Source: Coleofasciculaceae cyanobacterium
GTDB taxonomy: Bacteria > Cyanobacteriota > Cyanobacteriia > Cyanobacteriales > Xenococcaceae
Direction of reading: 5' to 3'
DNA: 57,737 bases
Assembly: GCA_036703275.1 (NCBI GenBank)
Contig: DATNPK010000094.1
Coordinates: 1 to 57,737, forward strand
The notes under the pieces: model-generated
What the model saw: only the letters and a program-made list of their open reading frames with translations
Databases searched by the model: none
Told to the model about the DNA's origin: nothing
Position numbers and translations under genes: made by a program
Shown: positions 1 to 57,737 of the stretch, piece after piece
How positions within the stretch are numbered: the stretch's first letter is position 1
Layout: each line of letters begins with the position of its first letter

Positions 1-135
1 TAGCGATATGCGAAGCGGTGACGCGACGTAAGGAGCTAATCCTTTAGGAATCCTTTAGGACTGCTTCAAGAAGCTTCGAGACCGAAGGGCGGAGTGCGGT
101 TTATCCGTGAATCCGCGATTGGCAAATGCTTACTT
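1..135. repeat. Palindromic repeat cluster (block 1)
   Basis: Mosaic of short modules that recur through the window: GATATGCGAAGCGGT, CGCGACGTAAGGAGCTAAT, CCTTTAGGA (twice) and, in opposite orientation to the copies near 4360 and 39000, the module GGGCGGAGTGCGGTTTATCC. Its first half is almost identical to the block at 45305-45452. No coding potential is visible. The window edge cuts the block. Confidence 0.85.
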
Positions 136-242
136 CATACCTCTACGCATATAGCTTTTAGCTACGCAAATATATCTTTGATCTTCTTAAGATTAAACTA
201 GAGGAATTATACGCTTTTATTTAATTAACTAAATGTTCCAAA

Positions 243-1553
243 ATGAGAATTGTTGCTTATATTTACAGCGATCCGCTTTTAGAGCCTGCACCAAGCAAAG
301 ATATTTGGGGTTTAGAAGTCGATCGCGTTTATCAAGACTTTGGTGAGCATCAACAATTGGAACAGTTGATTGCCGACTGTAAACCAGACAAACTTGATTA
401 TTTATTAGTTCGTCGCCTAGAAGAATTAGGGGATAATGTCAAGATTATTAGCGATCGCCTCAATCAGTTGGAAGCCTTGGGGGTAGAAATTATCGCCACA
501 GAACAAGAATATATTTCGCCCCAACAAAATCAGCTTAATTATGCAAATATTAAGTTAAACTTGGGCAATTTACTAGAAATACAGGCAGCTCAGCAGCGCG
601 ATCGCCTGAAGCAGGGTCATGCTCGTAATCGCTTAAAACTGCTTCCGCCTCCAGGTAAAGCCCCTTACGGATATCGCCGAGGACAAGATAAATACATTAT
701 CGACAAAAGTACTGCACCAGTAGTCAAAGATTTTTTTGAAAGATTTTTGCTATTTGGCTCTTTACGGGGTGCGGTTCGATATTTAGAAAAGCGTTATGGT
801 AAAAAAATATCGCCCTCAACTGGACGTAGTTGGCTGATTAATCCCGTATACCGAGGCAGTTTGAAGTATAAAAACAACGAAATAATTTCTAATACTCATG
901 CCTCAATTATCAATTCTGAAGAAGCAGCGCAAATAGATCGTCTTTTACGTCGCAATCGCCGTCTTCCTGCCCGTACAGCTAGCGCACCTCGTTCACTGGC
1001 TGGATTAGTTGTCTGTCAACAATGTCAGTTGACAATGAAGATTACTCGCGTCACCCAACACAATAAAAAGGCTGAGTATCTATATTTACGCTGCCATGGT
1101 TGCCCTCATAATCCGAAGTGCAAAGCGATCGCCTATACTCAAGTTTTGAATCAAACTATTGCTAAAATCTGTCTTGAGCTTCCTTTAGCAGTGGCTCAGT
1201 TAAATTTATCAAACAACTCAACTATTGAAAATAAGCTTAAACAAGAAATTATTCAAAAACAAGAAATTATTAAGCAATTGTCAGTCTTATTACAACAGAG
1301 TGTTTTGGATCGAGAAACTTACGAGCTTCGTAACTATAAATTACGCCATGAAATAGCTCAATTGGAAAATCAAATTGCTCAACTACCGCCAGCAAATTTA
1401 GCTGCGATCGCGCTTGCTGTTTCGCTACAACAGTTTTGGCTTGACCTCTCCGAAACAGAAAGACGATTCTATTTTCGCGAATTTATCAAGCAAATCAAAA
1501 TTGTGCGCCCCGATCCTCAATCATGGAGCTTGGAGTTAGTCTTTATTTTCTAA
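243..1553 (+). CDS. XisF-like large serine recombinase family protein
   Basis: A 436-residue protein with the layout of large serine recombinases. Residues 1-110 form a resolvase-like fold, including RRLEELGDN, which matches the RLxRLGRS helix of active enzymes. A Recombinase domain follows at about 125-205, a zinc ribbon at about 255-300 (CQQCQ...CHGCPHNPKC) and a coiled coil at about 325-375. The usual N-terminal catalytic motif YxRVSxxxQ is not readable; the equivalent stretch is AYIYSDPLLEP, so the nucleophilic serine is displaced or lost. Cyanobacterial relatives resemble XisF of the fdxN element, but this degenerate N-terminus suggests a retained housekeeping or DNA-binding role rather than active excision. 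ATG start at 243; no partner excisionase is adjacent. Confidence 0.75.
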   Translation: MRIVAYIYSDPLLEPAPSKDIWGLEVDRVYQDFGEHQQLEQLIADCKPDKLDYLLVRRLEELGDNVKIISDRLNQLEALGVEIIATEQEYISPQQNQLNYANIKLNLGNLLEIQAAQQRDRLKQGHARNRLKLLPPPGKAPYGYRRGQDKYIIDKSTAPVVKDFFERFLLFGSLRGAVRYLEKRYGKKISPSTGRSWLINPVYRGSLKYKNNEIISNTHASIINSEEAAQIDRLLRRNRRLPARTASAPRSLAGLVVCQQCQLTMKITRVTQHNKKAEYLYLRCHGCPHNPKCKAIAYTQVLNQTIAKICLELPLAVAQLNLSNNSTIENKLKQEIIQKQEIIKQLSVLLQQSVLDRETYELRNYKLRHEIAQLENQIAQLPPANLAAIALAVSLQQFWLDLSETERRFYFREFIKQIKIVRPDPQSWSLELVFIF

Positions 1554-1795
1554 TTTACTTCCTAAGTTGACCAAACATTGAACATTAAACAAGTTGTTGA
1601 TAAATGTTCAATGCTAAATGAAATGATTTGACGGTGCAGCATCTTTGGCTTTGTTTAACAATTATTGACATCAAATTTCAATAACTGTATTCTCAGTATT
1701 AATATTGGTTTCTGTTAGGCAAGAGTAGAAATAGCGATCATTATTTCTATTTCTCTAAATAATGTTAAATAATCTTTAATATTATTCAAAAACAA

Positions 1796-1818
1796 GAATC
1801 ATTATCATTATCATATTT
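1796..1818 (+). promoter_or_regulatory. Fur box upstream of the iron-uptake porin
   Basis: AATCATTATCATTATCAT is three consecutive six-base units of the NAT(A/T)AT type, the classical array bound by ferric uptake regulator Fur. It ends about 25 bases before the chosen ATG at 1841, where binding would block transcription or early elongation. The downstream gene is an iron-uptake porin, which supports iron-responsive repression. Confidence 0.75.
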
Positions 1819-1840
1819 GCATTGGTGTTTGAGGATTTTC

Positions 1841-3505
1841 ATGATTAATATTTTAGGCAAAACTGCCCCAATTGTTTTTGCTGCCTTGATCACAGCATTT
1901 TACAGCAATTCAGTCCAGGCTCAAACTACAACGAACGAATTAATTAACCAAGTCGAACAATACGGAGAAAATCAACCAAACAGCATTGGTCAAGTAACCA
2001 ACGTCAATCAGCTACGAGATGTTTCGCCGACGGATTGGGCTTACGAAGCATTAAGAAGTTTGGTAGATCGTTACGGGTGTATCGCTGGTTTTCCTAACCA
2101 GACTTATCGTGGTAGTCAGCCTCTAACCCGTTATGAATTTGCTGCGGGTTTGAACTCCTGTCTCAATCAGATCGAACGTTTGATTGCTTCTCAAGGTTCT
2201 GTAGGTCAAGAAGATATTGAGACAATTAATCGTCTCAGCCAAGAATTTGAGGCAGAATTAGCTACCCTAGGTGGCAGAGTTGACGAGATTGAAAGCCGAA
2301 CTGCCGTATTAGAAGATAGTCAGTTTTCTACTACTACTAAGTTAGCGGGGGAAGCAATTTTTGGTGTTGCTTCTGTGTTAGGCGGATCTAACCAGGAATT
2401 AATCGCAGAAAATGGTGATGACGAAATCGACCAAGAAACTGTATTTGGCTACCGTACTCGCTTGGAGTTAGAAACCAGTTTTACGGGAGAAGATTTACTA
2501 TTTACTCGCCTGTCTACGGGGAATTTTCCTGAGTTTTCCGAGGTAACAGGCACATTCCAGGGAGAAATAGCTTTTGCCGAACCAGCAGATAACGATTTAG
2601 GTTTAGAAGTCTTATTTTACAATCGCCCGATTGGCGAAAATACCAATATTTTGATCGGTGCCGCAGGACTAGCAGCGGATGATATTGCCAATACTCTGAA
2701 CGTGTTAGATGGTGATGGTGCTTCGGGGGCAATTTCTGCCTTTGGTACTCGCAGTCCGATTTATTTGCCACCAGGAGAAACAGGCGTAGGCATAATTCAC
2801 AACTTTGGCGACAAGTTAGAGTTTAGCGCGGGTTATCTCGCAGGAGAAGCCAGCGATCCGAGTAATGGGGCTGGTTTATTTAATGGTTCATATAGTGCGA
2901 TCGGGCAGCTGACTATTACTCCCTTGGAAAAGTTAGGTATTGCCTTGACTTATGTTCATGGTTACGACCAGAGTGATACTGGCGTAGGTAGCGATCTAGC
3001 CAATATTAAATCCTTGACCGCAGCAGGAGAAGTAGAACCACCTCTCGATCCAGACGTTTTTGTAGATGGTGTGCCTACTGTTAATAATTCCTATGGCGCA
3101 CAGTTTTCTTTTGCCTTGAGCGATCGCCTTGTCATTGGGGGCTGGGGTGGCTTGAGTAAAGTCAAAACTCTCGCTCAATTTGTTGCCGATGGACAAACTG
3201 TAGAACGTGGGACGCAAGATATTTGGAATTGGGCAGCTACTCTAGCTTTTCCTGACTTGATTAAAGAAGGAAGCTTGGGCGGAATTATCGTCGGGATGGA
3301 ACCCTGGGTAGAAAGTTCTACTATTGATGCAGAAGGGTTTGGTGAGGATGAAGAAAAATCTTTGCACGCGGAAGCTTTTTATCAATATCAGTTAAACGAC
3401 AACATCGCTATTACCCCTGGAGTTATTTACGTCAATAAACCAGATAATAACAGCGATAATGATGATCTGTTTATTGGTACTCTGCGAACTACGTTTAATT
3501 TTTAG
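1841..3505 (+). CDS. Iron uptake porin (SLH domain plus OprB-type barrel)
   Basis: Cyanobacterial outer-membrane porin of the SLH-OprB type. A signal peptide (first about 28 residues, cleavage near VQA-Q) is followed by an SLH domain (DVSPTDWAYEALRSLVDRY then GCIAGFPNQTYRG), which anchors to peptidoglycan-linked polymer. A short coiled-coil linker (VDEIESRTAVLEDSQ) precedes a beta-barrel that ends in the terminal phenylalanine typical of outer-membrane proteins (RTTFNF). The ATG at 1841 is preferred to an upstream in-frame TTG at 1817: GAGG lies 7 bases before it, a clean signal peptide follows, and the TTG overlaps the Fur box. Family members mediate inorganic iron entry. The gene is monocistronic here. 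Confidence 0.88.
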   Translation: MINILGKTAPIVFAALITAFYSNSVQAQTTTNELINQVEQYGENQPNSIGQVTNVNQLRDVSPTDWAYEALRSLVDRYGCIAGFPNQTYRGSQPLTRYEFAAGLNSCLNQIERLIASQGSVGQEDIETINRLSQEFEAELATLGGRVDEIESRTAVLEDSQFSTTTKLAGEAIFGVASVLGGSNQELIAENGDDEIDQETVFGYRTRLELETSFTGEDLLFTRLSTGNFPEFSEVTGTFQGEIAFAEPADNDLGLEVLFYNRPIGENTNILIGAAGLAADDIANTLNVLDGDGASGAISAFGTRSPIYLPPGETGVGIIHNFGDKLEFSAGYLAGEASDPSNGAGLFNGSYSAIGQLTITPLEKLGIALTYVHGYDQSDTGVGSDLANIKSLTAAGEVEPPLDPDVFVDGVPTVNNSYGAQFSFALSDRLVIGGWGGLSKVKTLAQFVADGQTVERGTQDIWNWAATLAFPDLIKEGSLGGIIVGMEPWVESSTIDAEGFGEDEEKSLHAEAFYQYQLNDNIAITPGVIYVNKPDNNSDNDDLFIGTLRTTFNF

Positions 3506-3605
3506 GGAAGCTTGAGTTAAAAGCTATTAGCTATTAGCTTTTAGCTTTTAAAATACCCTTTATGTTTCGATAATTTTAAAGCAGCAGTGGATTTTTTAAG
3601 ATTTT

Positions 3606-4028
3606 TTAAACTGTTGCTGCTGCTTCCTTCTTCGCCGATCCTTGTGTACCTAGCTGAATTAATTCAATTTTGTAGCCATTGGGATCTTCGACAAAGGCAA
3701 TCACAGTGCTACCGTGTTTCATCGGTCCTGGTTCACGGCTAACTTTACCGCCTTGAGCTTTAATGCGATCGCACGTGCCATAGATATCATCAACTCCTAA
3801 AGCAATGTGTCCATAGCCTTTACCCAGGTCATATTCAGACACACCCCAGTTATAGGTAAGTTCAATTACGGTGTTGTCTTTCTCCTCACCATAGCCGACA
3901 AACGCCAGAGTAAATTCGCCCCCTGGGTAGTCTTTGCGTCGCAATAGCTTCATCCCCAAAATATCGCAGTAAAAAGCGATCGACTTATCTAAATCACCGA
4001 CTCGCAGCATCGTGTGTAGCATTCTCAT
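3606..4028 (-). CDS. gloA: Glyoxalase I (lactoylglutathione lyase)
   Basis: Isomerises the hemithioacetal of methylglyoxal and glutathione to S-lactoylglutathione in the cytosol. The 140 residues contain the two vicinal-oxygen-chelate repeats and all four metal ligands at the spacing of the bacterial nickel-type enzyme: His5, Glu56, His74 and Glu122. The stretches [20 protein letters not shown] and [14 protein letters not shown] are typical of the family. The Ala-rich C-terminal tail after LIQLGTQG is a lineage-specific extension. The gene stands alone, facing the porin gene. Confidence 0.95.
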
Positions 4029-4099
4029 GGTTCTAATTCTCCGATTAAAATCAGCTTTCTGTAATCTTAAGACTAGCGAAAATTACCAATTATTGAGTT

Positions 4100-4683
4100 G
4101 GGGAAATATTCAAAAAGGAACATTTTTCTAAAGGGCGATCGAATAGATGCAGATCGAAATCGGCTAAGGCTTCAAATACTTTGTGACCAATGTAACGACG
4201 AAACATATTTAATAACCGATTAAGCTTGTCCGTAGCATCAGTGCCTTTAATTAAACCAGCAGTAGCGTAGCGAAGCCATATGCCCTAAAGGACTAGCCCT
4301 AAAGGATTAGCTCCGCGTAGGACGCGTCGCGAAGCGGTATGCTAAAGCCCGTGCATGATTCACGGATAAACCGCACTCCGCCCTTCGGTCACATTTGCGA
4401 AGCTTATCATGCACGGACTAGCCCTAAAGGATTAGCGCCTCCAGGCGCGTCCTTCGCGTCGTCCTTTAGGATGCCATACACAAATACTTTGGAGATTGAT
4501 TGAATCGTAAACTTTTCGGTGCTGTCGCCAATTTCAAAGACTTCTCCATTAGCTGTAATGACACCGATCGCAAACCAGTCTGGATTAGCTTTGGTTAGTT
4601 CGGGAATATAATTTGCTAAGTTTCCCGAATTAAGGTGACGATACTTTTATAAAAATATTAATAAATTCTGGCAATTCAGACAT
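4100..4683 (-). pseudogene. glsA: Glutaminase (GlsA) pseudogene interrupted by a repeat
   Basis: Read on the minus strand from an ATG at 4683 (MSELPEFINIF), a frameshift near 4645 leads into HLNSGNLANYIPELTKANPDW and then FTIQSISKVFVYG, which contains the active-site serine motif SxxK of serine-dependent glutaminases. About 210 bases of palindromic repeat follow (4262-4472), then AGLIKGTDATDKLNRLLNMF and RRYIGH, a downstream glutaminase segment. The roughly 55 residues that normally join the two blocks, and the whole C-terminal part, are missing. The gene cannot make an enzyme. The match comes from motif recognition. Confidence 0.8.
4262..4472. repeat. Palindromic repeat cluster inside the glutaminase pseudogene
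   Basis: Composite repeat made of CCATATGCCCTAAAGGACTAG, GCGTCGCGAAGCGGTATGC, the module GATTCACGGATAAACCGCACT...CCCTTCGGTC, and further CCCTAAAGGATTAGC units. Two stretches around GTGCATGAT/ATCATGCAC are inverted and can form a large hairpin. It replaces a coding segment of the glutaminase gene rather than being simply added to it. Confidence 0.85.
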
Positions 4684-4944
4684 TATGGTAATTTCTCTAG
4701 CTGGTTAACTGAATTTTAGCTTTTTGCGCCCTCAGAATTAGTTTAGGGAATAATAAGAGCGGTTGCCGATTTATAAGAATTATCCAAAAGCTGGCTGAGA
4801 AAATATTTAATAAAGTCTTTAATAGTTAACAATCCTTCCTTTGGGGGAAGCCAGTATTGCCAAACAAGCATATACTTTCGGTTTGTTTATTTTATCTGTG
4901 TTGAATAGTGGTGGCTAGTCTTAACCGCTTGTAAAATTATAATT

Positions 4945-7900
4945 ATGACTAAATCTATCAAACAGCCTCCCAACCCCGAACCAAAAAAGCCTAATCTTTT
5001 GCAGCGGTTGTTTAATCCGCTTAAATCTTCTCCTAAAAGGTTAGCCGGAGGAGTAGTTGCGATCGCAGCTTTTGGTAGTCTGGGTTACTGGGGAACGCAG
5101 GTATTAGTCAAAAAGAAATTACCGCCGTTTCTGGAAAATCAGATTGGTAAAATCATTGAACGCCCGATAGATTTGGGTGAAGTAAAAGGCTTTTCTCTCA
5201 ACAGCATTGAGTTCGGTGAAACAATTATTCCGCCTACCGCTACCGACACGGACAAAGTAACGGTAGAAGGAGTGAAAGTAGGATTTAATATTTTCCCTGT
5301 CTTATTCGGCCGTACTTTACCCTTGGATGTTGCGCTGATTCAGCCAGACATTTATTTAGAACAACAACAGGATGGGGAATGGATCGATCTAGACTTTCTC
5401 CAAAGCGATCGAGAGCAAAAAGATCCTTTAGTCTATTTTGATGTTGATTTAGATGTCGAACAAGCTGATATTACCGCTGTACCTTATCAGCAAAATCCTC
5501 TCACGGGGCAAGTAGACGGTAGCGGTAGATTTAATCAGAAACAAGCGTTTTTAGAGTATGATTTAGACGCAATTATTGAACAAGCTAAAGCCAGCATCCA
5601 AGGAGAAACTCAGCTAGAAACTGGTGGTACCGATACCAAGCTGCTAGTTCAAAATTTAGCTTTATCGGATGCAGCAACTTTATTACCGATTCCTGTTGAA
5701 ATTGATACTGGGACTCTCAATGCAGATTTAGATATTAACATTCCTTCCTTTGAGGAAATTACCGCAGCCAACATTAAAGGGATGGTCAATCTGCAAAACC
5801 TTGAGGGAGAAGCAACTAGTTTAAATGCTCCTATTTCAGCAGAATCAAAATTAAACTTTAGTGGACGTAATGCGGATGTTAAACAAACTCAGGCGAGTTT
5901 GGGTGATATTACAGCACGGGTAGATGGACAGGTTAATCTAGATACTGGCTATGACTTAAATGTCAACGTCTTGCCGTTTCAGTTAGCGACTTTGCCGAAT
6001 AATTTAACCCAGCAGTTACCTGTAGATTTGGCCGGGGAGGTACAAGCCCAGGTTCAGCTGCGAGGAGCGATCAAAGATCCCCAGCTAACGGGTAACGTTA
6101 ACAATACTCAGACGGTAATTATTGACCAAACCCCGTTAAAACAAATTGAGGCGGACTTTCGTGCTAATTTAGCCCGAGTTGTTTTGGAAAATGTGCAGAT
6201 TATTCCGCTTGCAGGAGGCAATGTTACCGCCGAAGGCACAATTGAAACCAACCTCAGACAAGCCTTGGAGAGCGATCAGCCACTAGATGCGACTAAAATG
6301 CCTCTGGCGTTTAGTTTTCAGGCGGATTTGCCCACTCGCGAACTTATTTCACCCTATTACCAGTTACCTCAACAGGTGGCAATAGGCGAGCTTCAGGCGC
6401 AGGGGCAGATTGATGGAACAGTCGATAATCCCAAAGGCTTAGTTAAGTGGAATATAGCCGATACCAATGCTAGTAATTTAGAAGACATTGCTGGTTCAGG
6501 TGAATTGCTCATAGCTAACCAAAACTTAGTATTGCAAGATACTGAAATTATTTACGGTGATGGTCAGGTAGACTTAACAGCAAATGCCAATTTAGACAGT
6601 AAACAGTGGCAAGCTAGCCTAGACGCAAATTCCCTCAATCTTACGCCGTTTCTGTCCCAATTTAGTAATCCCAATCTGAACTTAGACCAACCTGTGGCGG
6701 TGGATAATGCTACAGCTAAGTTTAACGGCAAATTAGACCAACTGGATTTAGCCAAAATTCAGGGGACTGCTGATTTAAATCTAGATGTTAATGGTGGCGA
6801 TGTTGCAGTTAATAGTCAAATTAATGCAGGCAATATTCAGGCAAATGCCACGACTAATAATATTCAACTCGATTCTTTTATTACTAGCTTACCCGTTCCT
6901 GCATCTGTTCAGTCTGGAGAAATTAGTGCTTCGGGAAGATTAAAACAACTGCTGGCGTTTAATGATAATCCCGGTTTAAATAGTCTCCAAGCGAATGCGG
7001 ATTTGAATCTACAGGTAGATGGTGAAGCCGTGGCAGTTAATAGCCAGATAGATTCAGGTAGGATTCAAGCCAATGCTAACACCAGTCAAATTGACTTAAA
7101 TCGCATTGCTCCTAATTTACCTGTTCCTGCCAATATTAGGTCGAGTCAGGTAACAGCTTCTGGGGAACTACGGCAGCTATTGACCTTTGCCGAACAGCGT
7201 AATCTTAGTACGGTTGATGCTCGTGTCGATGCGGATTTGAATGTAGCCGAGGGAACAGTACGGGCGATTGCTAATCTGAACAACAATCAGTGGCAGGCTA
7301 ACCTTGACGCTAACAATGTTAGTTCTCGCCTACTGCTAGAAAAATTTGCTCCTAGCAATCTCGCCTCAGTAGAAGTAGACAACATTAATGCTCAAGCAAA
7401 TTTGACGGGGGATATCCAGCCTATACTCAATAACGATACGAATATCCCCGTTGCCGTTAATCAATTTACGGTTAATTCTGGGGCGCAAAACGTTAATGCT
7501 CGGGGAAATTTAACCCTGGCTAACATTACTAGTAATTTGGACGTTGCTAATACCAATCTCAATATTGCTGCTAATCTCGATTTCGATCGCCTTCCAATCG
7601 ACCAGATTGTGGCTGCGACTTCCCAGGATAATGAACTAATAGCCCAAAGCGTAAATGTTGGCGGACAGGCTGAGTTCAACGGACAATTTAACGGTCAGCA
7701 GTTGCTATCTGCACCAACAGAAAACGTCAGTCTAACAGGAGATTTACGCCTCTTAGACTTTGCCTTTAACGAGATCGACTTTGACCCTGTAATGACGGGT
7801 ACACTTGATGTACAGCCATATGCGAAGCGGTATCCTTTAGGACAACAGGAAATAGCCTTAAACCTTCAGGGGCAACAGGATGTAATTGCAGCAAGAGCCG

Positions 7901-10737
7901 TTCCCTGTAATACTAGTGATTGCCAACTACCGTATCTACCAACTAATTTAGAAATACGACAGGGAGAAGATACTAATCAACCCGTAATTGCTACAGGCGA
8001 TCGCCAGGGTGATATCTTTTCTTTAGATGTTGACAATTTTCCCCTCGCGCTACTCAACCTTGCCCCTGGTACAGCAGCGGGAATTGAAGGAGCTTTAGCG
8101 GGGAGAACTACAGGAGAAGTAGACCTCGATCTTTATACCCTAGCAGCAGAAGGAAACATCAACATTGACAATCCAGGATTAGGCTATATTCAGGCAGATT
8201 CACTTAACGCAGATTTTAACTATAATCCAGCTAGTAATATTGCAGCGATAAACAGTGCTTCTCTGAACTTAGGCGATAGTGAATATAATCTCAACGCTGC
8301 CTTAAATTTAGAGTCAGGACAAATTGACGGAAGACTTGGTATTCCCCAAGCCTATATTCAAGATGTTCTTACCACCCTGCGCTGGTTTACTGTCGAAGAC
8401 GTTACCAATTTATTTAATATTCCCGATTATGCTGAAGCTAGTGCAATTAGACCAGCACCAGAAAAAGAAACAGTAGACGAATCTATTGCTCGTAAGTTAA
8501 ATCAACTACGCAAGGTGAATAGCCAAATTCAGGCAAACGCCGCAGCACAAGAAGTTGGCAGTATTCCTACAGAATTAGATATCCAGGGAAAATATCAAGG
8601 AGAAGTAATCTTAGGCGGAACAATTCAAACGCCACAAGCAGACTTTAGAGTGGAGGGCAACGATTGGCAGTGGCAACCCAAATCTGCCTATCCCAATATT
8701 GTCAATCCTTTAGGCTTAGTAATCGAAGAAGCACAGTATATTTCTTTACCTAAACTAGTAATAGCAGGAGATCTTCAGGGAACAACGGTAGATTTAAACG
8801 AGGCAAGCATACAGCTTCAGGAAGCAGTGCTATCTCTACAAGGACAACTATCGCCAGAACAGTTAAACACGGAATTTAGCGTTGCCAATTTAACCGTGGA
8901 TAACATCAGTAATTTTGTTAACATCCCCGTAGATCTAGCTGGGGAAATTAATAGCGTCGGCACAATTGAGGGAACGCCAAATAATCCTCAGATAGCAGGA
9001 AAAGTCGCCTTTTCTGATGGAGCATTCAACGGCAATCTTTTACCATCAAAGCTGGCGGGAAATTTTAACTATGATGGTAGTGAAGTAGTTTTCAATACCA
9101 CCGCCCCTGATTCAATTCAGGTAAAAGCCACCGTACCCTATCCAATTATTCCTGGAAAAAGCGATCGCCTGACAGCTAGTGCTAATCTGGAGCAAGAAGC
9201 CTTTGTCTTTTTGGCTGCTTTTAGTCAGAATTACCTCAACTGGACTGGTGGAGAGGGAAATGCCCAGCTTGAGGCTAGTGCTTCGTTGGATTTAAACCGA
9301 GAAAATATAATTTACGATCTAGATGCTCAAGGAGTTGTTAATTTAAAAGATGCCAATGTTTTGGTGGAAACGCCCTTCTTCTCTGAACCATTTATCGGCA
9401 CAGGCAAAATTACGCTTAATAATCAGATTGTTAACGTTGAAACCCTAAACGGAACCTTCGCCGATAAGGATTTATCCGTTACGGGTAAGCTACCAATTCT
9501 CACCGCAGTGAATAATTTAGATAATCCCCTCACTATCGATCTTCCACCAGGAGACATTGAGATCGATGAACTTTATCAAGGAGGAGTTGAAGGTCAGGTA
9601 ACAGTAACGGGAGCATCCTTAAAACCCGTAATTGGGGGCGAAGTTACCCTAGAAGATGGAGATGTATCTATTCCTGAAAGCGAAACTCCCACTCAAGAAG
9701 ATACAGTTCAATTTGCCAATACCAAAGTTAGTGATACGGTTGCAGGGACCAAAGCAACTAACAAAGCCCAAGCTCAACCGCAAAATGCTGCTGCTAAATC
9801 CTCTTTTGTTACAGCTTTAAATAACCTCAAGGTTAATCTTAAGGACTTCAATCTACAGCAAGATCCTCTATATACTTTTCAGCTTAAAGGCGGTTTAACC
9901 CTCAACGGTACAATCGACGAACCAAGCAACATTATTCCCCAAGGAAGGTTACTGCTAACTCAGGCGGATGTCGATCTCTTTAGTAATAGTTTTAGTGCCG
10001 CTCGTAATCGTGAAAATACGATTGTGTTTACTCCTAATGCAGGAATATTTAACCCTGAACTTGATATTATCTTGAGAACTACAGTTGAAGATGTTGACGG
10101 ACAGGAATTTAGTAACCTTCGCCTAGCTGAAGCTAACTCTAATGAGATAGCCGATCCTCTATCATCAACTAATAGCAGTCAGACTGTCCGAATTAGTTTA
10201 GTAATTGATGGCGAAACTACCGAAATATTGCCAAACCTAGCGCAAACAAGAAACCTCAACTGTAATATTCGCCCTAACAATGAACCTTTAGTGGAAAAAA
10301 ATCAATATTACGCTGAAGCAGAATTAAATCGATTTACTCAATGCTTTAATCAAATTGCTGATGCAGGTGGAGATAATCGTAATTTAATCAACTCTCCCGC
10401 TGTAGAATTAACCAGCATTCCTTCCCTCAATCAAGGGGAAATTGTGAACTTATTGAGCGGTCAATTTATTGCTTTTGCTCGAGATGTAAGCAATCGTAGT
10501 CAATCAGAATTATTTGATTTAGGAGTCAATAAATTTATCTTGACACCGCTGCAAAATGAGGTATTTTACTTTGTCGAGGATACGACAGTACGCTTAGGCA
10601 GAAATATTGGCTTGGATTACTTAACAGTATTTCCTAATTTGGAAGCAATTTATGAATTAAATCAGGATTCTTCGGTGCGTTCGACCTATAATTATGTCCT
10701 AAATGAAGCCACAATCGAATATCAGAGAAATTTTTAA
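4945..10737 (+). CDS. tamB: TamB/AsmA-like translocation and assembly module protein
   Basis: A very long (1930 aa) envelope protein. After a basic N-terminus comes one membrane anchor (about residues 33-53), followed by a huge beta-rich periplasmic region with repeated strands such as GQVNLDTGYDLNVNVLPF, and a DUF490/TamB C-terminal domain (about 1600-1930) ending in IEYQRNF. TamB-type proteins bridge the inner membrane to an Omp85 partner and are linked to outer-membrane protein insertion and lipid transport along a hydrophobic groove. Cyanobacterial and plastid relatives are of similar length. The open reading frame is intact. Around residues 958-966 it contains YAKRYPLG, encoded by a piece of the intergenic repeat family (7817-7844). 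No Omp85 gene is adjacent. Confidence 0.9.
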   Translation: MTKSIKQPPNPEPKKPNLLQRLFNPLKSSPKRLAGGVVAIAAFGSLGYWGTQVLVKKKLPPFLENQIGKIIERPIDLGEVKGFSLNSIEFGETIIPPTATDTDKVTVEGVKVGFNIFPVLFGRTLPLDVALIQPDIYLEQQQDGEWIDLDFLQSDREQKDPLVYFDVDLDVEQADITAVPYQQNPLTGQVDGSGRFNQKQAFLEYDLDAIIEQAKASIQGETQLETGGTDTKLLVQNLALSDAATLLPIPVEIDTGTLNADLDINIPSFEEITAANIKGMVNLQNLEGEATSLNAPISAESKLNFSGRNADVKQTQASLGDITARVDGQVNLDTGYDLNVNVLPFQLATLPNNLTQQLPVDLAGEVQAQVQLRGAIKDPQLTGNVNNTQTVIIDQTPLKQIEADFRANLARVVLENVQIIPLAGGNVTAEGTIETNLRQALESDQPLDATKMPLAFSFQADLPTRELISPYYQLPQQVAIGELQAQGQIDGTVDNPKGLVKWNIADTNASNLEDIAGSGELLIANQNLVLQDTEIIYGDGQVDLTANANLDSKQWQASLDANSLNLTPFLSQFSNPNLNLDQPVAVDNATAKFNGKLDQLDLAKIQGTADLNLDVNGGDVAVNSQINAGNIQANATTNNIQLDSFITSLPVPASVQSGEISASGRLKQLLAFNDNPGLNSLQANADLNLQVDGEAVAVNSQIDSGRIQANANTSQIDLNRIAPNLPVPANIRSSQVTASGELRQLLTFAEQRNLSTVDARVDADLNVAEGTVRAIANLNNNQWQANLDANNVSSRLLLEKFAPSNLASVEVDNINAQANLTGDIQPILNNDTNIPVAVNQFTVNSGAQNVNARGNLTLANITSNLDVANTNLNIAANLDFDRLPIDQIVAATSQDNELIAQSVNVGGQAEFNGQFNGQQLLSAPTENVSLTGDLRLLDFAFNEIDFDPVMTGTLDVQPYAKRYPLGQQEIALNLQGQQDVIAARAVPCNTSDCQLPYLPTNLEIRQGEDTNQPVIATGDRQGDIFSLDVDNFPLALLNLAPGTAAGIEGALAGRTTGEVDLDLYTLAAEGNINIDNPGLGYIQADSLNADFNYNPASNIAAINSASLNLGDSEYNLNAALNLESGQIDGRLGIPQAYIQDVLTTLRWFTVEDVTNLFNIPDYAEASAIRPAPEKETVDESIARKLNQLRKVNSQIQANAAAQEVGSIPTELDIQGKYQGEVILGGTIQTPQADFRVEGNDWQWQPKSAYPNIVNPLGLVIEEAQYISLPKLVIAGDLQGTTVDLNEASIQLQEAVLSLQGQLSPEQLNTEFSVANLTVDNISNFVNIPVDLAGEINSVGTIEGTPNNPQIAGKVAFSDGAFNGNLLPSKLAGNFNYDGSEVVFNTTAPDSIQVKATVPYPIIPGKSDRLTASANLEQEAFVFLAAFSQNYLNWTGGEGNAQLEASASLDLNRENIIYDLDAQGVVNLKDANVLVETPFFSEPFIGTGKITLNNQIVNVETLNGTFADKDLSVTGKLPILTAVNNLDNPLTIDLPPGDIEIDELYQGGVEGQVTVTGASLKPVIGGEVTLEDGDVSIPESETPTQEDTVQFANTKVSDTVAGTKATNKAQAQPQNAAAKSSFVTALNNLKVNLKDFNLQQDPLYTFQLKGGLTLNGTIDEPSNIIPQGRLLLTQADVDLFSNSFSAARNRENTIVFTPNAGIFNPELDIILRTTVEDVDGQEFSNLRLAEANSNEIADPLSSTNSSQTVRISLVIDGETTEILPNLAQTRNLNCNIRPNNEPLVEKNQYYAEAELNRFTQCFNQIADAGGDNRNLINSPAVELTSIPSLNQGEIVNLLSGQFIAFARDVSNRSQSELFDLGVNKFILTPLQNEVFYFVEDTTVRLGRNIGLDYLTVFPNLEAIYELNQDSSVRSTYNYVLNEATIEYQRNF
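7817..7844 (+). repeat. Repeat fragment embedded in frame in tamB
   Basis: ATATGCGAAGCGGTATCCTT followed by TAGGA is identical to the module found in the intergenic repeats (for example 39053-39078). It is translated as YAKRYPLG between DVQP and QQEIALNLQ, without breaking the reading frame. Confidence 0.8.
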
Positions 10738-10783
10738 CGTCGATCGTTTAGGATAAATTGTTGAATATTAAATCTCTAGCCGA

Positions 10784-11494
10784 ATGCAGCTCAAAATTAC
10801 GGTTTCTCCCCATAAAATTGTCAGATATCTGATGATTGGAGTAGTTTTTTTTACCCTAGTCAGTACAGGGATTCAAATATGCAAGTATGTATTTGATTAT
10901 CGAGATGATTGGATGGATTTATTTAATCTTGATCGCGAATTAAACTTCCCTACCTGGTATTCGACACTGATGATCGTATTCTGTGCAATTTTGCTCAGAA
11001 TTATTGCTATGGGCAAAAAACAACAGGGCGATCGCTATACTAAAGATTGGCATTTATTATCGCTGATTTTTTGGCTTTTGGCGATCGATGAGATAGTTAG
11101 TATTCACGAAATTCTAATTATTCCAGAAGTTAGTCAAGCTCTTAACTTACCCTGGTTTCTCCATTCCATGTGGGTAATTCCTGGAGTTGTTTTTGTCGCT
11201 TGGTTTGCTAAACGCTATGGAAAATTTGTGCGCCATTTACCAGTTAAATCTAGACAACATTTCATCGGCGCAGCCTGCACCTATATTGGTGGTGCATTGG
11301 TGATGGAAATGATTGGCAGCTATTTTGCCCAATCTATCGGACAACAGCACATAGTCTATGCTCTAATTGCTACCGTCGAAGAAGTTCTAGAAATGACGGG
11401 AATTGTTATGTTTATTTATGCTCTACTTGATTATTTAAGTAAATGGGCTAATCATTTAGATCTGAAGCTAGATATTTCCGGCGTTGCTGAATAG
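10784..11494 (+). CDS. Multi-pass membrane protein of unknown function
   Basis: A 236-residue integral membrane protein with about six hydrophobic segments (roughly residues 15-35, 58-74, 87-103, 125-145, 160-180 and 190-215). Features include the polar motif FWLLAIDEIVSIHEIL, with acidic residues and a histidine inside a helix, and TVEEVLEMTGIVMFIY near the C-terminus. I do not recognise a characterised family. It begins 46 bases after tamB on the same strand and may be co-transcribed with it. The buried Asp, Glu and His residues could bind a metal or a proton, but that is speculation. Confidence 0.7.
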   Translation: MQLKITVSPHKIVRYLMIGVVFFTLVSTGIQICKYVFDYRDDWMDLFNLDRELNFPTWYSTLMIVFCAILLRIIAMGKKQQGDRYTKDWHLLSLIFWLLAIDEIVSIHEILIIPEVSQALNLPWFLHSMWVIPGVVFVAWFAKRYGKFVRHLPVKSRQHFIGAACTYIGGALVMEMIGSYFAQSIGQQHIVYALIATVEEVLEMTGIVMFIYALLDYLSKWANHLDLKLDISGVAE

Positions 11495-12019
11495 AAGTAT
11501 GAATTATAAGAAGTTTAAATTGATATACATCTTTAAAAAGCTAATAGCTAATAGTTAACAGCTAATGGCTATTAGCTATACGCCCTAAAGGACTAGCTCC
11601 GCGTCCGCTGCATCGCTTCTGACTTACCTAACCTTGAAGTGTTCTATCCAAACAGGATTTAGTATTATAACGAGTTACCGTAAATCCCCTGATTTCCAAC
11701 TCCATTAATATAAGACTTTATCGTTACTTTATAAACAACTGGATAATTTTAAAGATTTAGTCAAGGACAGAGTTCGCTAAACTTTTTAATCCAAAAAAGT
11801 GTAATCTTCATCTTAAGTAATAAAATGATGATTTTAAAATTACTATAGTGCGCTCGAATATTACAAAAAACTATTATTCCTCAAGAGGATATTTTTGTAA
11901 TTAAAGAGTGTTAATTAAAATTACTTGGCTATTGTTTAATTCACAGAATGTAGAGCGAAGTTTAGATTTAATCTTTGAGCATTCTCGTCAATATATATAC
12001 AAATTTCAGCTAAATTATC
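11495..12019. other. Intergenic region, 525 bp, with a short repeat remnant
   Basis: AT-rich gap. A run of AGCTAATAGC-type repeats lies at about 11537-11575. It is followed by a short member of the palindromic family (CGCCCTAAAGGACTAGCTCCGCG, 11580-11602). The rest is low-complexity AT-rich sequence with no convincing open frame or RNA gene. Confidence 0.6.
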
Positions 12020-12502
12020 ATGTCGTCTTTATCTCATCGATTTTCTAATAATCAAAAAATACCAAATAACCTAGACAGTAGAGCCATTGTTTTTATTGAT
12101 TCGAGACTGTCTAATTGTAATACTCTAATTCAAAAAGTAATACTAGAAGCAAGAGTGATTGTAATTGGTCTAAAAGATGATGGGATTAGAGAGATTACCC
12201 GCATCTTAAACTCTACCTGCTGTCAAGAAGTATATCTTATTAGTCATGGCTCTCCAGGATGTCTCTATCTTGGCAATAGTGAACTAAGTCTTAACACCCT
12301 AATTCACTACGAGCTAGAGCTTCAAAGCTGGTTTAAAATTAGTTCTCCTGACAATAATTTTACTTTTCCCAAACTGTTTTTATCAGGTTGTGATGTAGCG
12401 GCTGGAGACGCTGGCGAAGAATTTATGACTAAGCTAAATTCAATTACGGGCGCAACTATTGCAGCTTCAGTCAGTATCATCAATAATAATATTTTTAACT
12501 GA
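12020..12502 (+). CDS. Stand-alone DUF4347 domain protein (probably truncated)
   Basis: A 160-residue protein that is essentially one DUF4347 domain: AIVFIDSRLSNCNTLIQKVI at the start, YLISHGSPGCLYLGN in the centre and FLSGCDVAAGDAGEEF near the end. The conserved His and Cys recall caspase-like (CHAT/C80) folds. DUF4347 normally sits at the N-terminus of very large calcium-binding, cadherin-like or hemolysin-type surface proteins in cyanobacteria. Here a stop follows GATIAASVSIINNNIFN, exactly where the large partner region would begin. It is either a remnant whose repeat region was lost or a free-standing domain. No signal peptide is visible. Confidence 0.75.
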   Translation: MSSLSHRFSNNQKIPNNLDSRAIVFIDSRLSNCNTLIQKVILEARVIVIGLKDDGIREITRILNSTCCQEVYLISHGSPGCLYLGNSELSLNTLIHYELELQSWFKISSPDNNFTFPKLFLSGCDVAAGDAGEEFMTKLNSITGATIAASVSIINNNIFN

Positions 12503-12525
12503 GAATAGCGCGATCGCTAATAAAT

Positions 12526-12550
12526 GGGGACACCGCCTAAAAGTGTCCCC
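12526..12550. terminator. Stem-loop between convergent genes
   Basis: GGGGACAC and GTGTCCCC form a perfect 8-bp stem with a 9-base loop. It lies between the DUF4347 gene and the opposing ccsA gene. An A-rich stretch follows on the plus strand, so classical Rho-independent function is plausible but not clear-cut. Confidence 0.45.
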
Positions 12551-12600
12551 AAAAACCTAAAAAAAACATTTTAAAAAAGTAGTTTAATCAAATGGCTAGT

Positions 12601-13593
12601 CTATAAAAACCAGCCGTAAGAATGTAAACCTTGTCCTAACAAGTTGACTCCTAAATAGCAGATCCAAACTACGACAAAGCCAACTGCTGCCAAGATAGCT
12701 GGTTTTCTTCCTTGCCAACCACGAGTAATTCTGGCGTGAAGATAGGCAGCAAAGACTAACCAGGTAATAAATGCCCAGGTTTCTTTGGGATCCCAACTCC
12801 AGTAAGAACCCCAGGCTTCGTTAGCCCAAACTCCCCCAGCAATAATGCCAATAGTTAAGAGGGGAAAGCCTAAACCAATCACGCGGTAGCTAATGTTATC
12901 TAAAGTATCAGCTAGGCTTAAACGTTCAGGAGAAAGAGTTACAGTTTCTGTTTGCGGTAGATCCATAACTGCTGTGTTGCCACTAGTTGAACCGCTAGCA
13001 TAAGCATTATCTACAGAATTTTTTAAAGTCTTTTGCTTGACGCGATCGCGAAAACTTCCCGTACCAACTGAACTTCCTTTTAACTGTACTTTTTGTCCAC
13101 GAGTAATAATTAAAAAGCCAATGGCGATCGCGCTTCCTACCATTAAAGTAGCATAGCTTAACATCATGACGCTGACGTGCATCATTAACCAGTTAGATTT
13201 TAAAGCCGGTACTAAAGGGGCAGATTCTTGCATTTCCACAGGAAGACTCAAAGCAGCAAAGGCTGTAATTCCCATTGCTACAGGGCTAGTAACCACACCG
13301 ACTAAACGGCTACGGCTCATTCTTTCAGCGACAAAGTGGATCGTAGTGACACCCCAGGCTAAAAAGAACAAAGATTCATAAAGATTGCTGAGGGGAAAGT
13401 AACCAGCCTCGATCCAACGAGAACCTAATAAAGTAGCCATGCAGAGGTTCGCCACTGCCATTCCTGTAGAACCTAAAGTTGCCATATAGGGCAGATTAGG
13501 AAAAGCAGCCCCGCCCCAGTAAATCAGCATGGTAACTAGCAATACCGCAAAAGAGGTATTGTCTAAGAAGCTTTCTAATGCGATTAAATCCAT
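12601..13593 (-). CDS. ccsA: Cytochrome c maturation protein CcsA (CcsB in TIGR naming)
   Basis: Component of the system II cytochrome c synthetase, which delivers heme across the thylakoid or plasma membrane and ligates it to CXXCH apocytochromes such as cytochromes f and c6. The 330 residues show eight or so membrane segments and the heme-handling WWD motif at 261-273 ([13 protein letters not shown]). Conserved histidines flank it ([12 protein letters not shown] and the C-terminal HSYGWFL). A low-complexity lumenal or cytosolic loop at about 165-225 varies between species. The partner Ccs1/ResB gene is not in this window. Confidence 0.93.
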
Positions 13594-13782
13594 AGTTTTT
13601 TGCGATAATCGTGCTTAAATTCGCTTTGCTGCGCGATCGATATATTTTATTATCTCTCTTTACTTTAGTTTAAATTCAACGCTGTAGTCTAGGTCATATC
13701 ATTTAGCATTTATCATTTAGCATCTATCATTTTTGTATAATGTTGGCGTTGTTCGTTATTAGAATTTTCGGTAGAGGTTTTG

Positions 13783-14532
13783 ATGCTAAGACAGATTGAT
13801 GATAGTCTTTGGGTAGCTGAACAACCGCTCAAGTTTCTGGGACTGGAAGTCGGGACGAGAATGACAGTGGTTAGGCTATTTGATCGATCTTTAGTGCTGA
13901 TTTCCCCAATCAAAATAGACTCCAAAATACAGCAGCAGTTAAACACTTTAGGTACAGTTAAATATCTTTTGCACCAAATTTGTTTCACTATTTGTATCTT
14001 GATCGATGCCAGCGAATGTATCCCCAATCAAAAACCATCTCGCCTCCAGGATTAGCTAAGAAAAAGCCTGAATTAAGTATAGATAAAGTATTTACTGAAG
14101 ATCGGATTAAGTTTAATTCTGAATTGGAATATACTCTGCTTGCAGGATTTCAGGCATTTGTCCCCCCCAAAATAGCAGTAGTAAACGAAGTCGTATTTTA
14201 TCACCTTGCCAGTAAAACATTAATTATTACCGATTCCGCTTTTAATTTTGACAATACATTTCCTTTCGTCACTCAGTTAGCAACCAGGGTATTAGGCAGC
14301 TATCAAGTTTTAAAACCTTCTTGGTTAGAAAAGATCGCGCAGCAAAGATAAGCAGCAACTCAAGCAGTCTATCGATAAAATTCTGGCATGGGATTTTCCA
14401 AGAGTCATTATGACACACGGTCAAATTGTTGATTTTGAGGCTAAACAGCAATTAACTAAAGGTTATCAATGGCTCTTCAGTAAGCATATTGTCCCGGTAA
14501 ACCCGATAAATATATTTGTCTTTAATTTATAA
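13783..14532 (+). pseudogene. DUF4336 protein gene with two frameshifts
   Basis: The frame opens at ATG 13783, with GAGG seven bases upstream, and reads MLRQIDDSLWVAEQPLKFLG, typical of the DUF4336 (metallo-hydrolase-like) family. A one-base loss near 13970 moves the sequence into a second frame (HYLYLDRCQRMYPQSKTI... to LEKIAQQR, stop at about 14351). A second shift near 14345 is needed to continue as KDKQQLKQSIDKILAWDFPR VIMTHGQIV up to 14532. All three blocks join into one full-length family member, so the gene is recently broken rather than ancient debris. Sequencing error at two sites is the alternative explanation. Confidence 0.8.
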
Positions 14533-14607
14533 TAGCAAAATGTGTAGTATGTTGTTTACAAAAACAATTCAAAATTGATATCAGCACATTGCAATCAAGA
14601 ATTAATC

Positions 14608-15048
14608 ATGAAACGTAGAACATTCTTCGATTGGGCTGGAATTGGATTACTAGCGAGTTATTTTCCTGTAGCTTTGGCTACCTGTTCTCAAACTAAGGAT
14701 GACAGCAATACAACTGCTCAAACAACCTCTAATAGCTCTAGTACAGAAGAGTTTGTCTCATTGGGAACAGTTGAAGAATTAGAATCAACTGGCTATTTGT
14801 TAAATAAAGAGTCTCAGGTTCTTGTGGTTAAAGATAGTGAAGATGGGCTTTGGGCCTTAAATCCAACCTGTACTCATCAAGGATGTATTGTCGAATGGGA
14901 AAGTGCAACTAATACTTTGCTTTGTCCCTGTCATAACGCTAAATATGCTGCTAATGGAAAAGTCTTGGCTAAACCTGCACCAGAACCTTTAGCTGTTTAC
15001 AAAATTAAACAAGAAAATAGCGAAATTTTGGTTAAAGTTAGCTCATAA
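14608..15048 (+). CDS. Rieske [2Fe-2S] protein, exported
   Basis: A 146-residue protein, counted from the ATG at 14608, which gives a twin-arginine-like export signal (KRRTFFDW plus a hydrophobic stretch) and is preferred to an upstream TTG at 14575. Cluster ligands are Cys88, His90, Cys106 and His109 in CTHQGC and CPCHNAKY. Cys93 and Cys108 are placed to form the stabilising disulfide of Rieske proteins. A Thr/Ser-rich linker (residues 30-47) connects signal and domain. This is the small stand-alone type, not the PetC subunit of cytochrome b6f, which has an uncleaved anchor and a longer domain. Electron partner unknown. Confidence 0.88.
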   Translation: MKRRTFFDWAGIGLLASYFPVALATCSQTKDDSNTTAQTTSNSSSTEEFVSLGTVEELESTGYLLNKESQVLVVKDSEDGLWALNPTCTHQGCIVEWESATNTLLCPCHNAKYAANGKVLAKPAPEPLAVYKIKQENSEILVKVSS

Positions 15049-15646
15049 AAAGCAAGTATCATTTAAGCTATACACTAATGAAGTTATTTACACCCAATGT
15101 AGTTCTACAAAAAATTAAAGATAAAGCAGGACACAAGTTTAGCTAGGCAAAATTAAGGCGATTTAAGCTGAAATCTATCAATATTAATACATGCTAGGTT
15201 TAGTTAATTCAATGCTATAAGCTTGGGGCTATTTTAATTAATTTTTCTGGTCGTAAAACCACTTTTAAAGGCAGTATTATTTAGTTGCCAACTAAACTTT
15301 TTGAATTAAAGTTTTCGTTAAGATATATTGAAAATTTACTAAAGCACAATATAAATAATATTATTTAATCAATATTGGCGCTCGCCTTAGTTTAATTATT
15401 ATCTCTGATTGTAATTATCGGAGCGTAATAATCATTTTTGACAACTGGATTCACGCTCGTAGTCGAACAGCTATATTTGGCATATATCTAGCATATATTT
15501 TGCAATTGAAAATTAATAATAACTAGCGCCGATTTAAGCGATCGCTTTGATAGAATAGTCAGAACTTTATGTTTATTTCTTATTAGTTTGAGCTTTAATT
15601 CGCTAAAGCCTCACTGAATATTATTCATATTTTTAATCTTAAGCAA
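15049..15646. other. Intergenic region, about 600 bp, no gene seen
   Basis: Very AT-rich. The only open frame near its left end encodes 22 residues (15079-15147) without recognisable similarity. Scattered TATA-like hexamers occur. I see no repeat module, hairpin array or RNA gene. Confidence 0.55.
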
Positions 15647-16867
15647 ATGAGCCTCTGTATAAATCCTCAATGTAAGAATCCAATCAACTCTGACACCATT
15701 ATTTTTTGTCACGGTTGTGGCTCAGAATTGCTATTAGATGGTAGATATCGTGTGATTCGAGAACTTGGTCAGGGAGGGTTTGGAATCACTTATGAAATAA
15801 TTAGTGTCAATTCGCGTCCTTGGGTGCTTAAAGTTTTGATGGATAATCATCCCAAATATGTTGAGTTATTTCAACAAGAGGCTCAAGTTTTAAGTATTCT
15901 CAACCATTCGGGAATTCCCAAAATTGATTTAGACGGCTATTTCCTGTACTTTCCCCGAGGCGCAGAAGAACCATTGCACTGTCTAGTAATGGAAAAAATT
16001 GAAGGATTAAACCTAAGCGAGTATATCAAACAAAGAGGCGATCGCCCAATCCAACTCAAAAGAGCTTTACGCTGGTTGGCTGAGTTAACTTTAATTCTCG
16101 AACAAGTCCATAAAGAAAATTTTTTCCATCGAGATATTAAACCATCAAATATTATGCTGCGAGCGAATGGATGTCTGGCACTAATTGATTTTGGTACGGC
16201 TAGAGAATTAACCAATAGCTATATTCAGAAAAAAGCAGCAGGTGAAATTACAGGCGTTATGACCCAAGGATATACCCCAATGGAGCAGATGAGAGGCAAA
16301 GCCGTCTTACAGTCAGATTTTTATGCTTTAGGCGGTACGATGATCTATTTGCTAACTGCTCAAAATCCGAGCGATTTTTACCATTCTTTAAGTGACAAAA
16401 TGGTTTGGCGCGATGCCGTACCGGGAATTTCTGATGAGTTTGCTGATTTAATCGACCGCATGATGGCATTTTCTCCTGCTAACCGTCCATCAAGCAGCAG
16501 AGAAATTTTTAATCAAGTTATCGCTATAGATTCCAGCTTACAAATATTAGATGAGCATTTTAATTCCGCTTCATTTACATCTACAATTACATCTACAACT
16601 GGAACTAGAGTAAATCAAACTTCAGCTAATTCAGCTTCGCTTTCCAACACAAGGCTGTTTTCTTCCTCAGATTGCCCCTTATCTCCAGAGTTTATCGAAC
16701 GTTGTCGTCAGGAGCTAGCGGAATTTATTGGACCTATGGCAAATATTGTTTGTAAACGTACCGTAAAGCAAAATCCTCATATGTCCGAAAGTGAACTAAG
16801 CGCAGCTTTGGCGAAAACTATTGCTAACCCACAGCAGGCAAAAGACTTTCGGCAACGACTGAGGTAA
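15647..16867 (+). CDS. Ser/Thr protein kinase with N-terminal zinc ribbon
   Basis: A eukaryotic-type protein kinase of the cyanobacterial Pkn2/Spk class. A zinc ribbon (Cys4, Cys9, Cys21, Cys24) precedes the kinase domain at about 34-295. It has a glycine loop GQGGFG (41-46), ATP-orienting Lys62, the catalytic loop HRDIKPSN with Asp163, and DFG at 181-183. An activation segment follows, with GYTPMEQMRGKAVLQSDFYA. A Ser/Thr-rich linker leads to a small C-terminal helical domain (about 345-406, FIERCRQELAEFIGPMANIV) that recurs in related cyanobacterial kinases. No transmembrane segment is visible, so it is probably cytosolic. Substrate not deducible. Confidence 0.92.
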   Translation: MSLCINPQCKNPINSDTIIFCHGCGSELLLDGRYRVIRELGQGGFGITYEIISVNSRPWVLKVLMDNHPKYVELFQQEAQVLSILNHSGIPKIDLDGYFLYFPRGAEEPLHCLVMEKIEGLNLSEYIKQRGDRPIQLKRALRWLAELTLILEQVHKENFFHRDIKPSNIMLRANGCLALIDFGTARELTNSYIQKKAAGEITGVMTQGYTPMEQMRGKAVLQSDFYALGGTMIYLLTAQNPSDFYHSLSDKMVWRDAVPGISDEFADLIDRMMAFSPANRPSSSREIFNQVIAIDSSLQILDEHFNSASFTSTITSTTGTRVNQTSANSASLSNTRLFSSSDCPLSPEFIERCRQELAEFIGPMANIVCKRTVKQNPHMSESELSAALAKTIANPQQAKDFRQRLR

Positions 16868-16934
16868 TCTATCGTCTTAGATTGCTATTGTCAGGCATTT
16901 TCTGCCTACAACTACAAATTTATCCAGCCAAAAT

Positions 16935-17828
16935 TTATTTTTCCTCCAACATATCCATTGCCATTTTGATACTTACTTTCAAGCGATTAAGAGAAGCTGC
17001 TAAAATACCAATTTCATCGTTGCTTTTTTGTTCAAATTCCATGTCCATATCTCCCATACTGAGTTGTTTTGAGGCATAAGACATTTTTTTTAAGGGGTCG
17101 GTAATGGTGAACTTGAGGAATAAATTTAGTAAAACGCTAGCTAATAACAAGAAGATTACGACTTTGGTAATTACTAAATTACGTAGTTGACGAGCAGCAT
17201 CCAACACCTGACTTGATGGTACAGAAATAATTTGCGCACCGACAATCTCATTGAGCTGCCAACCAAAACCGTTATCACTACCATAAGAAGCAATCAGGCT
17301 GGCTGGAGCTACTTTGGGGTCGCTATGGCATCGAAGGCAACTTTCTTTTTCGATTTTTAAAGGACGAGCAATATAAAAAATTTCTCCCCCAGGAATTGAG
17401 CGAAAACCTTGCATTTGCGCTTCAGAATTATTTTGGAAAGATTCAACAATCTCCGTCTCAAATTTATCTGCCTTATCTCGAACATTTGTCGGATTAAGAG
17501 TTGCCTCTTTGTAAAAAAACTGATTGTATTGCTCGTCTGTTCGCAGATGTTCAAAAACTTCTCTAGCAGAATAAGCAGGAACAGTTTGGGGTAAAAACAC
17601 CTCTTCTGTTTCTAGCCGCGATGATAGTTCGGGATTAATTTGAGTACTGGTGTAGTTGCGAATTGAATTCATACTCTCAATTAACAGTGATGCTCGGTCT
17701 ACAACTACCTGTTCTGCGTAATCTTGCAAAACCAGAGAGAGAACTATTCCCACAGCAGCTGTTAAAAATATTAAGATTATTGCCAAGAGAATATTTAGTT
17801 TTGTGCCTAACTTAAGATTTTTATACAT
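16935..17828 (-). CDS. DUF3365 (Tll0287-like) heme-type sensor with HAMP domain
   Basis: A 297-residue membrane receptor fragment. Membrane helix about 12-34, an extracytoplasmic DUF3365 domain, a c-type heme motif CLRCH at 164-168, membrane helix about 217-240 and a HAMP linker to the C-terminus (DPLKKMSYASKQLSMGDMDM). No kinase, methyl-accepting or cyclase output follows. It must signal through a partner, act as a redox protein, or be a truncated receptor. Tll0287-type proteins fold like PAS sensors and bind heme c. The gene is divergent from the PhnD-like lipoprotein gene with a shared 214-bp promoter region, which suggests a joint role. Confidence 0.87.
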   Translation of the reverse strand: MYKNLKLGTKLNILLAIILIFLTAAVGIVLSLVLQDYAEQVVVDRASLLIESMNSIRNYTSTQINPELSSRLETEEVFLPQTVPAYSAREVFEHLRTDEQYNQFFYKEATLNPTNVRDKADKFETEIVESFQNNSEAQMQGFRSIPGGEIFYIARPLKIEKESCLRCHSDPKVAPASLIASYGSDNGFGWQLNEIVGAQIISVPSSQVLDAARQLRNLVITKVVIFLLLASVLLNLFLKFTITDPLKKMSYASKQLSMGDMDMEFEQKSNDEIGILAASLNRLKVSIKMAMDMLEEK

Positions 17829-18042
17829 GTTTGCAACATTTGTGTAATAAAACTTTAATTTTAATGTTTAGTTAGTTGTCAAAGATTTGGTTAATAATAT
17901 TTTAAATATTACGTTTTGTTAGCTTTTCTGGTATTGTTTAAAGTTAAATTAATCAAATAATTATGAAAATATAAAGGGCAAAAATAAACTTGTGAGTAAT
18001 AAGGTAAGCGTTAACGTCTAATTAGAGTATTCTATAAAAAAT

Positions 18043-18876
18043 ATGTATTTAAAGTGTATTTTGTTAATAATTGTTTTTACTTTGACGGCCTGTAATCGTT
18101 CACCAGAAACAATAATCAGCAAGCATAATATTGGAGTTGTCAGCTATGGAAAAAACGAAAATCCCCTCAAACAATACACCGATTTTCAAAACTATTTAGG
18201 AACAAGACTCAATAGCGTAATTGAGATTGAACCTACTTTTAATGAAGTTAGAGCTTTACAACAGATTTCTAGTAACAAGTGGGATTTAGTTTTTGCCCCG
18301 CCTGGTCTAGCTGCGATCGCAATTTCGCGCTACAATTATTTGCCTTTAGTTCCCTTAGAAGGAAGTGACAAAACTCGTTCGGTTTTAGTCGTCCAAAAAG
18401 ATTCTGCGTTTGAACAACGTCAAGATTTAGCTAATCAAACTATTGCTTTAGGTCAAAAAGGTTCAGCCACAGATTACTATCTACCGATTTATAACCTTTA
18501 TGGTCTGAAGTTTAAGGAAGTGTTATACGCACCTACTCCCCAGAATATTTTGCAGTTACTCAACGATGGTAAGGTCGAGGTAGGTGCGTTATCTTTAGCA
18601 GATTACAATCTCTACAGGCGCGATTTTGATGCCGATCGATTTAAGGTAATCTATCTCGATCGGCATAATGTGCCACCTGGAGCAATTTTAATTAGCGATC
18701 GCTTGGAACGAAATCAACAAGAACAAATTAGATTAGCACTGGTTGAAACCCCATCTTTTATTGCCTCTTCGGCTGGCTATCTACCCAACGAGGAGTTACC
18801 AGACTATAGCTACATGATTAAAGTAATTGAGAGGGTAAAGACTGTAATAAAAGAATCTCCAATGGTGTTTAAGTAA
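18043..18876 (+). CDS. PhnD-like periplasmic binding lipoprotein
   Basis: A substrate-binding protein of the phosphate/phosphite/phosphonate (PhnD/PtxB) superfamily. A lipoprotein signal with lipobox LTAC (Cys17) is followed by a two-lobed domain: GVVSYGKNENPLKQY, WDLVFAPPGLAAIAI, and RSVLVVQKDSAFEQRQDLAN then GQKGSATDYYLP, typical for this fold. No permease or ATPase genes are adjacent. The opposite neighbour is a membrane HAMP sensor. A sensory rather than transport role, with the lipoprotein presenting a ligand to a receptor, is therefore plausible. Confidence 0.85.
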   Translation: MYLKCILLIIVFTLTACNRSPETIISKHNIGVVSYGKNENPLKQYTDFQNYLGTRLNSVIEIEPTFNEVRALQQISSNKWDLVFAPPGLAAIAISRYNYLPLVPLEGSDKTRSVLVVQKDSAFEQRQDLANQTIALGQKGSATDYYLPIYNLYGLKFKEVLYAPTPQNILQLLNDGKVEVGALSLADYNLYRRDFDADRFKVIYLDRHNVPPGAILISDRLERNQQEQIRLALVETPSFIASSAGYLPNEELPDYSYMIKVIERVKTVIKESPMVFK

Positions 18877-18880
18877 TAGT

Positions 18881-19438
18881 ATGGCAAAATTTTATTCTCA
18901 ACTAACTTTACCGTTACAAACTTTTATCCAGAAGCAAAAAATCTTTTTTACCGCGACCGCACCTCTATCGGGTAGGATTAATTTGTCTCCTAAAGGTATC
19001 GATACTTTTCGCTGTATTGATGCTCAAACTGTTGTTTATCTAGATTTAACTGGTAGTGGTAACGAAACTGCTGCTCATTTACATGAAAATGGCAGAATAA
19101 CTATTATGTTCAGTAGTTTTGATAAAAATCCTTTAATTTTAAGATTATACGGTCGAGGAGAAGTAATTAGCCGCCAGAGCGATTGCTTTAAGACTCTACA
19201 TTCTCTATTTCCTGACACCCCTGGGGAAAGGCAGATAATATTACTCAAGATCGAATCGGTACAAACTTCCTGTGGTTTTGGCGTACCCATATATGAATTT
19301 AAAGAAGAGCGAGAAACTTTAATTGATTGGGCAGCTAAAAAAGGAAAATCGGGTATTGAGCAATATCAACAAGCAAAGAACCTAGAAAGTATCGATGGAT
19401 TACCGACCAAGCTCGATCGCAATTGGCAAAATCAATAA
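18881..19438 (+). CDS. Pyridoxamine 5'-phosphate oxidase family (split-barrel flavin) protein
   Basis: A 185-residue split-barrel protein: INLSPKGIDTFRCIDAQTVV and YLDLTGSGNETAAHLHENGR followed by ITIMFSSFDKNPLILRLYGR. This is the family signature of FMN- or F420-type PNPOx-like proteins that often act on small molecules. The C-terminal part (DWAAKKGKSGIEQYQQAKNL) is typical of the cyanobacterial subgroup. It starts four bases after the PhnD-like gene and is almost certainly co-transcribed with it. Substrate unknown. Confidence 0.87.
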   Translation: MAKFYSQLTLPLQTFIQKQKIFFTATAPLSGRINLSPKGIDTFRCIDAQTVVYLDLTGSGNETAAHLHENGRITIMFSSFDKNPLILRLYGRGEVISRQSDCFKTLHSLFPDTPGERQIILLKIESVQTSCGFGVPIYEFKEERETLIDWAAKKGKSGIEQYQQAKNLESIDGLPTKLDRNWQNQ

Positions 19439-19622
19439 GAAACTTAGTAGAGAAATTTCTGATTCATTTAATAAAAGCGATCGCTTGCTTATAATCTTGC
19501 CTTTGCCCAGTTAAGCCAAAGTAAACTGACATATACGTTACAATTAATCAAATAATAAAATTGCGATTTAGTAAGCAATTCCCGGGATTTAACTAGGTTT
19601 CCTGTTTCAACTTTTTATTAAT

Positions 19623-21536
19623 ATGACCGTAGCTCATCCTGTAGATTTTCAAGACGCTTTTGACATTATCGTGGTTGGTGGTGGACACTCTGGCTGTGAA
19701 GCAGCACTAGCAGCAGCCAGATTAGGCTGTCGCACTTTGATGTTGACTCTTAACTTAGATCGAATTGCTTGGCAGCCCTGTAACCCCGCGGTAGGTGGCC
19801 CTGCTAAATCTCAGTTAACTCACGAAATTGATGCGCTAGGAGGAGAGATCGGCAAAGTAAGCGATCGCACCTATTTGCAAAAGCGAGTCTTAAACGCTTC
19901 ACGTGGCCCTGCGGTCTGGGCGTTACGGGCGCAAACCGATAAGCGAGAATACGCGACGGCAATGAAGCAGATTGTCGAAAATCAGGAGAATCTGAGCCTC
20001 CGCGAGGGGATGGTTACAGATCTGGTACTGGGTAAAAACGATGAAGTAATTGGCATCGAAACTTATTTCGGCACTTGTTTTGCTGCCAAGGCGGTGATTC
20101 TGACTACAGGAACGTTTTTAGGCGGAAAAATTTGGGTTGGCAATAAATCTATGGACGCAGGGCGTGCAGGGGAATTTGCGGTTACTGGTCTAACGGAAAC
20201 CTTGAATCAGTTGGGTTTTGAAACAGCTAGGCTTAAGACAGGAACTCCTGCTAGAGTTGATAAGCGTTCGGTGGACTATAGCAAAATGCAGGCTCAACCA
20301 CCTGATGAAGAAATGCGCTGGTTTAGTTTTGACCCCGCAGCCTGGGTACAAAGAGAGCAAATGAACTGCTATTTGACCCGTACTACTGCCGAAACCCATC
20401 AAATTATTCGCGATAACCTACATCTATCCCCCGTCTACGGTGGTTGGGTAGATGCTAAAGGACCTCGTTATTGCCCTAGTATTGAGGATAAAATTGTTCG
20501 CTTTGCTGATAAACAGAGCCATCAAATTTTTATTGAACCAGAGGGTCGAGAGATTCCCGAACTATATATTCAGGGCTTTTCGACAGGATTACCAGAAAAA
20601 TTGCAGTTAGCAATGCTCAGAACCCTTCCTGGTCTAGAAAGCTGTGTTATGCTGCGACCTGCTTATGCGGTGGAGTATGACTTTATTCCTGCTACCCAGT
20701 GTTATCCCACCCTGATGACTAAAAAAGTTGAGGGGCTATTTAGTGCGGGACAAATTAACGGCACAACTGGTTATGAAGAAGCAGCGGGACAAGGTTTAGT
20801 TGCGGGGATTAATGCGGTGCGGTTTGTCAGAGGAGAACCTGAAGTAATTTTTGCTAGAGAACAAAGCTATCTTGGTACATTGATTGACGATCTCTGTACT
20901 AAAGATTTGCGCGAACCCTATCGAATGTTGACCAGTCGCTCAGAATACCGCTTAATACTACGTTCTGATAATGCCGATCGCCGTTTGACTCCTTTGGGTA
21001 GAGAAATCGGTCTAATTGACGATCGCCGATGGCAGCTATATACCGATAAGCAAGAGAAAATAGCCGCCGAGAAAGAACGGCTACAGGTCACTCGAATTAA
21101 AGAACTGGACGAGGCAGGAATGGCGATCGCGGCAGAAACTCAACAAAAAATCAAGGGTTCAATTACCCTCGCGGAATTATTATGCCGTCCTAAGTTTCAT
21201 TATGCCGATCTCAAAAAACACGGTTTGGCTAACTCTGAATTAACTATCGCCGAGACAGAAGGGGCAGAAATCGATCTTAAATACTCTGGCTACATCAAGC
21301 GACAGCAGATACAGATCGACCAAATCGCCAAACATACTCGACGTAGATTACCTCAAGACCTAGACTACTTCACGGTAGAAACTCTACGGATGGAAGCCAG
21401 AGAAAAGCTAAATCAGGTTAAACCGCTAACGATTGGTCAAGCTACTCGTATTGGCGGTGTAAATCCAGCCGATGTTAATGCTTTGTTAGTTTATTTAGAA
21501 ATTAAATCTCAAAAGCAAAAAGCGGTGGTAAATTAA
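19623..21536 (+). CDS. mnmG: tRNA uridine-34 modification enzyme MnmG (GidA)
   Basis: FAD-dependent subunit of the MnmE-MnmG complex, which installs the aminomethyl or carboxymethylaminomethyl group at C5 of wobble uridine. The Rossmann FAD loop is [19 protein letters not shown] near the start. The family blocks [30 protein letters not shown] and the C-terminal [17 protein letters not shown] are all present. Length (637 aa) is normal. It stands alone and is followed directly by a palindromic element. Confidence 0.97.
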
Positions 21537-21610
21537 TAGGGGCTGTTCGCGACGCGAAGCTAGTGCTAAAGCATACCGCTTCGCATATCCTTTAGGGCGA
21601 ACAGCCCCTA
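21537..21610. repeat. MITE-like palindromic element with 14-bp terminal inverted repeats
   Basis: TAGGGGCTGTTCGC (21537-21550) and its exact reverse complement GCGAACAGCCCCTA (21597-21610) bound a 74-bp unit. Its interior holds the common modules GACGCGAAGCTAG, GCATACCGCTTCGCATATCC and TTTAGGG. It begins on the base after the mnmG stop codon. A second element with nearly the same terminal repeats lies inside ileS (36164-36248). Confidence 0.85.
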
Positions 21611-21632
21611 CAGTTGAGTTGTAACTTTGACA

Positions 21633-22598
21633 ATGAAAGCTTTTGTAACTGGCGGGACGGGTTTTATTGGGGCTAATTTAATTAGGTTGCTGTTGCAACA
21701 AGGATACGAGGTTAGAGCTTTAGTTCGTGGCAGTAGTTGTCTAAAAAATTTGGAGTCTTTGGATCTAGAGATCGTTCAAGGAGATTTAAACAGCAGCAAT
21801 TTGACCCAGCAGATGTCTGGATGTCAGGTATTATTTCATGTCGCAGCGCAGTATTCTTTGTGGCAAGCTGATACTGACTTACTCTATCGTAATAATGTTT
21901 TAGGTACGCGTAATATATTAGCCTGCGCCAAGCAAGCAGGAATTGAACGTACTATATATACTAGTTCGGTTGCAGCAATCGGAGTCAAGCAAGACGCTCA
22001 AGCAAATGAGGCCGATCAAAGTCCCGTAGCTAAGTTAGTGGGAGACTATAAAAAATCAAAGTACTATGCCGAACAAGAAGCGGTCAAGGCAGTCCAACAA
22101 GGGCAAGATGTTGTAATTGTTAATCCCAGCACTCCTATAGGTGCGTTCGATCTTAAGCCTACCCCAACAGGCGAGATTATCGTTCGTTTTCTGCAACGCA
22201 AAATGCCTTTTTATGTAAATACGGGACTGAATTTGATTGACGTTAAAGATGTCGCCTGGGGACATATTCTGGCTTTAGAAAAAGGCAAAACTGGCGATCG
22301 CTATATTCTCGGCAATCAAAATTTAACTTTTAAACAATTGTTAGGTAAACTCGAGCAAATTACAGGCTTACCTGCACCACAGTATACTATTCCCTATTGG
22401 ATTCCTTACAGCGTTGCTTGGTTAGAAGAGACTGTTTTGGCTAAGTTGGGTAAACAGCCGACAATTGCTCTTGATGGAGTACGTATGTCCCAACAAAAAA
22501 TGTTCTACGATGCCAGCAAAGCAGTGACTGAATTGAACTTACCCCAGTCGGATATCGATCTGGCTTTGGCGAAGGCGGTAAAGTGGTTTCAAAGGTAG
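21633..22598 (+). CDS. hpnA: Hopanoid-associated sugar epimerase HpnA
   Basis: An extended short-chain dehydrogenase of the NAD-dependent epimerase class. Nucleotide-binding TGGTGFIG at the N-terminus, VAAQYSLWQAD, an active-site Tyr-Lys pair in DYKKSKYYAEQEA, and IVNPSTPIGAFDLKPTPTG, a signature of HpnA. The family is associated with hopanoid (bacteriohopanepolyol) side-chain biosynthesis in the membrane. The ATG at 21633 gives the standard MKAFVTGG start and is preferred to the TTG at 21627. Downstream cupin and pyrF genes follow closely on the same strand. Confidence 0.9.
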   Translation: MKAFVTGGTGFIGANLIRLLLQQGYEVRALVRGSSCLKNLESLDLEIVQGDLNSSNLTQQMSGCQVLFHVAAQYSLWQADTDLLYRNNVLGTRNILACAKQAGIERTIYTSSVAAIGVKQDAQANEADQSPVAKLVGDYKKSKYYAEQEAVKAVQQGQDVVIVNPSTPIGAFDLKPTPTGEIIVRFLQRKMPFYVNTGLNLIDVKDVAWGHILALEKGKTGDRYILGNQNLTFKQLLGKLEQITGLPAPQYTIPYWIPYSVAWLEETVLAKLGKQPTIALDGVRMSQQKMFYDASKAVTELNLPQSDIDLALAKAVKWFQR

Positions 22599-22623
22599 GG
22601 GATAATATTATCTTGCGCTCTTT

Positions 22624-22947
22624 ATGAAAAATAACATAAGCAATGTTTTTAAGCTTCCGCAACAGTTACCGCAAGAGGAGTTGTTTAAGACTTTATTAGA
22701 TAACGACCAAGTTTTGATTGAACGGATTGTTTCGACAGGACAGGTTACGCCAGAAGGGAAATGGTATGACCAAGAAAAAAATGAGTGGCTGATGATACTT
22801 CAAGGTGTGGGGGAATTAGGCTATGAGGATGGTTCTCGTATTAAGCTAACTACAGGGGATTATTTATTTATACCTGCTCATCAAAAACATCGAGTTGAGT
22901 ATACCAGTACTGAACCTCCTTGTATTTGGCTGACGATCTTTTTTTAA
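22624..22947 (+). CDS. Small cupin-domain protein
   Basis: A 107-residue single-domain cupin: EGKWYDQEKNEWLMILQGVG then EDGSRIKLTTGDYLFIPAHQKHRVEY. The usual HxH metal pair of motif 1 reads YDQ here, while the second motif keeps its histidines (AHQKHRV), so metal binding may be weak or absent. Function unknown. It is separated from hpnA by 25 bases and from pyrF by six bases, so these three probably form one operon. Confidence 0.85.
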   Translation: MKNNISNVFKLPQQLPQEELFKTLLDNDQVLIERIVSTGQVTPEGKWYDQEKNEWLMILQGVGELGYEDGSRIKLTTGDYLFIPAHQKHRVEYTSTEPPCIWLTIFF

Positions 22948-22953
22948 TTGAAG

Positions 22954-24396
22954 ATGAATTTTACTGACAAACTCAATCAGGCGATCGCAATTAATAATAG
23001 TTTATTAATTGTAGGACTCGATCCTAATCCCGAAATGATGTCTTCTGAATATCTTCATGAAGATTGCGATTTGCTCGAAAGTATCGAAACTTGGTTGTTA
23101 TGGGTAATCAAATCAACCAGCGATCGCGTCTGCGCCTACAAGCCAACTTTAGGTTTTTATCAGGCATTGGGTATACCAGGATTACGGCTATTAGAGCGAA
23201 TCTTGATGGCTATCCCTGAATCTATTCCCGTCATTTTAGATGCTAAACACAGCGATCTTAATACTAGTACTGTCTTTGCTAAAGCTATTTTTGAGCAGTG
23301 GCAGGTGGATGCGATTACTCTTACTCCCTATGCAGGACAAGATCATGCTGCACCCTTTTTAGTTTATTCTGACAAGGCGGTATTTATTCTCGCTCATACC
23401 TCTAACCCCAAAGCTGAAACTTTACAGCGGTATCCTAATCTAGAACAACCATTTTATCTACAGGTAGTTAAAGAGGCGCAGTCTTGGGCAACTCCCCAAC
23501 AGCTATATCTGGAGGTTGGTACGACTAATGTTGAGGTGCTAGGAAAAATTAGAGCGATCGCACCTGAAAGGACAATCTTACTACGTAGTTTATGGAGTAA
23601 AAAAAATAACCTAGAATCTTTAATCAATATTGGGCTAAACAGTACTGGTGAAGGACTATTAATTCCTATTCCTCAGGACTTGCTCTCTGATAGTAATCTC
23701 GCTACAGAAGTTGCCAATCTCAATCAAAAACTTAATATCTATCGCGAAGCCAAAAGCATTCACGGTCCTACCTGTGAACTCTGGACACCTGATGTCTGTT
23801 TGTTGACACAGCATCCTTATCAAGATCTGATTCTCGAACTGTTTGATATTGGCTGTTTGCTGTTTGGAGAATACGTTCAGGCTTCGGGAGCGACTTTTTC
23901 TTATTATATTGACCTGCGCAAAATAATTTCTAATCCGCATCTGTTTAATCAAGTTCTCGATGCCTATAGCGACATTGTACGGACGTTAAAGTTCGATCGC
24001 ATTGCTGGCATTCCTTACGGTGCATTGCCCACTGCTACAGGATTAGCCCTGAATCTTCAGCGTCCGATGATTTTTCCCCGCAAAGAAGTTAAGGCGCATG
24101 GTACTCGTCGTCTCATTGAAGGTAACTTTTACCCAGGAGAAACGGTAGTTGTTATTGATGATATTTTAATTAGTGGTAAAAGCGTAATGGAAGGGGCAGA
24201 TAAGTTAAAGTCTGCTGGTTTAAAGATTAAAGATATTGTAGTTTTTATCGACCATGAAGGAGGAGTAAAAGATCGGCTAGCAGACAACGGTTATTGCGCT
24301 CATTCAGTTTTAAGTATTTCAGAAATTACCAATACTCTTTACGAATCTGGGCGAATTAATCAAGAGCAATATAATTCTTTTAAGGAAAATCATTAA
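22954..24396 (+). CDS. pyrF: Fused orotidine-5'-phosphate decarboxylase / orotate phosphoribosyltransferase
   Basis: A bifunctional enzyme for the last two steps of UMP synthesis, in decarboxylase-transferase order. The N-terminal half (about 1-280) is a PyrF subfamily 2 barrel with the catalytic DAKHSDLNTS motif. The C-terminal half (about 285-480) is a type I phosphoribosyltransferase with the PRPP loop VVVIDDILISGKSVMEGADK and the flexible lysine loop FPRKEVKAHGTRRLIEG. The ATG at 22954 is preferred over the TTG six bases upstream. The fusion in this order is common in cyanobacteria, the reverse of the eukaryotic UMP synthase. Confidence 0.94.
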   Translation: MNFTDKLNQAIAINNSLLIVGLDPNPEMMSSEYLHEDCDLLESIETWLLWVIKSTSDRVCAYKPTLGFYQALGIPGLRLLERILMAIPESIPVILDAKHSDLNTSTVFAKAIFEQWQVDAITLTPYAGQDHAAPFLVYSDKAVFILAHTSNPKAETLQRYPNLEQPFYLQVVKEAQSWATPQQLYLEVGTTNVEVLGKIRAIAPERTILLRSLWSKKNNLESLINIGLNSTGEGLLIPIPQDLLSDSNLATEVANLNQKLNIYREAKSIHGPTCELWTPDVCLLTQHPYQDLILELFDIGCLLFGEYVQASGATFSYYIDLRKIISNPHLFNQVLDAYSDIVRTLKFDRIAGIPYGALPTATGLALNLQRPMIFPRKEVKAHGTRRLIEGNFYPGETVVVIDDILISGKSVMEGADKLKSAGLKIKDIVVFIDHEGGVKDRLADNGYCAHSVLSISEITNTLYESGRINQEQYNSFKENH

Positions 24397-24759
24397 ACAA
24401 CAACTCAAGAAAAAGCTAGACCTTTTAGATTTAAAAACAATTATGACAATACCCGCTGAATTCAAGCTATCACTTATCAGTAACTTATATCAATAATTAA
24501 TTTATACCATTGATTTAAACCAGTCGATTAATTAGGTCATAAATTCTAGACGTTATTTACGTTTCAGACATTAAACTTTTTTCAAATGACCTCTTTAACT
24601 TTGTTGTAACTAGGTTTTGGGTCAATTAATGATAAATGGTGATTTAGCCAATAAAGGCAAAAAAATCAGAATATTTCCAAACAGCTCGCAAAACACGGTA
24701 TAGTTTATTGCAAAATACTTTTAATTAGCTATAAGGCAATTAATGCGAGGGGTAAGGAC
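24397..24759. other. Intergenic region, 360 bp, nothing convincing
   Basis: AT-rich gap upstream of the decayed iron-uptake locus. TAATGATAAATGGTGATT at about 24628 is loosely Fur-like but has too many mismatches to call. No gene, repeat module or RNA is recognised. Confidence 0.5.
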
Positions 24760-25256
24760 TTGAATCTGGTCAAATATAGTTTTTTCTTATTTCAATTAAG
24801 CTTATTACAGTTATTTATTATTAAACTTATTGCTGAAACAAAAAGCGATAATCAGAAACCCCTACCCTTAGAAGATTTACTGCAACGAGCCGATACCATC
24901 TTTCCCAAAGCTAAAACCACTTCCATCACCATCCCCCACAAACCAGAAGATGCCTTTATTGTTGGCAAAAAACAAGCAGGGGAATCCATTTCGTGGGGAA
25001 GTACAACCATCGCTTTAGGTCAATTTTCAGATGAGGTGGTACAGTTAGAAGTCGGCATGAACCCCTCTCGTGCTAAAGCAATTTTAAATCAGCTTACCCC
25101 CTTCACTACGGTACATTGGCTGGTATCTACTCACGCATTCTCTATTTCTTTGTGGGTTTAGCTCCAACTATCTTGATTACGGGCTTTGTGATGTATCGTT
25201 TGCGCCGTCGTCCTCAAAGAATCATTGAACCCAACAGAAAATTAATCAAAAAATAG
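24760..25256 (+). pseudogene. PepSY-type (siderophore-associated) membrane protein remnant
   Basis: A TTG-started frame has a hydrophobic leader (MNLVKYSFFLFQLSLLQLF). It is joined to a central PepSY segment (LEDLLQRADTIFPKAKTTSI ... DEVVQLEVGMNPSRAKAILN). At about 25095 the frame shifts, and the true C-terminus continues as LHYGTLAGIYSRILYFFVGL APTILITGFVMYRLRRR to a stop at 25254. Intact PepSY-associated TM proteins are about 370-500 residues and often accompany TonB receptors for siderophores. More than half of the N-terminal region is gone. The leader closely resembles that of the next pseudogene, so the two may have been fused by deletion. Confidence 0.75.
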
Positions 25257-25271
25257 ATTTTAGATGAAAAC

Positions 25272-26677
25272 ATGAATTACATGAATTTAATTAAATACTG
25301 CTTTTATTTGATTAGTAGCTTATCGGCAGCAGTGACAGTTATTCAACCCGTTGCTGCTGAAAAAGTAAACCAACAATTTTTAGCAACTAACTTCAAATCT
25401 TTATACATTTCACGTCCAACTATTACTCCTAATTGGTTATCTGTGGGGAAGTTTCTATCCTGCCAAATTTAGCCAGAAGAACGCTTGAGAGCAATTGCGC
25501 GAATCAGAATCAAGTATGGATAATGACTAATTCTTTCCGCGCAGCTTATCTTACTTGGGATCGCAGTAATAATTTAGCTACATCACAACCAGAAACCGAA
25601 CGCTATTTTGATTATGGAGAGTTTCCCCTGGAACAATTTTATAACCTAATGTTAGAAACAACTCAGGAGTTTGAGACTGAAATAAAACAAGCAACCACAA
25701 TTGGCATCGAAGTTAATAAAAATCCGTTTATTCTCTCTGGTGAAGGGGTTGTCACTCTCAATCCACTTCCAATAAATGATTCAGTTCTTCCAAGTCCTTA
25801 TCTCAGTCAAGATTTTATTAGTAAGAAGAACTATTTAGGCTTATTTATCGAACATGAAATTGCTTTAAGCGATCGCCTGTTCCTGAATTTTGAAGGCACT
25901 TTGGATGTAGTCATTAGCGACACTACAGATTTACCCGAACTACCTTCGGTTGAACCAGTTGAAAACAATAATTTTTATCCCGAACTCAGTCTTGATTATG
26001 AGTTAAGCGAGCGTTTATTTCTCTTTACTACGGTTAACTATCATGCCGAACCAATTGAAGGGACAGATATTAAAGATCGGCCTTTTGATTCGCAAACATA
26101 TCGCGGAATTGAACTGGGAATTGAAACTGAATTTGGCGATCGCTGGCTAGCAACACTATCTTTGTACCATGAAACCCAAAATAATATTACGACCATTGAC
26201 CCAAATGAACTAGATTTCGAGCTACAAATTAACGAACAAAGAAGCCTTTCATGGACGGGAGAATTAAGAGGAGAAATAACTCCTGGCTGGTGGCTGTATG
26301 GATTTTATAGTTATACCGATGCTGACGTTATTGAAGATGAAGTAATTACAGTCGGCAGTCCAGTTACAGGAGTAGCGCGTCATAGTGGTGGTTTGTGGAC
26401 TAGCTATGAAATTACCCAAGGTACATGGCAAGGCTTAGGTTTTGGAAGTGGAATAACTTGGAATGGCGATCGCGCAGCATGGGCTACGCCCAATCGCTTT
26501 GGAGATACAGCTAATAGTTTAATTTTGCCTAGATATTTCCAAACTGATGCTGCTATTTTTTATTCTCAAGCTAAATTTAAAGCAGCAATTAGCGTCCAGA
26601 ACCTATTTAATGCAGGAATAGAGGATGAAGAAGTTACCCAGCGATCGCTTTTGGGTACGGCTTTATGGGAATTTTGA
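25272..26677 (+). pseudogene. TonB-dependent siderophore receptor, plug domain lost
   Basis: A signal-peptide fragment (MNLIKYCFYLISSLSAAVTV ... AAEKVN) runs to a stop near 25472. A second frame from about 25433 to 26677 encodes the C-terminal beta-barrel of a FhuA-type receptor: NSFRAAYLTWDRSNNLATSQ, GLFIEHEIALSDRLFLNFEG, WTGELRGEITPGWWLYGFYSY, FQTDAAIFYSQAKFKAAISVQNLFN, and a final aromatic residue (LGTALWEF). TonB box, AMIN region and plug (normally 300 or more residues) are absent, so it cannot gate siderophore import. The barrel frame itself is still long and open, so the loss is recent. Confidence 0.8.
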
Positions 26678-26851
26678 GGTTTTTGGGGCGATAAGCCACT
26701 AGAAAAGCAGGAGAGCATAATGACTGATAAACCACAAGTTGAAGATAAAAACAATTAGAAGATAAATTTCTTTAATAGAATTGTTTTAGCTTGGATAGTT
26801 TCGTTAGTTTAAAAAATTAGTTAATCAAAATTAAAGCATTTTCAACTTAGT

Positions 26852-27250
26852 TTACTCAAGTTTGTTATTAAAGATTGCAGTCTTGTATTTTGCTAATTCT
26901 GCGCTTTTTTGACCATAAACTCCAGCAATTTGTTGCTGACAACAGGCGATCGCAAATTCATTAAACTCTGCTGGTTCGATACCAAACATGGATTCAAAGT
27001 TAGCTGATTCAACTCGGCAAAAACGAGGACGTTGCTCATAGATCTGACATTTTCTCTGGTCGTGGTCATAATTAATACACCAGCCGTCTTCCCCCACCAT
27101 ACTCAAATATGTCTCTAACTCTTCTTGAGAAAGATACTTTTCTAAATCTGGTCGTTCTTCAGGGGTAAGATTACAACAGGCACCACAATTACTAATGCAC
27201 TGCCATTTGCCAACTTTTGAATGTTTAACTGTCAATTTTGATTGCTTCAC
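26852..27250 (-). CDS. YkgJ family cysteine-cluster protein
   Basis: A 132-residue protein with the UPF0153/YkgJ cysteine pattern: CISNCGACC near residue 18, then DGWCINYDHDQRKCQIYEQRPRFCR, and a later CC pair. The pattern is expected to bind zinc or an Fe-S cluster. Biochemical role unknown. It follows the transporter gene on the same strand with a 40-base gap and may be co-transcribed. Confidence 0.88.
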   Translation of the reverse strand: MKQSKLTVKHSKVGKWQCISNCGACCNLTPEERPDLEKYLSQEELETYLSMVGEDGWCINYDHDQRKCQIYEQRPRFCRVESANFESMFGIEPAEFNEFAIACCQQQIAGVYGQKSAELAKYKTAIFNNKLE

Positions 27251-27290
27251 TGCTTATCTCGATTTTTAAAAGGATTTATACGATAATTAT

Positions 27291-29552
27291 TTATTCGGTC
27301 AGCACTTCTCCAAAAGCAAATTCGGGAGCAGCCAAAATAAAGATAGTAGACGGTAAATTAGCTACTCTTTGCTGGAGCTTTTCATAATATTCTATAAAGC
27401 CATTTGATGGTGCAGCCATACCTAAAAAGACTAGGTCAGAATTACCAGAAGATTGCTGCAAAATTTCATCAAAAGAACGACCTTCAGCAACAATGACTTG
27501 AGGAATTACATCAATGCGTAGATTTTGGCTAAAGCGATTGAGATTATCTTTAGCAGCATCAGCAGCAGCCTGGTTAGGAACAACCAACTTAAGGTAGATT
27601 TTTGCATTGCGCCAGTTGATGTCAGTACGCAATAAATATGCCAATAATAACATCAAACTACCGTTTGCCTGTATTCCCCCTCCCCACCATACGTCTATTT
27701 GGCGGCGGAAACCGAATTTTTGCTGTTGATTTTCGTGAAAAACAACTAGATTTCGTTTACTATTGTGTATTTCAGCGATCGCATTACAAAAACCCTCTCT
27801 ATGCTCTGGTTGCTCGCTGTCTCCCATAACTACAGTGTTAGGAACAAGAGGACCTAAGCCGTAAGTTTCTACTAATCTTACCGCACCCTCAAAGGGATCG
27901 TCAGCAGTCACTACTCGCACTAGGGCTTTAACACCTCTTTTTTGTAGATAGTCCCGAATAGTTTTTTCTAAATTTAGCTGTTGTTTGAGATCGCGAGAAC
28001 CACTGGGAAGCACACTAGAAACCGTCATCAAACTGCGATTATGACTAAAACCATCGGCAAGCTCGATTAGCGACCAGCGTTTTTGCGGTGCGCCAGACAA
28101 AACCAGAATATGAGGTCGCCAGTTTTTCGGATCTTCTTGCTCTTCGATTTGAAAAATGCCTTGACTGATTAATGCCATCCACATTCCCCGACGCACGTCA
28201 CCCCAGGTAGTTTTTACTTCCCGGCGCTGTAACCAAAGATAGATACCTAAAACAATTACCGCAGCACAGATAGTAGCCAAGGCGTTAATTAAGAACATTA
28301 CCCCCAAACAGCCAATTGCGCCCAAAAGCGATAGCGACCAATGCACCCGAAAGCTGGGACGAAAAGAAGGACTTTGTAAAAAGCCTTCAATAGCTGCCGA
28401 AACATTTAAGACAAAATAGGTGGTCAGAAAAAACATTGACAGTATCGGCGCAATTAAGTTCAAATCTCCTATACATACAGCAGCGATCGCAATTGCCAAG
28501 CTGACTAAAGTACCGTTACGGGGTTCATCATTCCTACCCTGTCCCTTGCCTAAAAAGCTGAATAATGGCGGCAATACCCCATCTCTTGCTAATGCTTGTA
28601 AGACGCGAGGTGCGCCCAAAATACTCCCGATGGCACTACTCAAGGTTGCTCCCCAAACTCCCAGCAGCATCGTAAAGCCAAAACCTTGCAAAGCAGTTTC
28701 TTGCATCACAAAGATGTCCTCGTCAATCAGGCTCGCTGAATCAGCTCGCATCGCCAAAAAGATCGGCAAAACCATGTATATTACATATCCTGTACCCACT
28801 GCTGCCAATGTCCCTGTCGGTAAAGATTTAATCGGATCTTTTAAATCTCCCGACATATTGACCCCAGCCATAATTCCCGTTACCGCTGGAAAAAACACGG
28901 CAAACACCGTCCAAAAAGGCAGCGCAGTCGGCGGAGGTGCAGCTAACCACTGTGGCTCTACATTAGGTAAGGGACTACCAAGGATAAATGCCAGCAGTGA
29001 GATGGCGATCGCAGCCATAATAAAGTACTGCGCCTTAATTGCCAAGCTAGCTGAAGCGATCGCGAGAATACCGACTAAAACAGTGATTATTAATGCTACA
29101 TAGGTTTGATTTAACTCCCAGTCCTGAAAATTAATGCTGTTACCAAAAATATTAATTTTGGCATTAACTACACTTTCAGCAAAACCAATAGTGTAGAGTG
29201 CTACCGATACCGCCTGAGCAAAGTAAAGAGAAATGCCTACTGCACCCCCTGTCTCAATCCCTAAAGAGCGACTAATCATGTAGTATGCACCCCCTGCACG
29301 AACCACTTTGTCAGTGGCGATCGCACATACCGATAAAGCAGTAAGAAAGGTAATCGCAGTCGAAATAGTCACGATCATTAGAGTGCCGATTAGACCTGCA
29401 TTGCCGACAACCCAGCCGAAACGCAGGTACATAATTACCCCTAAGATAGTCAATATCGAAGGAGTAAAAACCCCGCCAAATGTATCTAATCCCGTAGCTT
29501 GGGCTGCTGAATTAGAACTTGGTAATGAATTGGAATCGGAAGATGATTTCAC
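27291..29552 (-). CDS. SLC12-type amino acid/cation-chloride cotransporter family protein
   Basis: A 753-residue APC-superfamily transporter. The N-terminal membrane domain (about 25-450) has 12 predicted helices and the family-typical GVFTPSILTILGVIMYLRFGW, VRAGGAYYMISRSLGIETGG and FFPAVTGIMAGVNMSGDLKDP. The hydrophilic C-terminal domain (about 470-753) resembles the cytosolic regulatory domain of cation-chloride cotransporters, ending in FLGMAAPSNGFIEYYEKL and LPSTIFILAAPEFAFGEVL. Bacterial members are poorly characterised. K+/Cl- symport or amino acid uptake are both possible. Confidence 0.88.
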   Translation of the reverse strand: MKSSSDSNSLPSSNSAAQATGLDTFGGVFTPSILTILGVIMYLRFGWVVGNAGLIGTLMIVTISTAITFLTALSVCAIATDKVVRAGGAYYMISRSLGIETGGAVGISLYFAQAVSVALYTIGFAESVVNAKINIFGNSINFQDWELNQTYVALIITVLVGILAIASASLAIKAQYFIMAAIAISLLAFILGSPLPNVEPQWLAAPPPTALPFWTVFAVFFPAVTGIMAGVNMSGDLKDPIKSLPTGTLAAVGTGYVIYMVLPIFLAMRADSASLIDEDIFVMQETALQGFGFTMLLGVWGATLSSAIGSILGAPRVLQALARDGVLPPLFSFLGKGQGRNDEPRNGTLVSLAIAIAAVCIGDLNLIAPILSMFFLTTYFVLNVSAAIEGFLQSPSFRPSFRVHWSLSLLGAIGCLGVMFLINALATICAAVIVLGIYLWLQRREVKTTWGDVRRGMWMALISQGIFQIEEQEDPKNWRPHILVLSGAPQKRWSLIELADGFSHNRSLMTVSSVLPSGSRDLKQQLNLEKTIRDYLQKRGVKALVRVVTADDPFEGAVRLVETYGLGPLVPNTVVMGDSEQPEHREGFCNAIAEIHNSKRNLVVFHENQQQKFGFRRQIDVWWGGGIQANGSLMLLLAYLLRTDINWRNAKIYLKLVVPNQAAADAAKDNLNRFSQNLRIDVIPQVIVAEGRSFDEILQQSSGNSDLVFLGMAAPSNGFIEYYEKLQQRVANLPSTIFILAAPEFAFGEVLTE

Positions 29553-29717
29553 TTTTGGTATGGTCGCTCAAAAATTAGGGCTTGCTGATGATTAATTAAA
29601 AACTGCGGGGATAATTATGCCACCAGTTTCAATCGAGGATGAAAGTTTTAAAAAATCGATGATAATATAATAGTCTGCAATTCAAATATATCAAGACAAT
29701 CTAAAACTAGACTAACT

Positions 29718-29987
29718 ATGACTCTGACTCAACAGCGCAAACAAGAATTAATGGCAGAATACCAAGTTCATGAAACTGATACTGGTTCTGCCGATCTGCA
29801 AATTGCCGTTCTTACCGAAAGAATCAACAAACTAACTGCTCATTTAAAAGCTAATAAAAAAGATCATTCTTCTAGAAGAGGTCTATTAAAAATGATCGGT
29901 CGCCGTAAAGGTCTTTTGGCTTATATCCAAAAAGAAGACTACGAACGTTACCAAAAGTTGATTGGTCGTCTTGGCATTCGCCGTTAA
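29718..29987 (+). CDS. rpsO: 30S ribosomal protein S15
   Basis: Binds the central domain of 16S rRNA and nucleates assembly of the small-subunit platform. The 89 residues include the family core [20 protein letters not shown] and [20 protein letters not shown]. Length is standard. It is followed 13 bases later by the PAM68-type gene, an arrangement seen in other cyanobacteria. Confidence 0.98.
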
Positions 29988-30000
29988 TATATCAAATATC

Positions 30001-30480
30001 ATGTCATCAGATTCTAAACGGGGTCGCTTACCCTTTGAACCCCGTAACAATAATAAAAAAGAAAAGCCCGACAAAACTACTTCCAAGGCATCTACTAGCC
30101 CAGCACCAAAAAAACCTAAATTCACTTCGAGAAATTCACGTCAAAATTCCAATCTATCAGCAATTCCTGATGTGGTTAGCAAGCGTATGGGGCGACGCAT
30201 GGCAGTATTCTGTGGAATCCCTTCAGTTTTGGGAATGTCATCTTTGTTCATTTTTTACTGGCTTAAGATGAAAGAAGTTGTAGACCTGCCACCATATCTT
30301 GCCCTGGCTGTTTCCTTTGGCTTTTTAGGTTTAGGTGTCCTGGGTTTGAGCTATGGTCTGTTTTCCGCCTCCTGGGATGAGGAACGGACTGGTAGTGCTT
30401 TGGGGGGTGATGAATTTAAACTTAACCTGGGCAGAACTAAAGACGCTTGGAAAGCCTCGAAAAATGCTAAGGCTGATTGA
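30001..30480 (+). CDS. PAM68-type photosystem II assembly protein
   Basis: A 159-residue membrane protein. A basic, Lys/Pro-rich N-terminus (about 1-60) precedes IPDVVSKRMGRRMAVFCGIP. Two membrane helices follow (about 68-88 and 98-118) and then ASWDEERTGSALGGDEFKLN. These are the hallmarks of PAM68/Sll0933, which promotes early photosystem II assembly and chlorophyll delivery to CP47. The ATG at 30001 is chosen over an upstream GTG at 29962 that overlaps rpsO. Co-transcription with rpsO is likely. Confidence 0.9.
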   Translation: MSSDSKRGRLPFEPRNNNKKEKPDKTTSKASTSPAPKKPKFTSRNSRQNSNLSAIPDVVSKRMGRRMAVFCGIPSVLGMSSLFIFYWLKMKEVVDLPPYLALAVSFGFLGLGVLGLSYGLFSASWDEERTGSALGGDEFKLNLGRTKDAWKASKNAKAD

Positions 30481-30932
30481 TTGAGTCTGTTTTTAAATCG
30501 AGTTGGGGCGATCTATCAAGCATTAGCATTAATAGCTGATTAGAAATTAATCAGCTGTTTCCAACCAACGACCAACTAATTGATTTGTACTTCAAATATC
30601 TTTAGTTCGAGTTTTCTAGATATTGAGGATTCAACATTAAAATCACTTCATCACTTTCGTCTACCTCATACTCATCTTGAGGTTTGTCAATTCAACCGAA
30701 ACAGGTAACTAAGTGAAACTGTTTTTTGGTGGAAGTCGCGATCGCTTCAATATCGGGGTTTAGCTAATCATATTGCAATTGCGCTCTGCGCACTGCCCTT
30801 TGAATAGCTTTTTAATCAGGTTGACCAACGGTCAGGCAAGCCCCGTCGTTTTATATGCTTTAGGACGGCGGGGATCCTGACCTACTGAGGCTCGAGCGCG
30901 ACCTATACTAGAGATCGGGAGGTTAATTAACA
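30481..30932. other. Intergenic region with gene debris and a GC-rich hairpin
   Basis: Minus-strand codons at about 30603-30691 read IDKPQDEYEVDESDEVILML NPQYLENSN before a stop, which looks like the tail of a lost small gene. At 30839-30881 GCCCCGTCGT and ACGGCGGGG form a stable hairpin (one G-U pair) around TTTATATGCTTTAGG, resembling the end structures of IS200/IS605-type elements. No transposase is left. Confidence 0.5.
30839..30881 (+). repeat. Hairpin resembling an IS200/IS605 right end
   Basis: The stem GCCCCGTCGT/ACGGCGGGG with outer GTCAGG/CCTGAC sequences lies in non-coding DNA. IS200/IS605 transposons end in subterminal hairpins of this look, and TnpB-associated RNAs end there. 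Identification rests on structure alone; a terminator or a palindromic repeat is also possible. Confidence 0.35.
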
Positions 30933-31361
30933 ATGAATAAGTTATATGGACAAGATTTTAACCTTTGGCTCGAAGAAATAGCGATCGCGATTAAAAACCG
31001 AGATGTTAGCAAGATGGATTGGGACAATCTGCTAGAAGAAATTGAAGATATGGGAGCGAGTCAAAAAAGGGCTTTACGGAGCTATATGAATCGTTTGATC
31101 GAACATATCTTTAAGCTAAAGTACTGGACAAGTGAGCGCGAGCGCAACAGAAATAACTGGCGGATTGAAATTACTAATTTTCGCAGGGAAGCTAAAAGCA
31201 TTTTAGAAGATTCTCCCAGCTTGAAAAAATATTTAGCAGCAAATTATTTGTTTTGGTACGACAAGTGTGCAACAGGAATTCAGAAAAGTAAAGTTTTTGA
31301 TGTACCCAATCACGAGCCAATCAGCTTAGATCAGATGTTGGACGACAGTTATTTTGGCTAA
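30933..31361 (+). CDS. DUF29 family protein
   Basis: A 142-residue helical protein of the DUF29 family, which is highly expanded in cyanobacteria: LYGQDFNLWLEEIAIAIKNR, DWDNLLEEIEDMGASQKRAL and SYMNRLIEHIFKLKYW are diagnostic. Function unknown; many copies are in mobile or variable regions. A good AGGTTAATTAACA leader precedes the ATG. No partner gene is recognisable. Confidence 0.88.
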   Translation: MNKLYGQDFNLWLEEIAIAIKNRDVSKMDWDNLLEEIEDMGASQKRALRSYMNRLIEHIFKLKYWTSERERNRNNWRIEITNFRREAKSILEDSPSLKKYLAANYLFWYDKCATGIQKSKVFDVPNHEPISLDQMLDDSYFG

Positions 31362-31475
31362 TTAAACAAAACAAACACGTTGAAGATCATCGATTGCGAT
31401 CGCTTTGATCGGCTAGAGTTCAAGATGCAAATCCGTTCTTATAATGATTTCAGTTTTGTCGATTAAATTGAGGAG

Positions 31476-31963
31476 ATGAGTCGATTACAAATACGCCAAG
31501 ATGACTTGACAGGAGAAAAGTTGCCAATCTTCTTAAAGAGCATCTTGAAAACATGAAACAGATTACACCCCCTCAAAGCATTCATGCTCTTAATTTCAAA
31601 GCATTGCGATTAGGCTCCGCCTACGCTTCGCGATCGCCTGATATTACTTTTTGGACAGCTTGGGAAGATGATGAACTGTTGGAATGCGGTGCATTAAAAG
31701 AACTAGATTCAAGAAGTGGTGAAGTAAAATCAATGCGTACTGCTAAAGTTCACCGTCGTAAAAAGATCGCCTCAAAAATTCTCGAACACATTATTAGAGA
31801 AGCCGAACGACGTAGTTACGCTCATCTAAATTTGGAAACGGGTAGTTTTCCTGAGTTTGCTCCAGCAAGAGCTTTATATACACTCTATGGGTTTAAGTAT
31901 CGAAGCCCTTTCGCTAAATATATTGATGACCCCAATAGTGTTTTTATGACGAAAAAGCTTTAG
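31476..31963 (+). pseudogene. GNAT acetyltransferase with a frameshift and repeat-derived insert
   Basis: The natural start is ATG 31476 (MSRLQIRQDDLTGEK), preceded by GAGG. One base appears missing near 31517: the next frame continues seamlessly as VANLLKEHLENMKQITPPQS. From the internal ATG 31553 a 136-residue frame remains, with the acetyl-CoA region VHRRKKIASKILEHIIREAE and the C-terminal YTLYGFKYRSPFAKYIDDPN typical of this GNAT subfamily. Between FKALR and SPDITFW lie about eight extra residues (LGSAYASR) encoded by a repeat fragment (31613-31636). The internal start could still give a shortened protein lacking the first strand and helix. Confidence 0.75.
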
Positions 31964-32092
31964 TAGCTACTGTATTAATGCTTGAGAGAAAGGTAATTCG
32001 CCAGATTGGCGATCGCTTGCGCTCCATTTTGTAAAAAAATTTACTACCATTACTGTTAAGATAATTTACTTAATAAATTGGGGTTATTAATC

Positions 32093-33151
32093 ATGATTGT
32101 AGTCATGAAAGTCGGTTCTCCTGAGCAAGAGATTCAGAGAATAGAAGCCGAATTACAGGATTGGGGATTAACTCCAGAAAAAATCATCGGCAAACATAAA
32201 ACAGTTATGGGTTTGGTGGGCGAAACTGCATCTTTAGATCCTTTGCAGTTAAAAGACATTAGTCCTTGGATTGAAAGCGTATTGCGCGTCGAAAAACCTT
32301 ATAAAAAGACCAGTTTAGAATATCGTAATGGAGAGCATAGCAGCGTCGTTGTCTCTACTCCAAATGGCAATGTTACCTTTGGACAAAATCATCCTGTAGT
32401 AGTAATTGCGGGGCCTTGTTCGGTAGAAAATGAGACAATGATTATTGAGACAGCAAAGGCAGTGAAGGCTGCTGGAGCTAGTTTTTTGCGGGGTGGGGCA
32501 TATAAGCCTCGTACTTCTCCCTATTCTTTTCAAGGTCATGGAGAAAGCGCGTTAGAGTTACTTGCTGCTGCGCGAGATGCTAGCGGTTTGGGCATCATCA
32601 CTGAAGTAATGGACACTGCCGATGTGGACAAGGTGGTGGAAGTTGCCGATATTGTCCAGGTGGGAGCGAGAAATATGCAAAATTTTCCTCTGCTGAAAAA
32701 GGTTGGCGCACAGGACAAGCCAGTGTTTCTTAAACGGGGAATGTCAGCTACTATTGATGACTTGTTGATGGCATCAGAATATGTTCTGGCGGCAGGAAAC
32801 TCTAACGTAATTTTGTGTGAGCGAGGCATTCGCACTTTTGATAGCCAATATGTGCGTAATACTCTAGATCTAGCTGTAATACCAGTATTACGCTCTTTGA
32901 CTCATTTACCGATCGCGATCGATCCCAGTCATGGCACTGGCGTAGCTAAATTTGTCCCACCAATGGCAAAAGCAGCGATCGCAGCAGGAGCAGATTCTTT
33001 GATGATTGAAGTTCACCCCAACCCCGCCAAAGCCCTATCTGATGGGCCTCAATCCCAAACCTTTGAGGGTTTTGCCAACTTAATGCAGGAACTAAGTGTG
33101 ATCGGCAAAGCCGTTGGTCGTTGGTCTGAATCTCCTGTAAGAGTGGGCTAA
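32093..33151 (+). CDS. aroF: 3-deoxy-7-phosphoheptulonate (DAHP) synthase, type I-beta
   Basis: Condenses phosphoenolpyruvate and erythrose 4-phosphate, the first step of the shikimate pathway. A ferredoxin-like N-terminal regulatory domain (about 1-90) precedes the barrel with VVVIAGPCSVENETMI, FLRGGAYKPRTSPYSFQG, VGARNMQNFPLLKKVG, FLKRGMSATIDDLLMASEY and IDPSHGTG. The organisation matches the Bacillus/Thermotoga subtype with its added N-terminal domain. The start is set at the ATG at 32093, inside a longer frame that opens at a TTG. It stands alone. Confidence 0.96.
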   Translation: MIVVMKVGSPEQEIQRIEAELQDWGLTPEKIIGKHKTVMGLVGETASLDPLQLKDISPWIESVLRVEKPYKKTSLEYRNGEHSSVVVSTPNGNVTFGQNHPVVVIAGPCSVENETMIIETAKAVKAAGASFLRGGAYKPRTSPYSFQGHGESALELLAAARDASGLGIITEVMDTADVDKVVEVADIVQVGARNMQNFPLLKKVGAQDKPVFLKRGMSATIDDLLMASEYVLAAGNSNVILCERGIRTFDSQYVRNTLDLAVIPVLRSLTHLPIAIDPSHGTGVAKFVPPMAKAAIAAGADSLMIEVHPNPAKALSDGPQSQTFEGFANLMQELSVIGKAVGRWSESPVRVG

Positions 33152-33228
33152 AGCTGGGGGATAATAGGAGTAATTGAGTAATTGTCCAGGCTAATTATGA
33201 CCTGTTTTCCCCAAATTAATTAAAGATT

Positions 33229-33567
33229 ATGAAAGATACCCCTAATGATTCTGCCGTCAGTGATGCTCAAACAGACGTTTCTTTAGACAAAACAACAGAA
33301 AAAACGACACCATTAAGCTGTTTCTTTGCTTCTTGCATTTCTGGAGTACTTGCCTTTGCTTCCTATTCACTATTTAGTTCGATAGTGCAGACTTATGCGA
33401 CGAAGGCAGTGACTTCTAACAATCCAATCGTAATTAATATAACTTCCGCCGTTAGAACATTGGTAATGGGAGTTGTGGCGTTGGCTACAGGAGTATTTGC
33501 GATGGTGGCGATAGGATTGTTTTTGTTGGGGATTCAATTGACGGTACAAAGTCTGAAAAAAACTTAG
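33229..33567 (+). CDS. DUF3082 membrane protein
   Basis: A 112-residue protein with a polar N-terminus and two membrane helices (about 32-50 and 76-105) that matches DUF3082, a family shared by cyanobacteria and plastid-bearing plants. Function unknown. It follows aroF by 77 bases on the same strand. Confidence 0.82.
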   Translation: MKDTPNDSAVSDAQTDVSLDKTTEKTTPLSCFFASCISGVLAFASYSLFSSIVQTYATKAVTSNNPIVINITSAVRTLVMGVVALATGVFAMVAIGLFLLGIQLTVQSLKKT

Positions 33568-33624
33568 ATCGGCTGTATTAAAACTGTTTTTTCAATCTTG
33601 CACTAGAGCGATAAGCCTTACGGC

Positions 33625-33795
33625 ATCCTAAAGGACGTTGTCTCTGTGCGGATACACCTGCGGATATACCCTTGTGGTATACCGCTTCGCGACGCGTAGC
33701 TAGTCCTAAAGGATAAGCTTCGCAAATGCTAAAGCATACCGCTTCGCATATCCTTTAGGGCATATCCTTTAGGGCATATGGCTTCGCTACGTAAA
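33625..33795. repeat. Palindromic repeat cluster (block near the TPR gene)
   Basis: Array of modules GGCATCCTAAAGGACG, GTATACCGCTTCGCGACGCG, TAGTCCTAAAGGATAAGC, GCATACCGCTTCGCATATCC and two adjacent copies of CATATCCTTTAGGG. The right edge abuts a degenerate copy of the ileS 3' end (33795-33855). Confidence 0.85.
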
Positions 33796-33858
33796 TTGTC
33801 GGATCTTCAGTAAAACTTCTTACAGAAAAAGAATAATTTCAACAGCGCGATCTCTTTA
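33786..33858 (-). pseudogene. Degenerate copy of the ileS 3' end (copy 3)
   Basis: On the minus strand it reads NYSFSVRSFTEDPTIY, matching NYSLSVGSFADDPTIC of the genuine IleS zinc region. Nucleotides AAATTGTCGGATC are identical to ileS, and the next 50 bases match with scattered differences. It lies directly downstream of the TPR gene. Confidence 0.8.
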
Positions 33859-33882
33859 ATCATCAGTTTATTTATTTTTTTA

Positions 33883-35191
33883 TTATTGACTGATTAGCTG
33901 TATTTGCTTCAGCATTTTTTGATAACCCTGCACATTATCATTTTCTATATATATTTGAGCAGCTTTTTTAAAATCTTCTAAAGCTCTAGGATAATAATCT
34001 ATTTTTATAAATAGCCATGCTCTATTGTTGTAAAAATTAGGATTATCAGCATCTATTGATATTGCTTTATTATAATTTGTAAGAGCAGCTTGAAATTCAT
34101 TCAATTCTACCAAGGCGATTCCTCTATTCATATAGGCTCCTACATTGTAAGGTTCTATAAGTAGAATTTTGTTACAATCATTAATTGCTTCTTTATATTT
34201 ACGCAAATAATAATGAACGACAAATCGATTCAAATAGCAGTTAACGAATTGTGGATTTATTTCTAACGCTATATTATAATTTTCTAATGATTTATAGAAA
34301 TCTTCTAACAAATAAAAACAATATCCCCGATTGTTATAAGCCTTAGCATTTCTTGGATCTATTTCTAAAGCCAAATCAAAATATTCAATTGCTTTTACAT
34401 TGTCTCCTGCATCTGATAAGTCTATAGCTTTGTCAATTAATTTTTCGACTGATTGTTCAAGATTATGTTCTGCCTTATACTGCTGTTGGCTTACACAATC
34501 TATATATATTTGCTCAAGATTGTGTAAATAGTCTTTCGCAGTTTTAGGGTCAATCTTAAAAGCTGTGTCAGAATCCTGTAATGCTCCTAAAAAATTATTT
34601 AATGCTCTACGACTACTTCCTCTATTAAGATACGCTTTTGTATGTTTAGGATTAAAATTTATTGCAGTTGTAAAATCAATAATCGCTCTTTGATATTCTT
34701 TTAAAGAAGAATATCAAAGAGCGATTATTATAAGCATCTGCATTTTGTGGATCTAGTTGAATAACTGAGTTGAAATCACTAATTGCTCTCTCGTATTCTT
34801 CAACGTGAGCATATGAAATTCCTCGATTCAAATAACTATAAATAGAATTGGAGTCTATTATTAGCGCCCGATTGTAATCTTTAATCGCTTCTAAATGACC
34901 ACCTATTGAAGCAAAAGCATAACCTCTATTATTATATGCTTCCTGATTATGAGGATTAATTTTTATTATTTGACTACAATCTTGAATAACTCCTTGATGA
35001 TTACCGAATATGGGATAAATTAAGGTTGCTCTTACTATTAAAGCTTCATAATAGTTAGGCTTGACTTCGATTGCTTGATTGATAATTGCAAGAGCATTTG
35101 AGTAATTTCCTGTTTGAAACTCGTATATGCCTCTTTTCAGTAGTTCTTGAGCTACATCACGGTTGGTTATTGTATCTTTATTGTTCAACAT
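33883..35191 (-). pseudogene. TPR-repeat protein gene broken at a perfect hairpin
   Basis: The upstream part (35191 to 34676) encodes about five tetratricopeptide repeats (MLNNKDTITNRDVAQELLKR ... EAYNNRGYAFASIGGHLEAI). It then shifts frame and stops at SLIFFFKRISKSDY. In the next frame the protein resumes as KEYQRAIIDFTTAINFNPKH and continues through further TPRs (LEIDPRNAKAYNNRGYCFYL) to 33883. Joined, it would be about 436 residues of TPRs, a protein-interaction scaffold without catalytic motifs. The break lies inside a 23-bp perfect inverted repeat (34678-34729). A TPR fragment could still be made from either half. Confidence 0.82.
34678..34729. repeat. Perfect 23-bp inverted repeat at the TPR frameshift
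   Basis: Positions 34678-34700 are the exact reverse complement of 34707-34729, separated by TTAAAG. The arms encode NNRSLIFF on one side and KEYQRAII on the other, so a coding quasi-palindrome has become perfect. The change coincides with the reading-frame loss. Confidence 0.92.
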
Positions 35192-35738
35192 AAATTATTT
35201 ATTTTCCCTATAATTTATAATGTTATTTTGAACAAGTTAATAGTTCTGTGATGTAGATCTTTGAATTAAAATTCGTTTTGCAACGCAGCATTACAGCCAT
35301 AGGCCTCAACTACGCAAATTATCGGATCGTCGGCAAAACTTCCTACAGAAAAAGAATAATTCCCAAGCGCGATCGCACCTGTTAAATTAATTTTTTTTAT
35401 AGTTAGCAAACAAACGTTCAGCTTCTTGACGACGATCGATCTTATTGTTGCGAATACCTGCTTGTGTACTTGCTATTGCTTCATCTAAGTCATATTGAGA
35501 CCATCTAACATTAAACAAGCTTCTTTGAGACGTGATAGTCACTTTTCTCTAGTTTCTGTGTCAGGCATTTTATTTTTATTCATGATAAATTCCAGTTATT
35601 TTTAATTTCTTTAATACTGACTTAAACAAGCATCAATAGTTAAATCTGCTTGCTCAATCGCCCGATACAGTATTGAATTATTACTAATAATTTTTAATAG
35701 GAATAATGTCTTTACTATTCCTATCACGCTTATTAGAA
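35192..35738. other. Region between TPR gene and ileS: ileS-tail copy and decayed small genes
   Basis: Holds a copy of the ileS 3' end at about 35262-35372. Further right, minus-strand debris from about 35585 reads MNKNKMPDTETREK, then after shifts RLKEACLMLDGLNMT and YDLDEAIASTQAGIRNNKID RRQEAERLFANYKKN. The fragments look like small antitoxin-sized proteins but match no family that I can name. No intact gene is left. Confidence 0.6.
35262..35372 (-). pseudogene. Copy of the ileS 3' end (copy 2)
   Basis: About 110 bases align with the last 110 bases of ileS, including the shared GAATTAAAATTCG beyond the stop codon and the identical TCGGATCGTCGGCAAAACTT. On the minus strand it reads NYSFSVGSFADDPIIC ... 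GCNAALQNEF then stop, against NYSLSVGSFADDPTICDRCN AALKGEF in IleS. An insertion of about 10 bases and frame changes make it non-functional. Confidence 0.9.
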
Positions 35739-38700
35739 TTAAAATTCGCCTTTCAATGCTGCATTACAGCGATCGCAAATTGTCGGATCGTCGGCAAAAC
35801 TTCCTACAGAAAGAGAATAATTCCAACAGCGATCGCACTTCTCACCGTCGGCTTTGACTACAGCAATATTTGCCAGATCTGATTCACTTTTATATTCTGC
35901 ATCTCCAATAGAATCGACTAACTCGACTTGGGAAGCCAAGAAGAAGTAACGCAACTCATCTATATGCGAAGCGGTATCCGAAGAGACGTCTTTTTCACTA
36001 AGGGTATTAGCAGAATTATAGGATGCAAGTTTATTTTTCAACTCCGAATCAGGAACATGAAGCAAGACTTTAGCATCCAGAGAAGAACCAATCGCTTTGG
36101 CTGTTCTTGCCAGTTCCATTACCTTGTTGACTTCATCTCTTAGATCTCGAATTACGTCCCATTGTAGGGGTTGTTCGTGAGACACTTGCGTTGCGGAGGT
36201 ATTCTCGGTTGAGCAAAGTGTCGAACCCGAAGGGCGAACAACCCCTACGCGCCATTCGTCTTTGGTTTCTACCCAACCAGATTCAAATACGGATTTATAA
36301 CCAGTGTCGTAGGGCAAAGCCTGCCAAATATCTTCTGCCATATGACACAATACAGGGGCGATCGCTTTAGCAATATTTTCAATGGCGATCGCTAATACTG
36401 TCTGACAACTACGGCGACGGAAGCCATCGAGACTGCTGATATAGAGTCTGTCTTTAGCGATATCTAAATAAAAGTTAGACAGATCGACAACACAAAAGTT
36501 TTGGATCGCCTGGAAAAAGCGGAAGAATTGATAGCTATCGTAAGCTGCGGTAACTTCGGCAAATACCTCTGTCATACGATGCAGCATATACTTATCTAAT
36601 TCTGGTAAGTCTGCATAAGCGATCGCATTTTTACTCGGATCGAAGTCATGTAAGTTGCCTAGTAAGAAACGGGCAGTATTTCGCACCTTGCGGTACATAT
36701 CAGAAGTTTGCTTGATGATATTCTTCCCAACGCGAACATCAGTCGAATAGTCTACAGAAGATACCCAAAGGCGCAGCACATCAGCACCATAAGCAGGTTC
36801 TTGTTTCTGATTATTACCCCCTTCAACAATCAATTCAGGGGCGATACCATTGCCTTTAGACTTACTCATTTTAAAGCCTTGCTCATCCACTACATAACCA
36901 TGAGTAAGAACGGTTTTATAAGGTGCAATGCCATTAACTGCAACACTGGTAAGCAAACTCGATTGAAACCAGCCTCGATGCTGATCCGAACCTTCTAAAT
37001 ACATATCGACGGGATATTTTAATCTTCCCTTCGCTACCGCAGCCCAAGATGAACCAGAATCGAACCAGACATCCATCGTATCAGTACCCTTGCGATAGGT
37101 GCGTCCATTGTTACGATAAGACTCAGGTAATAATTCTTCTACCGATAACTCCCACCAAGCATCAGAACCTTTTTGCGCGACGATCGCCTTTACATGATTA
37201 ATCGTTTCTTCAGTCAATAAAGGTTGATTTGTCTCTCGATCGTAAAATACAGGAATCGGTACACCCCAACTACGCTGACGCGAAATACACCAGTCAGAGC
37301 GATCGCTGACCATAGGAGTAATGCGTTTTTCCCCTTGTGCAGGTATCCAGGTGACATCAGAAATTGCTTTTAATGCTGCATCGCGGAATCCTTCTACTGA
37401 AGCAAACCACTGTTCAGTGGCACGAAAGATAGTCGGTTTACCAGTGCGCCAGTCATAAGGATATTTATGGGCATATTCTTCATGCTTGAGTAATGCACCA
37501 GCTTCGGTCAAAGCATCGATAATTGCTTGATTACCCGCGCTAACTTTTTCATTTCCTTTAGCGACTACCTGCAACCCAGCAAACTTACCAGCTTCCTCGG
37601 TAAACTTTCCGCCATCATCCACTGGGGAGAGAATCGGCAAACCATACTTTTGCCCTGTGATATAGTCTTCCTGTCCATGTCCAGGGGCAGTATGTACTAG
37701 TCCTGTACCAGATTCAGTCGTGATATAGTCACCACCGACTACAACTTTACTTTCTCGGTCAAATAAAGGATGACGATAGACAGTATTTTCCAAGGCTTTA
37801 CCTGTTAGGGTAGTTTTAACTTTTAACTCTACTGCCAAGGTTGCCGATAATCTTTCAACCAAATCTTGAGCAACGATTAAATAAGATACCCCTTCCTTTG
37901 CCATCATTGACTCTATAGAGGGCAGCGATGCAGCGGACGCGACGTAAGGAGCTAATCCTTTAGGGCGGTCTTGGGGGTTTCCCCCATGAGCGACTGCATC
38001 AAGACAAGGCGGACTCATTTCCACAATTGCATATGTTAATTCTGCGTTGACAGCTACCGCTAAGTTACCAGGGATAGTCCAGGGGGTAGTAGTCCAAATA
38101 GCTACGCTTAGATTTGGTAAATATGGCTCTAATTCCGTTGCACCTTCTCCCAATTCAGTTACCCGAAAGGCTGCATAGATACTGGGGGAAGTATGTCCTT
38201 CTGGATATTCTAATTCCGCTTCAGCCAGTGCCGTACGCGACGAGGGACTCCAGTGGACGGGTTTTAAACCCCGATAGATATGCCCTTTTAACACCATTTC
38301 CCCAAAGACATCAATTTGCGCTGCTTCGTATTCAGGCTTCAGGGTTAAATAAGGATGTGACCAGTCACCCCAAATTCCATAGCGTTTAAAGCTTTTACAC
38401 TGTTCCTGTTGAGCTTCGAGGGCAAATTCTTTGGCTTTTTGACGTAATTTAAGAGGAGTTAATTCTTTTCTCTCTTGGGACTTCATTTTCTGAAGAACTT
38501 TCAATTCAATCGGCAGTCCATGACAATCCCAACCAGGAATGTACTCTATCTTATGTCCCTGCAATAACTTATATTTATTGATAATATCCTTCAGCACTTT
38601 ATTCAACGCATGACCCATATGCAGCGAGCCATTGGCATAAGGAGGGCCATCATGAAGAATAAAAGAGTCATTAGGATTATTCTGCGACAGTTGCTCGTAA

Positions 38701-38864
38701 ATCTGATTATCCGTCCAAAATTGCTGTAATTCTGGTTCGCGCTGCACGGCGTTTGCCCGCATATTAAATTCTGTTTGGGGCAGATTTACGGTTTCTTTGT
38801 AAGAACGCGTCGCCTGAATCGAATTCAGGCGTTCATGTCGTTCGTAGCTTTTTGCTTCTGTCAC
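35739..38864 (-). CDS. ileS: Isoleucyl-tRNA synthetase with repeat-derived insertions
   Basis: Class I synthetase charging tRNA-Ile. HMGH (residues 82-85) and KMSKS (665-669) form the ATP site. A large CP1 editing domain and a C-terminal zinc region (CDRCWNYSLSVGSFADDPTICDRC) are present. At 1041 residues it is about 80 longer than usual. The excess maps to segments made of the genomic repeat family: residues about 8-22 (HERLNSIQATRSY, a small palindrome), about 290-316 in the editing domain (LDAVAHGGNPQDRPKGLAPY), about 872-899 (GVVRPSGSTLCSTENTSATQ) and about 963-968 (DTASHID). All keep the frame and every catalytic motif is intact, so the enzyme is probably active. It must be functional, since no second ileS is seen here. 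Confidence 0.95.
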   Translation of the reverse strand: MTEAKSYERHERLNSIQATRSYKETVNLPQTEFNMRANAVQREPELQQFWTDNQIYEQLSQNNPNDSFILHDGPPYANGSLHMGHALNKVLKDIINKYKLLQGHKIEYIPGWDCHGLPIELKVLQKMKSQERKELTPLKLRQKAKEFALEAQQEQCKSFKRYGIWGDWSHPYLTLKPEYEAAQIDVFGEMVLKGHIYRGLKPVHWSPSSRTALAEAELEYPEGHTSPSIYAAFRVTELGEGATELEPYLPNLSVAIWTTTPWTIPGNLAVAVNAELTYAIVEMSPPCLDAVAHGGNPQDRPKGLAPYVASAASLPSIESMMAKEGVSYLIVAQDLVERLSATLAVELKVKTTLTGKALENTVYRHPLFDRESKVVVGGDYITTESGTGLVHTAPGHGQEDYITGQKYGLPILSPVDDGGKFTEEAGKFAGLQVVAKGNEKVSAGNQAIIDALTEAGALLKHEEYAHKYPYDWRTGKPTIFRATEQWFASVEGFRDAALKAISDVTWIPAQGEKRITPMVSDRSDWCISRQRSWGVPIPVFYDRETNQPLLTEETINHVKAIVAQKGSDAWWELSVEELLPESYRNNGRTYRKGTDTMDVWFDSGSSWAAVAKGRLKYPVDMYLEGSDQHRGWFQSSLLTSVAVNGIAPYKTVLTHGYVVDEQGFKMSKSKGNGIAPELIVEGGNNQKQEPAYGADVLRLWVSSVDYSTDVRVGKNIIKQTSDMYRKVRNTARFLLGNLHDFDPSKNAIAYADLPELDKYMLHRMTEVFAEVTAAYDSYQFFRFFQAIQNFCVVDLSNFYLDIAKDRLYISSLDGFRRRSCQTVLAIAIENIAKAIAPVLCHMAEDIWQALPYDTGYKSVFESGWVETKDEWRVGVVRPSGSTLCSTENTSATQVSHEQPLQWDVIRDLRDEVNKVMELARTAKAIGSSLDAKVLLHVPDSELKNKLASYNSANTLSEKDVSSDTASHIDELRYFFLASQVELVDSIGDAEYKSESDLANIAVVKADGEKCDRCWNYSLSVGSFADDPTICDRCNAALKGEF
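35958..35976. repeat. Repeat fragment in ileS (C-terminal region)
   Basis: CTATATGCGAAGCGGTATCC is the common GCGAAGCGGTAT module. It is read on the minus strand as SDTASHID in the C-terminal part of IleS. Confidence 0.75.
36164..36248. repeat. MITE-like element with 14-bp inverted ends inside ileS
   Basis: GTAGGGGTTGTTCG (36164-36177) and CGAACAACCCCTAC (36235-36248) are exact inverted repeats. They match the ends of the element after mnmG except for one C/T change. The 85-bp unit is translated in frame as part of IleS (GVVRPSGSTLCSTENTSATQ VSHEQPLQ). Confidence 0.88.
37925..38000. repeat. Repeat element inside the ileS editing-domain region
   Basis: Contains GCAGCGGACGCGACGTAAGG, AGCTAATCCTTTAGGGCGGT and CTTGGGGGTTTCCCCC, modules also found at 43025-43075 and 45330-45365. 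The short ends GATGCAG and CTGCATC are inverted. It is read in frame as SPPCLDAVAHGGNPQDRPKG LAPYVASAA. Confidence 0.82.
38804..38848. repeat. Short palindromic insertion near the ileS start
   Basis: CGCCTGAATTCGATTCAGGCG is a perfect 9-bp inverted repeat with a 3-base centre. It adds about 15 residues (ERHERLNSIQATRSY) between two copies of SY in MTEAKSY...SYKETVNLPQ, where relatives read directly from MTEAKSYK. Confidence 0.7.
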
Positions 38865-38971
38865 TTTCTTAACAATCTAACTAAGGGTTTCATTCTCCAC
38901 CTGTATATTATTACTCGATCGCGTTTTTATAGTATCGATTCGCAAATTTCGATTTCTAGTAGTGATTATTG

Positions 38972-39092
38972 TCCCCTAAAGGATATGCCAATCACGGATT
39001 CACGGATAAACCGCACTCCGCCCTTCGGTCTCGGAGCGGTATGCTTTAGCATATGCGAAGCGGTATCCTTTAGGACTAGCTCTGCGTCGCAC
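38972..39092. repeat. Palindromic repeat cluster upstream of ileS
   Basis: CCCCTAAAGGATATGCC, the module CACGGATAAACCGCACTCCG + CCCTTCGGTCTCGG, GCATATGCGAAGCGGTATCC and TTTAGGACTAGCTCTGCGTC occur in series. It fills most of the 264-bp gap between ileS and the 28-residue-repeat protein gene. Confidence 0.85.
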
Positions 39093-39128
39093 AGAAAAAC
39101 ACGAATAGAACAAATTAAGGTGATGTGA

Positions 39129-40232
39129 TTAAAAAGGGAATTCAATATTCAGCCTAGATTCAAAATTACCGTCGGTTTTTAGATCGGCATTTAAGCCAAT
39201 TGAACCTAATCCTGCTTTAGTTTTCCAGAAAGCACTCCCGCTAGTAAAGTTGGTGTCGCGATCGAGATTAGCTTTTATTCCTAAGTCACCTAAACTAGTA
39301 TTTGTACCCAACTTAATACTGCCGCCTGTAAAAGTACTATCTTCATTGAATTGGCCATCAACTCCGATCCTTGAACCAAATAAAAGCTTAGTATCCCAGG
39401 AAGCATCGCCACCGTTAAATTTAGTATCTTCATCTATACGAACATTGACAGCTACGAAACCAATTACAGTATTGCTTGCAACCTTGATGTTTCCTCCAGT
39501 AAAAGCGCTGTGGCGATCAAAGTTACCTTTGATTGATAGTGAAGCCAGATCGTTTTTGGCATTCCAAGCAGCATTACCGCCACTGAAGTTAGTGTGCTCG
39601 TCAAAATTTCCTTGAACTACAATTACACCCAGGGATGTCTTGGCATTCCAAGCAGCATTGCCTCCAGTAAAAGCAATATTTTCATTAAAGTTACCTTTGA
39701 TTGCCAAAGAACCTATAGCTGTCTTGGTTTGCCAACCAGTAGTAGCTTTAATTGGTTTAATTTGATTATTGACATTAACCACCAAATTGATCGAACCTAT
39801 AGCTGTATTGCTTTGCCAAAAGGCTTTGCCTCTATTGAAATTGGCCTGAGAATCAAAATTGCCGTCGAAAGCCAGAGAACCAAGCTGAGTATCGGTTTTC
39901 CAAGTGGCATCCCCTGCTTTAAAAGGAATTGAGCGATCGTCGATATTGTAATTTGTTTCCCTTTCTAAATTGCTATGGTGTTCTAAAGTAAGAGTGGTAA
40001 AAGTTGAATTAAAAGGTTGAACGCGATTAGTAGCTATTTTTTGCTTAAAATCGAGCAAATATAAAAGTTCAGAGTCAGTAGTTCCTAAAAACTGTTTTGG
40101 AGCAATTAACTCTAGATTTTCTGGGGCGTAGTAGCTAAAAGAAACAGGCTGTCCAGATTCATTCAAAATCTGAATCGGTTCCAGAAAAATAATTGATGTG
40201 CCGAGAAATACTTCTGTTACAGTTAACCACAT
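39129..40232 (-). CDS. Protein built of exact 28-residue tandem repeats
   Basis: A 367-residue protein of unrecognised family. After about 100 non-repetitive residues, a 28-residue unit recurs with phenylalanine (or Pro once) at positions 104, 132, 160, 188, 216, 244, 272, 301, 329 and 357. The consensus is F-x-G-G-N-A-x-W-x-x-K-T-x-L-G-S-L-x-I-x-G-N-F-D-E-x-T-N. The last unit is cut short and ends in SRLNIEFPF. Each unit looks like two beta strands with a turn at GN-F-D-E. The C-terminal phenylalanine with alternating hydrophobics recalls outer-membrane barrels, but no clear signal peptide is visible (start MWLTVTEVFLGTSIIFLEPI). A beta-solenoid is the other possibility. Monocistronic, between repeat blocks. 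Confidence 0.8.
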   Translation of the reverse strand: MWLTVTEVFLGTSIIFLEPIQILNESGQPVSFSYYAPENLELIAPKQFLGTTDSELLYLLDFKQKIATNRVQPFNSTFTTLTLEHHSNLERETNYNIDDRSIPFKAGDATWKTDTQLGSLAFDGNFDSQANFNRGKAFWQSNTAIGSINLVVNVNNQIKPIKATTGWQTKTAIGSLAIKGNFNENIAFTGGNAAWNAKTSLGVIVVQGNFDEHTNFSGGNAAWNAKNDLASLSIKGNFDRHSAFTGGNIKVASNTVIGFVAVNVRIDEDTKFNGGDASWDTKLLFGSRIGVDGQFNEDSTFTGGSIKLGTNTSLGDLGIKANLDRDTNFTSGSAFWKTKAGLGSIGLNADLKTDGNFESRLNIEFPF

Positions 40233-40371
40233 GAATAGCTCTGTAAATAAATCTGAGCGCTAAAAAAAAATTATAAAAATTACAAATGAGCATTTTTACT
40301 CATCACCAGTTTATCCGATCTAAAATTTAATCGCCATAATCTAAAAGCTAAAGAATATTGCTATGTCGTAA

Positions 40372-40524
40372 ATGGGCTTGAGTAACAATTTTGTAACTAA
40401 AGTGATTAAGCGCGTCGGCAACTATTAAGAAGTTTATCAACGCCATATCGGAGTGCCTTTTAACTTAAAACGTGGAACGAATGCTTTATGGCGAGATGGC
40501 GGTTTGATGTATTCTCTTCGTTAG
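40372..40524 (+). pseudogene. 3'-end remnant of a second natF-type binding protein gene
   Basis: Reads MGLSNNFVTKVIKRVGNY, a stop, then EVYQRHIGVPFNLKRGTNAL WRDGGLMYSLR. This corresponds to GLPNDFAQKIVKQVGNYGEV YQRNIGEPFKLERGLNALWT NGGLMYSPP at the end of the intact gene just downstream. It is a diverged copy, about 50 residues, with a nonsense change at a Gly codon. Confidence 0.88.
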
Positions 40525-40756
40525 GCATAAATTAGTTACGAGTTATTGCCTTATTTTCGGAGTTACCAAGAATTTTTTAAAGCATAACTACTAAATTAGA
40601 TCATCATTAGATTATCGCTATGCAACATTGATTACAAACAAACAATCGAAGTAAATATTACCTTTTTATTACGAAGATTAATACATTATAAATTATGGCT
40701 TTATACTCAGGAAATTAACCTATAAATTAACCAAAAAAATATTTTTAAAACTAGTT

Positions 40757-41833
40757 ATGTCTGCGAGGATCGATTTAAAATTTAAGCTAAGCTCTATATT
40801 AATAGCATTGATACTAATTATTGGCGGTGGCTGTAGCAATAGCAATAATTCTGAAAACAATGCAGCACAAACAAAAGATAGCGCTAATGCTGGCCGTTTG
40901 GCGACAGTGAAAGAGCGGGGTAATTTAGTCTGTGGCGTAAATGGTCAGCTACCTGGATTTAGCTTTGTCGATGAAAATGGTGAATATTCAGGAATGGATG
41001 TCGATCTTTGTCGCGCTGTGGCAGCAGCGTTATTCGGCGACTCTACCAAAGTAGAGTTTCGAGATCTCGGCGCACAAGAGCGATTTGTAGCGGTGCAGTC
41101 AGGAGAAGTAGATTTGCTCAGTCGTAATACAACCTGGACCTTAAACCGTGATACTTCAGTGGGGATGGAATTTGCCCCCACAACTTTTTACGATGGTCAA
41201 GGACTATTAACAACCACAGCGAGCAATATTGAAAAATTAGAAGATTTAAATGGTAAATCCGTCTGTGTTCTATCTGGAACAACTAATGAACAAAATTTAG
41301 CCGATCGCATGAGAAGATTAGATCTAAACTATTCTCCTGTAGTATTTGAAGATGTAGACTTGCTGTACGCTGCTTATGAACAAGGGCGTTGCGTCGCTGC
41401 AACTAGCGATCGCTCTCAATTAACCGCCCGTCGTGCTGTATTGCCTAATCCAGACGAGCATCAAGTCTTAGACGTAGTATTATCAAAAGAACCTCTAGGT
41501 CCTTTGACGGCTAACGGTGATTCTCGGTGGTCTGATGTGGTTAAATGGTCTACTTATGCCATGATTGAAGCCGAAGAATTAGGCATCAATTCCCAAAACG
41601 TAGATAGCTTTGCCCAGACAAAAGACCCTGAAATTAGGCGATTTTTGGGGCTAGAAGGAAACTTGGGACAAGATATGGGATTACCAAATGATTTTGCTCA
41701 GAAAATTGTCAAACAGGTAGGCAATTATGGCGAAGTTTATCAGCGCAATATTGGTGAACCTTTTAAATTAGAAAGAGGCCTTAATGCTCTATGGACAAAC
41801 GGCGGTTTAATGTACTCTCCTCCCTTTAGATAG
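40757..41833 (+). CDS. natF: Polar amino acid ABC transporter binding lipoprotein
   Basis: Periplasmic solute-binding protein of the general L-amino-acid (AapJ/BztA/NatF) family. A lipoprotein signal with GGGC (Cys26) and a Ser/Asn-rich tether precede RLATVKERGNLVCGVNGQLPGFSF, then VDLCRAVAAALFGD, VDLLSRNTTWTLNRDTSVGM and the terminal EPFKLERGLNALWTNGGLMY. It captures amino acids for the permease pair encoded next. Nine bases separate it from natG. The symbol follows the Anabaena N-II system. Confidence 0.9.
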   Translation: MSARIDLKFKLSSILIALILIIGGGCSNSNNSENNAAQTKDSANAGRLATVKERGNLVCGVNGQLPGFSFVDENGEYSGMDVDLCRAVAAALFGDSTKVEFRDLGAQERFVAVQSGEVDLLSRNTTWTLNRDTSVGMEFAPTTFYDGQGLLTTTASNIEKLEDLNGKSVCVLSGTTNEQNLADRMRRLDLNYSPVVFEDVDLLYAAYEQGRCVAATSDRSQLTARRAVLPNPDEHQVLDVVLSKEPLGPLTANGDSRWSDVVKWSTYAMIEAEELGINSQNVDSFAQTKDPEIRRFLGLEGNLGQDMGLPNDFAQKIVKQVGNYGEVYQRNIGEPFKLERGLNALWTNGGLMYSPPFR

Positions 41834-41842
41834 AGAAGCACC

Positions 41843-42994
41843 ATGCAGGCTGAAAAAGTTCCTCTATGGCGAGACAGTCGGTTAATTAAAATTGCCGGGC
41901 AGATTGTAGTTTTGGCGATCGTTATTATGGCGATCGCCTGGTTGGGGAATAATTTGCTCAACAATTTCCGACGATTGAACTTAACCTTTGGCTTCGATTT
42001 TTTGTCTCGCGCTGCCTCATTTGGAATTGCTAACCCCCCAATTGAATACAGCCCTACCGATCCTTATACCCGCGCTTTGGTAATCGGGCTATTAAATTCT
42101 CTCAAGGTAATGTTTTTTGGCATTATTATCGCCGGTGTTTTGGGAATTAGCGTCGGCATTGGGAGACTATCTGATAACTGGCTGGTACGAAAATTGGCCG
42201 CGGCTTATGTTGAAATATTACGTAACACTCCGTTGTTGCTACAGCTGTTCTTTTGGTACTTTGCGGTTTTCTTGCGACTGCCAAAGATCGATCGCCCTTT
42301 AATTGTGGGTGACTTTCTTTTTCTAAGCAATCGTGGATTAGATATTCCCTGGCTGATAATTAACTCACGTACTGGGATAGCGCTCGCAGCTATTATCGGC
42401 TGTATTTTACTGGCTATAGCTGCCTGGAGAAAAAGAAATAGCGCAGTTGAACAAGGACAAAATCCTCAACCCTGGATCTGGTTGGTTGGGGGAAGTGCGA
42501 TCGCGATGCTGCTGCTTTTTTTGTTTGGTATTGATTGGGCTGTACCTCAGCTACAGAACAATTCCCTTACGGGTGGGCTAAATCTATCCCCCGAATTTGC
42601 AACTCTTTTAATCGGCTTGGGCATATATACCTCGGCGTTTATTGCCGAAGTGGTGCGGGCGGGTATTCAATCCGTAAGTCAAGGACAATGGGAAGCTGCC
42701 AAGGCATTAGGCTTAAAATCATCAGCGATGATGCAGCTAGTAATTTTTCCCCAAGCATTGCGGGTAATGATTCCGCCTTTGACTAGCGAATTTTTAAACT
42801 TAGCTAAAAATTCTAGTTTAGCGATCGCCGTGGGCTACAGCGATATATATGCGATCGGCAGTACAATCTCTAATCAGACAGGTAAGTCGGTAGAAGTCTT
42901 GCTAATTGTTATGACTGTTTATCTAGCCATTAATTTGATTATTTCTTTTATGATGAATCGCTTGAATAGTTCGGTTCAGTTAAAGGAAAGATAA
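41843..42994 (+). CDS. natG: Amino acid ABC transporter permease (AapQ/NatG type)
   Basis: A 383-residue inner-membrane permease. First helix about 14-33, then the large AapQ-type periplasmic region (SRAASFGIANPPIEYSPTDP), YVEILRNTPLLLQLFFWYF, and late helices with the ATPase-contacting EAA loop (WEAAKALGLKSSAMMQLVIFPQALRVMIPP). The system needs a second permease (NatH/AapM) and an ATPase (BgtA/AapP). Neither follows: the next sequence is a repeat block and a group II intron. A partner elsewhere in the genome would be required. Confidence 0.9.
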   Translation: MQAEKVPLWRDSRLIKIAGQIVVLAIVIMAIAWLGNNLLNNFRRLNLTFGFDFLSRAASFGIANPPIEYSPTDPYTRALVIGLLNSLKVMFFGIIIAGVLGISVGIGRLSDNWLVRKLAAAYVEILRNTPLLLQLFFWYFAVFLRLPKIDRPLIVGDFLFLSNRGLDIPWLIINSRTGIALAAIIGCILLAIAAWRKRNSAVEQGQNPQPWIWLVGGSAIAMLLLFLFGIDWAVPQLQNNSLTGGLNLSPEFATLLIGLGIYTSAFIAEVVRAGIQSVSQGQWEAAKALGLKSSAMMQLVIFPQALRVMIPPLTSEFLNLAKNSSLAIAVGYSDIYAIGSTISNQTGKSVEVLLIVMTVYLAINLIISFMMNRLNSSVQLKER

Positions 42995-43012
42995 GTCAAG
43001 TAATAAGTCTAT

Positions 43013-43092
43013 CACGGATAAGCGGAGCAGCGGACGCGAAGCTAATCCTTTAGGGCGGTCTTGGGCTTTGCAAGGCGCGTTTTGGGCGGTCA
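43013..43092. repeat. Palindromic repeat block between natG and the intron
   Basis: Modules CACGGATAAGCGGAGCAGCG, GACGCGAAGCTAATCCTTTA, GGGCGGTCTTGGG and TTTGGGCGGTCACG. The group II intron begins about 30 bases further right, so it sits inside or beside repeat-rich, non-coding DNA. Confidence 0.8.
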
Positions 43093-43683
43093 CGTTTCTC
43101 GTCACGAATACTCTTACTCAGTGCGATTCGTTTCTAGCCTAATAAATAAGCTAGACAGATTATAGACCCCTTGGTTTATAACTGAACTCTCAATTGATGA
43201 AGGTGAAAGTCCTTCCCGCCAAGTCCAGGCGTGACTCAAACCTGTCCACTCTGACCAGACTCGGAATTCTGGAGGGAGAAGCTGGAAACAGGGCGAAATC
43301 AGAGGTTATTTGTACTAATCACACTGCCGCTAAGGAAATCCCATGATGAAACAGAGCCTAAAAAAGCATCCTAGAGTAACACGAGAGTACAAAAATCAAA
43401 AAATCTCGATGTCGTTGATGTAATAATGCTCGCAGCATATTGAGTAGATAGCTGTAAGGACATGAGCAATCAACGGATGAATTGGCTACATCTAAAGGAA
43501 CGAAAATAAACATCCTGAAAAGGAAAGTTTAATCAAATGAGGGAACGAAAAGAAACAAGTGCAGAGTCCAAGACTAGTCGAAGTCCTGGTAGGTATGACG
43601 AGATACGGAAATCTCAGCACTTGGGTAGGATGACCCGTAACTGGGTCAAGGCTTAAAGAAAATATTTTACGGAGTAGAAGCGC

Positions 43684-45201
43684 ATGATTGGACACAGCAG
43701 TAATGCTAGTGAATTATGGGAATTCGAGGACTGGAAGAAATTCCAAAAGACGACTTTCCGCCTTCAAAAGAGAATATATTCAGCAGTTAGAAACGGAGAC
43801 AAGCGTAAAGCAAAGTCATTACAAAGACTCTTACTAAAGTCGGAATGTGCGAGGATGATAGCTATTCGCCAGGTAACACAACTCAACGCAGGTAAGAAGA
43901 CTGCTGGAATTGATGGCAAAACTGCGCTCACGCATGAAGAGAGATATGAACTCGAATCAGTATTGAACGAAGATAGTCACAACTGGAAACACAATAAACT
44001 TCGTGAAATACCAATCCCCAAAAAGGACGGTACAAAACGAATACTAAAAGTTCCCACTATCGCAGATAGAGCATGGCAATGCCTTGTGAAATTAGCTTTA
44101 GAACCAGCACATGAAGCAACATTCCATGAGCGAAGCTACGGGTTTAGAACAGGTCGAGGAGCGCATGACGCTCAGAAAATTCTATTCTTAAATCTCAACA
44201 GTAGAGCTAACGGAAAAGATAAAAGAGTTATTGAACTCGATATCGAAAAATGCTTCGACAGGATTAACCATACCGCTATTTTAGACAAGGTAATAGCACC
44301 TCAGTTTATTAAACAGGGATTATTTAAATGTCTAAAAGCTGGAATTAATGCCGAGTTCCCCGAACAAGGTACACCCCAGGGTGGAGTAGTTAGTCCATTA
44401 CTTGCAAATATCGCTCTAAACGGAATTGAGGAAATACACCCATCTGTACGTTATGCAGACGATATGGTAATAATCCTCAAACCCAAAGACGATGCAGAAC
44501 AAATACTTGAAAGAATTAGCCAATTCTTAGCAGATAGAGGACTAAAAGTAAGCGAGAAAAAGACCAAGCTAACCGCTACGGCAGATGGATTTGATTTCTT
44601 AGGATGGCATTTTAAAGTGCAGTCCAACGGAAAGTTTCGGTGCGTTCCCAGTGAAGGCAATTATCAGAAATTCCGTGAGAAGGTTAAGGAAATTGTCAAC
44701 AATTCTAACTATGGTGCAGAGGTGAAAGCTAGTAAACTAGCACCTATCGTTCGAGGATGGAGATTTTATCATAAGTACTGCAAGATGGATGGCTCTAGAT
44801 TTAGTCTATGGCACATAAATCACAGAACTTTTACAGTCTTCAACAAAGAAAAAAAACAAGACCGTTATAAAGCTACGAAATTAGTCGATATGGCGTTCCC
44901 AAATGTTTCTTACTCCGAGAACAGATTCGTAAATGTCAAAGGCAATAAATCTCCATATGATGGTGATTTAGCGTACTGGTCTAAAAGGAACAGTGTCCTA
45001 TACGACGGATATACAGCCAATGCATTAAGACGACAGAACCATTCATGTGAACATTGTAAACTCAAATTGACTTCAGAACAGAGAGTACATCTACACCATG
45101 TAGACGGAAATCACTCCAATTGGAATTATAGCAATTTGAGAGCAATACATGAGTCATGTCATGACTACATACATATGAAGCACAAGGGAATCAAGCCCTA
45201 A
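43684..45201 (+). CDS. ltrA: Group II intron reverse transcriptase/maturase with HNH endonuclease
   Basis: A 505-residue intron-encoded protein. An RT0-RT7 core (about 60-330) has GIDGKTALTHEERYELE, IPIPKKDGTKR, LDIEKCFDRINH, GTPQGGVVSPLLANIALNGI and the catalytic YADD. Maturase domain X is at about 345-400 (LAPIVRGWRFYHKYCKMDG). A C-terminal HNH nuclease (CEHCKLKL ... HLHHVDGNHSNWNYSNLRAIHESCHDYIH) allows retrohoming by target-primed reverse transcription. All key residues are present and the frame is open, so the intron may be active. The protein ends ten bases before domain V. Confidence 0.95.
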   Translation: MIGHSSNASELWEFEDWKKFQKTTFRLQKRIYSAVRNGDKRKAKSLQRLLLKSECARMIAIRQVTQLNAGKKTAGIDGKTALTHEERYELESVLNEDSHNWKHNKLREIPIPKKDGTKRILKVPTIADRAWQCLVKLALEPAHEATFHERSYGFRTGRGAHDAQKILFLNLNSRANGKDKRVIELDIEKCFDRINHTAILDKVIAPQFIKQGLFKCLKAGINAEFPEQGTPQGGVVSPLLANIALNGIEEIHPSVRYADDMVIILKPKDDAEQILERISQFLADRGLKVSEKKTKLTATADGFDFLGWHFKVQSNGKFRCVPSEGNYQKFREKVKEIVNNSNYGAEVKASKLAPIVRGWRFYHKYCKMDGSRFSLWHINHRTFTVFNKEKKQDRYKATKLVDMAFPNVSYSENRFVNVKGNKSPYDGDLAYWSKRNSVLYDGYTANALRRQNHSCEHCKLKLTSEQRVHLHHVDGNHSNWNYSNLRAIHESCHDYIHMKHKGIKP

Positions 45202-45210
45202 TTAAGTCGG

Positions 45211-45244
45211 GAGCTGGGTGCGGTGAAAGTCGCACGCCCAGATC
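45211..45244 (+). ncRNA. Group II intron domain V
   Basis: Exactly 34 nt folding as a two-stem hairpin with a GAAA-type loop. The AGC triad near the 5' side pairs with the closing strand. This is the ribozyme's catalytic domain, and it marks the intron orientation as plus strand. Confidence 0.9.
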
Positions 45245-45304
45245 TAACAGAGAGGCGCGGTAGGTAATACTACCCGTCGACTCTACCAAAGCCGCCGCCC
45301 AAGT

Positions 45305-45452
45305 ATAGCGATATGCGAAGCGGTGACGCGACGTAAGGAGGACGCGACGTAAGGAGCTAATCCTTTAGGAATCCTTTAGGGCTAATCCTTTAGGAATCCT
45401 TTAGGACTGCTTCAAGAAGCTACGCCCTAAAGGACTAGCTTCGCGTCGCAAA
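45305..45452. repeat. Palindromic repeat cluster downstream of the intron
   Basis: Starts TAGCGATATGCGAAGCGGTG like the first bases of the window and contains tandem duplications: GACGCGACGTAAGGAG twice and GCTAATCCTTTAGGAATCC twice. It ends with GCCCTAAAGGACTAGCTTCG. The tandem copies show that units expand locally by slippage or recombination. Confidence 0.87.
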
Positions 45453-45669
45453 TAATGAGTTTTTTCTATTGCAACCAACTGTTTTTTTCAACCAATTGTC
45501 CGTAATATCAAATAATTAATGACGCAGTGCGATCGCCGATAAAATTTAGAATACTTGTTTTTGGCCGAGTTTATCGTAATTATGTCTTAAATCGGCTTGA
45601 ACTCATACTCGCAAGCGACAAGTTGAATAGTACAAAGTACAATGTCAACTGTCTCGAACAGCAAGAATC

Positions 45670-46509
45670 ATGAACAAACTAATTAATTTAATATTAATAT
45701 TCGTTTTGACAATAGTTGGTAGTGGCTTGGGCATAGAACATCAGGTTTATTCGCAAACTGAACCAGAAATAGAGCAAATTAATTTTCAGCAGCATTTTGC
45801 TAATTTAGGAGTAAATGGTTCGATTATCATTTACGATCTTAACCGCGATCGCTTTTATCAACATAATCCCAATCGCAATAATGCTACCTTTCTCCCAGGT
45901 TCAACCTATAAAATTCCTAATTCACTAATTGCTTTGGAAACTGAGGTAATTAAAAATGATGTTGAGGTTCTTACTTGGGATGGAATTGAAAGAGGTTTAG
46001 ATGATTCTCCTATTCCAGAATGGAATCAAGATTTAAATATGCGCCTAGCTTTTAAGTATTCTGCTATTTGGTTTTATCAAGTCCTTGCCCGTAAAATTGG
46101 TCATCAAAGAATGCAGGATTTTGTTAATAAAATTCAATACGGCAATCAAAATATTGGTGCAGCCGAAAATCTCGATAACTTTTGGCTTGAGGGAGAGTTG
46201 AGAATTACACCTCAACAGCAAATTGACTTTCTCCGCCGTCTTGAGCAAAATGAATTACCTGTTGCTCCAAAAAATCTCGCTCTAGTTAAAGATATTGCAA
46301 TTACCGAACAAACATCTAATTATGTGCTTCGAGCAAAAACAGGATGGGTTACTTCCGTGACACCACAAATAGGTTGGTATGTGGGTTATTTGGAACAAAA
46401 TAATAATGTTTATTTCTTCGCTACCAATATTGATATTGTGACCGAAAAAGATTCCGCAGCACGATTAGAAGTTACTAGACTATGTTTACAAGACTTAGGA
46501 CTATTCTGA
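45670..46509 (+). CDS. Class D (OXA-type) beta-lactamase
   Basis: A secreted serine beta-lactamase or a close penicillin-binding relative. A signal peptide (about 1-28) is followed by all class D motifs at normal spacing: Ser78-Thr-Tyr-Lys81 with the nucleophilic Ser and the lysine that is carboxylated in the family, Ser131-Ala-Ile133 in KYSAIWFYQ, Tyr157-Gly-Asn159, a conserved Trp172 in FWLEGELRITPQQQ, and Lys223-Thr-Gly225 in RAKTGW. Its 279-residue length is typical for OXA enzymes. No transposase or integron is adjacent, so it looks chromosomal and resident. Spectrum cannot be predicted. Confidence 0.93.
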   Translation: MNKLINLILIFVLTIVGSGLGIEHQVYSQTEPEIEQINFQQHFANLGVNGSIIIYDLNRDRFYQHNPNRNNATFLPGSTYKIPNSLIALETEVIKNDVEVLTWDGIERGLDDSPIPEWNQDLNMRLAFKYSAIWFYQVLARKIGHQRMQDFVNKIQYGNQNIGAAENLDNFWLEGELRITPQQQIDFLRRLEQNELPVAPKNLALVKDIAITEQTSNYVLRAKTGWVTSVTPQIGWYVGYLEQNNNVYFFATNIDIVTEKDSAARLEVTRLCLQDLGLF

Positions 46510-46558
46510 TTTCTTCAAGCGATCGCTCTGCCCCAAACTGAAACATCTGCGTCTTATT

Positions 46559-46711
46559 ATGAAATCTACCTTCAAGCAGGGTACTATCCGATCCCAGTTA
46601 TCTACAAATCGTACTCAACTAAAAATTTTTATCGAAAAGCGTCTTGGCATAAATGAAATTCCTCTTGCTGAAGACGATGGATTTTTTGTACGATCAATAA
46701 AGACTCTTTAA
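46559..46711 (+). CDS. Small ORF of 50 residues, unknown
   Basis: An open frame beginning MKSTFKQGTIRSQLSTNRTQ and ending AEDDGFFVRSIKTL lies between the beta-lactamase and the hydrolase genes. It has no signal peptide and no recognised motif. It may be the remains of a longer gene. Coding status is uncertain. Confidence 0.25.
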   Translation: MKSTFKQGTIRSQLSTNRTQLKIFIEKRLGINEIPLAEDDGFFVRSIKTL

Positions 46712-46732
46712 ATATTAAACCTCATAAAAATT

Positions 46733-47623
46733 GTGACTATAAAATCGTTATCTAAAAACGATCGCTGGTCAAAACTAGACTGGCATTGGCAAGGACATAA
46801 AATTCGCTACACTGTGGCTGGGACAGGCAAACCATTATTATTAATTCATGGCTTTGGGGCATCAATTGGTCATTGGCAGAAAAATATTCCTGTACTAGCA
46901 GAGGCAGGGTATAAAGTTTTTGCTTTAGATTTATTGGGCTTTGGCGGATCTGATAAAGCTGCTTTAGATTACAGTTTAGAACTATGGCAATCACAGATTA
47001 AAGATTTTTGGTCAGAACATATCAATGAGCCAACCATATTTATTGGTAACTCTATCGGTGCTTTACTAGCATTGATGCTATTAACCAACCATCCTGAAAT
47101 TGCTGCGGGAGGAGTGCTGATCAACTGTGCGGGGGGTTTAAATCATCGACCAGGCGACCTCAATCCTATTTTAAGTGCAGTAATGGGTACATTTAATAAA
47201 TTGATTAGCCATCCCGTTGCTGGTAACTTTATTTTTAATAATATTCGTCGCAAAAGCCAAATTCGCCGTACTCTCTATCAAGTTTATTGCGATCGCAATG
47301 CAGTGACGGACGAACTGGTAGAAATGCTTTATCAACCATCCTGCGATCTAGGCGCACAAAAAGTTTTTGCCTCAGTCTTGAGCGCGCCCGCAGGTCAATC
47401 TCCTAACGAGCTTTTAACTAATCTCTCCTTGCCATTACTGGTAATTTGGGGCGAAAAAGACCCCTGGACACCAGTAGCTGGGGCAAAGATCTATCAGGAC
47501 TTGGCGAATAATAATCCTGAAGTTCAGTTTCAGATTATCCCCAATGCTGGACATTGTCCTCACGATGAAAACCCCCAAGCAGTCAATGCGATAATTATCA
47601 ATTGGCTGGCTAATTTAAATTAA
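46733..47623 (+). CDS. Alpha/beta fold hydrolase (pheophytinase-like subgroup)
   Basis: A 296-residue hydrolase with oxyanion HGFGAS at 39-44, nucleophile Ser107 in GNSIGA, acid Asp243 in WGEKDPW and base His274 in NAGHCPHDE. The pattern GNSIGALLALMLLTNHPEIA resembles the plant and cyanobacterial group around pheophytinase and related dealkylating or esterase enzymes. The substrate is not deducible. The frame starts with GTG (46733), which gives the usual short lead before DWHWQGHKIRYTVAG. A strong terminator follows. Confidence 0.85.
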   Translation: MTIKSLSKNDRWSKLDWHWQGHKIRYTVAGTGKPLLLIHGFGASIGHWQKNIPVLAEAGYKVFALDLLGFGGSDKAALDYSLELWQSQIKDFWSEHINEPTIFIGNSIGALLALMLLTNHPEIAAGGVLINCAGGLNHRPGDLNPILSAVMGTFNKLISHPVAGNFIFNNIRRKSQIRRTLYQVYCDRNAVTDELVEMLYQPSCDLGAQKVFASVLSAPAGQSPNELLTNLSLPLLVIWGEKDPWTPVAGAKIYQDLANNNPEVQFQIIPNAGHCPHDENPQAVNAIIINWLANLN

Positions 47624-47626
47624 AGC

Positions 47627-47663
47627 AAAAAGTCAGGCGTAATTTGCTTACGCCTGACTTTTT
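47627..47663. terminator. Bidirectional intrinsic terminator
   Basis: AAAAAGTCAGGCGTAA and TTACGCCTGACTTTTT form a perfect 16-bp stem with a TTTGC loop. It carries T-runs on both strands, between the convergent hydrolase and psbN genes. Confidence 0.92.
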
Positions 47664-47711
47664 ATGGGTAGCATAAATACCCATGTCAATTATTACTAGC
47701 TAATCGTTTTT

Positions 47712-47843
47712 TCAATCTTCGTGATCTTCAAAAGGATCGCCTAAATCAGCGGATGGTGGACCAAAAGCTGTATAGATAGAATACCCAGTGATAGCTACTA
47801 ATATAGTGCCAATGCTGATGCTAAGAACTATTGCAGGTTCCAT
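47712..47843 (-). CDS. psbN: Photosystem II protein PsbN
   Basis: A 43-residue single-helix protein: [20 protein letters not shown], then [20 protein letters not shown] and HED. The C-terminal YTAFGPPS...DPFEDHED is diagnostic. PsbN is needed for early photosystem II assembly and repair and is not a stable subunit. It is divergent from psbH with an 83-base shared promoter region, as in other cyanobacteria and plastids. Confidence 0.96.
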
Positions 47844-47926
47844 AAGTAAATATAAATTATGATTACTCTTACTCTATAATATTACAGAAGATTACGAAAA
47901 ATCTGATATTACATTATTATTGGACT

Positions 47927-48130
47927 ATGTCACAACAAACTCGTTTGGGAAATATTCTCAGGCCGCTTAACTCTGAATATGGTAAAGTTGCTCCTGGCTG
48001 GGGAACAACCGTGCTAATGGGAGTATTCATGGCTTTATTTCTGGTTTTCCTCTTAATTATTTTGCAGCTTTATAATTCTTCTTTAATCCTAGAAGGAATC
48101 GATGTGGATTGGAGAACTTTAAGTCGCTAG
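47927..48130 (+). CDS. psbH: Photosystem II 10 kDa phosphoprotein PsbH
   Basis: A 67-residue thylakoid protein: [20 protein letters not shown], then [20 protein letters not shown], one membrane helix at about 28-48, and a lumenal tail [15 protein letters not shown]. It stabilises CP47 and quinone-site function in photosystem II. The divergent psbN gene confirms the locus. Confidence 0.97.
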
Positions 48131-48248
48131 ACGTAAAGCAACACATTTATTGACTATTGAATTAGCTAATAACCCTGCTCGATCCGCAACCAACTGAGGA
48201 TCGAGCCAATATCTAATTAATTTACTAAATTTACAGGAAGTCAAGATA

Positions 48249-48518
48249 ATGAACATTTTTGGCATTGGTTTACCAGAAATGGCTTTAATTACAATTGTTG
48301 CTCTATTAGTATTTGGTCCGAAGAAACTACCAGAAATTGGTCGCAGCGTTGCTAAAACTCTGCGCAGTTTTCAGGATGCTTCTAAAGAGTTTGAAAATGA
48401 GTTTAAAAAAGAAGCGCAAAAAATTGAAGAATCTGTCAGCATGAATGCCAAGCTAGAATCTGCAAGCGATCCTAAGCTAGCCGAACATACTGATAGTACT
48501 CCTACTACTAAGTCTTAA
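48249..48518 (+). CDS. tatA: Twin-arginine translocase subunit TatA
   Basis: An 89-residue protein with the short N-terminal membrane helix (IGLPEMALITIVALLVFGPK), the FGPKKLPEIGRSVAKTLRSF hinge and amphipathic helix, and an acidic, disordered tail. TatA oligomers open the pathway for folded, RR-signal proteins such as the Rieske protein at 14608. The conserved Phe-Gly hinge is intact. Confidence 0.95.
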   Translation: MNIFGIGLPEMALITIVALLVFGPKKLPEIGRSVAKTLRSFQDASKEFENEFKKEAQKIEESVSMNAKLESASDPKLAEHTDSTPTTKS

Positions 48519-48623
48519 AATATTAGCCAGATTCAACAAAGCTTAATTGTCTTAATTAAGCACCGTTCAAACTGTTGTTCTATATGTTGATTTAGGTTGC
48601 TTCATAGGAGTAAATGGCAATAG

Positions 48624-49933
48624 TTATAATAAGTTACGGGTTTTTAATTGCAGATAGCGATCGACTAACTCTTCACTAAGGCGATCGCATGGTGCATCTA
48701 AGACTAATACACCTCGCTGTCTTAATTGAGCAAAAGCTAGCTGACGTTGGGCTAATAAGTATCTTTAGTATTATCTGTGGGAGAATGGGCAATCTGCTCG
48801 ACTATTGGATCGTTTAGAGTAACACAAAAAGGTAAATAGCGCGGGGTTAGACGAGTCATTGCGCCGAGTAATTCACTAGAAGCCGTAACATCAACTAGAT
48901 CGGTAATTACAACCACTAAAGCGCGTCGAGTCTGCTGGGTAATTACCTTAGTTACGGCTTTAAGATAATCAGGTTCTAATAATACAGGTTGAATTGATGT
49001 CAGGCGATCGACTAGTTTTGATAAATGATGGTTACCTCTTTCTGGAGGTATCCAAGTAGTAATATCGCGATCGAATACAGCAACTCCAACTTTATCGCCA
49101 CGACTTAACCCCGCCAAAGCTAGAGATAGAGTAGCATTTAAACCCCAGTCAAATCGTTTCAAGCCTCCAACCTTAGCCGTCATCAAGCGCCCGCGATCTA
49201 ATAAGATAAATAAAGTTTGCTCTTGTTCTGGTTCTAATACTCTTACCACAGGGCGACTGGCAAAGCCACAGGGCGAACCAAGAACGCGCCGCGCCGTAGC
49301 TTTCTAATCAATCAGACGAATATCTTCTCCTGTGCGATATTCGCGTAATTCGGCAAATTCTGTACCTTTTCCGCGTCTTTTTGCCTGACGCATAGCACCA
49401 CTATTTTCAATAGTTAAACGGATTGAAAGTTCCCTTAAGGCAATTAAGTCAGGATAAACAGTTACTTTCTGTTTGGCTGGTATTGTCCAATTGCGCCAGG
49501 TTAAACCGAATTTACCCAACTGACGTACTTGAATATCTCCCCATTCATATTCTCCACGACTATTGGGGCGAATAGTATAGGTTTGCTTGCTAATGCTATT
49601 GCCAGCTAGGTTAACCTCTAAAGTGTTTTGGTTTGCCATAAATTCTGAAGGAAAAGCATCACGGATTAAGGCGATCGCCTTTTCTTTGCCAGATTTGATG
49701 TTTAATTCAATTAAATTATCTCTACCAACAGAAAGACGATCTATCTTCTCTCGTGTTACTTCAGCAGCATGGTTTTTAACCTCAGACGCATCCATAATTG
49801 TTGCAATCAATAAAGCAAAATTATAAATTCGTAAAAAATTCAGACTTATTTGGCGATTAGTCAAAACATCTAGCAGCGCAGCACTAATACCACCTATTGA
49901 TAGCAGTACATAACATCGTCGGGATGGAATCAT
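48624..49933 (-). pseudogene. DUF58 domain protein gene, decayed
   Basis: Begins MIPSRRCYVLLSIGGISAAL and shows the DUF58 core EFAELREYRTGEDIRLID. TAG then stands where a Trp codon is expected, followed by KATARR, an extra repeat-like VLGSPCGFAS, and RPVVRVLEPEQEQTLFILLD. It runs on through a vWA-like half to a stop after DNTKDTY. A frameshift is needed to recover LAQRQLAFAQLRQRGVLVLD ... YLQLKTRNLL ending at 48624. One nonsense change, one insertion and one frameshift show loss of function. Normal partners are MoxR ATPases, found just upstream and also broken. Confidence 0.85.
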
Positions 49934-50017
49934 GTTTTATCTAAGATAAAAATTTGTTTAACAAACGGCTGAAGCACGATAAATTGCGATTTAAACTGCG
50001 CCATTATTGCGATCGCT

Positions 50018-50274
50018 AATACTCCGAAACTAATTTAACCCAGCCTTTAGCCTTTGAGGATCTTTGATCTAGTTTAGTAGTAGCCTGTTCGACTGTTGGT
50101 GCTAACCACAAATAGACATATTCGATAAAGCCTCGTAACTCATGACTGTTTAAACTATGGAAAGGATTGATTATCTACCTGCTTAAAACCAGCTTGAACC
50201 AGCAATGTTCCTAGAGATTGTCGTTGAATTAGTCTTATTTGTTCCTGATTAGAGTAACCATGAATATAATCCAT
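50018..50274 (-). pseudogene. SAM-dependent methyltransferase remnant
   Basis: From ATG 50274 it reads MDYIHGYSNQEQIRLIQRQS LGTLLVQAGFKQVDN, then stops. The tail resumes in another frame as SLNSHELRGFIEYVYLWLAP TVEQATTKLDQRSSKAKGWV. The beginning matches class I methyltransferases whose N-terminus is YIHGYS-EQ-RL, and the end is a typical C-terminal part. The SAM-binding middle (about 150 residues) has been deleted. Confidence 0.65.
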
Positions 50275-50297
50275 ATTTTTGCAGGATAAAAAATAAA

Positions 50298-51245
50298 TTA
50301 CCGCGGCACAGATACTTGTTTCAATACAAATGCTATAAGTTCATCAAGCTGTACATTGTCTAGCTGCGCTTCGGGTTTGAGAATTAAACGGTGGCGCAGA
50401 AGTGGCGCAGCAATTTCTTTTACGTCATCAGGGATAACGTAGTTTCTTCCCGACAGGCAAGCGTTAGCTTTACTAGCATTCAACCAAGCCACAGCCGATC
50501 TCGGTGATGCACCTAAAGCTAAATCTGGATGTTGACGGGTGCGTTCAACTAAATCAAGTAAATAGTCTAATATATTATCTTCCACCTGAATATCTTGTAC
50601 CTGTTGCCTTAAAGTCAAGATATCTTCTACAGTTGCGATCGGGTCAATTAAGTCTAAATCAAGTTTTTTTGCCTTAAATCCACTTTGTGCATTGACTAAC
50701 ATCTGTTTCTCTGCCTCTTTGACAGGATAGTTGACCAGTAGCTAAAACATAAAGCGATCTAGCTGTGCTTCGGGTAGAGGATACGTTCCCTCAAATTCCC
50801 AAGAGTTTTGCGTAGCAATTACCCAAAATAGCGACGGTAAAAGCATTGTTTCCCCATCCAAGGTAATCTGCTGTTCTTCCATAGCTTCAAGTAAAGCTGC
50901 TTGAGTTTTGGGAGGAGTGCGGTTAATTTCATCAGCTAGTAAGATTTCAGTAAAAATAGGTCCTTTTTTGAGGATAAAATTACGGCTATTAAGGTCAAAA
51001 ATATTTGTCCCCAAAATATCTGAAGGGAGAATGTCAGGAGTTAATTGAACACGACGAAAATCCGCAACAATTAGTTTAGACAATACCTTGACTAATAAAG
51101 TTTTACCTGTTCCTGGCACACCTTCAATAATGACATGACCACCACTTAGTAAAGCAACCAGTAATTGTTTCACTAAATCTGATTGACCAATGACGATCTC
51201 GTCTATCTTTTGACTGAGATTATTTAGCAAAGAATTATTTGACAT
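50298..51245 (-). pseudogene. MoxR-type AAA ATPase with one in-frame stop
   Basis: MSNNSLLNNLSQKIDEIVIG leads into Walker A GVPGTGKT (42-49), Walker B ILLADEINRTPPKTQAALLE and sensor ATQNSWEFEGTYPLPEAQLD RFMF. A TAG (50742-50744) then stands at an expected Lys codon. The same frame continues without interruption as LLVNYPVKEAEKQ MLVNAQSGFKAKK to the normal C-terminus LKQVSVPR. MoxR ATPases act as chaperones with DUF58/vWA proteins. The neighbouring partner genes are also broken, so the whole cluster appears to be degenerating. A start at 51245 is preferred to one four codons upstream. Confidence 0.85.
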
Positions 51246-51469
51246 TAAACATTGCACTTAAAATTTAATTTTTGCTCTTGGAGATTTGATTACAGTAGTC
51301 GTTTTAACTCTTTGCTAGCTTGATGTAAAGCTGAAAACGCAATAGACTTATCTCGACAATCCTTGTCTCGATTAATTCAACGCATCGCTCGATTTAAAAT
51401 TTTAGGGGACAGATTATATTTTTGCTCAAATCAGCACTACAGCTTTTATACTTTCTGTGGCAAATAAGT

Positions 51470-51498
51470 TTGCATAAAAAACTCTAATGCTGTTATAC
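51470..51498 (+). promoter_or_regulatory. Sigma-70-type promoter for tRNA-Val
   Basis: TTGCAT (51470-51475), a 17-base spacer and TTATAC (51493-51498) lie about 70 bases before the tRNA. This is a near-consensus housekeeping promoter. The remainder of the 51258-51566 gap holds nothing recognisable. Confidence 0.65.
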
Positions 51499-51566
51499 TA
51501 ACCAAGTGTCAAATTAAAAGCTTAAAACTTACAACTAACAAGGTTTTCAAGCTAATAAAGGTTCTG

Positions 51567-51638
<72 letters not shown>

Positions 51639-51656
51639 TTCTTTTTTAAATACTAA

Positions 51657-51734
51657 TGTACATTAATGTGTGTGACAGGTGTTGTACATTAACTAATTAT
51701 TTGTCATCGGTAACAAATTATTAGTTAATGTACA
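51657..51734. mobile_element. Tn7/CAST-like transposon end remnant beside tRNA-Val
   Basis: Three TGTACA sequences lie at 51657, 51683 and 51729. The stretch 51683-51734 is an almost perfect palindrome (23-bp arms, one mismatch, eight-base centre) starting TGTACATTAAC and ending GTTAATGTACA. Its core ATTATTTGTCATCGG-TAACAAATTA resembles, from memory, the TnsB-binding end repeats of cyanobacterial type V-K CRISPR-associated transposons, which end in TGTACA and insert just downstream of tRNA genes. The right TGTACA abuts the truncated helicase. No transposase or Cas12k gene lies in the window. It is probably a collapsed or excised element. Confidence 0.55.
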
Positions 51735-51735
51735 A

Positions 51736-53652
51736 CCAATCAAAGCCTTGCTTAATAACCAGGCAGAAAGATTAAAAACCTACACCGAAATGGTAGGTTT
51801 ACGACGTTTTGTTTGGCATGGAGATATCAAAGCATCAGAGAAAAAAGCGTCGCTCAAAGAACCTGCCCATATTTTAATGACTACCCCTGAGTCATTAGAG
51901 GTAATGCTTTTGTCTTCCAAAGTTCCTCACGCGAAACTTTTCGCAGATTTACGAACAGTTATAGTAGATGAGATTCATGCTTTAGCAGGAAGCGATCGCG
52001 GTACTCATTTAATTTCTGTATTTGAAAGGTTATTTCGCTGTACCCAAAACGATGTGCAGCGTATTGGCTTAAGTGCAACAGTTGGCAATCCTCAAGATAT
52101 TTTGCAATGGCTACAGGGAACATCTCAACGACAAGGCTGCATTATAGATCCGCCTCACGTTCCCTCTAAAAAAGACCTCCGCATTTACTATCAAGAAACC
52201 ACAAGAGCGATCGCTCAACAAGCTAGTCAAATAGCTCAAGGTCAAAAAAGTCTTTTTTTCTGTCAAAGTCGCTCATTAGCCGAAAAAATTGCCGAGCAAA
52301 TGCAAGATAGAGATATAGACGTATTTGTACATCATAGTTCTGTATCAGCAGAAGAAAGAACCACTGCCGAAGAACGTTTTCATCGTGGTGGTAACACCAG
52401 TATTGTCTGCACTTCTACCTTAGAACTAGGAATTGATGTGGGCGACTTAGATTTAGTGCTACAAGCCAATGCTCCTACTACTGTTTCTTCATTTCTCCAG
52501 CGCTTGGGAAGAACAGGCAGAAGATCGGGTCAAAGAGCTAACACCACCTTTTTTTGTGAAGATACAGAAACAGTTCTCCAGGCGATCGCATTAGTCGAAT
52601 TAGCCAAAAAAGGCTGGGTTGAATCTGTATCAATAAACAATCGAGTTTGGTCGGTATTAGTTCATCAGATTTTAGCTCTCACACTTCAATTTGGCGCAAT
52701 TAGTGCAGACCAATGTTGGCAACAATTATCAGTCATTTCCGATTTCTCTGGCATTAGCCACGCTGAATTTGAACATTTAATCGCTCACATGGTTCGGGAA
52801 AACTTCTTATTTCTCTCACAAGGATTGCTTTCGATCGCAGATAAAACAGAAAAAACTTTTGGTCGCCGAAACTTCAGGGAAATTTATGCCGTTTTTAGTA
52901 GCCCTCAACTTTACAAAGTTGCCACCGAAACAGATTACGTTATCGGTTCATTAGAACAAAATTTTGTTGATAAGCTTGTTGAGGAAATGAGTTCTTTTCT
53001 TTTAAGCGGTAAAGCGTGGATAGTAAATTACATTAATCATCAAGATAGAACAGTAAAAGTAATACCCGCCCCTCGTGGCAAACAACCTACCTGGGGTGGT
53101 TTTATTCCTCAGCTACTTAGCTTTGAGGTGTGCCAACAGATCCAGGAATTGCTCGTAAAACGCGATCGCATTCCTTATATAGATGAAAAATCACAATTAT
53201 CCCTGAATGAATGGAGAAAAGAACTAAGTCCAGTTTTAGATTGTGCAGGAATTAACATTAGTATTGAAGGGGAACGAGTTCTCTGGTGGACTTTCGCTGG
53301 CGGACAAATCAATCACACTCTTAAGTATGGAATCCAGGTTCAAAAAGACTGGAAAATCGTCGCTGACAACTTTAAATTAAAAATTGAAGGTAGTGGACTT
53401 ACTCCTCAGACATTACAGCAAACAATTGTCTATTTGAGTACTAAAGATTTTTGGCAAGATGCTTCAACTAAATCATTCATCAAAGCTAACTTACCGAACT
53501 ATAGACTGAGCAAATTTCAATCTGCTTTGCCAGCCAACTATTCTTTAGAAATAGTTGAGAATTACTTGTTGGATATATTTAACACTATCAATTTTTTGGG
53601 TGAATTTTTAAACAGAACAAAAATAAAACAAGAAGCGTTTGGTGGAGATTGA
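51736..53652 (+). pseudogene. Lhr-like superfamily 2 helicase, 5'-truncated
   Basis: The coding sequence starts abruptly at motif Ia (PIKALLNNQAERLKTYTEMV GLRRFVWHGD), right next to the transposon-end remnant. Walker A and the Q motif (about 100-130 residues) are missing. Downstream everything is intact: DEIHAL (motif II), LSATVGN (III), TSTLELGIDVGDLD, QRLGRTGRR (VI), then a winged-helix and Lhr-type C-terminal region (WWTFAGGQINHTLKYGIQVQ). The first usable start is a TTG at 51748. It cannot hydrolyse ATP without the P-loop, so it is inactive as a helicase. Lhr-like helicases are common in defence islands. It is 58 bases upstream of the GTPase gene. Confidence 0.85.
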
Positions 53653-53710
53653 TAAGTTTTGCCATTTTGGGAACACTTAAATTAATGAAGCAATAAACAA
53701 ATTTTTTAAA

Positions 53711-55945
53711 ATGGTTCAAACGATTACTGATAATAATAAGCTTTCCAGATCTGTTCAGATTGAACAAATTATTAAAAAACGGCAGCCATTAGTCAATCAA
53801 ATAAAAGCAGTACAAGAAAACCTCAACTTTATATCCGACTCAGTAAATGAAATCAAAGATAAACGCGACTGTCTATTAAAACAGGTAGATGATGCGATAA
53901 TTATCGCCAAATTGGAGGATATTAGCTGTTTATCTATCATTGACAAAATTAGCTCTGAATTGAATGCTTTGGAAAAGCTAACGTCTCGTTTTTCACGCCG
54001 TACTTTAAACATTGGAGTTGTGGGTAGAGCAAGACAAGGTAAAAGCCGATTATTGCAAAGTTTAACTGGACTATCGAAAGCTGAAATTCCCGATGGAGAC
54101 GATCAACACTGTACGGGAGTTAGAAGTAATATTTATCATATTGCGGGAATAGAAACTTATGCTGAAGTTTATTTCCATTCAGAATATTCTTTTTTAAATG
54201 AAGTTATTACTCCTTATTACCAACAGCTAAACTTAGGAGATGTACCTAAATCTGTAGAGAAATTTGCTAATTCTCCATTGCCAGAATTAGACACAATCAA
54301 GGTAGCGTTAGACAAAGCCAAGTACGAGCATCTTAAAAAATATCATCAGCATATCGAGCGATACAACCACTTATTTCAGCAAAATACTCATCTACGAATC
54401 ACCAAAGATCAAATTAGAGAGTATGTAGCTCAAGACAATGTACAGGGAGACCGTATTTACTATACATATCTGGCTGTAAAAAAAGTAGATATTTATTGCA
54501 CCTTTCCTAATCAAGATATCGGACAGATTGCATTAGTAGATATGCCAGGTCTAGGGGATACGGGAATTGGCGATGCCGAACGGATGATTAAGACTCTGGG
54601 ACAAGATATAGATGCAGTCTTGTTTGTTCGTATGCCCAAATCGATGGGAGATGTTTGGTCAGAAGAAGATGTAAGTCTTTATGATTTAGCAAATAGCACC
54701 TTGACTGACTTACCAATTCAAGAATGGTCTTTTATGGTTCTCAATCATGTTGTTGCCATTGATAATTATAAAAACTGTATTAGTCTGAAAAATGATATTG
54801 CTAATCAGCACATTGATGTTCAAGCCGCTATTCTTTGTGACTGCGCTAATCAAACAGAAGCACAGACAGCAGTACTAGATCGAGTAATTGATTATTTAAC
54901 TCAAAGAATTGATGTTTTAGATCACAAATATGCCTCAGCTTGCCAGTATAGACTGCTAGGACTTCAAAAGGAAATCGATCGAGAATTAGAAAAAGCTAAT
55001 ACTGCCTTTGGACAGAAAACAACTTGTGATTGGTCTCGATATTCTGTCCGCTTATTTCATAAGCTCTGGAATGAACTGAGAGAAAACCTTGAAGGGCTTA
55101 CCAGATCTATGATTCAATACAGAGATGCTGAAGATGAGAGTTTTGCTTCAGCAGTAAACCAAGCCGTTAAACATTGTCGCGATCATCCTGGTGTTCCCAG
55201 TGTCGAGCAAATTCTCAAGAAACGAGATCGCTATGGTTCATTTGAAAGTGCCTATTCAGAATGTCAACATGAAGTAAGAACTAGATTATCTAAACGTTTT
55301 CTAAACCTTAATATTGCTCTACGAGAATCTTTAGAAAAATCAAAGTCCCAAGTAGCTACCGTATTAGCAGAATATGCAAAGCTAAAATACATCGCATCAG
55401 GGGAAGGTAGCGTTCTTTTACTCAACATGGAAAGAAAAATACCTGAAGATTTGGCAGATCTTAAATTGGGTTTTTCAACCTTAGCTAGCTTCGATTTGCA
55501 ATATCATGGTTTAATTCAGCATCGAATTAGAAAACATTTAGATGTTTTGACTCCCGACAGAACCAAATATAAGTTTAATGATTTATTTAGTAATTTTTTG
55601 GGTCAGCCTAATAGCAACGAAGAAAAGGCTAAGAAAATATATCAAAATCTTCGTCAGGCACAAATTGAAGCCGTAAATAATTGTGAAAAAGAGCTTAAAA
55701 ATATACTGGTTGAACCTAGTCAAGCAGGTTTTGCAATTATCGAAGAATTCGTAGATCGTGTTGTTAGAGCTGAAGGGATAAGAGAAGAATGGGAGATTTT
55801 TTTACAGGAGTTTGCTTCTCAAATTTGGCAAGAACAGTTTGCATCAGTAAATTCTAGTTCTCTTCTCAAAGAAGAATGGATGTACGTAATTAAGCAAGTA
55901 CAGCAAAAGAACACAATAGAAAGTTTTAAATTTGCTCATAAGTGA
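53711..55945 (+). CDS. Dynamin-like GTPase
   Basis: A 744-residue large GTPase. An N-terminal helical stretch (about 15-95), the P-loop GRARQGKS (105-112), a switch region around CTGVRSN and G3 motif DMPGLGDTG (277-285) define the domain. The G4 motif is weak (LNHVVAID instead of TKxD). A long helical stalk-like region fills about 390-744 (KEIDRELEKANTAF ... RVVRAEGIREEWEIFLQEFA). No membrane helix is predicted, so membrane contact would be peripheral. Bacterial dynamins remodel membranes, and some protect against phage. Its neighbours are a truncated helicase and, convergently, a membrane-active candidate plus a truncated second GTPase. Confidence 0.85.
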   Translation: MVQTITDNNKLSRSVQIEQIIKKRQPLVNQIKAVQENLNFISDSVNEIKDKRDCLLKQVDDAIIIAKLEDISCLSIIDKISSELNALEKLTSRFSRRTLNIGVVGRARQGKSRLLQSLTGLSKAEIPDGDDQHCTGVRSNIYHIAGIETYAEVYFHSEYSFLNEVITPYYQQLNLGDVPKSVEKFANSPLPELDTIKVALDKAKYEHLKKYHQHIERYNHLFQQNTHLRITKDQIREYVAQDNVQGDRIYYTYLAVKKVDIYCTFPNQDIGQIALVDMPGLGDTGIGDAERMIKTLGQDIDAVLFVRMPKSMGDVWSEEDVSLYDLANSTLTDLPIQEWSFMVLNHVVAIDNYKNCISLKNDIANQHIDVQAAILCDCANQTEAQTAVLDRVIDYLTQRIDVLDHKYASACQYRLLGLQKEIDRELEKANTAFGQKTTCDWSRYSVRLFHKLWNELRENLEGLTRSMIQYRDAEDESFASAVNQAVKHCRDHPGVPSVEQILKKRDRYGSFESAYSECQHEVRTRLSKRFLNLNIALRESLEKSKSQVATVLAEYAKLKYIASGEGSVLLLNMERKIPEDLADLKLGFSTLASFDLQYHGLIQHRIRKHLDVLTPDRTKYKFNDLFSNFLGQPNSNEEKAKKIYQNLRQAQIEAVNNCEKELKNILVEPSQAGFAIIEEFVDRVVRAEGIREEWEIFLQEFASQIWQEQFASVNSSSLLKEEWMYVIKQVQQKNTIESFKFAHK

Positions 55946-56027
55946 GCAAGATGATCGACGCTAGTTTTTTATGCTTGATTGGTTAGTTAAGAAAAACGTC
56001 AAACTAATTTAAATTTACAGTCTCTTT

Positions 56028-56051
56028 GAAAGCGGGCGATCGCTCGCTTTC
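56028..56051. terminator. Palindromic terminator between convergent genes
   Basis: GAAAGCGGGCGATCGCTCGC followed by TTTC is a nearly perfect 24-base palindrome centred on HIP1. AT-rich runs lie on both sides, between the GTPase gene and the opposing 417-residue gene. Confidence 0.6.
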
Positions 56052-56100
56052 ATTTTAAAATTTTAAAAGTGCGGAAGAAGAGTCTGTCTTTATTTCTTGC

Positions 56101-57354
56101 TCAACAAGGTAATGTGTACCAACTAGCCTCTTCTTGTTTACTAGGTAATAGCTCAAGACTACTTTTAACTCCTGTTTTTTGGCATAGGAAAGCAAAATCT
56201 TGTAAGGTTTCTAATCTAGCTGATAGCTCGCTAAAAGTATCTAGATATTCTGCTACTGCTACTTGCTGATAAATCCAACTGCGATCGTATTGTGAAGTAT
56301 AAGACATCTGAAATTCAACTGCAATGTCATCCTGCTTTTCTTGTTTTTTCTCTAGAGATAAATTGCGATCGCCTGAAGAAATATTGATGATTCTATTTAC
56401 TCTTTCTTGACTAATATGTTGCTTGAATACTGGTGCTGTAAATCGATAGGTTGTGTTTAGTTCAGGACGCTCTCGTTTTAATAAACTATTTGCCCATTGT
56501 TCGGCATTTTGTTTAAATTTGGGAACTTCTAAACTGAGTAATTCTTGTGCCTCATCAAACATCCCAACTTCTAATAATAAATGAGCCTCTGTTGCGGTAG
56601 CTACCGCCCATCCTTGAGTAGCTATATCAGCTAATAACATCTTTTGGGGTTCTAATTCAGGGGTAATTTGTAATGCTTGGTCACACACGATCATCCGTAC
56701 TTTAGAAGCAACTTTTAAAGCGGACTGAATAGAAGTATTGGGGAAGCGATCTTTTGCTATTAATTCGGCACGTAGTTCGGCTATTTCTTTAATTAGAATT
56801 GTCCGATAAAGTTGATTAATCGCATCCGCGAGATGAATTTGCCCTTGTCGATTTTCTTGCACTAATAAATGTAGGTATGCTAATTGTCCAGATAAGACAT
56901 CAAAACGTTCGTTAATATTTTTAAATCCTGCTTCCATTGACTGCTGCATTTTACCCAAGGAAGTTTGGATTTTATTGAGTTTGTAACCCATATAAGCAAA
57001 TCCAGCGACGCTAATTCCTACATTGAGTACGCTAGCTCCTGCTGCAATTTGAGATAATCCTAATATGGGATTTAGCATTTGTTGAACTTGATTCAGTTGG
57101 CTACTAACTTTATTCAACTTGTGAATAGTAATACCATGACCAGCAATATCTGAAGTAATTTTAGCTGCACCCAACAATGGATTGGCAGCAAAAGTCATTA
57201 AATTACTTGTTAGTGCAGGAGATTCTACTAAATGACGTACAATTTGACCCGTGGCTGTTTCTCTAATCACACCACCATATCGTGTCAAAGTTCCATTTAA
57301 TAAACCTTGAATTATAGCTGGATCTTTAATTAAAAAAGTTGGATTAATTATCAT
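56101..57354 (-). CDS. Putative membrane-active protein paired with dynamin-like genes
   Basis: A 417-residue protein of unrecognised family. Residues 95-124 form a Gly/Ala-rich hydrophobic stretch (NPILGLSQIAAGASVLNVGI SVAGFAYMGY). It is flanked on both sides by amphipathic or coiled-coil helices (HKLNKVSSQLNQVQQML before, LNKIQTSLGKMQQSMEAGFK after), a layout seen in membrane-inserting effectors. The C-terminal 230 residues are helical and polar, with LLEVGMFDEAQELLSLEVPK. There is no signal peptide. It lies 95 bases downstream of a GTPase stub on the same strand, suggesting a former two-gene unit of GTPase plus membrane partner. Function inferred only from context. Confidence 0.7.
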   Translation of the reverse strand: MIINPTFLIKDPAIIQGLLNGTLTRYGGVIRETATGQIVRHLVESPALTSNLMTFAANPLLGAAKITSDIAGHGITIHKLNKVSSQLNQVQQMLNPILGLSQIAAGASVLNVGISVAGFAYMGYKLNKIQTSLGKMQQSMEAGFKNINERFDVLSGQLAYLHLLVQENRQGQIHLADAINQLYRTILIKEIAELRAELIAKDRFPNTSIQSALKVASKVRMIVCDQALQITPELEPQKMLLADIATQGWAVATATEAHLLLEVGMFDEAQELLSLEVPKFKQNAEQWANSLLKRERPELNTTYRFTAPVFKQHISQERVNRIINISSGDRNLSLEKKQEKQDDIAVEFQMSYTSQYDRSWIYQQVAVAEYLDTFSELSARLETLQDFAFLCQKTGVKSSLELLPSKQEEASWYTLPC

Positions 57355-57449
57355 CAGTATTACCTCAAACTAGCGACTGTAAAACTCAGTATTTTCATAA
57401 GCTTTACACGATAATCTGGGAGAAACTGTAAATTGAGGCGATCGCTTTC

Positions 57450-57662
57450 CTAATTCGATCCAATAGTCGCAATAGTAAAATTAGGATTAGTTAACCTAGC
57501 TACTGACTCTTCATAAGCCTGTCGAAACTCTAATAAAGAATCTTGAATATTCGGACTATCTAAAATATCAGCATGATTTTGAGCTAAGTCAGCGATAGCA
57601 TTACCTAATTGTTTCAAGCGCTCGCGAACTTGCTCAAAAATACCGTTAATTTCTGTTGTCAT
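57450..57662 (-). pseudogene. N-terminal stub of a second dynamin-like GTPase
   Basis: A 70-residue frame, MTTEINGIFEQVRERLKQLG ... ESVARLTNPNFTIATIGSN then stop. Its end is the first strand and first residues of a P-loop (usual continuation G-x-x-SSGKST). The rest of the GTPase is absent: the downstream gene begins 95 bases later. The break occurs next to a HIP1-like GCGATCGC. A deletion from the P-loop to the gene end would explain it. No other dynamin part is found on this strand. Confidence 0.7.
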
Positions 57663-57737
57663 GTATTTTATTTATGGTGCGAGAATTAAGCACAGCCTTA
57701 CACAAAGGCTATATTTATATTCTTCCCAAACAACTAG

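Follow-up and report, generated by a model that had tools for sequence, protein, structure and literature searches.

The window analysed here, a 57,737-nucleotide stretch of DNA from a Coleofasciculaceae cyanobacterium, raises the question of how a short palindrome bounded by TGTACA came to lie between a tRNA-Val(tac) gene and a helicase gene that lacks its beginning. We interpret this 52-bp object (Table 1) as a scar, consisting of two fused ends of a type V-K CRISPR-associated transposon (CAST) that inserted under guidance at the tRNA gene and later collapsed, and we place the probability of this reading at roughly 0.7. The identity of the scar is well supported and the mechanism moderately so, while the order of events is what we infer. 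TGTACA starts at 51657, 51683 and 51729, as listed in a first-pass annotation of the sequence, which had also described a near-perfect 52-bp palindrome. This palindrome was confirmed, with arms of 24 nt each (51681-51704 and 51713-51736) that are 96% complementary around an 8-nt centre. When the 52-bp core is compared with its reverse complement, 46 of the 52 positions agree, and the palindrome is the sole inverted repeat (minimum 12 nt) reported between 51400 and 52100.

Table 1. Positions of the scar and neighbouring features in the window.
Feature	Position	Strand	Basis or remark
tRNA-Val(tac), attachment-site gene	51567..51638	+	ARAGORN; Rfam 77.6 bits
GTT PAM (51618-51620) and protospacer CAAATCCAGTATCGCCC	51618..51637	+	Matches anchor spacers of LE-bearing loci in G023 and G005
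First TGTACA	51657..51662	.	Candidate tip of an older end; no LE homologue begins here
Scar, two CAST termini fused head to head	51683..51734	.	Inverted repeat, homologues, pattern scans
V-K CAST left end (LE), first 38 bp	51683..51720	+	Identity to ends in G041, G024 and G017
Inverted tip of a second CAST end (LE or RE)	51721..51734	-	Initial bases as in LE and RE; outer base adjoins helicase homology
BrxHI-like helicase gene without its first 77-78 codons	51735..53652	+	Homology to intact relatives; PADLOC
744-aa ORF of the island	53711..55945	+	Sub-threshold GTPase match only
417-aa gene (56101-57354) and surroundings, bounding the island on the right	56093..57459	-	Comparison with G007

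The left end and its placement beside tRNA-Val(tac)

The identification of the left part of the scar as the canonical left end (LE) of a type V-K CAST is well supported. All 41 bases from 51680 to 51720 are identical to the LE region in G041, a genome from another family, and the best matches outside the window's genome comprise 41/41 (G041), 40/40 (G024) and 38/38 (G017) identical bases, which bears out the resemblance to V-K ends that the first-pass annotation had noted. The first 38 bp match the LEs of V-K elements, beginning with TGTACA and including V-K terminal units; the later units are missing. At a cutoff of E 0.05, the scar query found matches in 71 of 150 related genomes, a set that includes the window's own. 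We fetched 29 other LE loci; for 23 of them a tRNA ends no more than 100 bp upstream (at 6-73 bp), and a 24th (L040) has a group I intron immediately upstream.

On reading these loci, we observed that 28 of the 29 diverge from the window near 51720: their LEs go on into individual sequence, most often NTGTC in form, where the window reverses into TTAGTTAATGTACA. A locus in G019 (L052/L076, G019:C12:23289-23338) turns back as the window does; it is near-palindromic, with a 50-bp match in both orientations and a decayed or mutated right terminus, and it adjoins a cas12k fragment. It is probably another scar, and was left out of the 13-object counts given below.

The window's genome encodes a Cas12k gene, tnsC, tniQ and a stop-bearing tnsB, found only at two other loci, C84 and C76. 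The genome-wide search suggested by the first-pass annotation therefore recovered CAST genes, but none of the four lies at the scar. The two best matches to the LE elsewhere in this genome are both beside tRNA genes, one at C84:34667, 10 bp after tRNA-Phe, and the other on C69 (TGTACA at 347), 23 bp after tRNA-Asn. The C84 end is part of a CAST with Cas12k (E 4.9e-253), an adjoining MerR-type regulator and an anchor spacer matching tRNA-Phe. At C76 (L027:10801-14112), a tnsB with an in-frame TGA, tnsC and tniQ stand beside a CAST end that abuts V-K-type CRISPR repeats, with no cas12k within the 20-kb stretch examined. A second Tn7-like set at C71 (L029) comprises a TnsB-like protein of 792 aa, a TnsC-like protein and two TniQ-domain proteins (301 and 657 aa).

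The tRNA gene ends at 51638, and the first and second TGTACA follow 18 and 44 bases on. These distances had been given correctly in the first-pass annotation; the LE itself starts at the second site, 51683, and not at 51657. A V-K LE is also found at this tRNA-Val(tac) in two relatives, G023 and G005, and in both the anchor spacer CAAATCCAGTATCGCCC faces a GTT PAM inside the tRNA. The LE adjoins cas12k in G023, and the G005 contig stops too early to show any. From the PAM at 51618 to the LE at 51683 the window measures 65 nt, compared with 61-67 for five CAST ends and with a published range of 46-82, with one exception, in section 6 of PMC9938897. Since the PAM and protospacer are shared with the G023 and G005 anchors and the spacing is 65 nt, the sequence argues for a V-K CAST that was placed by a guide RNA at tRNA-Val(tac). 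No convincing anchor spacer for tRNA-Val, of the kind that the first-pass annotation had suggested looking for, is present in 51640-57737; the best 18-mer, at 56322, has 3 mismatches, lies far from the LE and matches a different part of the tRNA.

The scar thus resembles type V-K CASTs (ShCAST/Tn7747, AnCAST) in its LE sequence, its position past the 3' end of a tRNA and its PAM-to-LE distance, and the relatives of its end adjoin cas12k and anchor spacers. It differs from them in size, at 52 bp rather than kilobases, and its locus has no cas12k, tns genes, array, anchor or target duplication. The gap between tRNA and LE also contains, at 51657-51679, the sequences TGTACATTAA and TGTGACAGG, the latter being the initial 9 nt of an apparent other transposon end in G002 (L176), about 30 bp past the same tRNA. 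Both are possibly tips of older elements.

The right edge, the truncated helicase and the island

Alignment of the window with three helicase genes starts at 51735 for G020 and G022 and at 51736 for G002, just after TGTACA, in agreement with the earlier remark that the next base enters a helicase gene. Because homology to two intact relatives begins directly past TGTACA, at 51735, the right edge of the scar is an exact transposon terminus as well. The intact helicase of G020 has 705 codons, of which 77-78, including the GGKT motif, precede the junction point. The window's helicase, scored as BrxHI by PADLOC, therefore lacks its ATP-binding motif and is probably inactive.

Right ends (RE) found beside tnsB are like LEs over their first 23 bp, with variation, and differ beyond this point (example inner sequences are ATCGGTAACAAATTA for an LE and GTCTTAACAAAATAT for an RE). 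The window keeps LE-type sequence through 51720 and then passes into an end tip, and about 12-15 bp of a second end suffice for the right arm, a stretch that LE and RE have in common. We infer that this tip is an RE, which may or may not belong to the same element; the 12-15 bp fit an LE or an RE equally. The head-to-head fusion proposed by the first-pass annotation thus holds, while its left-plus-right composition is one of two possible pairings. Searches for a partner RE in the window's genome returned no RE-like end near 55945-56100, no copy of TGTACAGGTGT with its context and no matches (0) to the pattern AMTGTACAGGTGT, which represents a partner RE carrying the LE flank.

The flanks of the 52-bp scar, GGTGT and ACCAA, share 0 of 5 bases, so there is no target duplication, and the locus has no RE with the 5-bp duplication of a V-K CAST. 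A duplication of ACTAA/ACCAA had been suggested with the TGTACA at 51657 as the left terminus; this was rejected, as LE homologues begin at 51683. We also dropped the absence of a duplication as proof of an adjacent deletion: the argument is weak because none of seven readable LE/RE pairs from apparently whole elements has a matching duplication (flanks compared by eye, with an eighth pair, G060, left out for an unreadable RE and the G120 ends assigned by position only). In G039 (L185-L188), two CAST copies lie in inverted orientation about 520 kb apart, and the RE flank of one agrees with the LE flank of the other at 5/5 bases, as after an inversion.

In G007, the region of the 417-aa gene (87% identical to window 56093-57459) lies only about 104 bp past tRNA-Val(tac), so that 51639-56092 in the window, with the flank, the scar, the cut helicase and the 744-aa ORF, is an island in that gap. 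PADLOC matches residues 10-141 of the 417-aa protein (56101-57354, minus strand) weakly to JukB (E 2.9e-11). Elsewhere in G007 is a half-decayed CAST (L063:2430-7412), 5 kb long, whose two ends resemble each other, one of them beside tRNA-Phe, with cas12k fragments only between them.

In G002, the helicase is 7.3 kb past the same tRNA, and the interval contains Tn7-like remnants, a fragment of brxD and a TrwB-like gene. The break in this helicase (L101:14940) falls within 0-6 nt of the window's; there the gene runs into brxD, with 5 nt of overlap at the junction, and no CAST end is present. Either the cut predates the divergence of the two species, G002 having lost the CAST end, or two breaks coincide. 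G002 was considered as the ancestral arrangement, a candidacy weakened by its own brxD-helicase deletion.

Recurrence of fused-end scars in cyanobacteria

Among 386 genomes of the phylum, the pattern TGTACAKTRACN{8,37}GTYAMTGTACA matched 3, one of which is the window's own, and because the same pattern written backwards matched none, the scar pattern occurs more often than by chance. A looser pattern, TGTACAKTNAN{5,35}TNAMTGTACA, was found in 9 of 388 genomes of the order, with 3 of 388 for its backward control. In GTDB contigs the first pattern matched 11 stretches, 6 of them cyanobacterial; the five others (L150-L153, L155), like a single match in viral contigs (L201), are unlike CAST ends on reading and were rejected. 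Plasmids yielded no scar, and one record, a Crinalium plasmid, has an LE-like stretch (41 bp of the query).

Together the scans gave 13 distinct short cyanobacterial TGTACA...TGTACA objects, three GTDB records having been merged with the objects of G661, G654 and G028. We judge 11 of the 13 to be fused CAST ends. The two set aside, which are still counted among the 13, are L087 (G041, 27 bp), unlike CAST ends, and the doubtful L089 (G601, 32 bp, 18/32 self-complementary). Five of the 13 stand 8-44 bp downstream of the 3' end of a tRNA: those of the window (tRNA-Val, 44 bp), G436 (tRNA-Leu, 35 bp), G579 (tRNA-Leu, 27 bp), Nostoc sp. JL34 (G654; tRNA-Val, 8 bp) and Phormidium tenue FACHB-1052 (tRNA-His, 8 bp). 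Under an assumed 0.00044 per locus, the chance of this is about 2e-14. In Nostoc sp. T09 (G661), a tRNA gene interrupted by a group I intron, which Rfam recognises, lies some 35 bp from the scar on reading.

Three of the 13 abut a cut V-K-type CRISPR repeat, in Nostoc sp. LEGE 06077 (recognised by Rfam CRISPR-DR15) and in G242 and C76 of the window's genome (both by reading). G242 retains a 680-bp remnant with LE, anchor and array; the scar occupies its RE position, and the 5-bp flank ACAAG is found on both sides (5/5). The repeats are cut at different nucleotides, with 15 nt kept in G242 and 25 nt in LEGE 06077, and the two scars may therefore be independent. By eye, the flank of the N. indistinguendum scar resembles that of the G082 LE. 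No CAST link was found for the G028 object.

The window's scar is therefore one of a small recurrent class of fused-end V-K CAST remnants. The first-pass annotation's idea of a collapsed element, the scar of a lost CAST, gains support from the recurrence of the same kind of object at CAST sites elsewhere. The G654 scar is asymmetric, and because its TTAAC and GTGAC tips differ, two different ends were fused at least there. On reading, scars of 51-52 bp run through one end as far as its second unit and then into the tip of another, and those of 31 bp combine 23 bp from the start of one end with the final 8-11 bp of another. Our searches of the open-access literature on CAST remnants or mechanism showed no description of such scars.

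Origin and meaning of the scar

The course we consider most likely begins with the RNA-guided insertion of a V-K CAST, at a distance of 65 nt from the GTT PAM that belongs to the anchor protospacer in tRNA-Val(tac). TnsB acting without TnsA would then have joined an element end to nearby DNA, and the DNA in between would have been lost along with the N-terminus of the helicase. A deletion at short repeats common to the terminal units may afterwards have removed the interior of the element. The product would be the first 38-40 bp of the LE fused to the terminal 12-14 bp of a second end, and the outermost base of this tip adjoins internal sequence of the BrxHI-like helicase gene. Strand transfer by a TnsA-less transposase fits the locus because there is no duplication and the helicase joint is exact, and a microhomology deletion between the two ends would fit because the fusion points, by reading, are in short repeats shared by the terminal units. 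More broadly, we take these objects to reflect a recurrent collapse of V-K elements into fused ends, with strand transfer into nearby DNA as the probable preceding step. An exact terminus joined to new DNA without duplication is expected of a TnsA-less transposase (PMC8188705, PMC11406308), and the former paper reports more than 85% cointegrates for ShCAST in E. coli. The break in the G002 helicase, at the same place and without a CAST end, is not explained by this model and counts against it, and it has lowered our confidence in the adjacent-deletion step.

The same short repeats at the fusion points would also suit a CAST that decayed by repair or slippage alone, followed by a deletion that happened to end at the transposon edge, and G002 offers an example of a microhomology deletion, with its 5-nt overlap at the same helicase position. 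An exact junction between TGTACA and the helicase, with homology from the next base in two intact relatives, would rarely arise by chance, and we consider this course unlikely. We regard as improbable a quasi-palindrome correction, in which a template switch during replication copies the left arm backwards at the LE dyad and no second end takes part. The centres of the 51-52 bp scars fall, by reading, at a natural dyad between the first and second LE units, and several scars are perfect or nearly perfect palindromes. However, the window retains ACAAATTATT, like the G001 LE, where a copied arm would be ACAAATAATT; the helicase homology meets the right edge exactly at TGTACA; and two different tips are joined in G654. 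A functional palindrome unrelated to transposition, such as an operator for the CAST repressor CvkR, is very improbable: CvkR binds the short palindrome AnnACATnATGTnnT (PMC9938897), but this motif with its single-base spacing is absent from the scar by reading, the homologues are transposon ends at many different tRNAs, and the right edge of the scar cuts coding sequence.

The fused-end reading invites comparison with better known remnants. A solo LTR is the small terminal remnant left once the interior of an element is lost between its repeats. The scar is likewise a terminal remnant after interior loss; unlike a solo LTR, scars have inverted ends, total 25-52 bp, lack a matching duplication and would have arisen through microhomology rather than long homology. 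MITEs and Tn3-derived miniature elements, like the scar, have a pair of inverted ends from a larger transposon and next to no interior. MITEs are recognised by several copies with target duplications, whereas the full-length 52-bp form occurs once in the window's genome, with no duplication and no sign of movement. In replicative intramolecular transposition (Mu, Tn3, IS6), an adjacent deletion joins the exact terminus of an element to new DNA without duplication. The scar has the same kind of junction, but here the element itself has collapsed too, and the deletion is part of our reconstruction.

Fused-end scars at native attachment sites would record what happens there, and they supply products, junctions and sites open to search and experiment. 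Gene-based CAST surveys would miss the former insertion sites that these scars mark, and the scars hint at how CRISPR-guided transposons break down in nature. It is a distant prospect that scars are retained as immunity marks, with a terminal TnsB unit by the tRNA blocking fresh V-K CAST insertion; if so, a vanished CAST would still protect its attachment site.

Elsewhere in the window, a 505-aa ORF for a group II intron reverse transcriptase precedes a group II intron match in Rfam (43684-45286, plus strand). At 48752-51257 on the minus strand, a MoxR-like AAA domain and its lid domain are split between ORFs and another ORF has only a partial DUF58 match; this MoxR/DUF58 cluster may be frameshifted. 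Positions 47968-48029 (minus strand) match the Rfam plastid psbN 5'UTR family at 57.8 bits.
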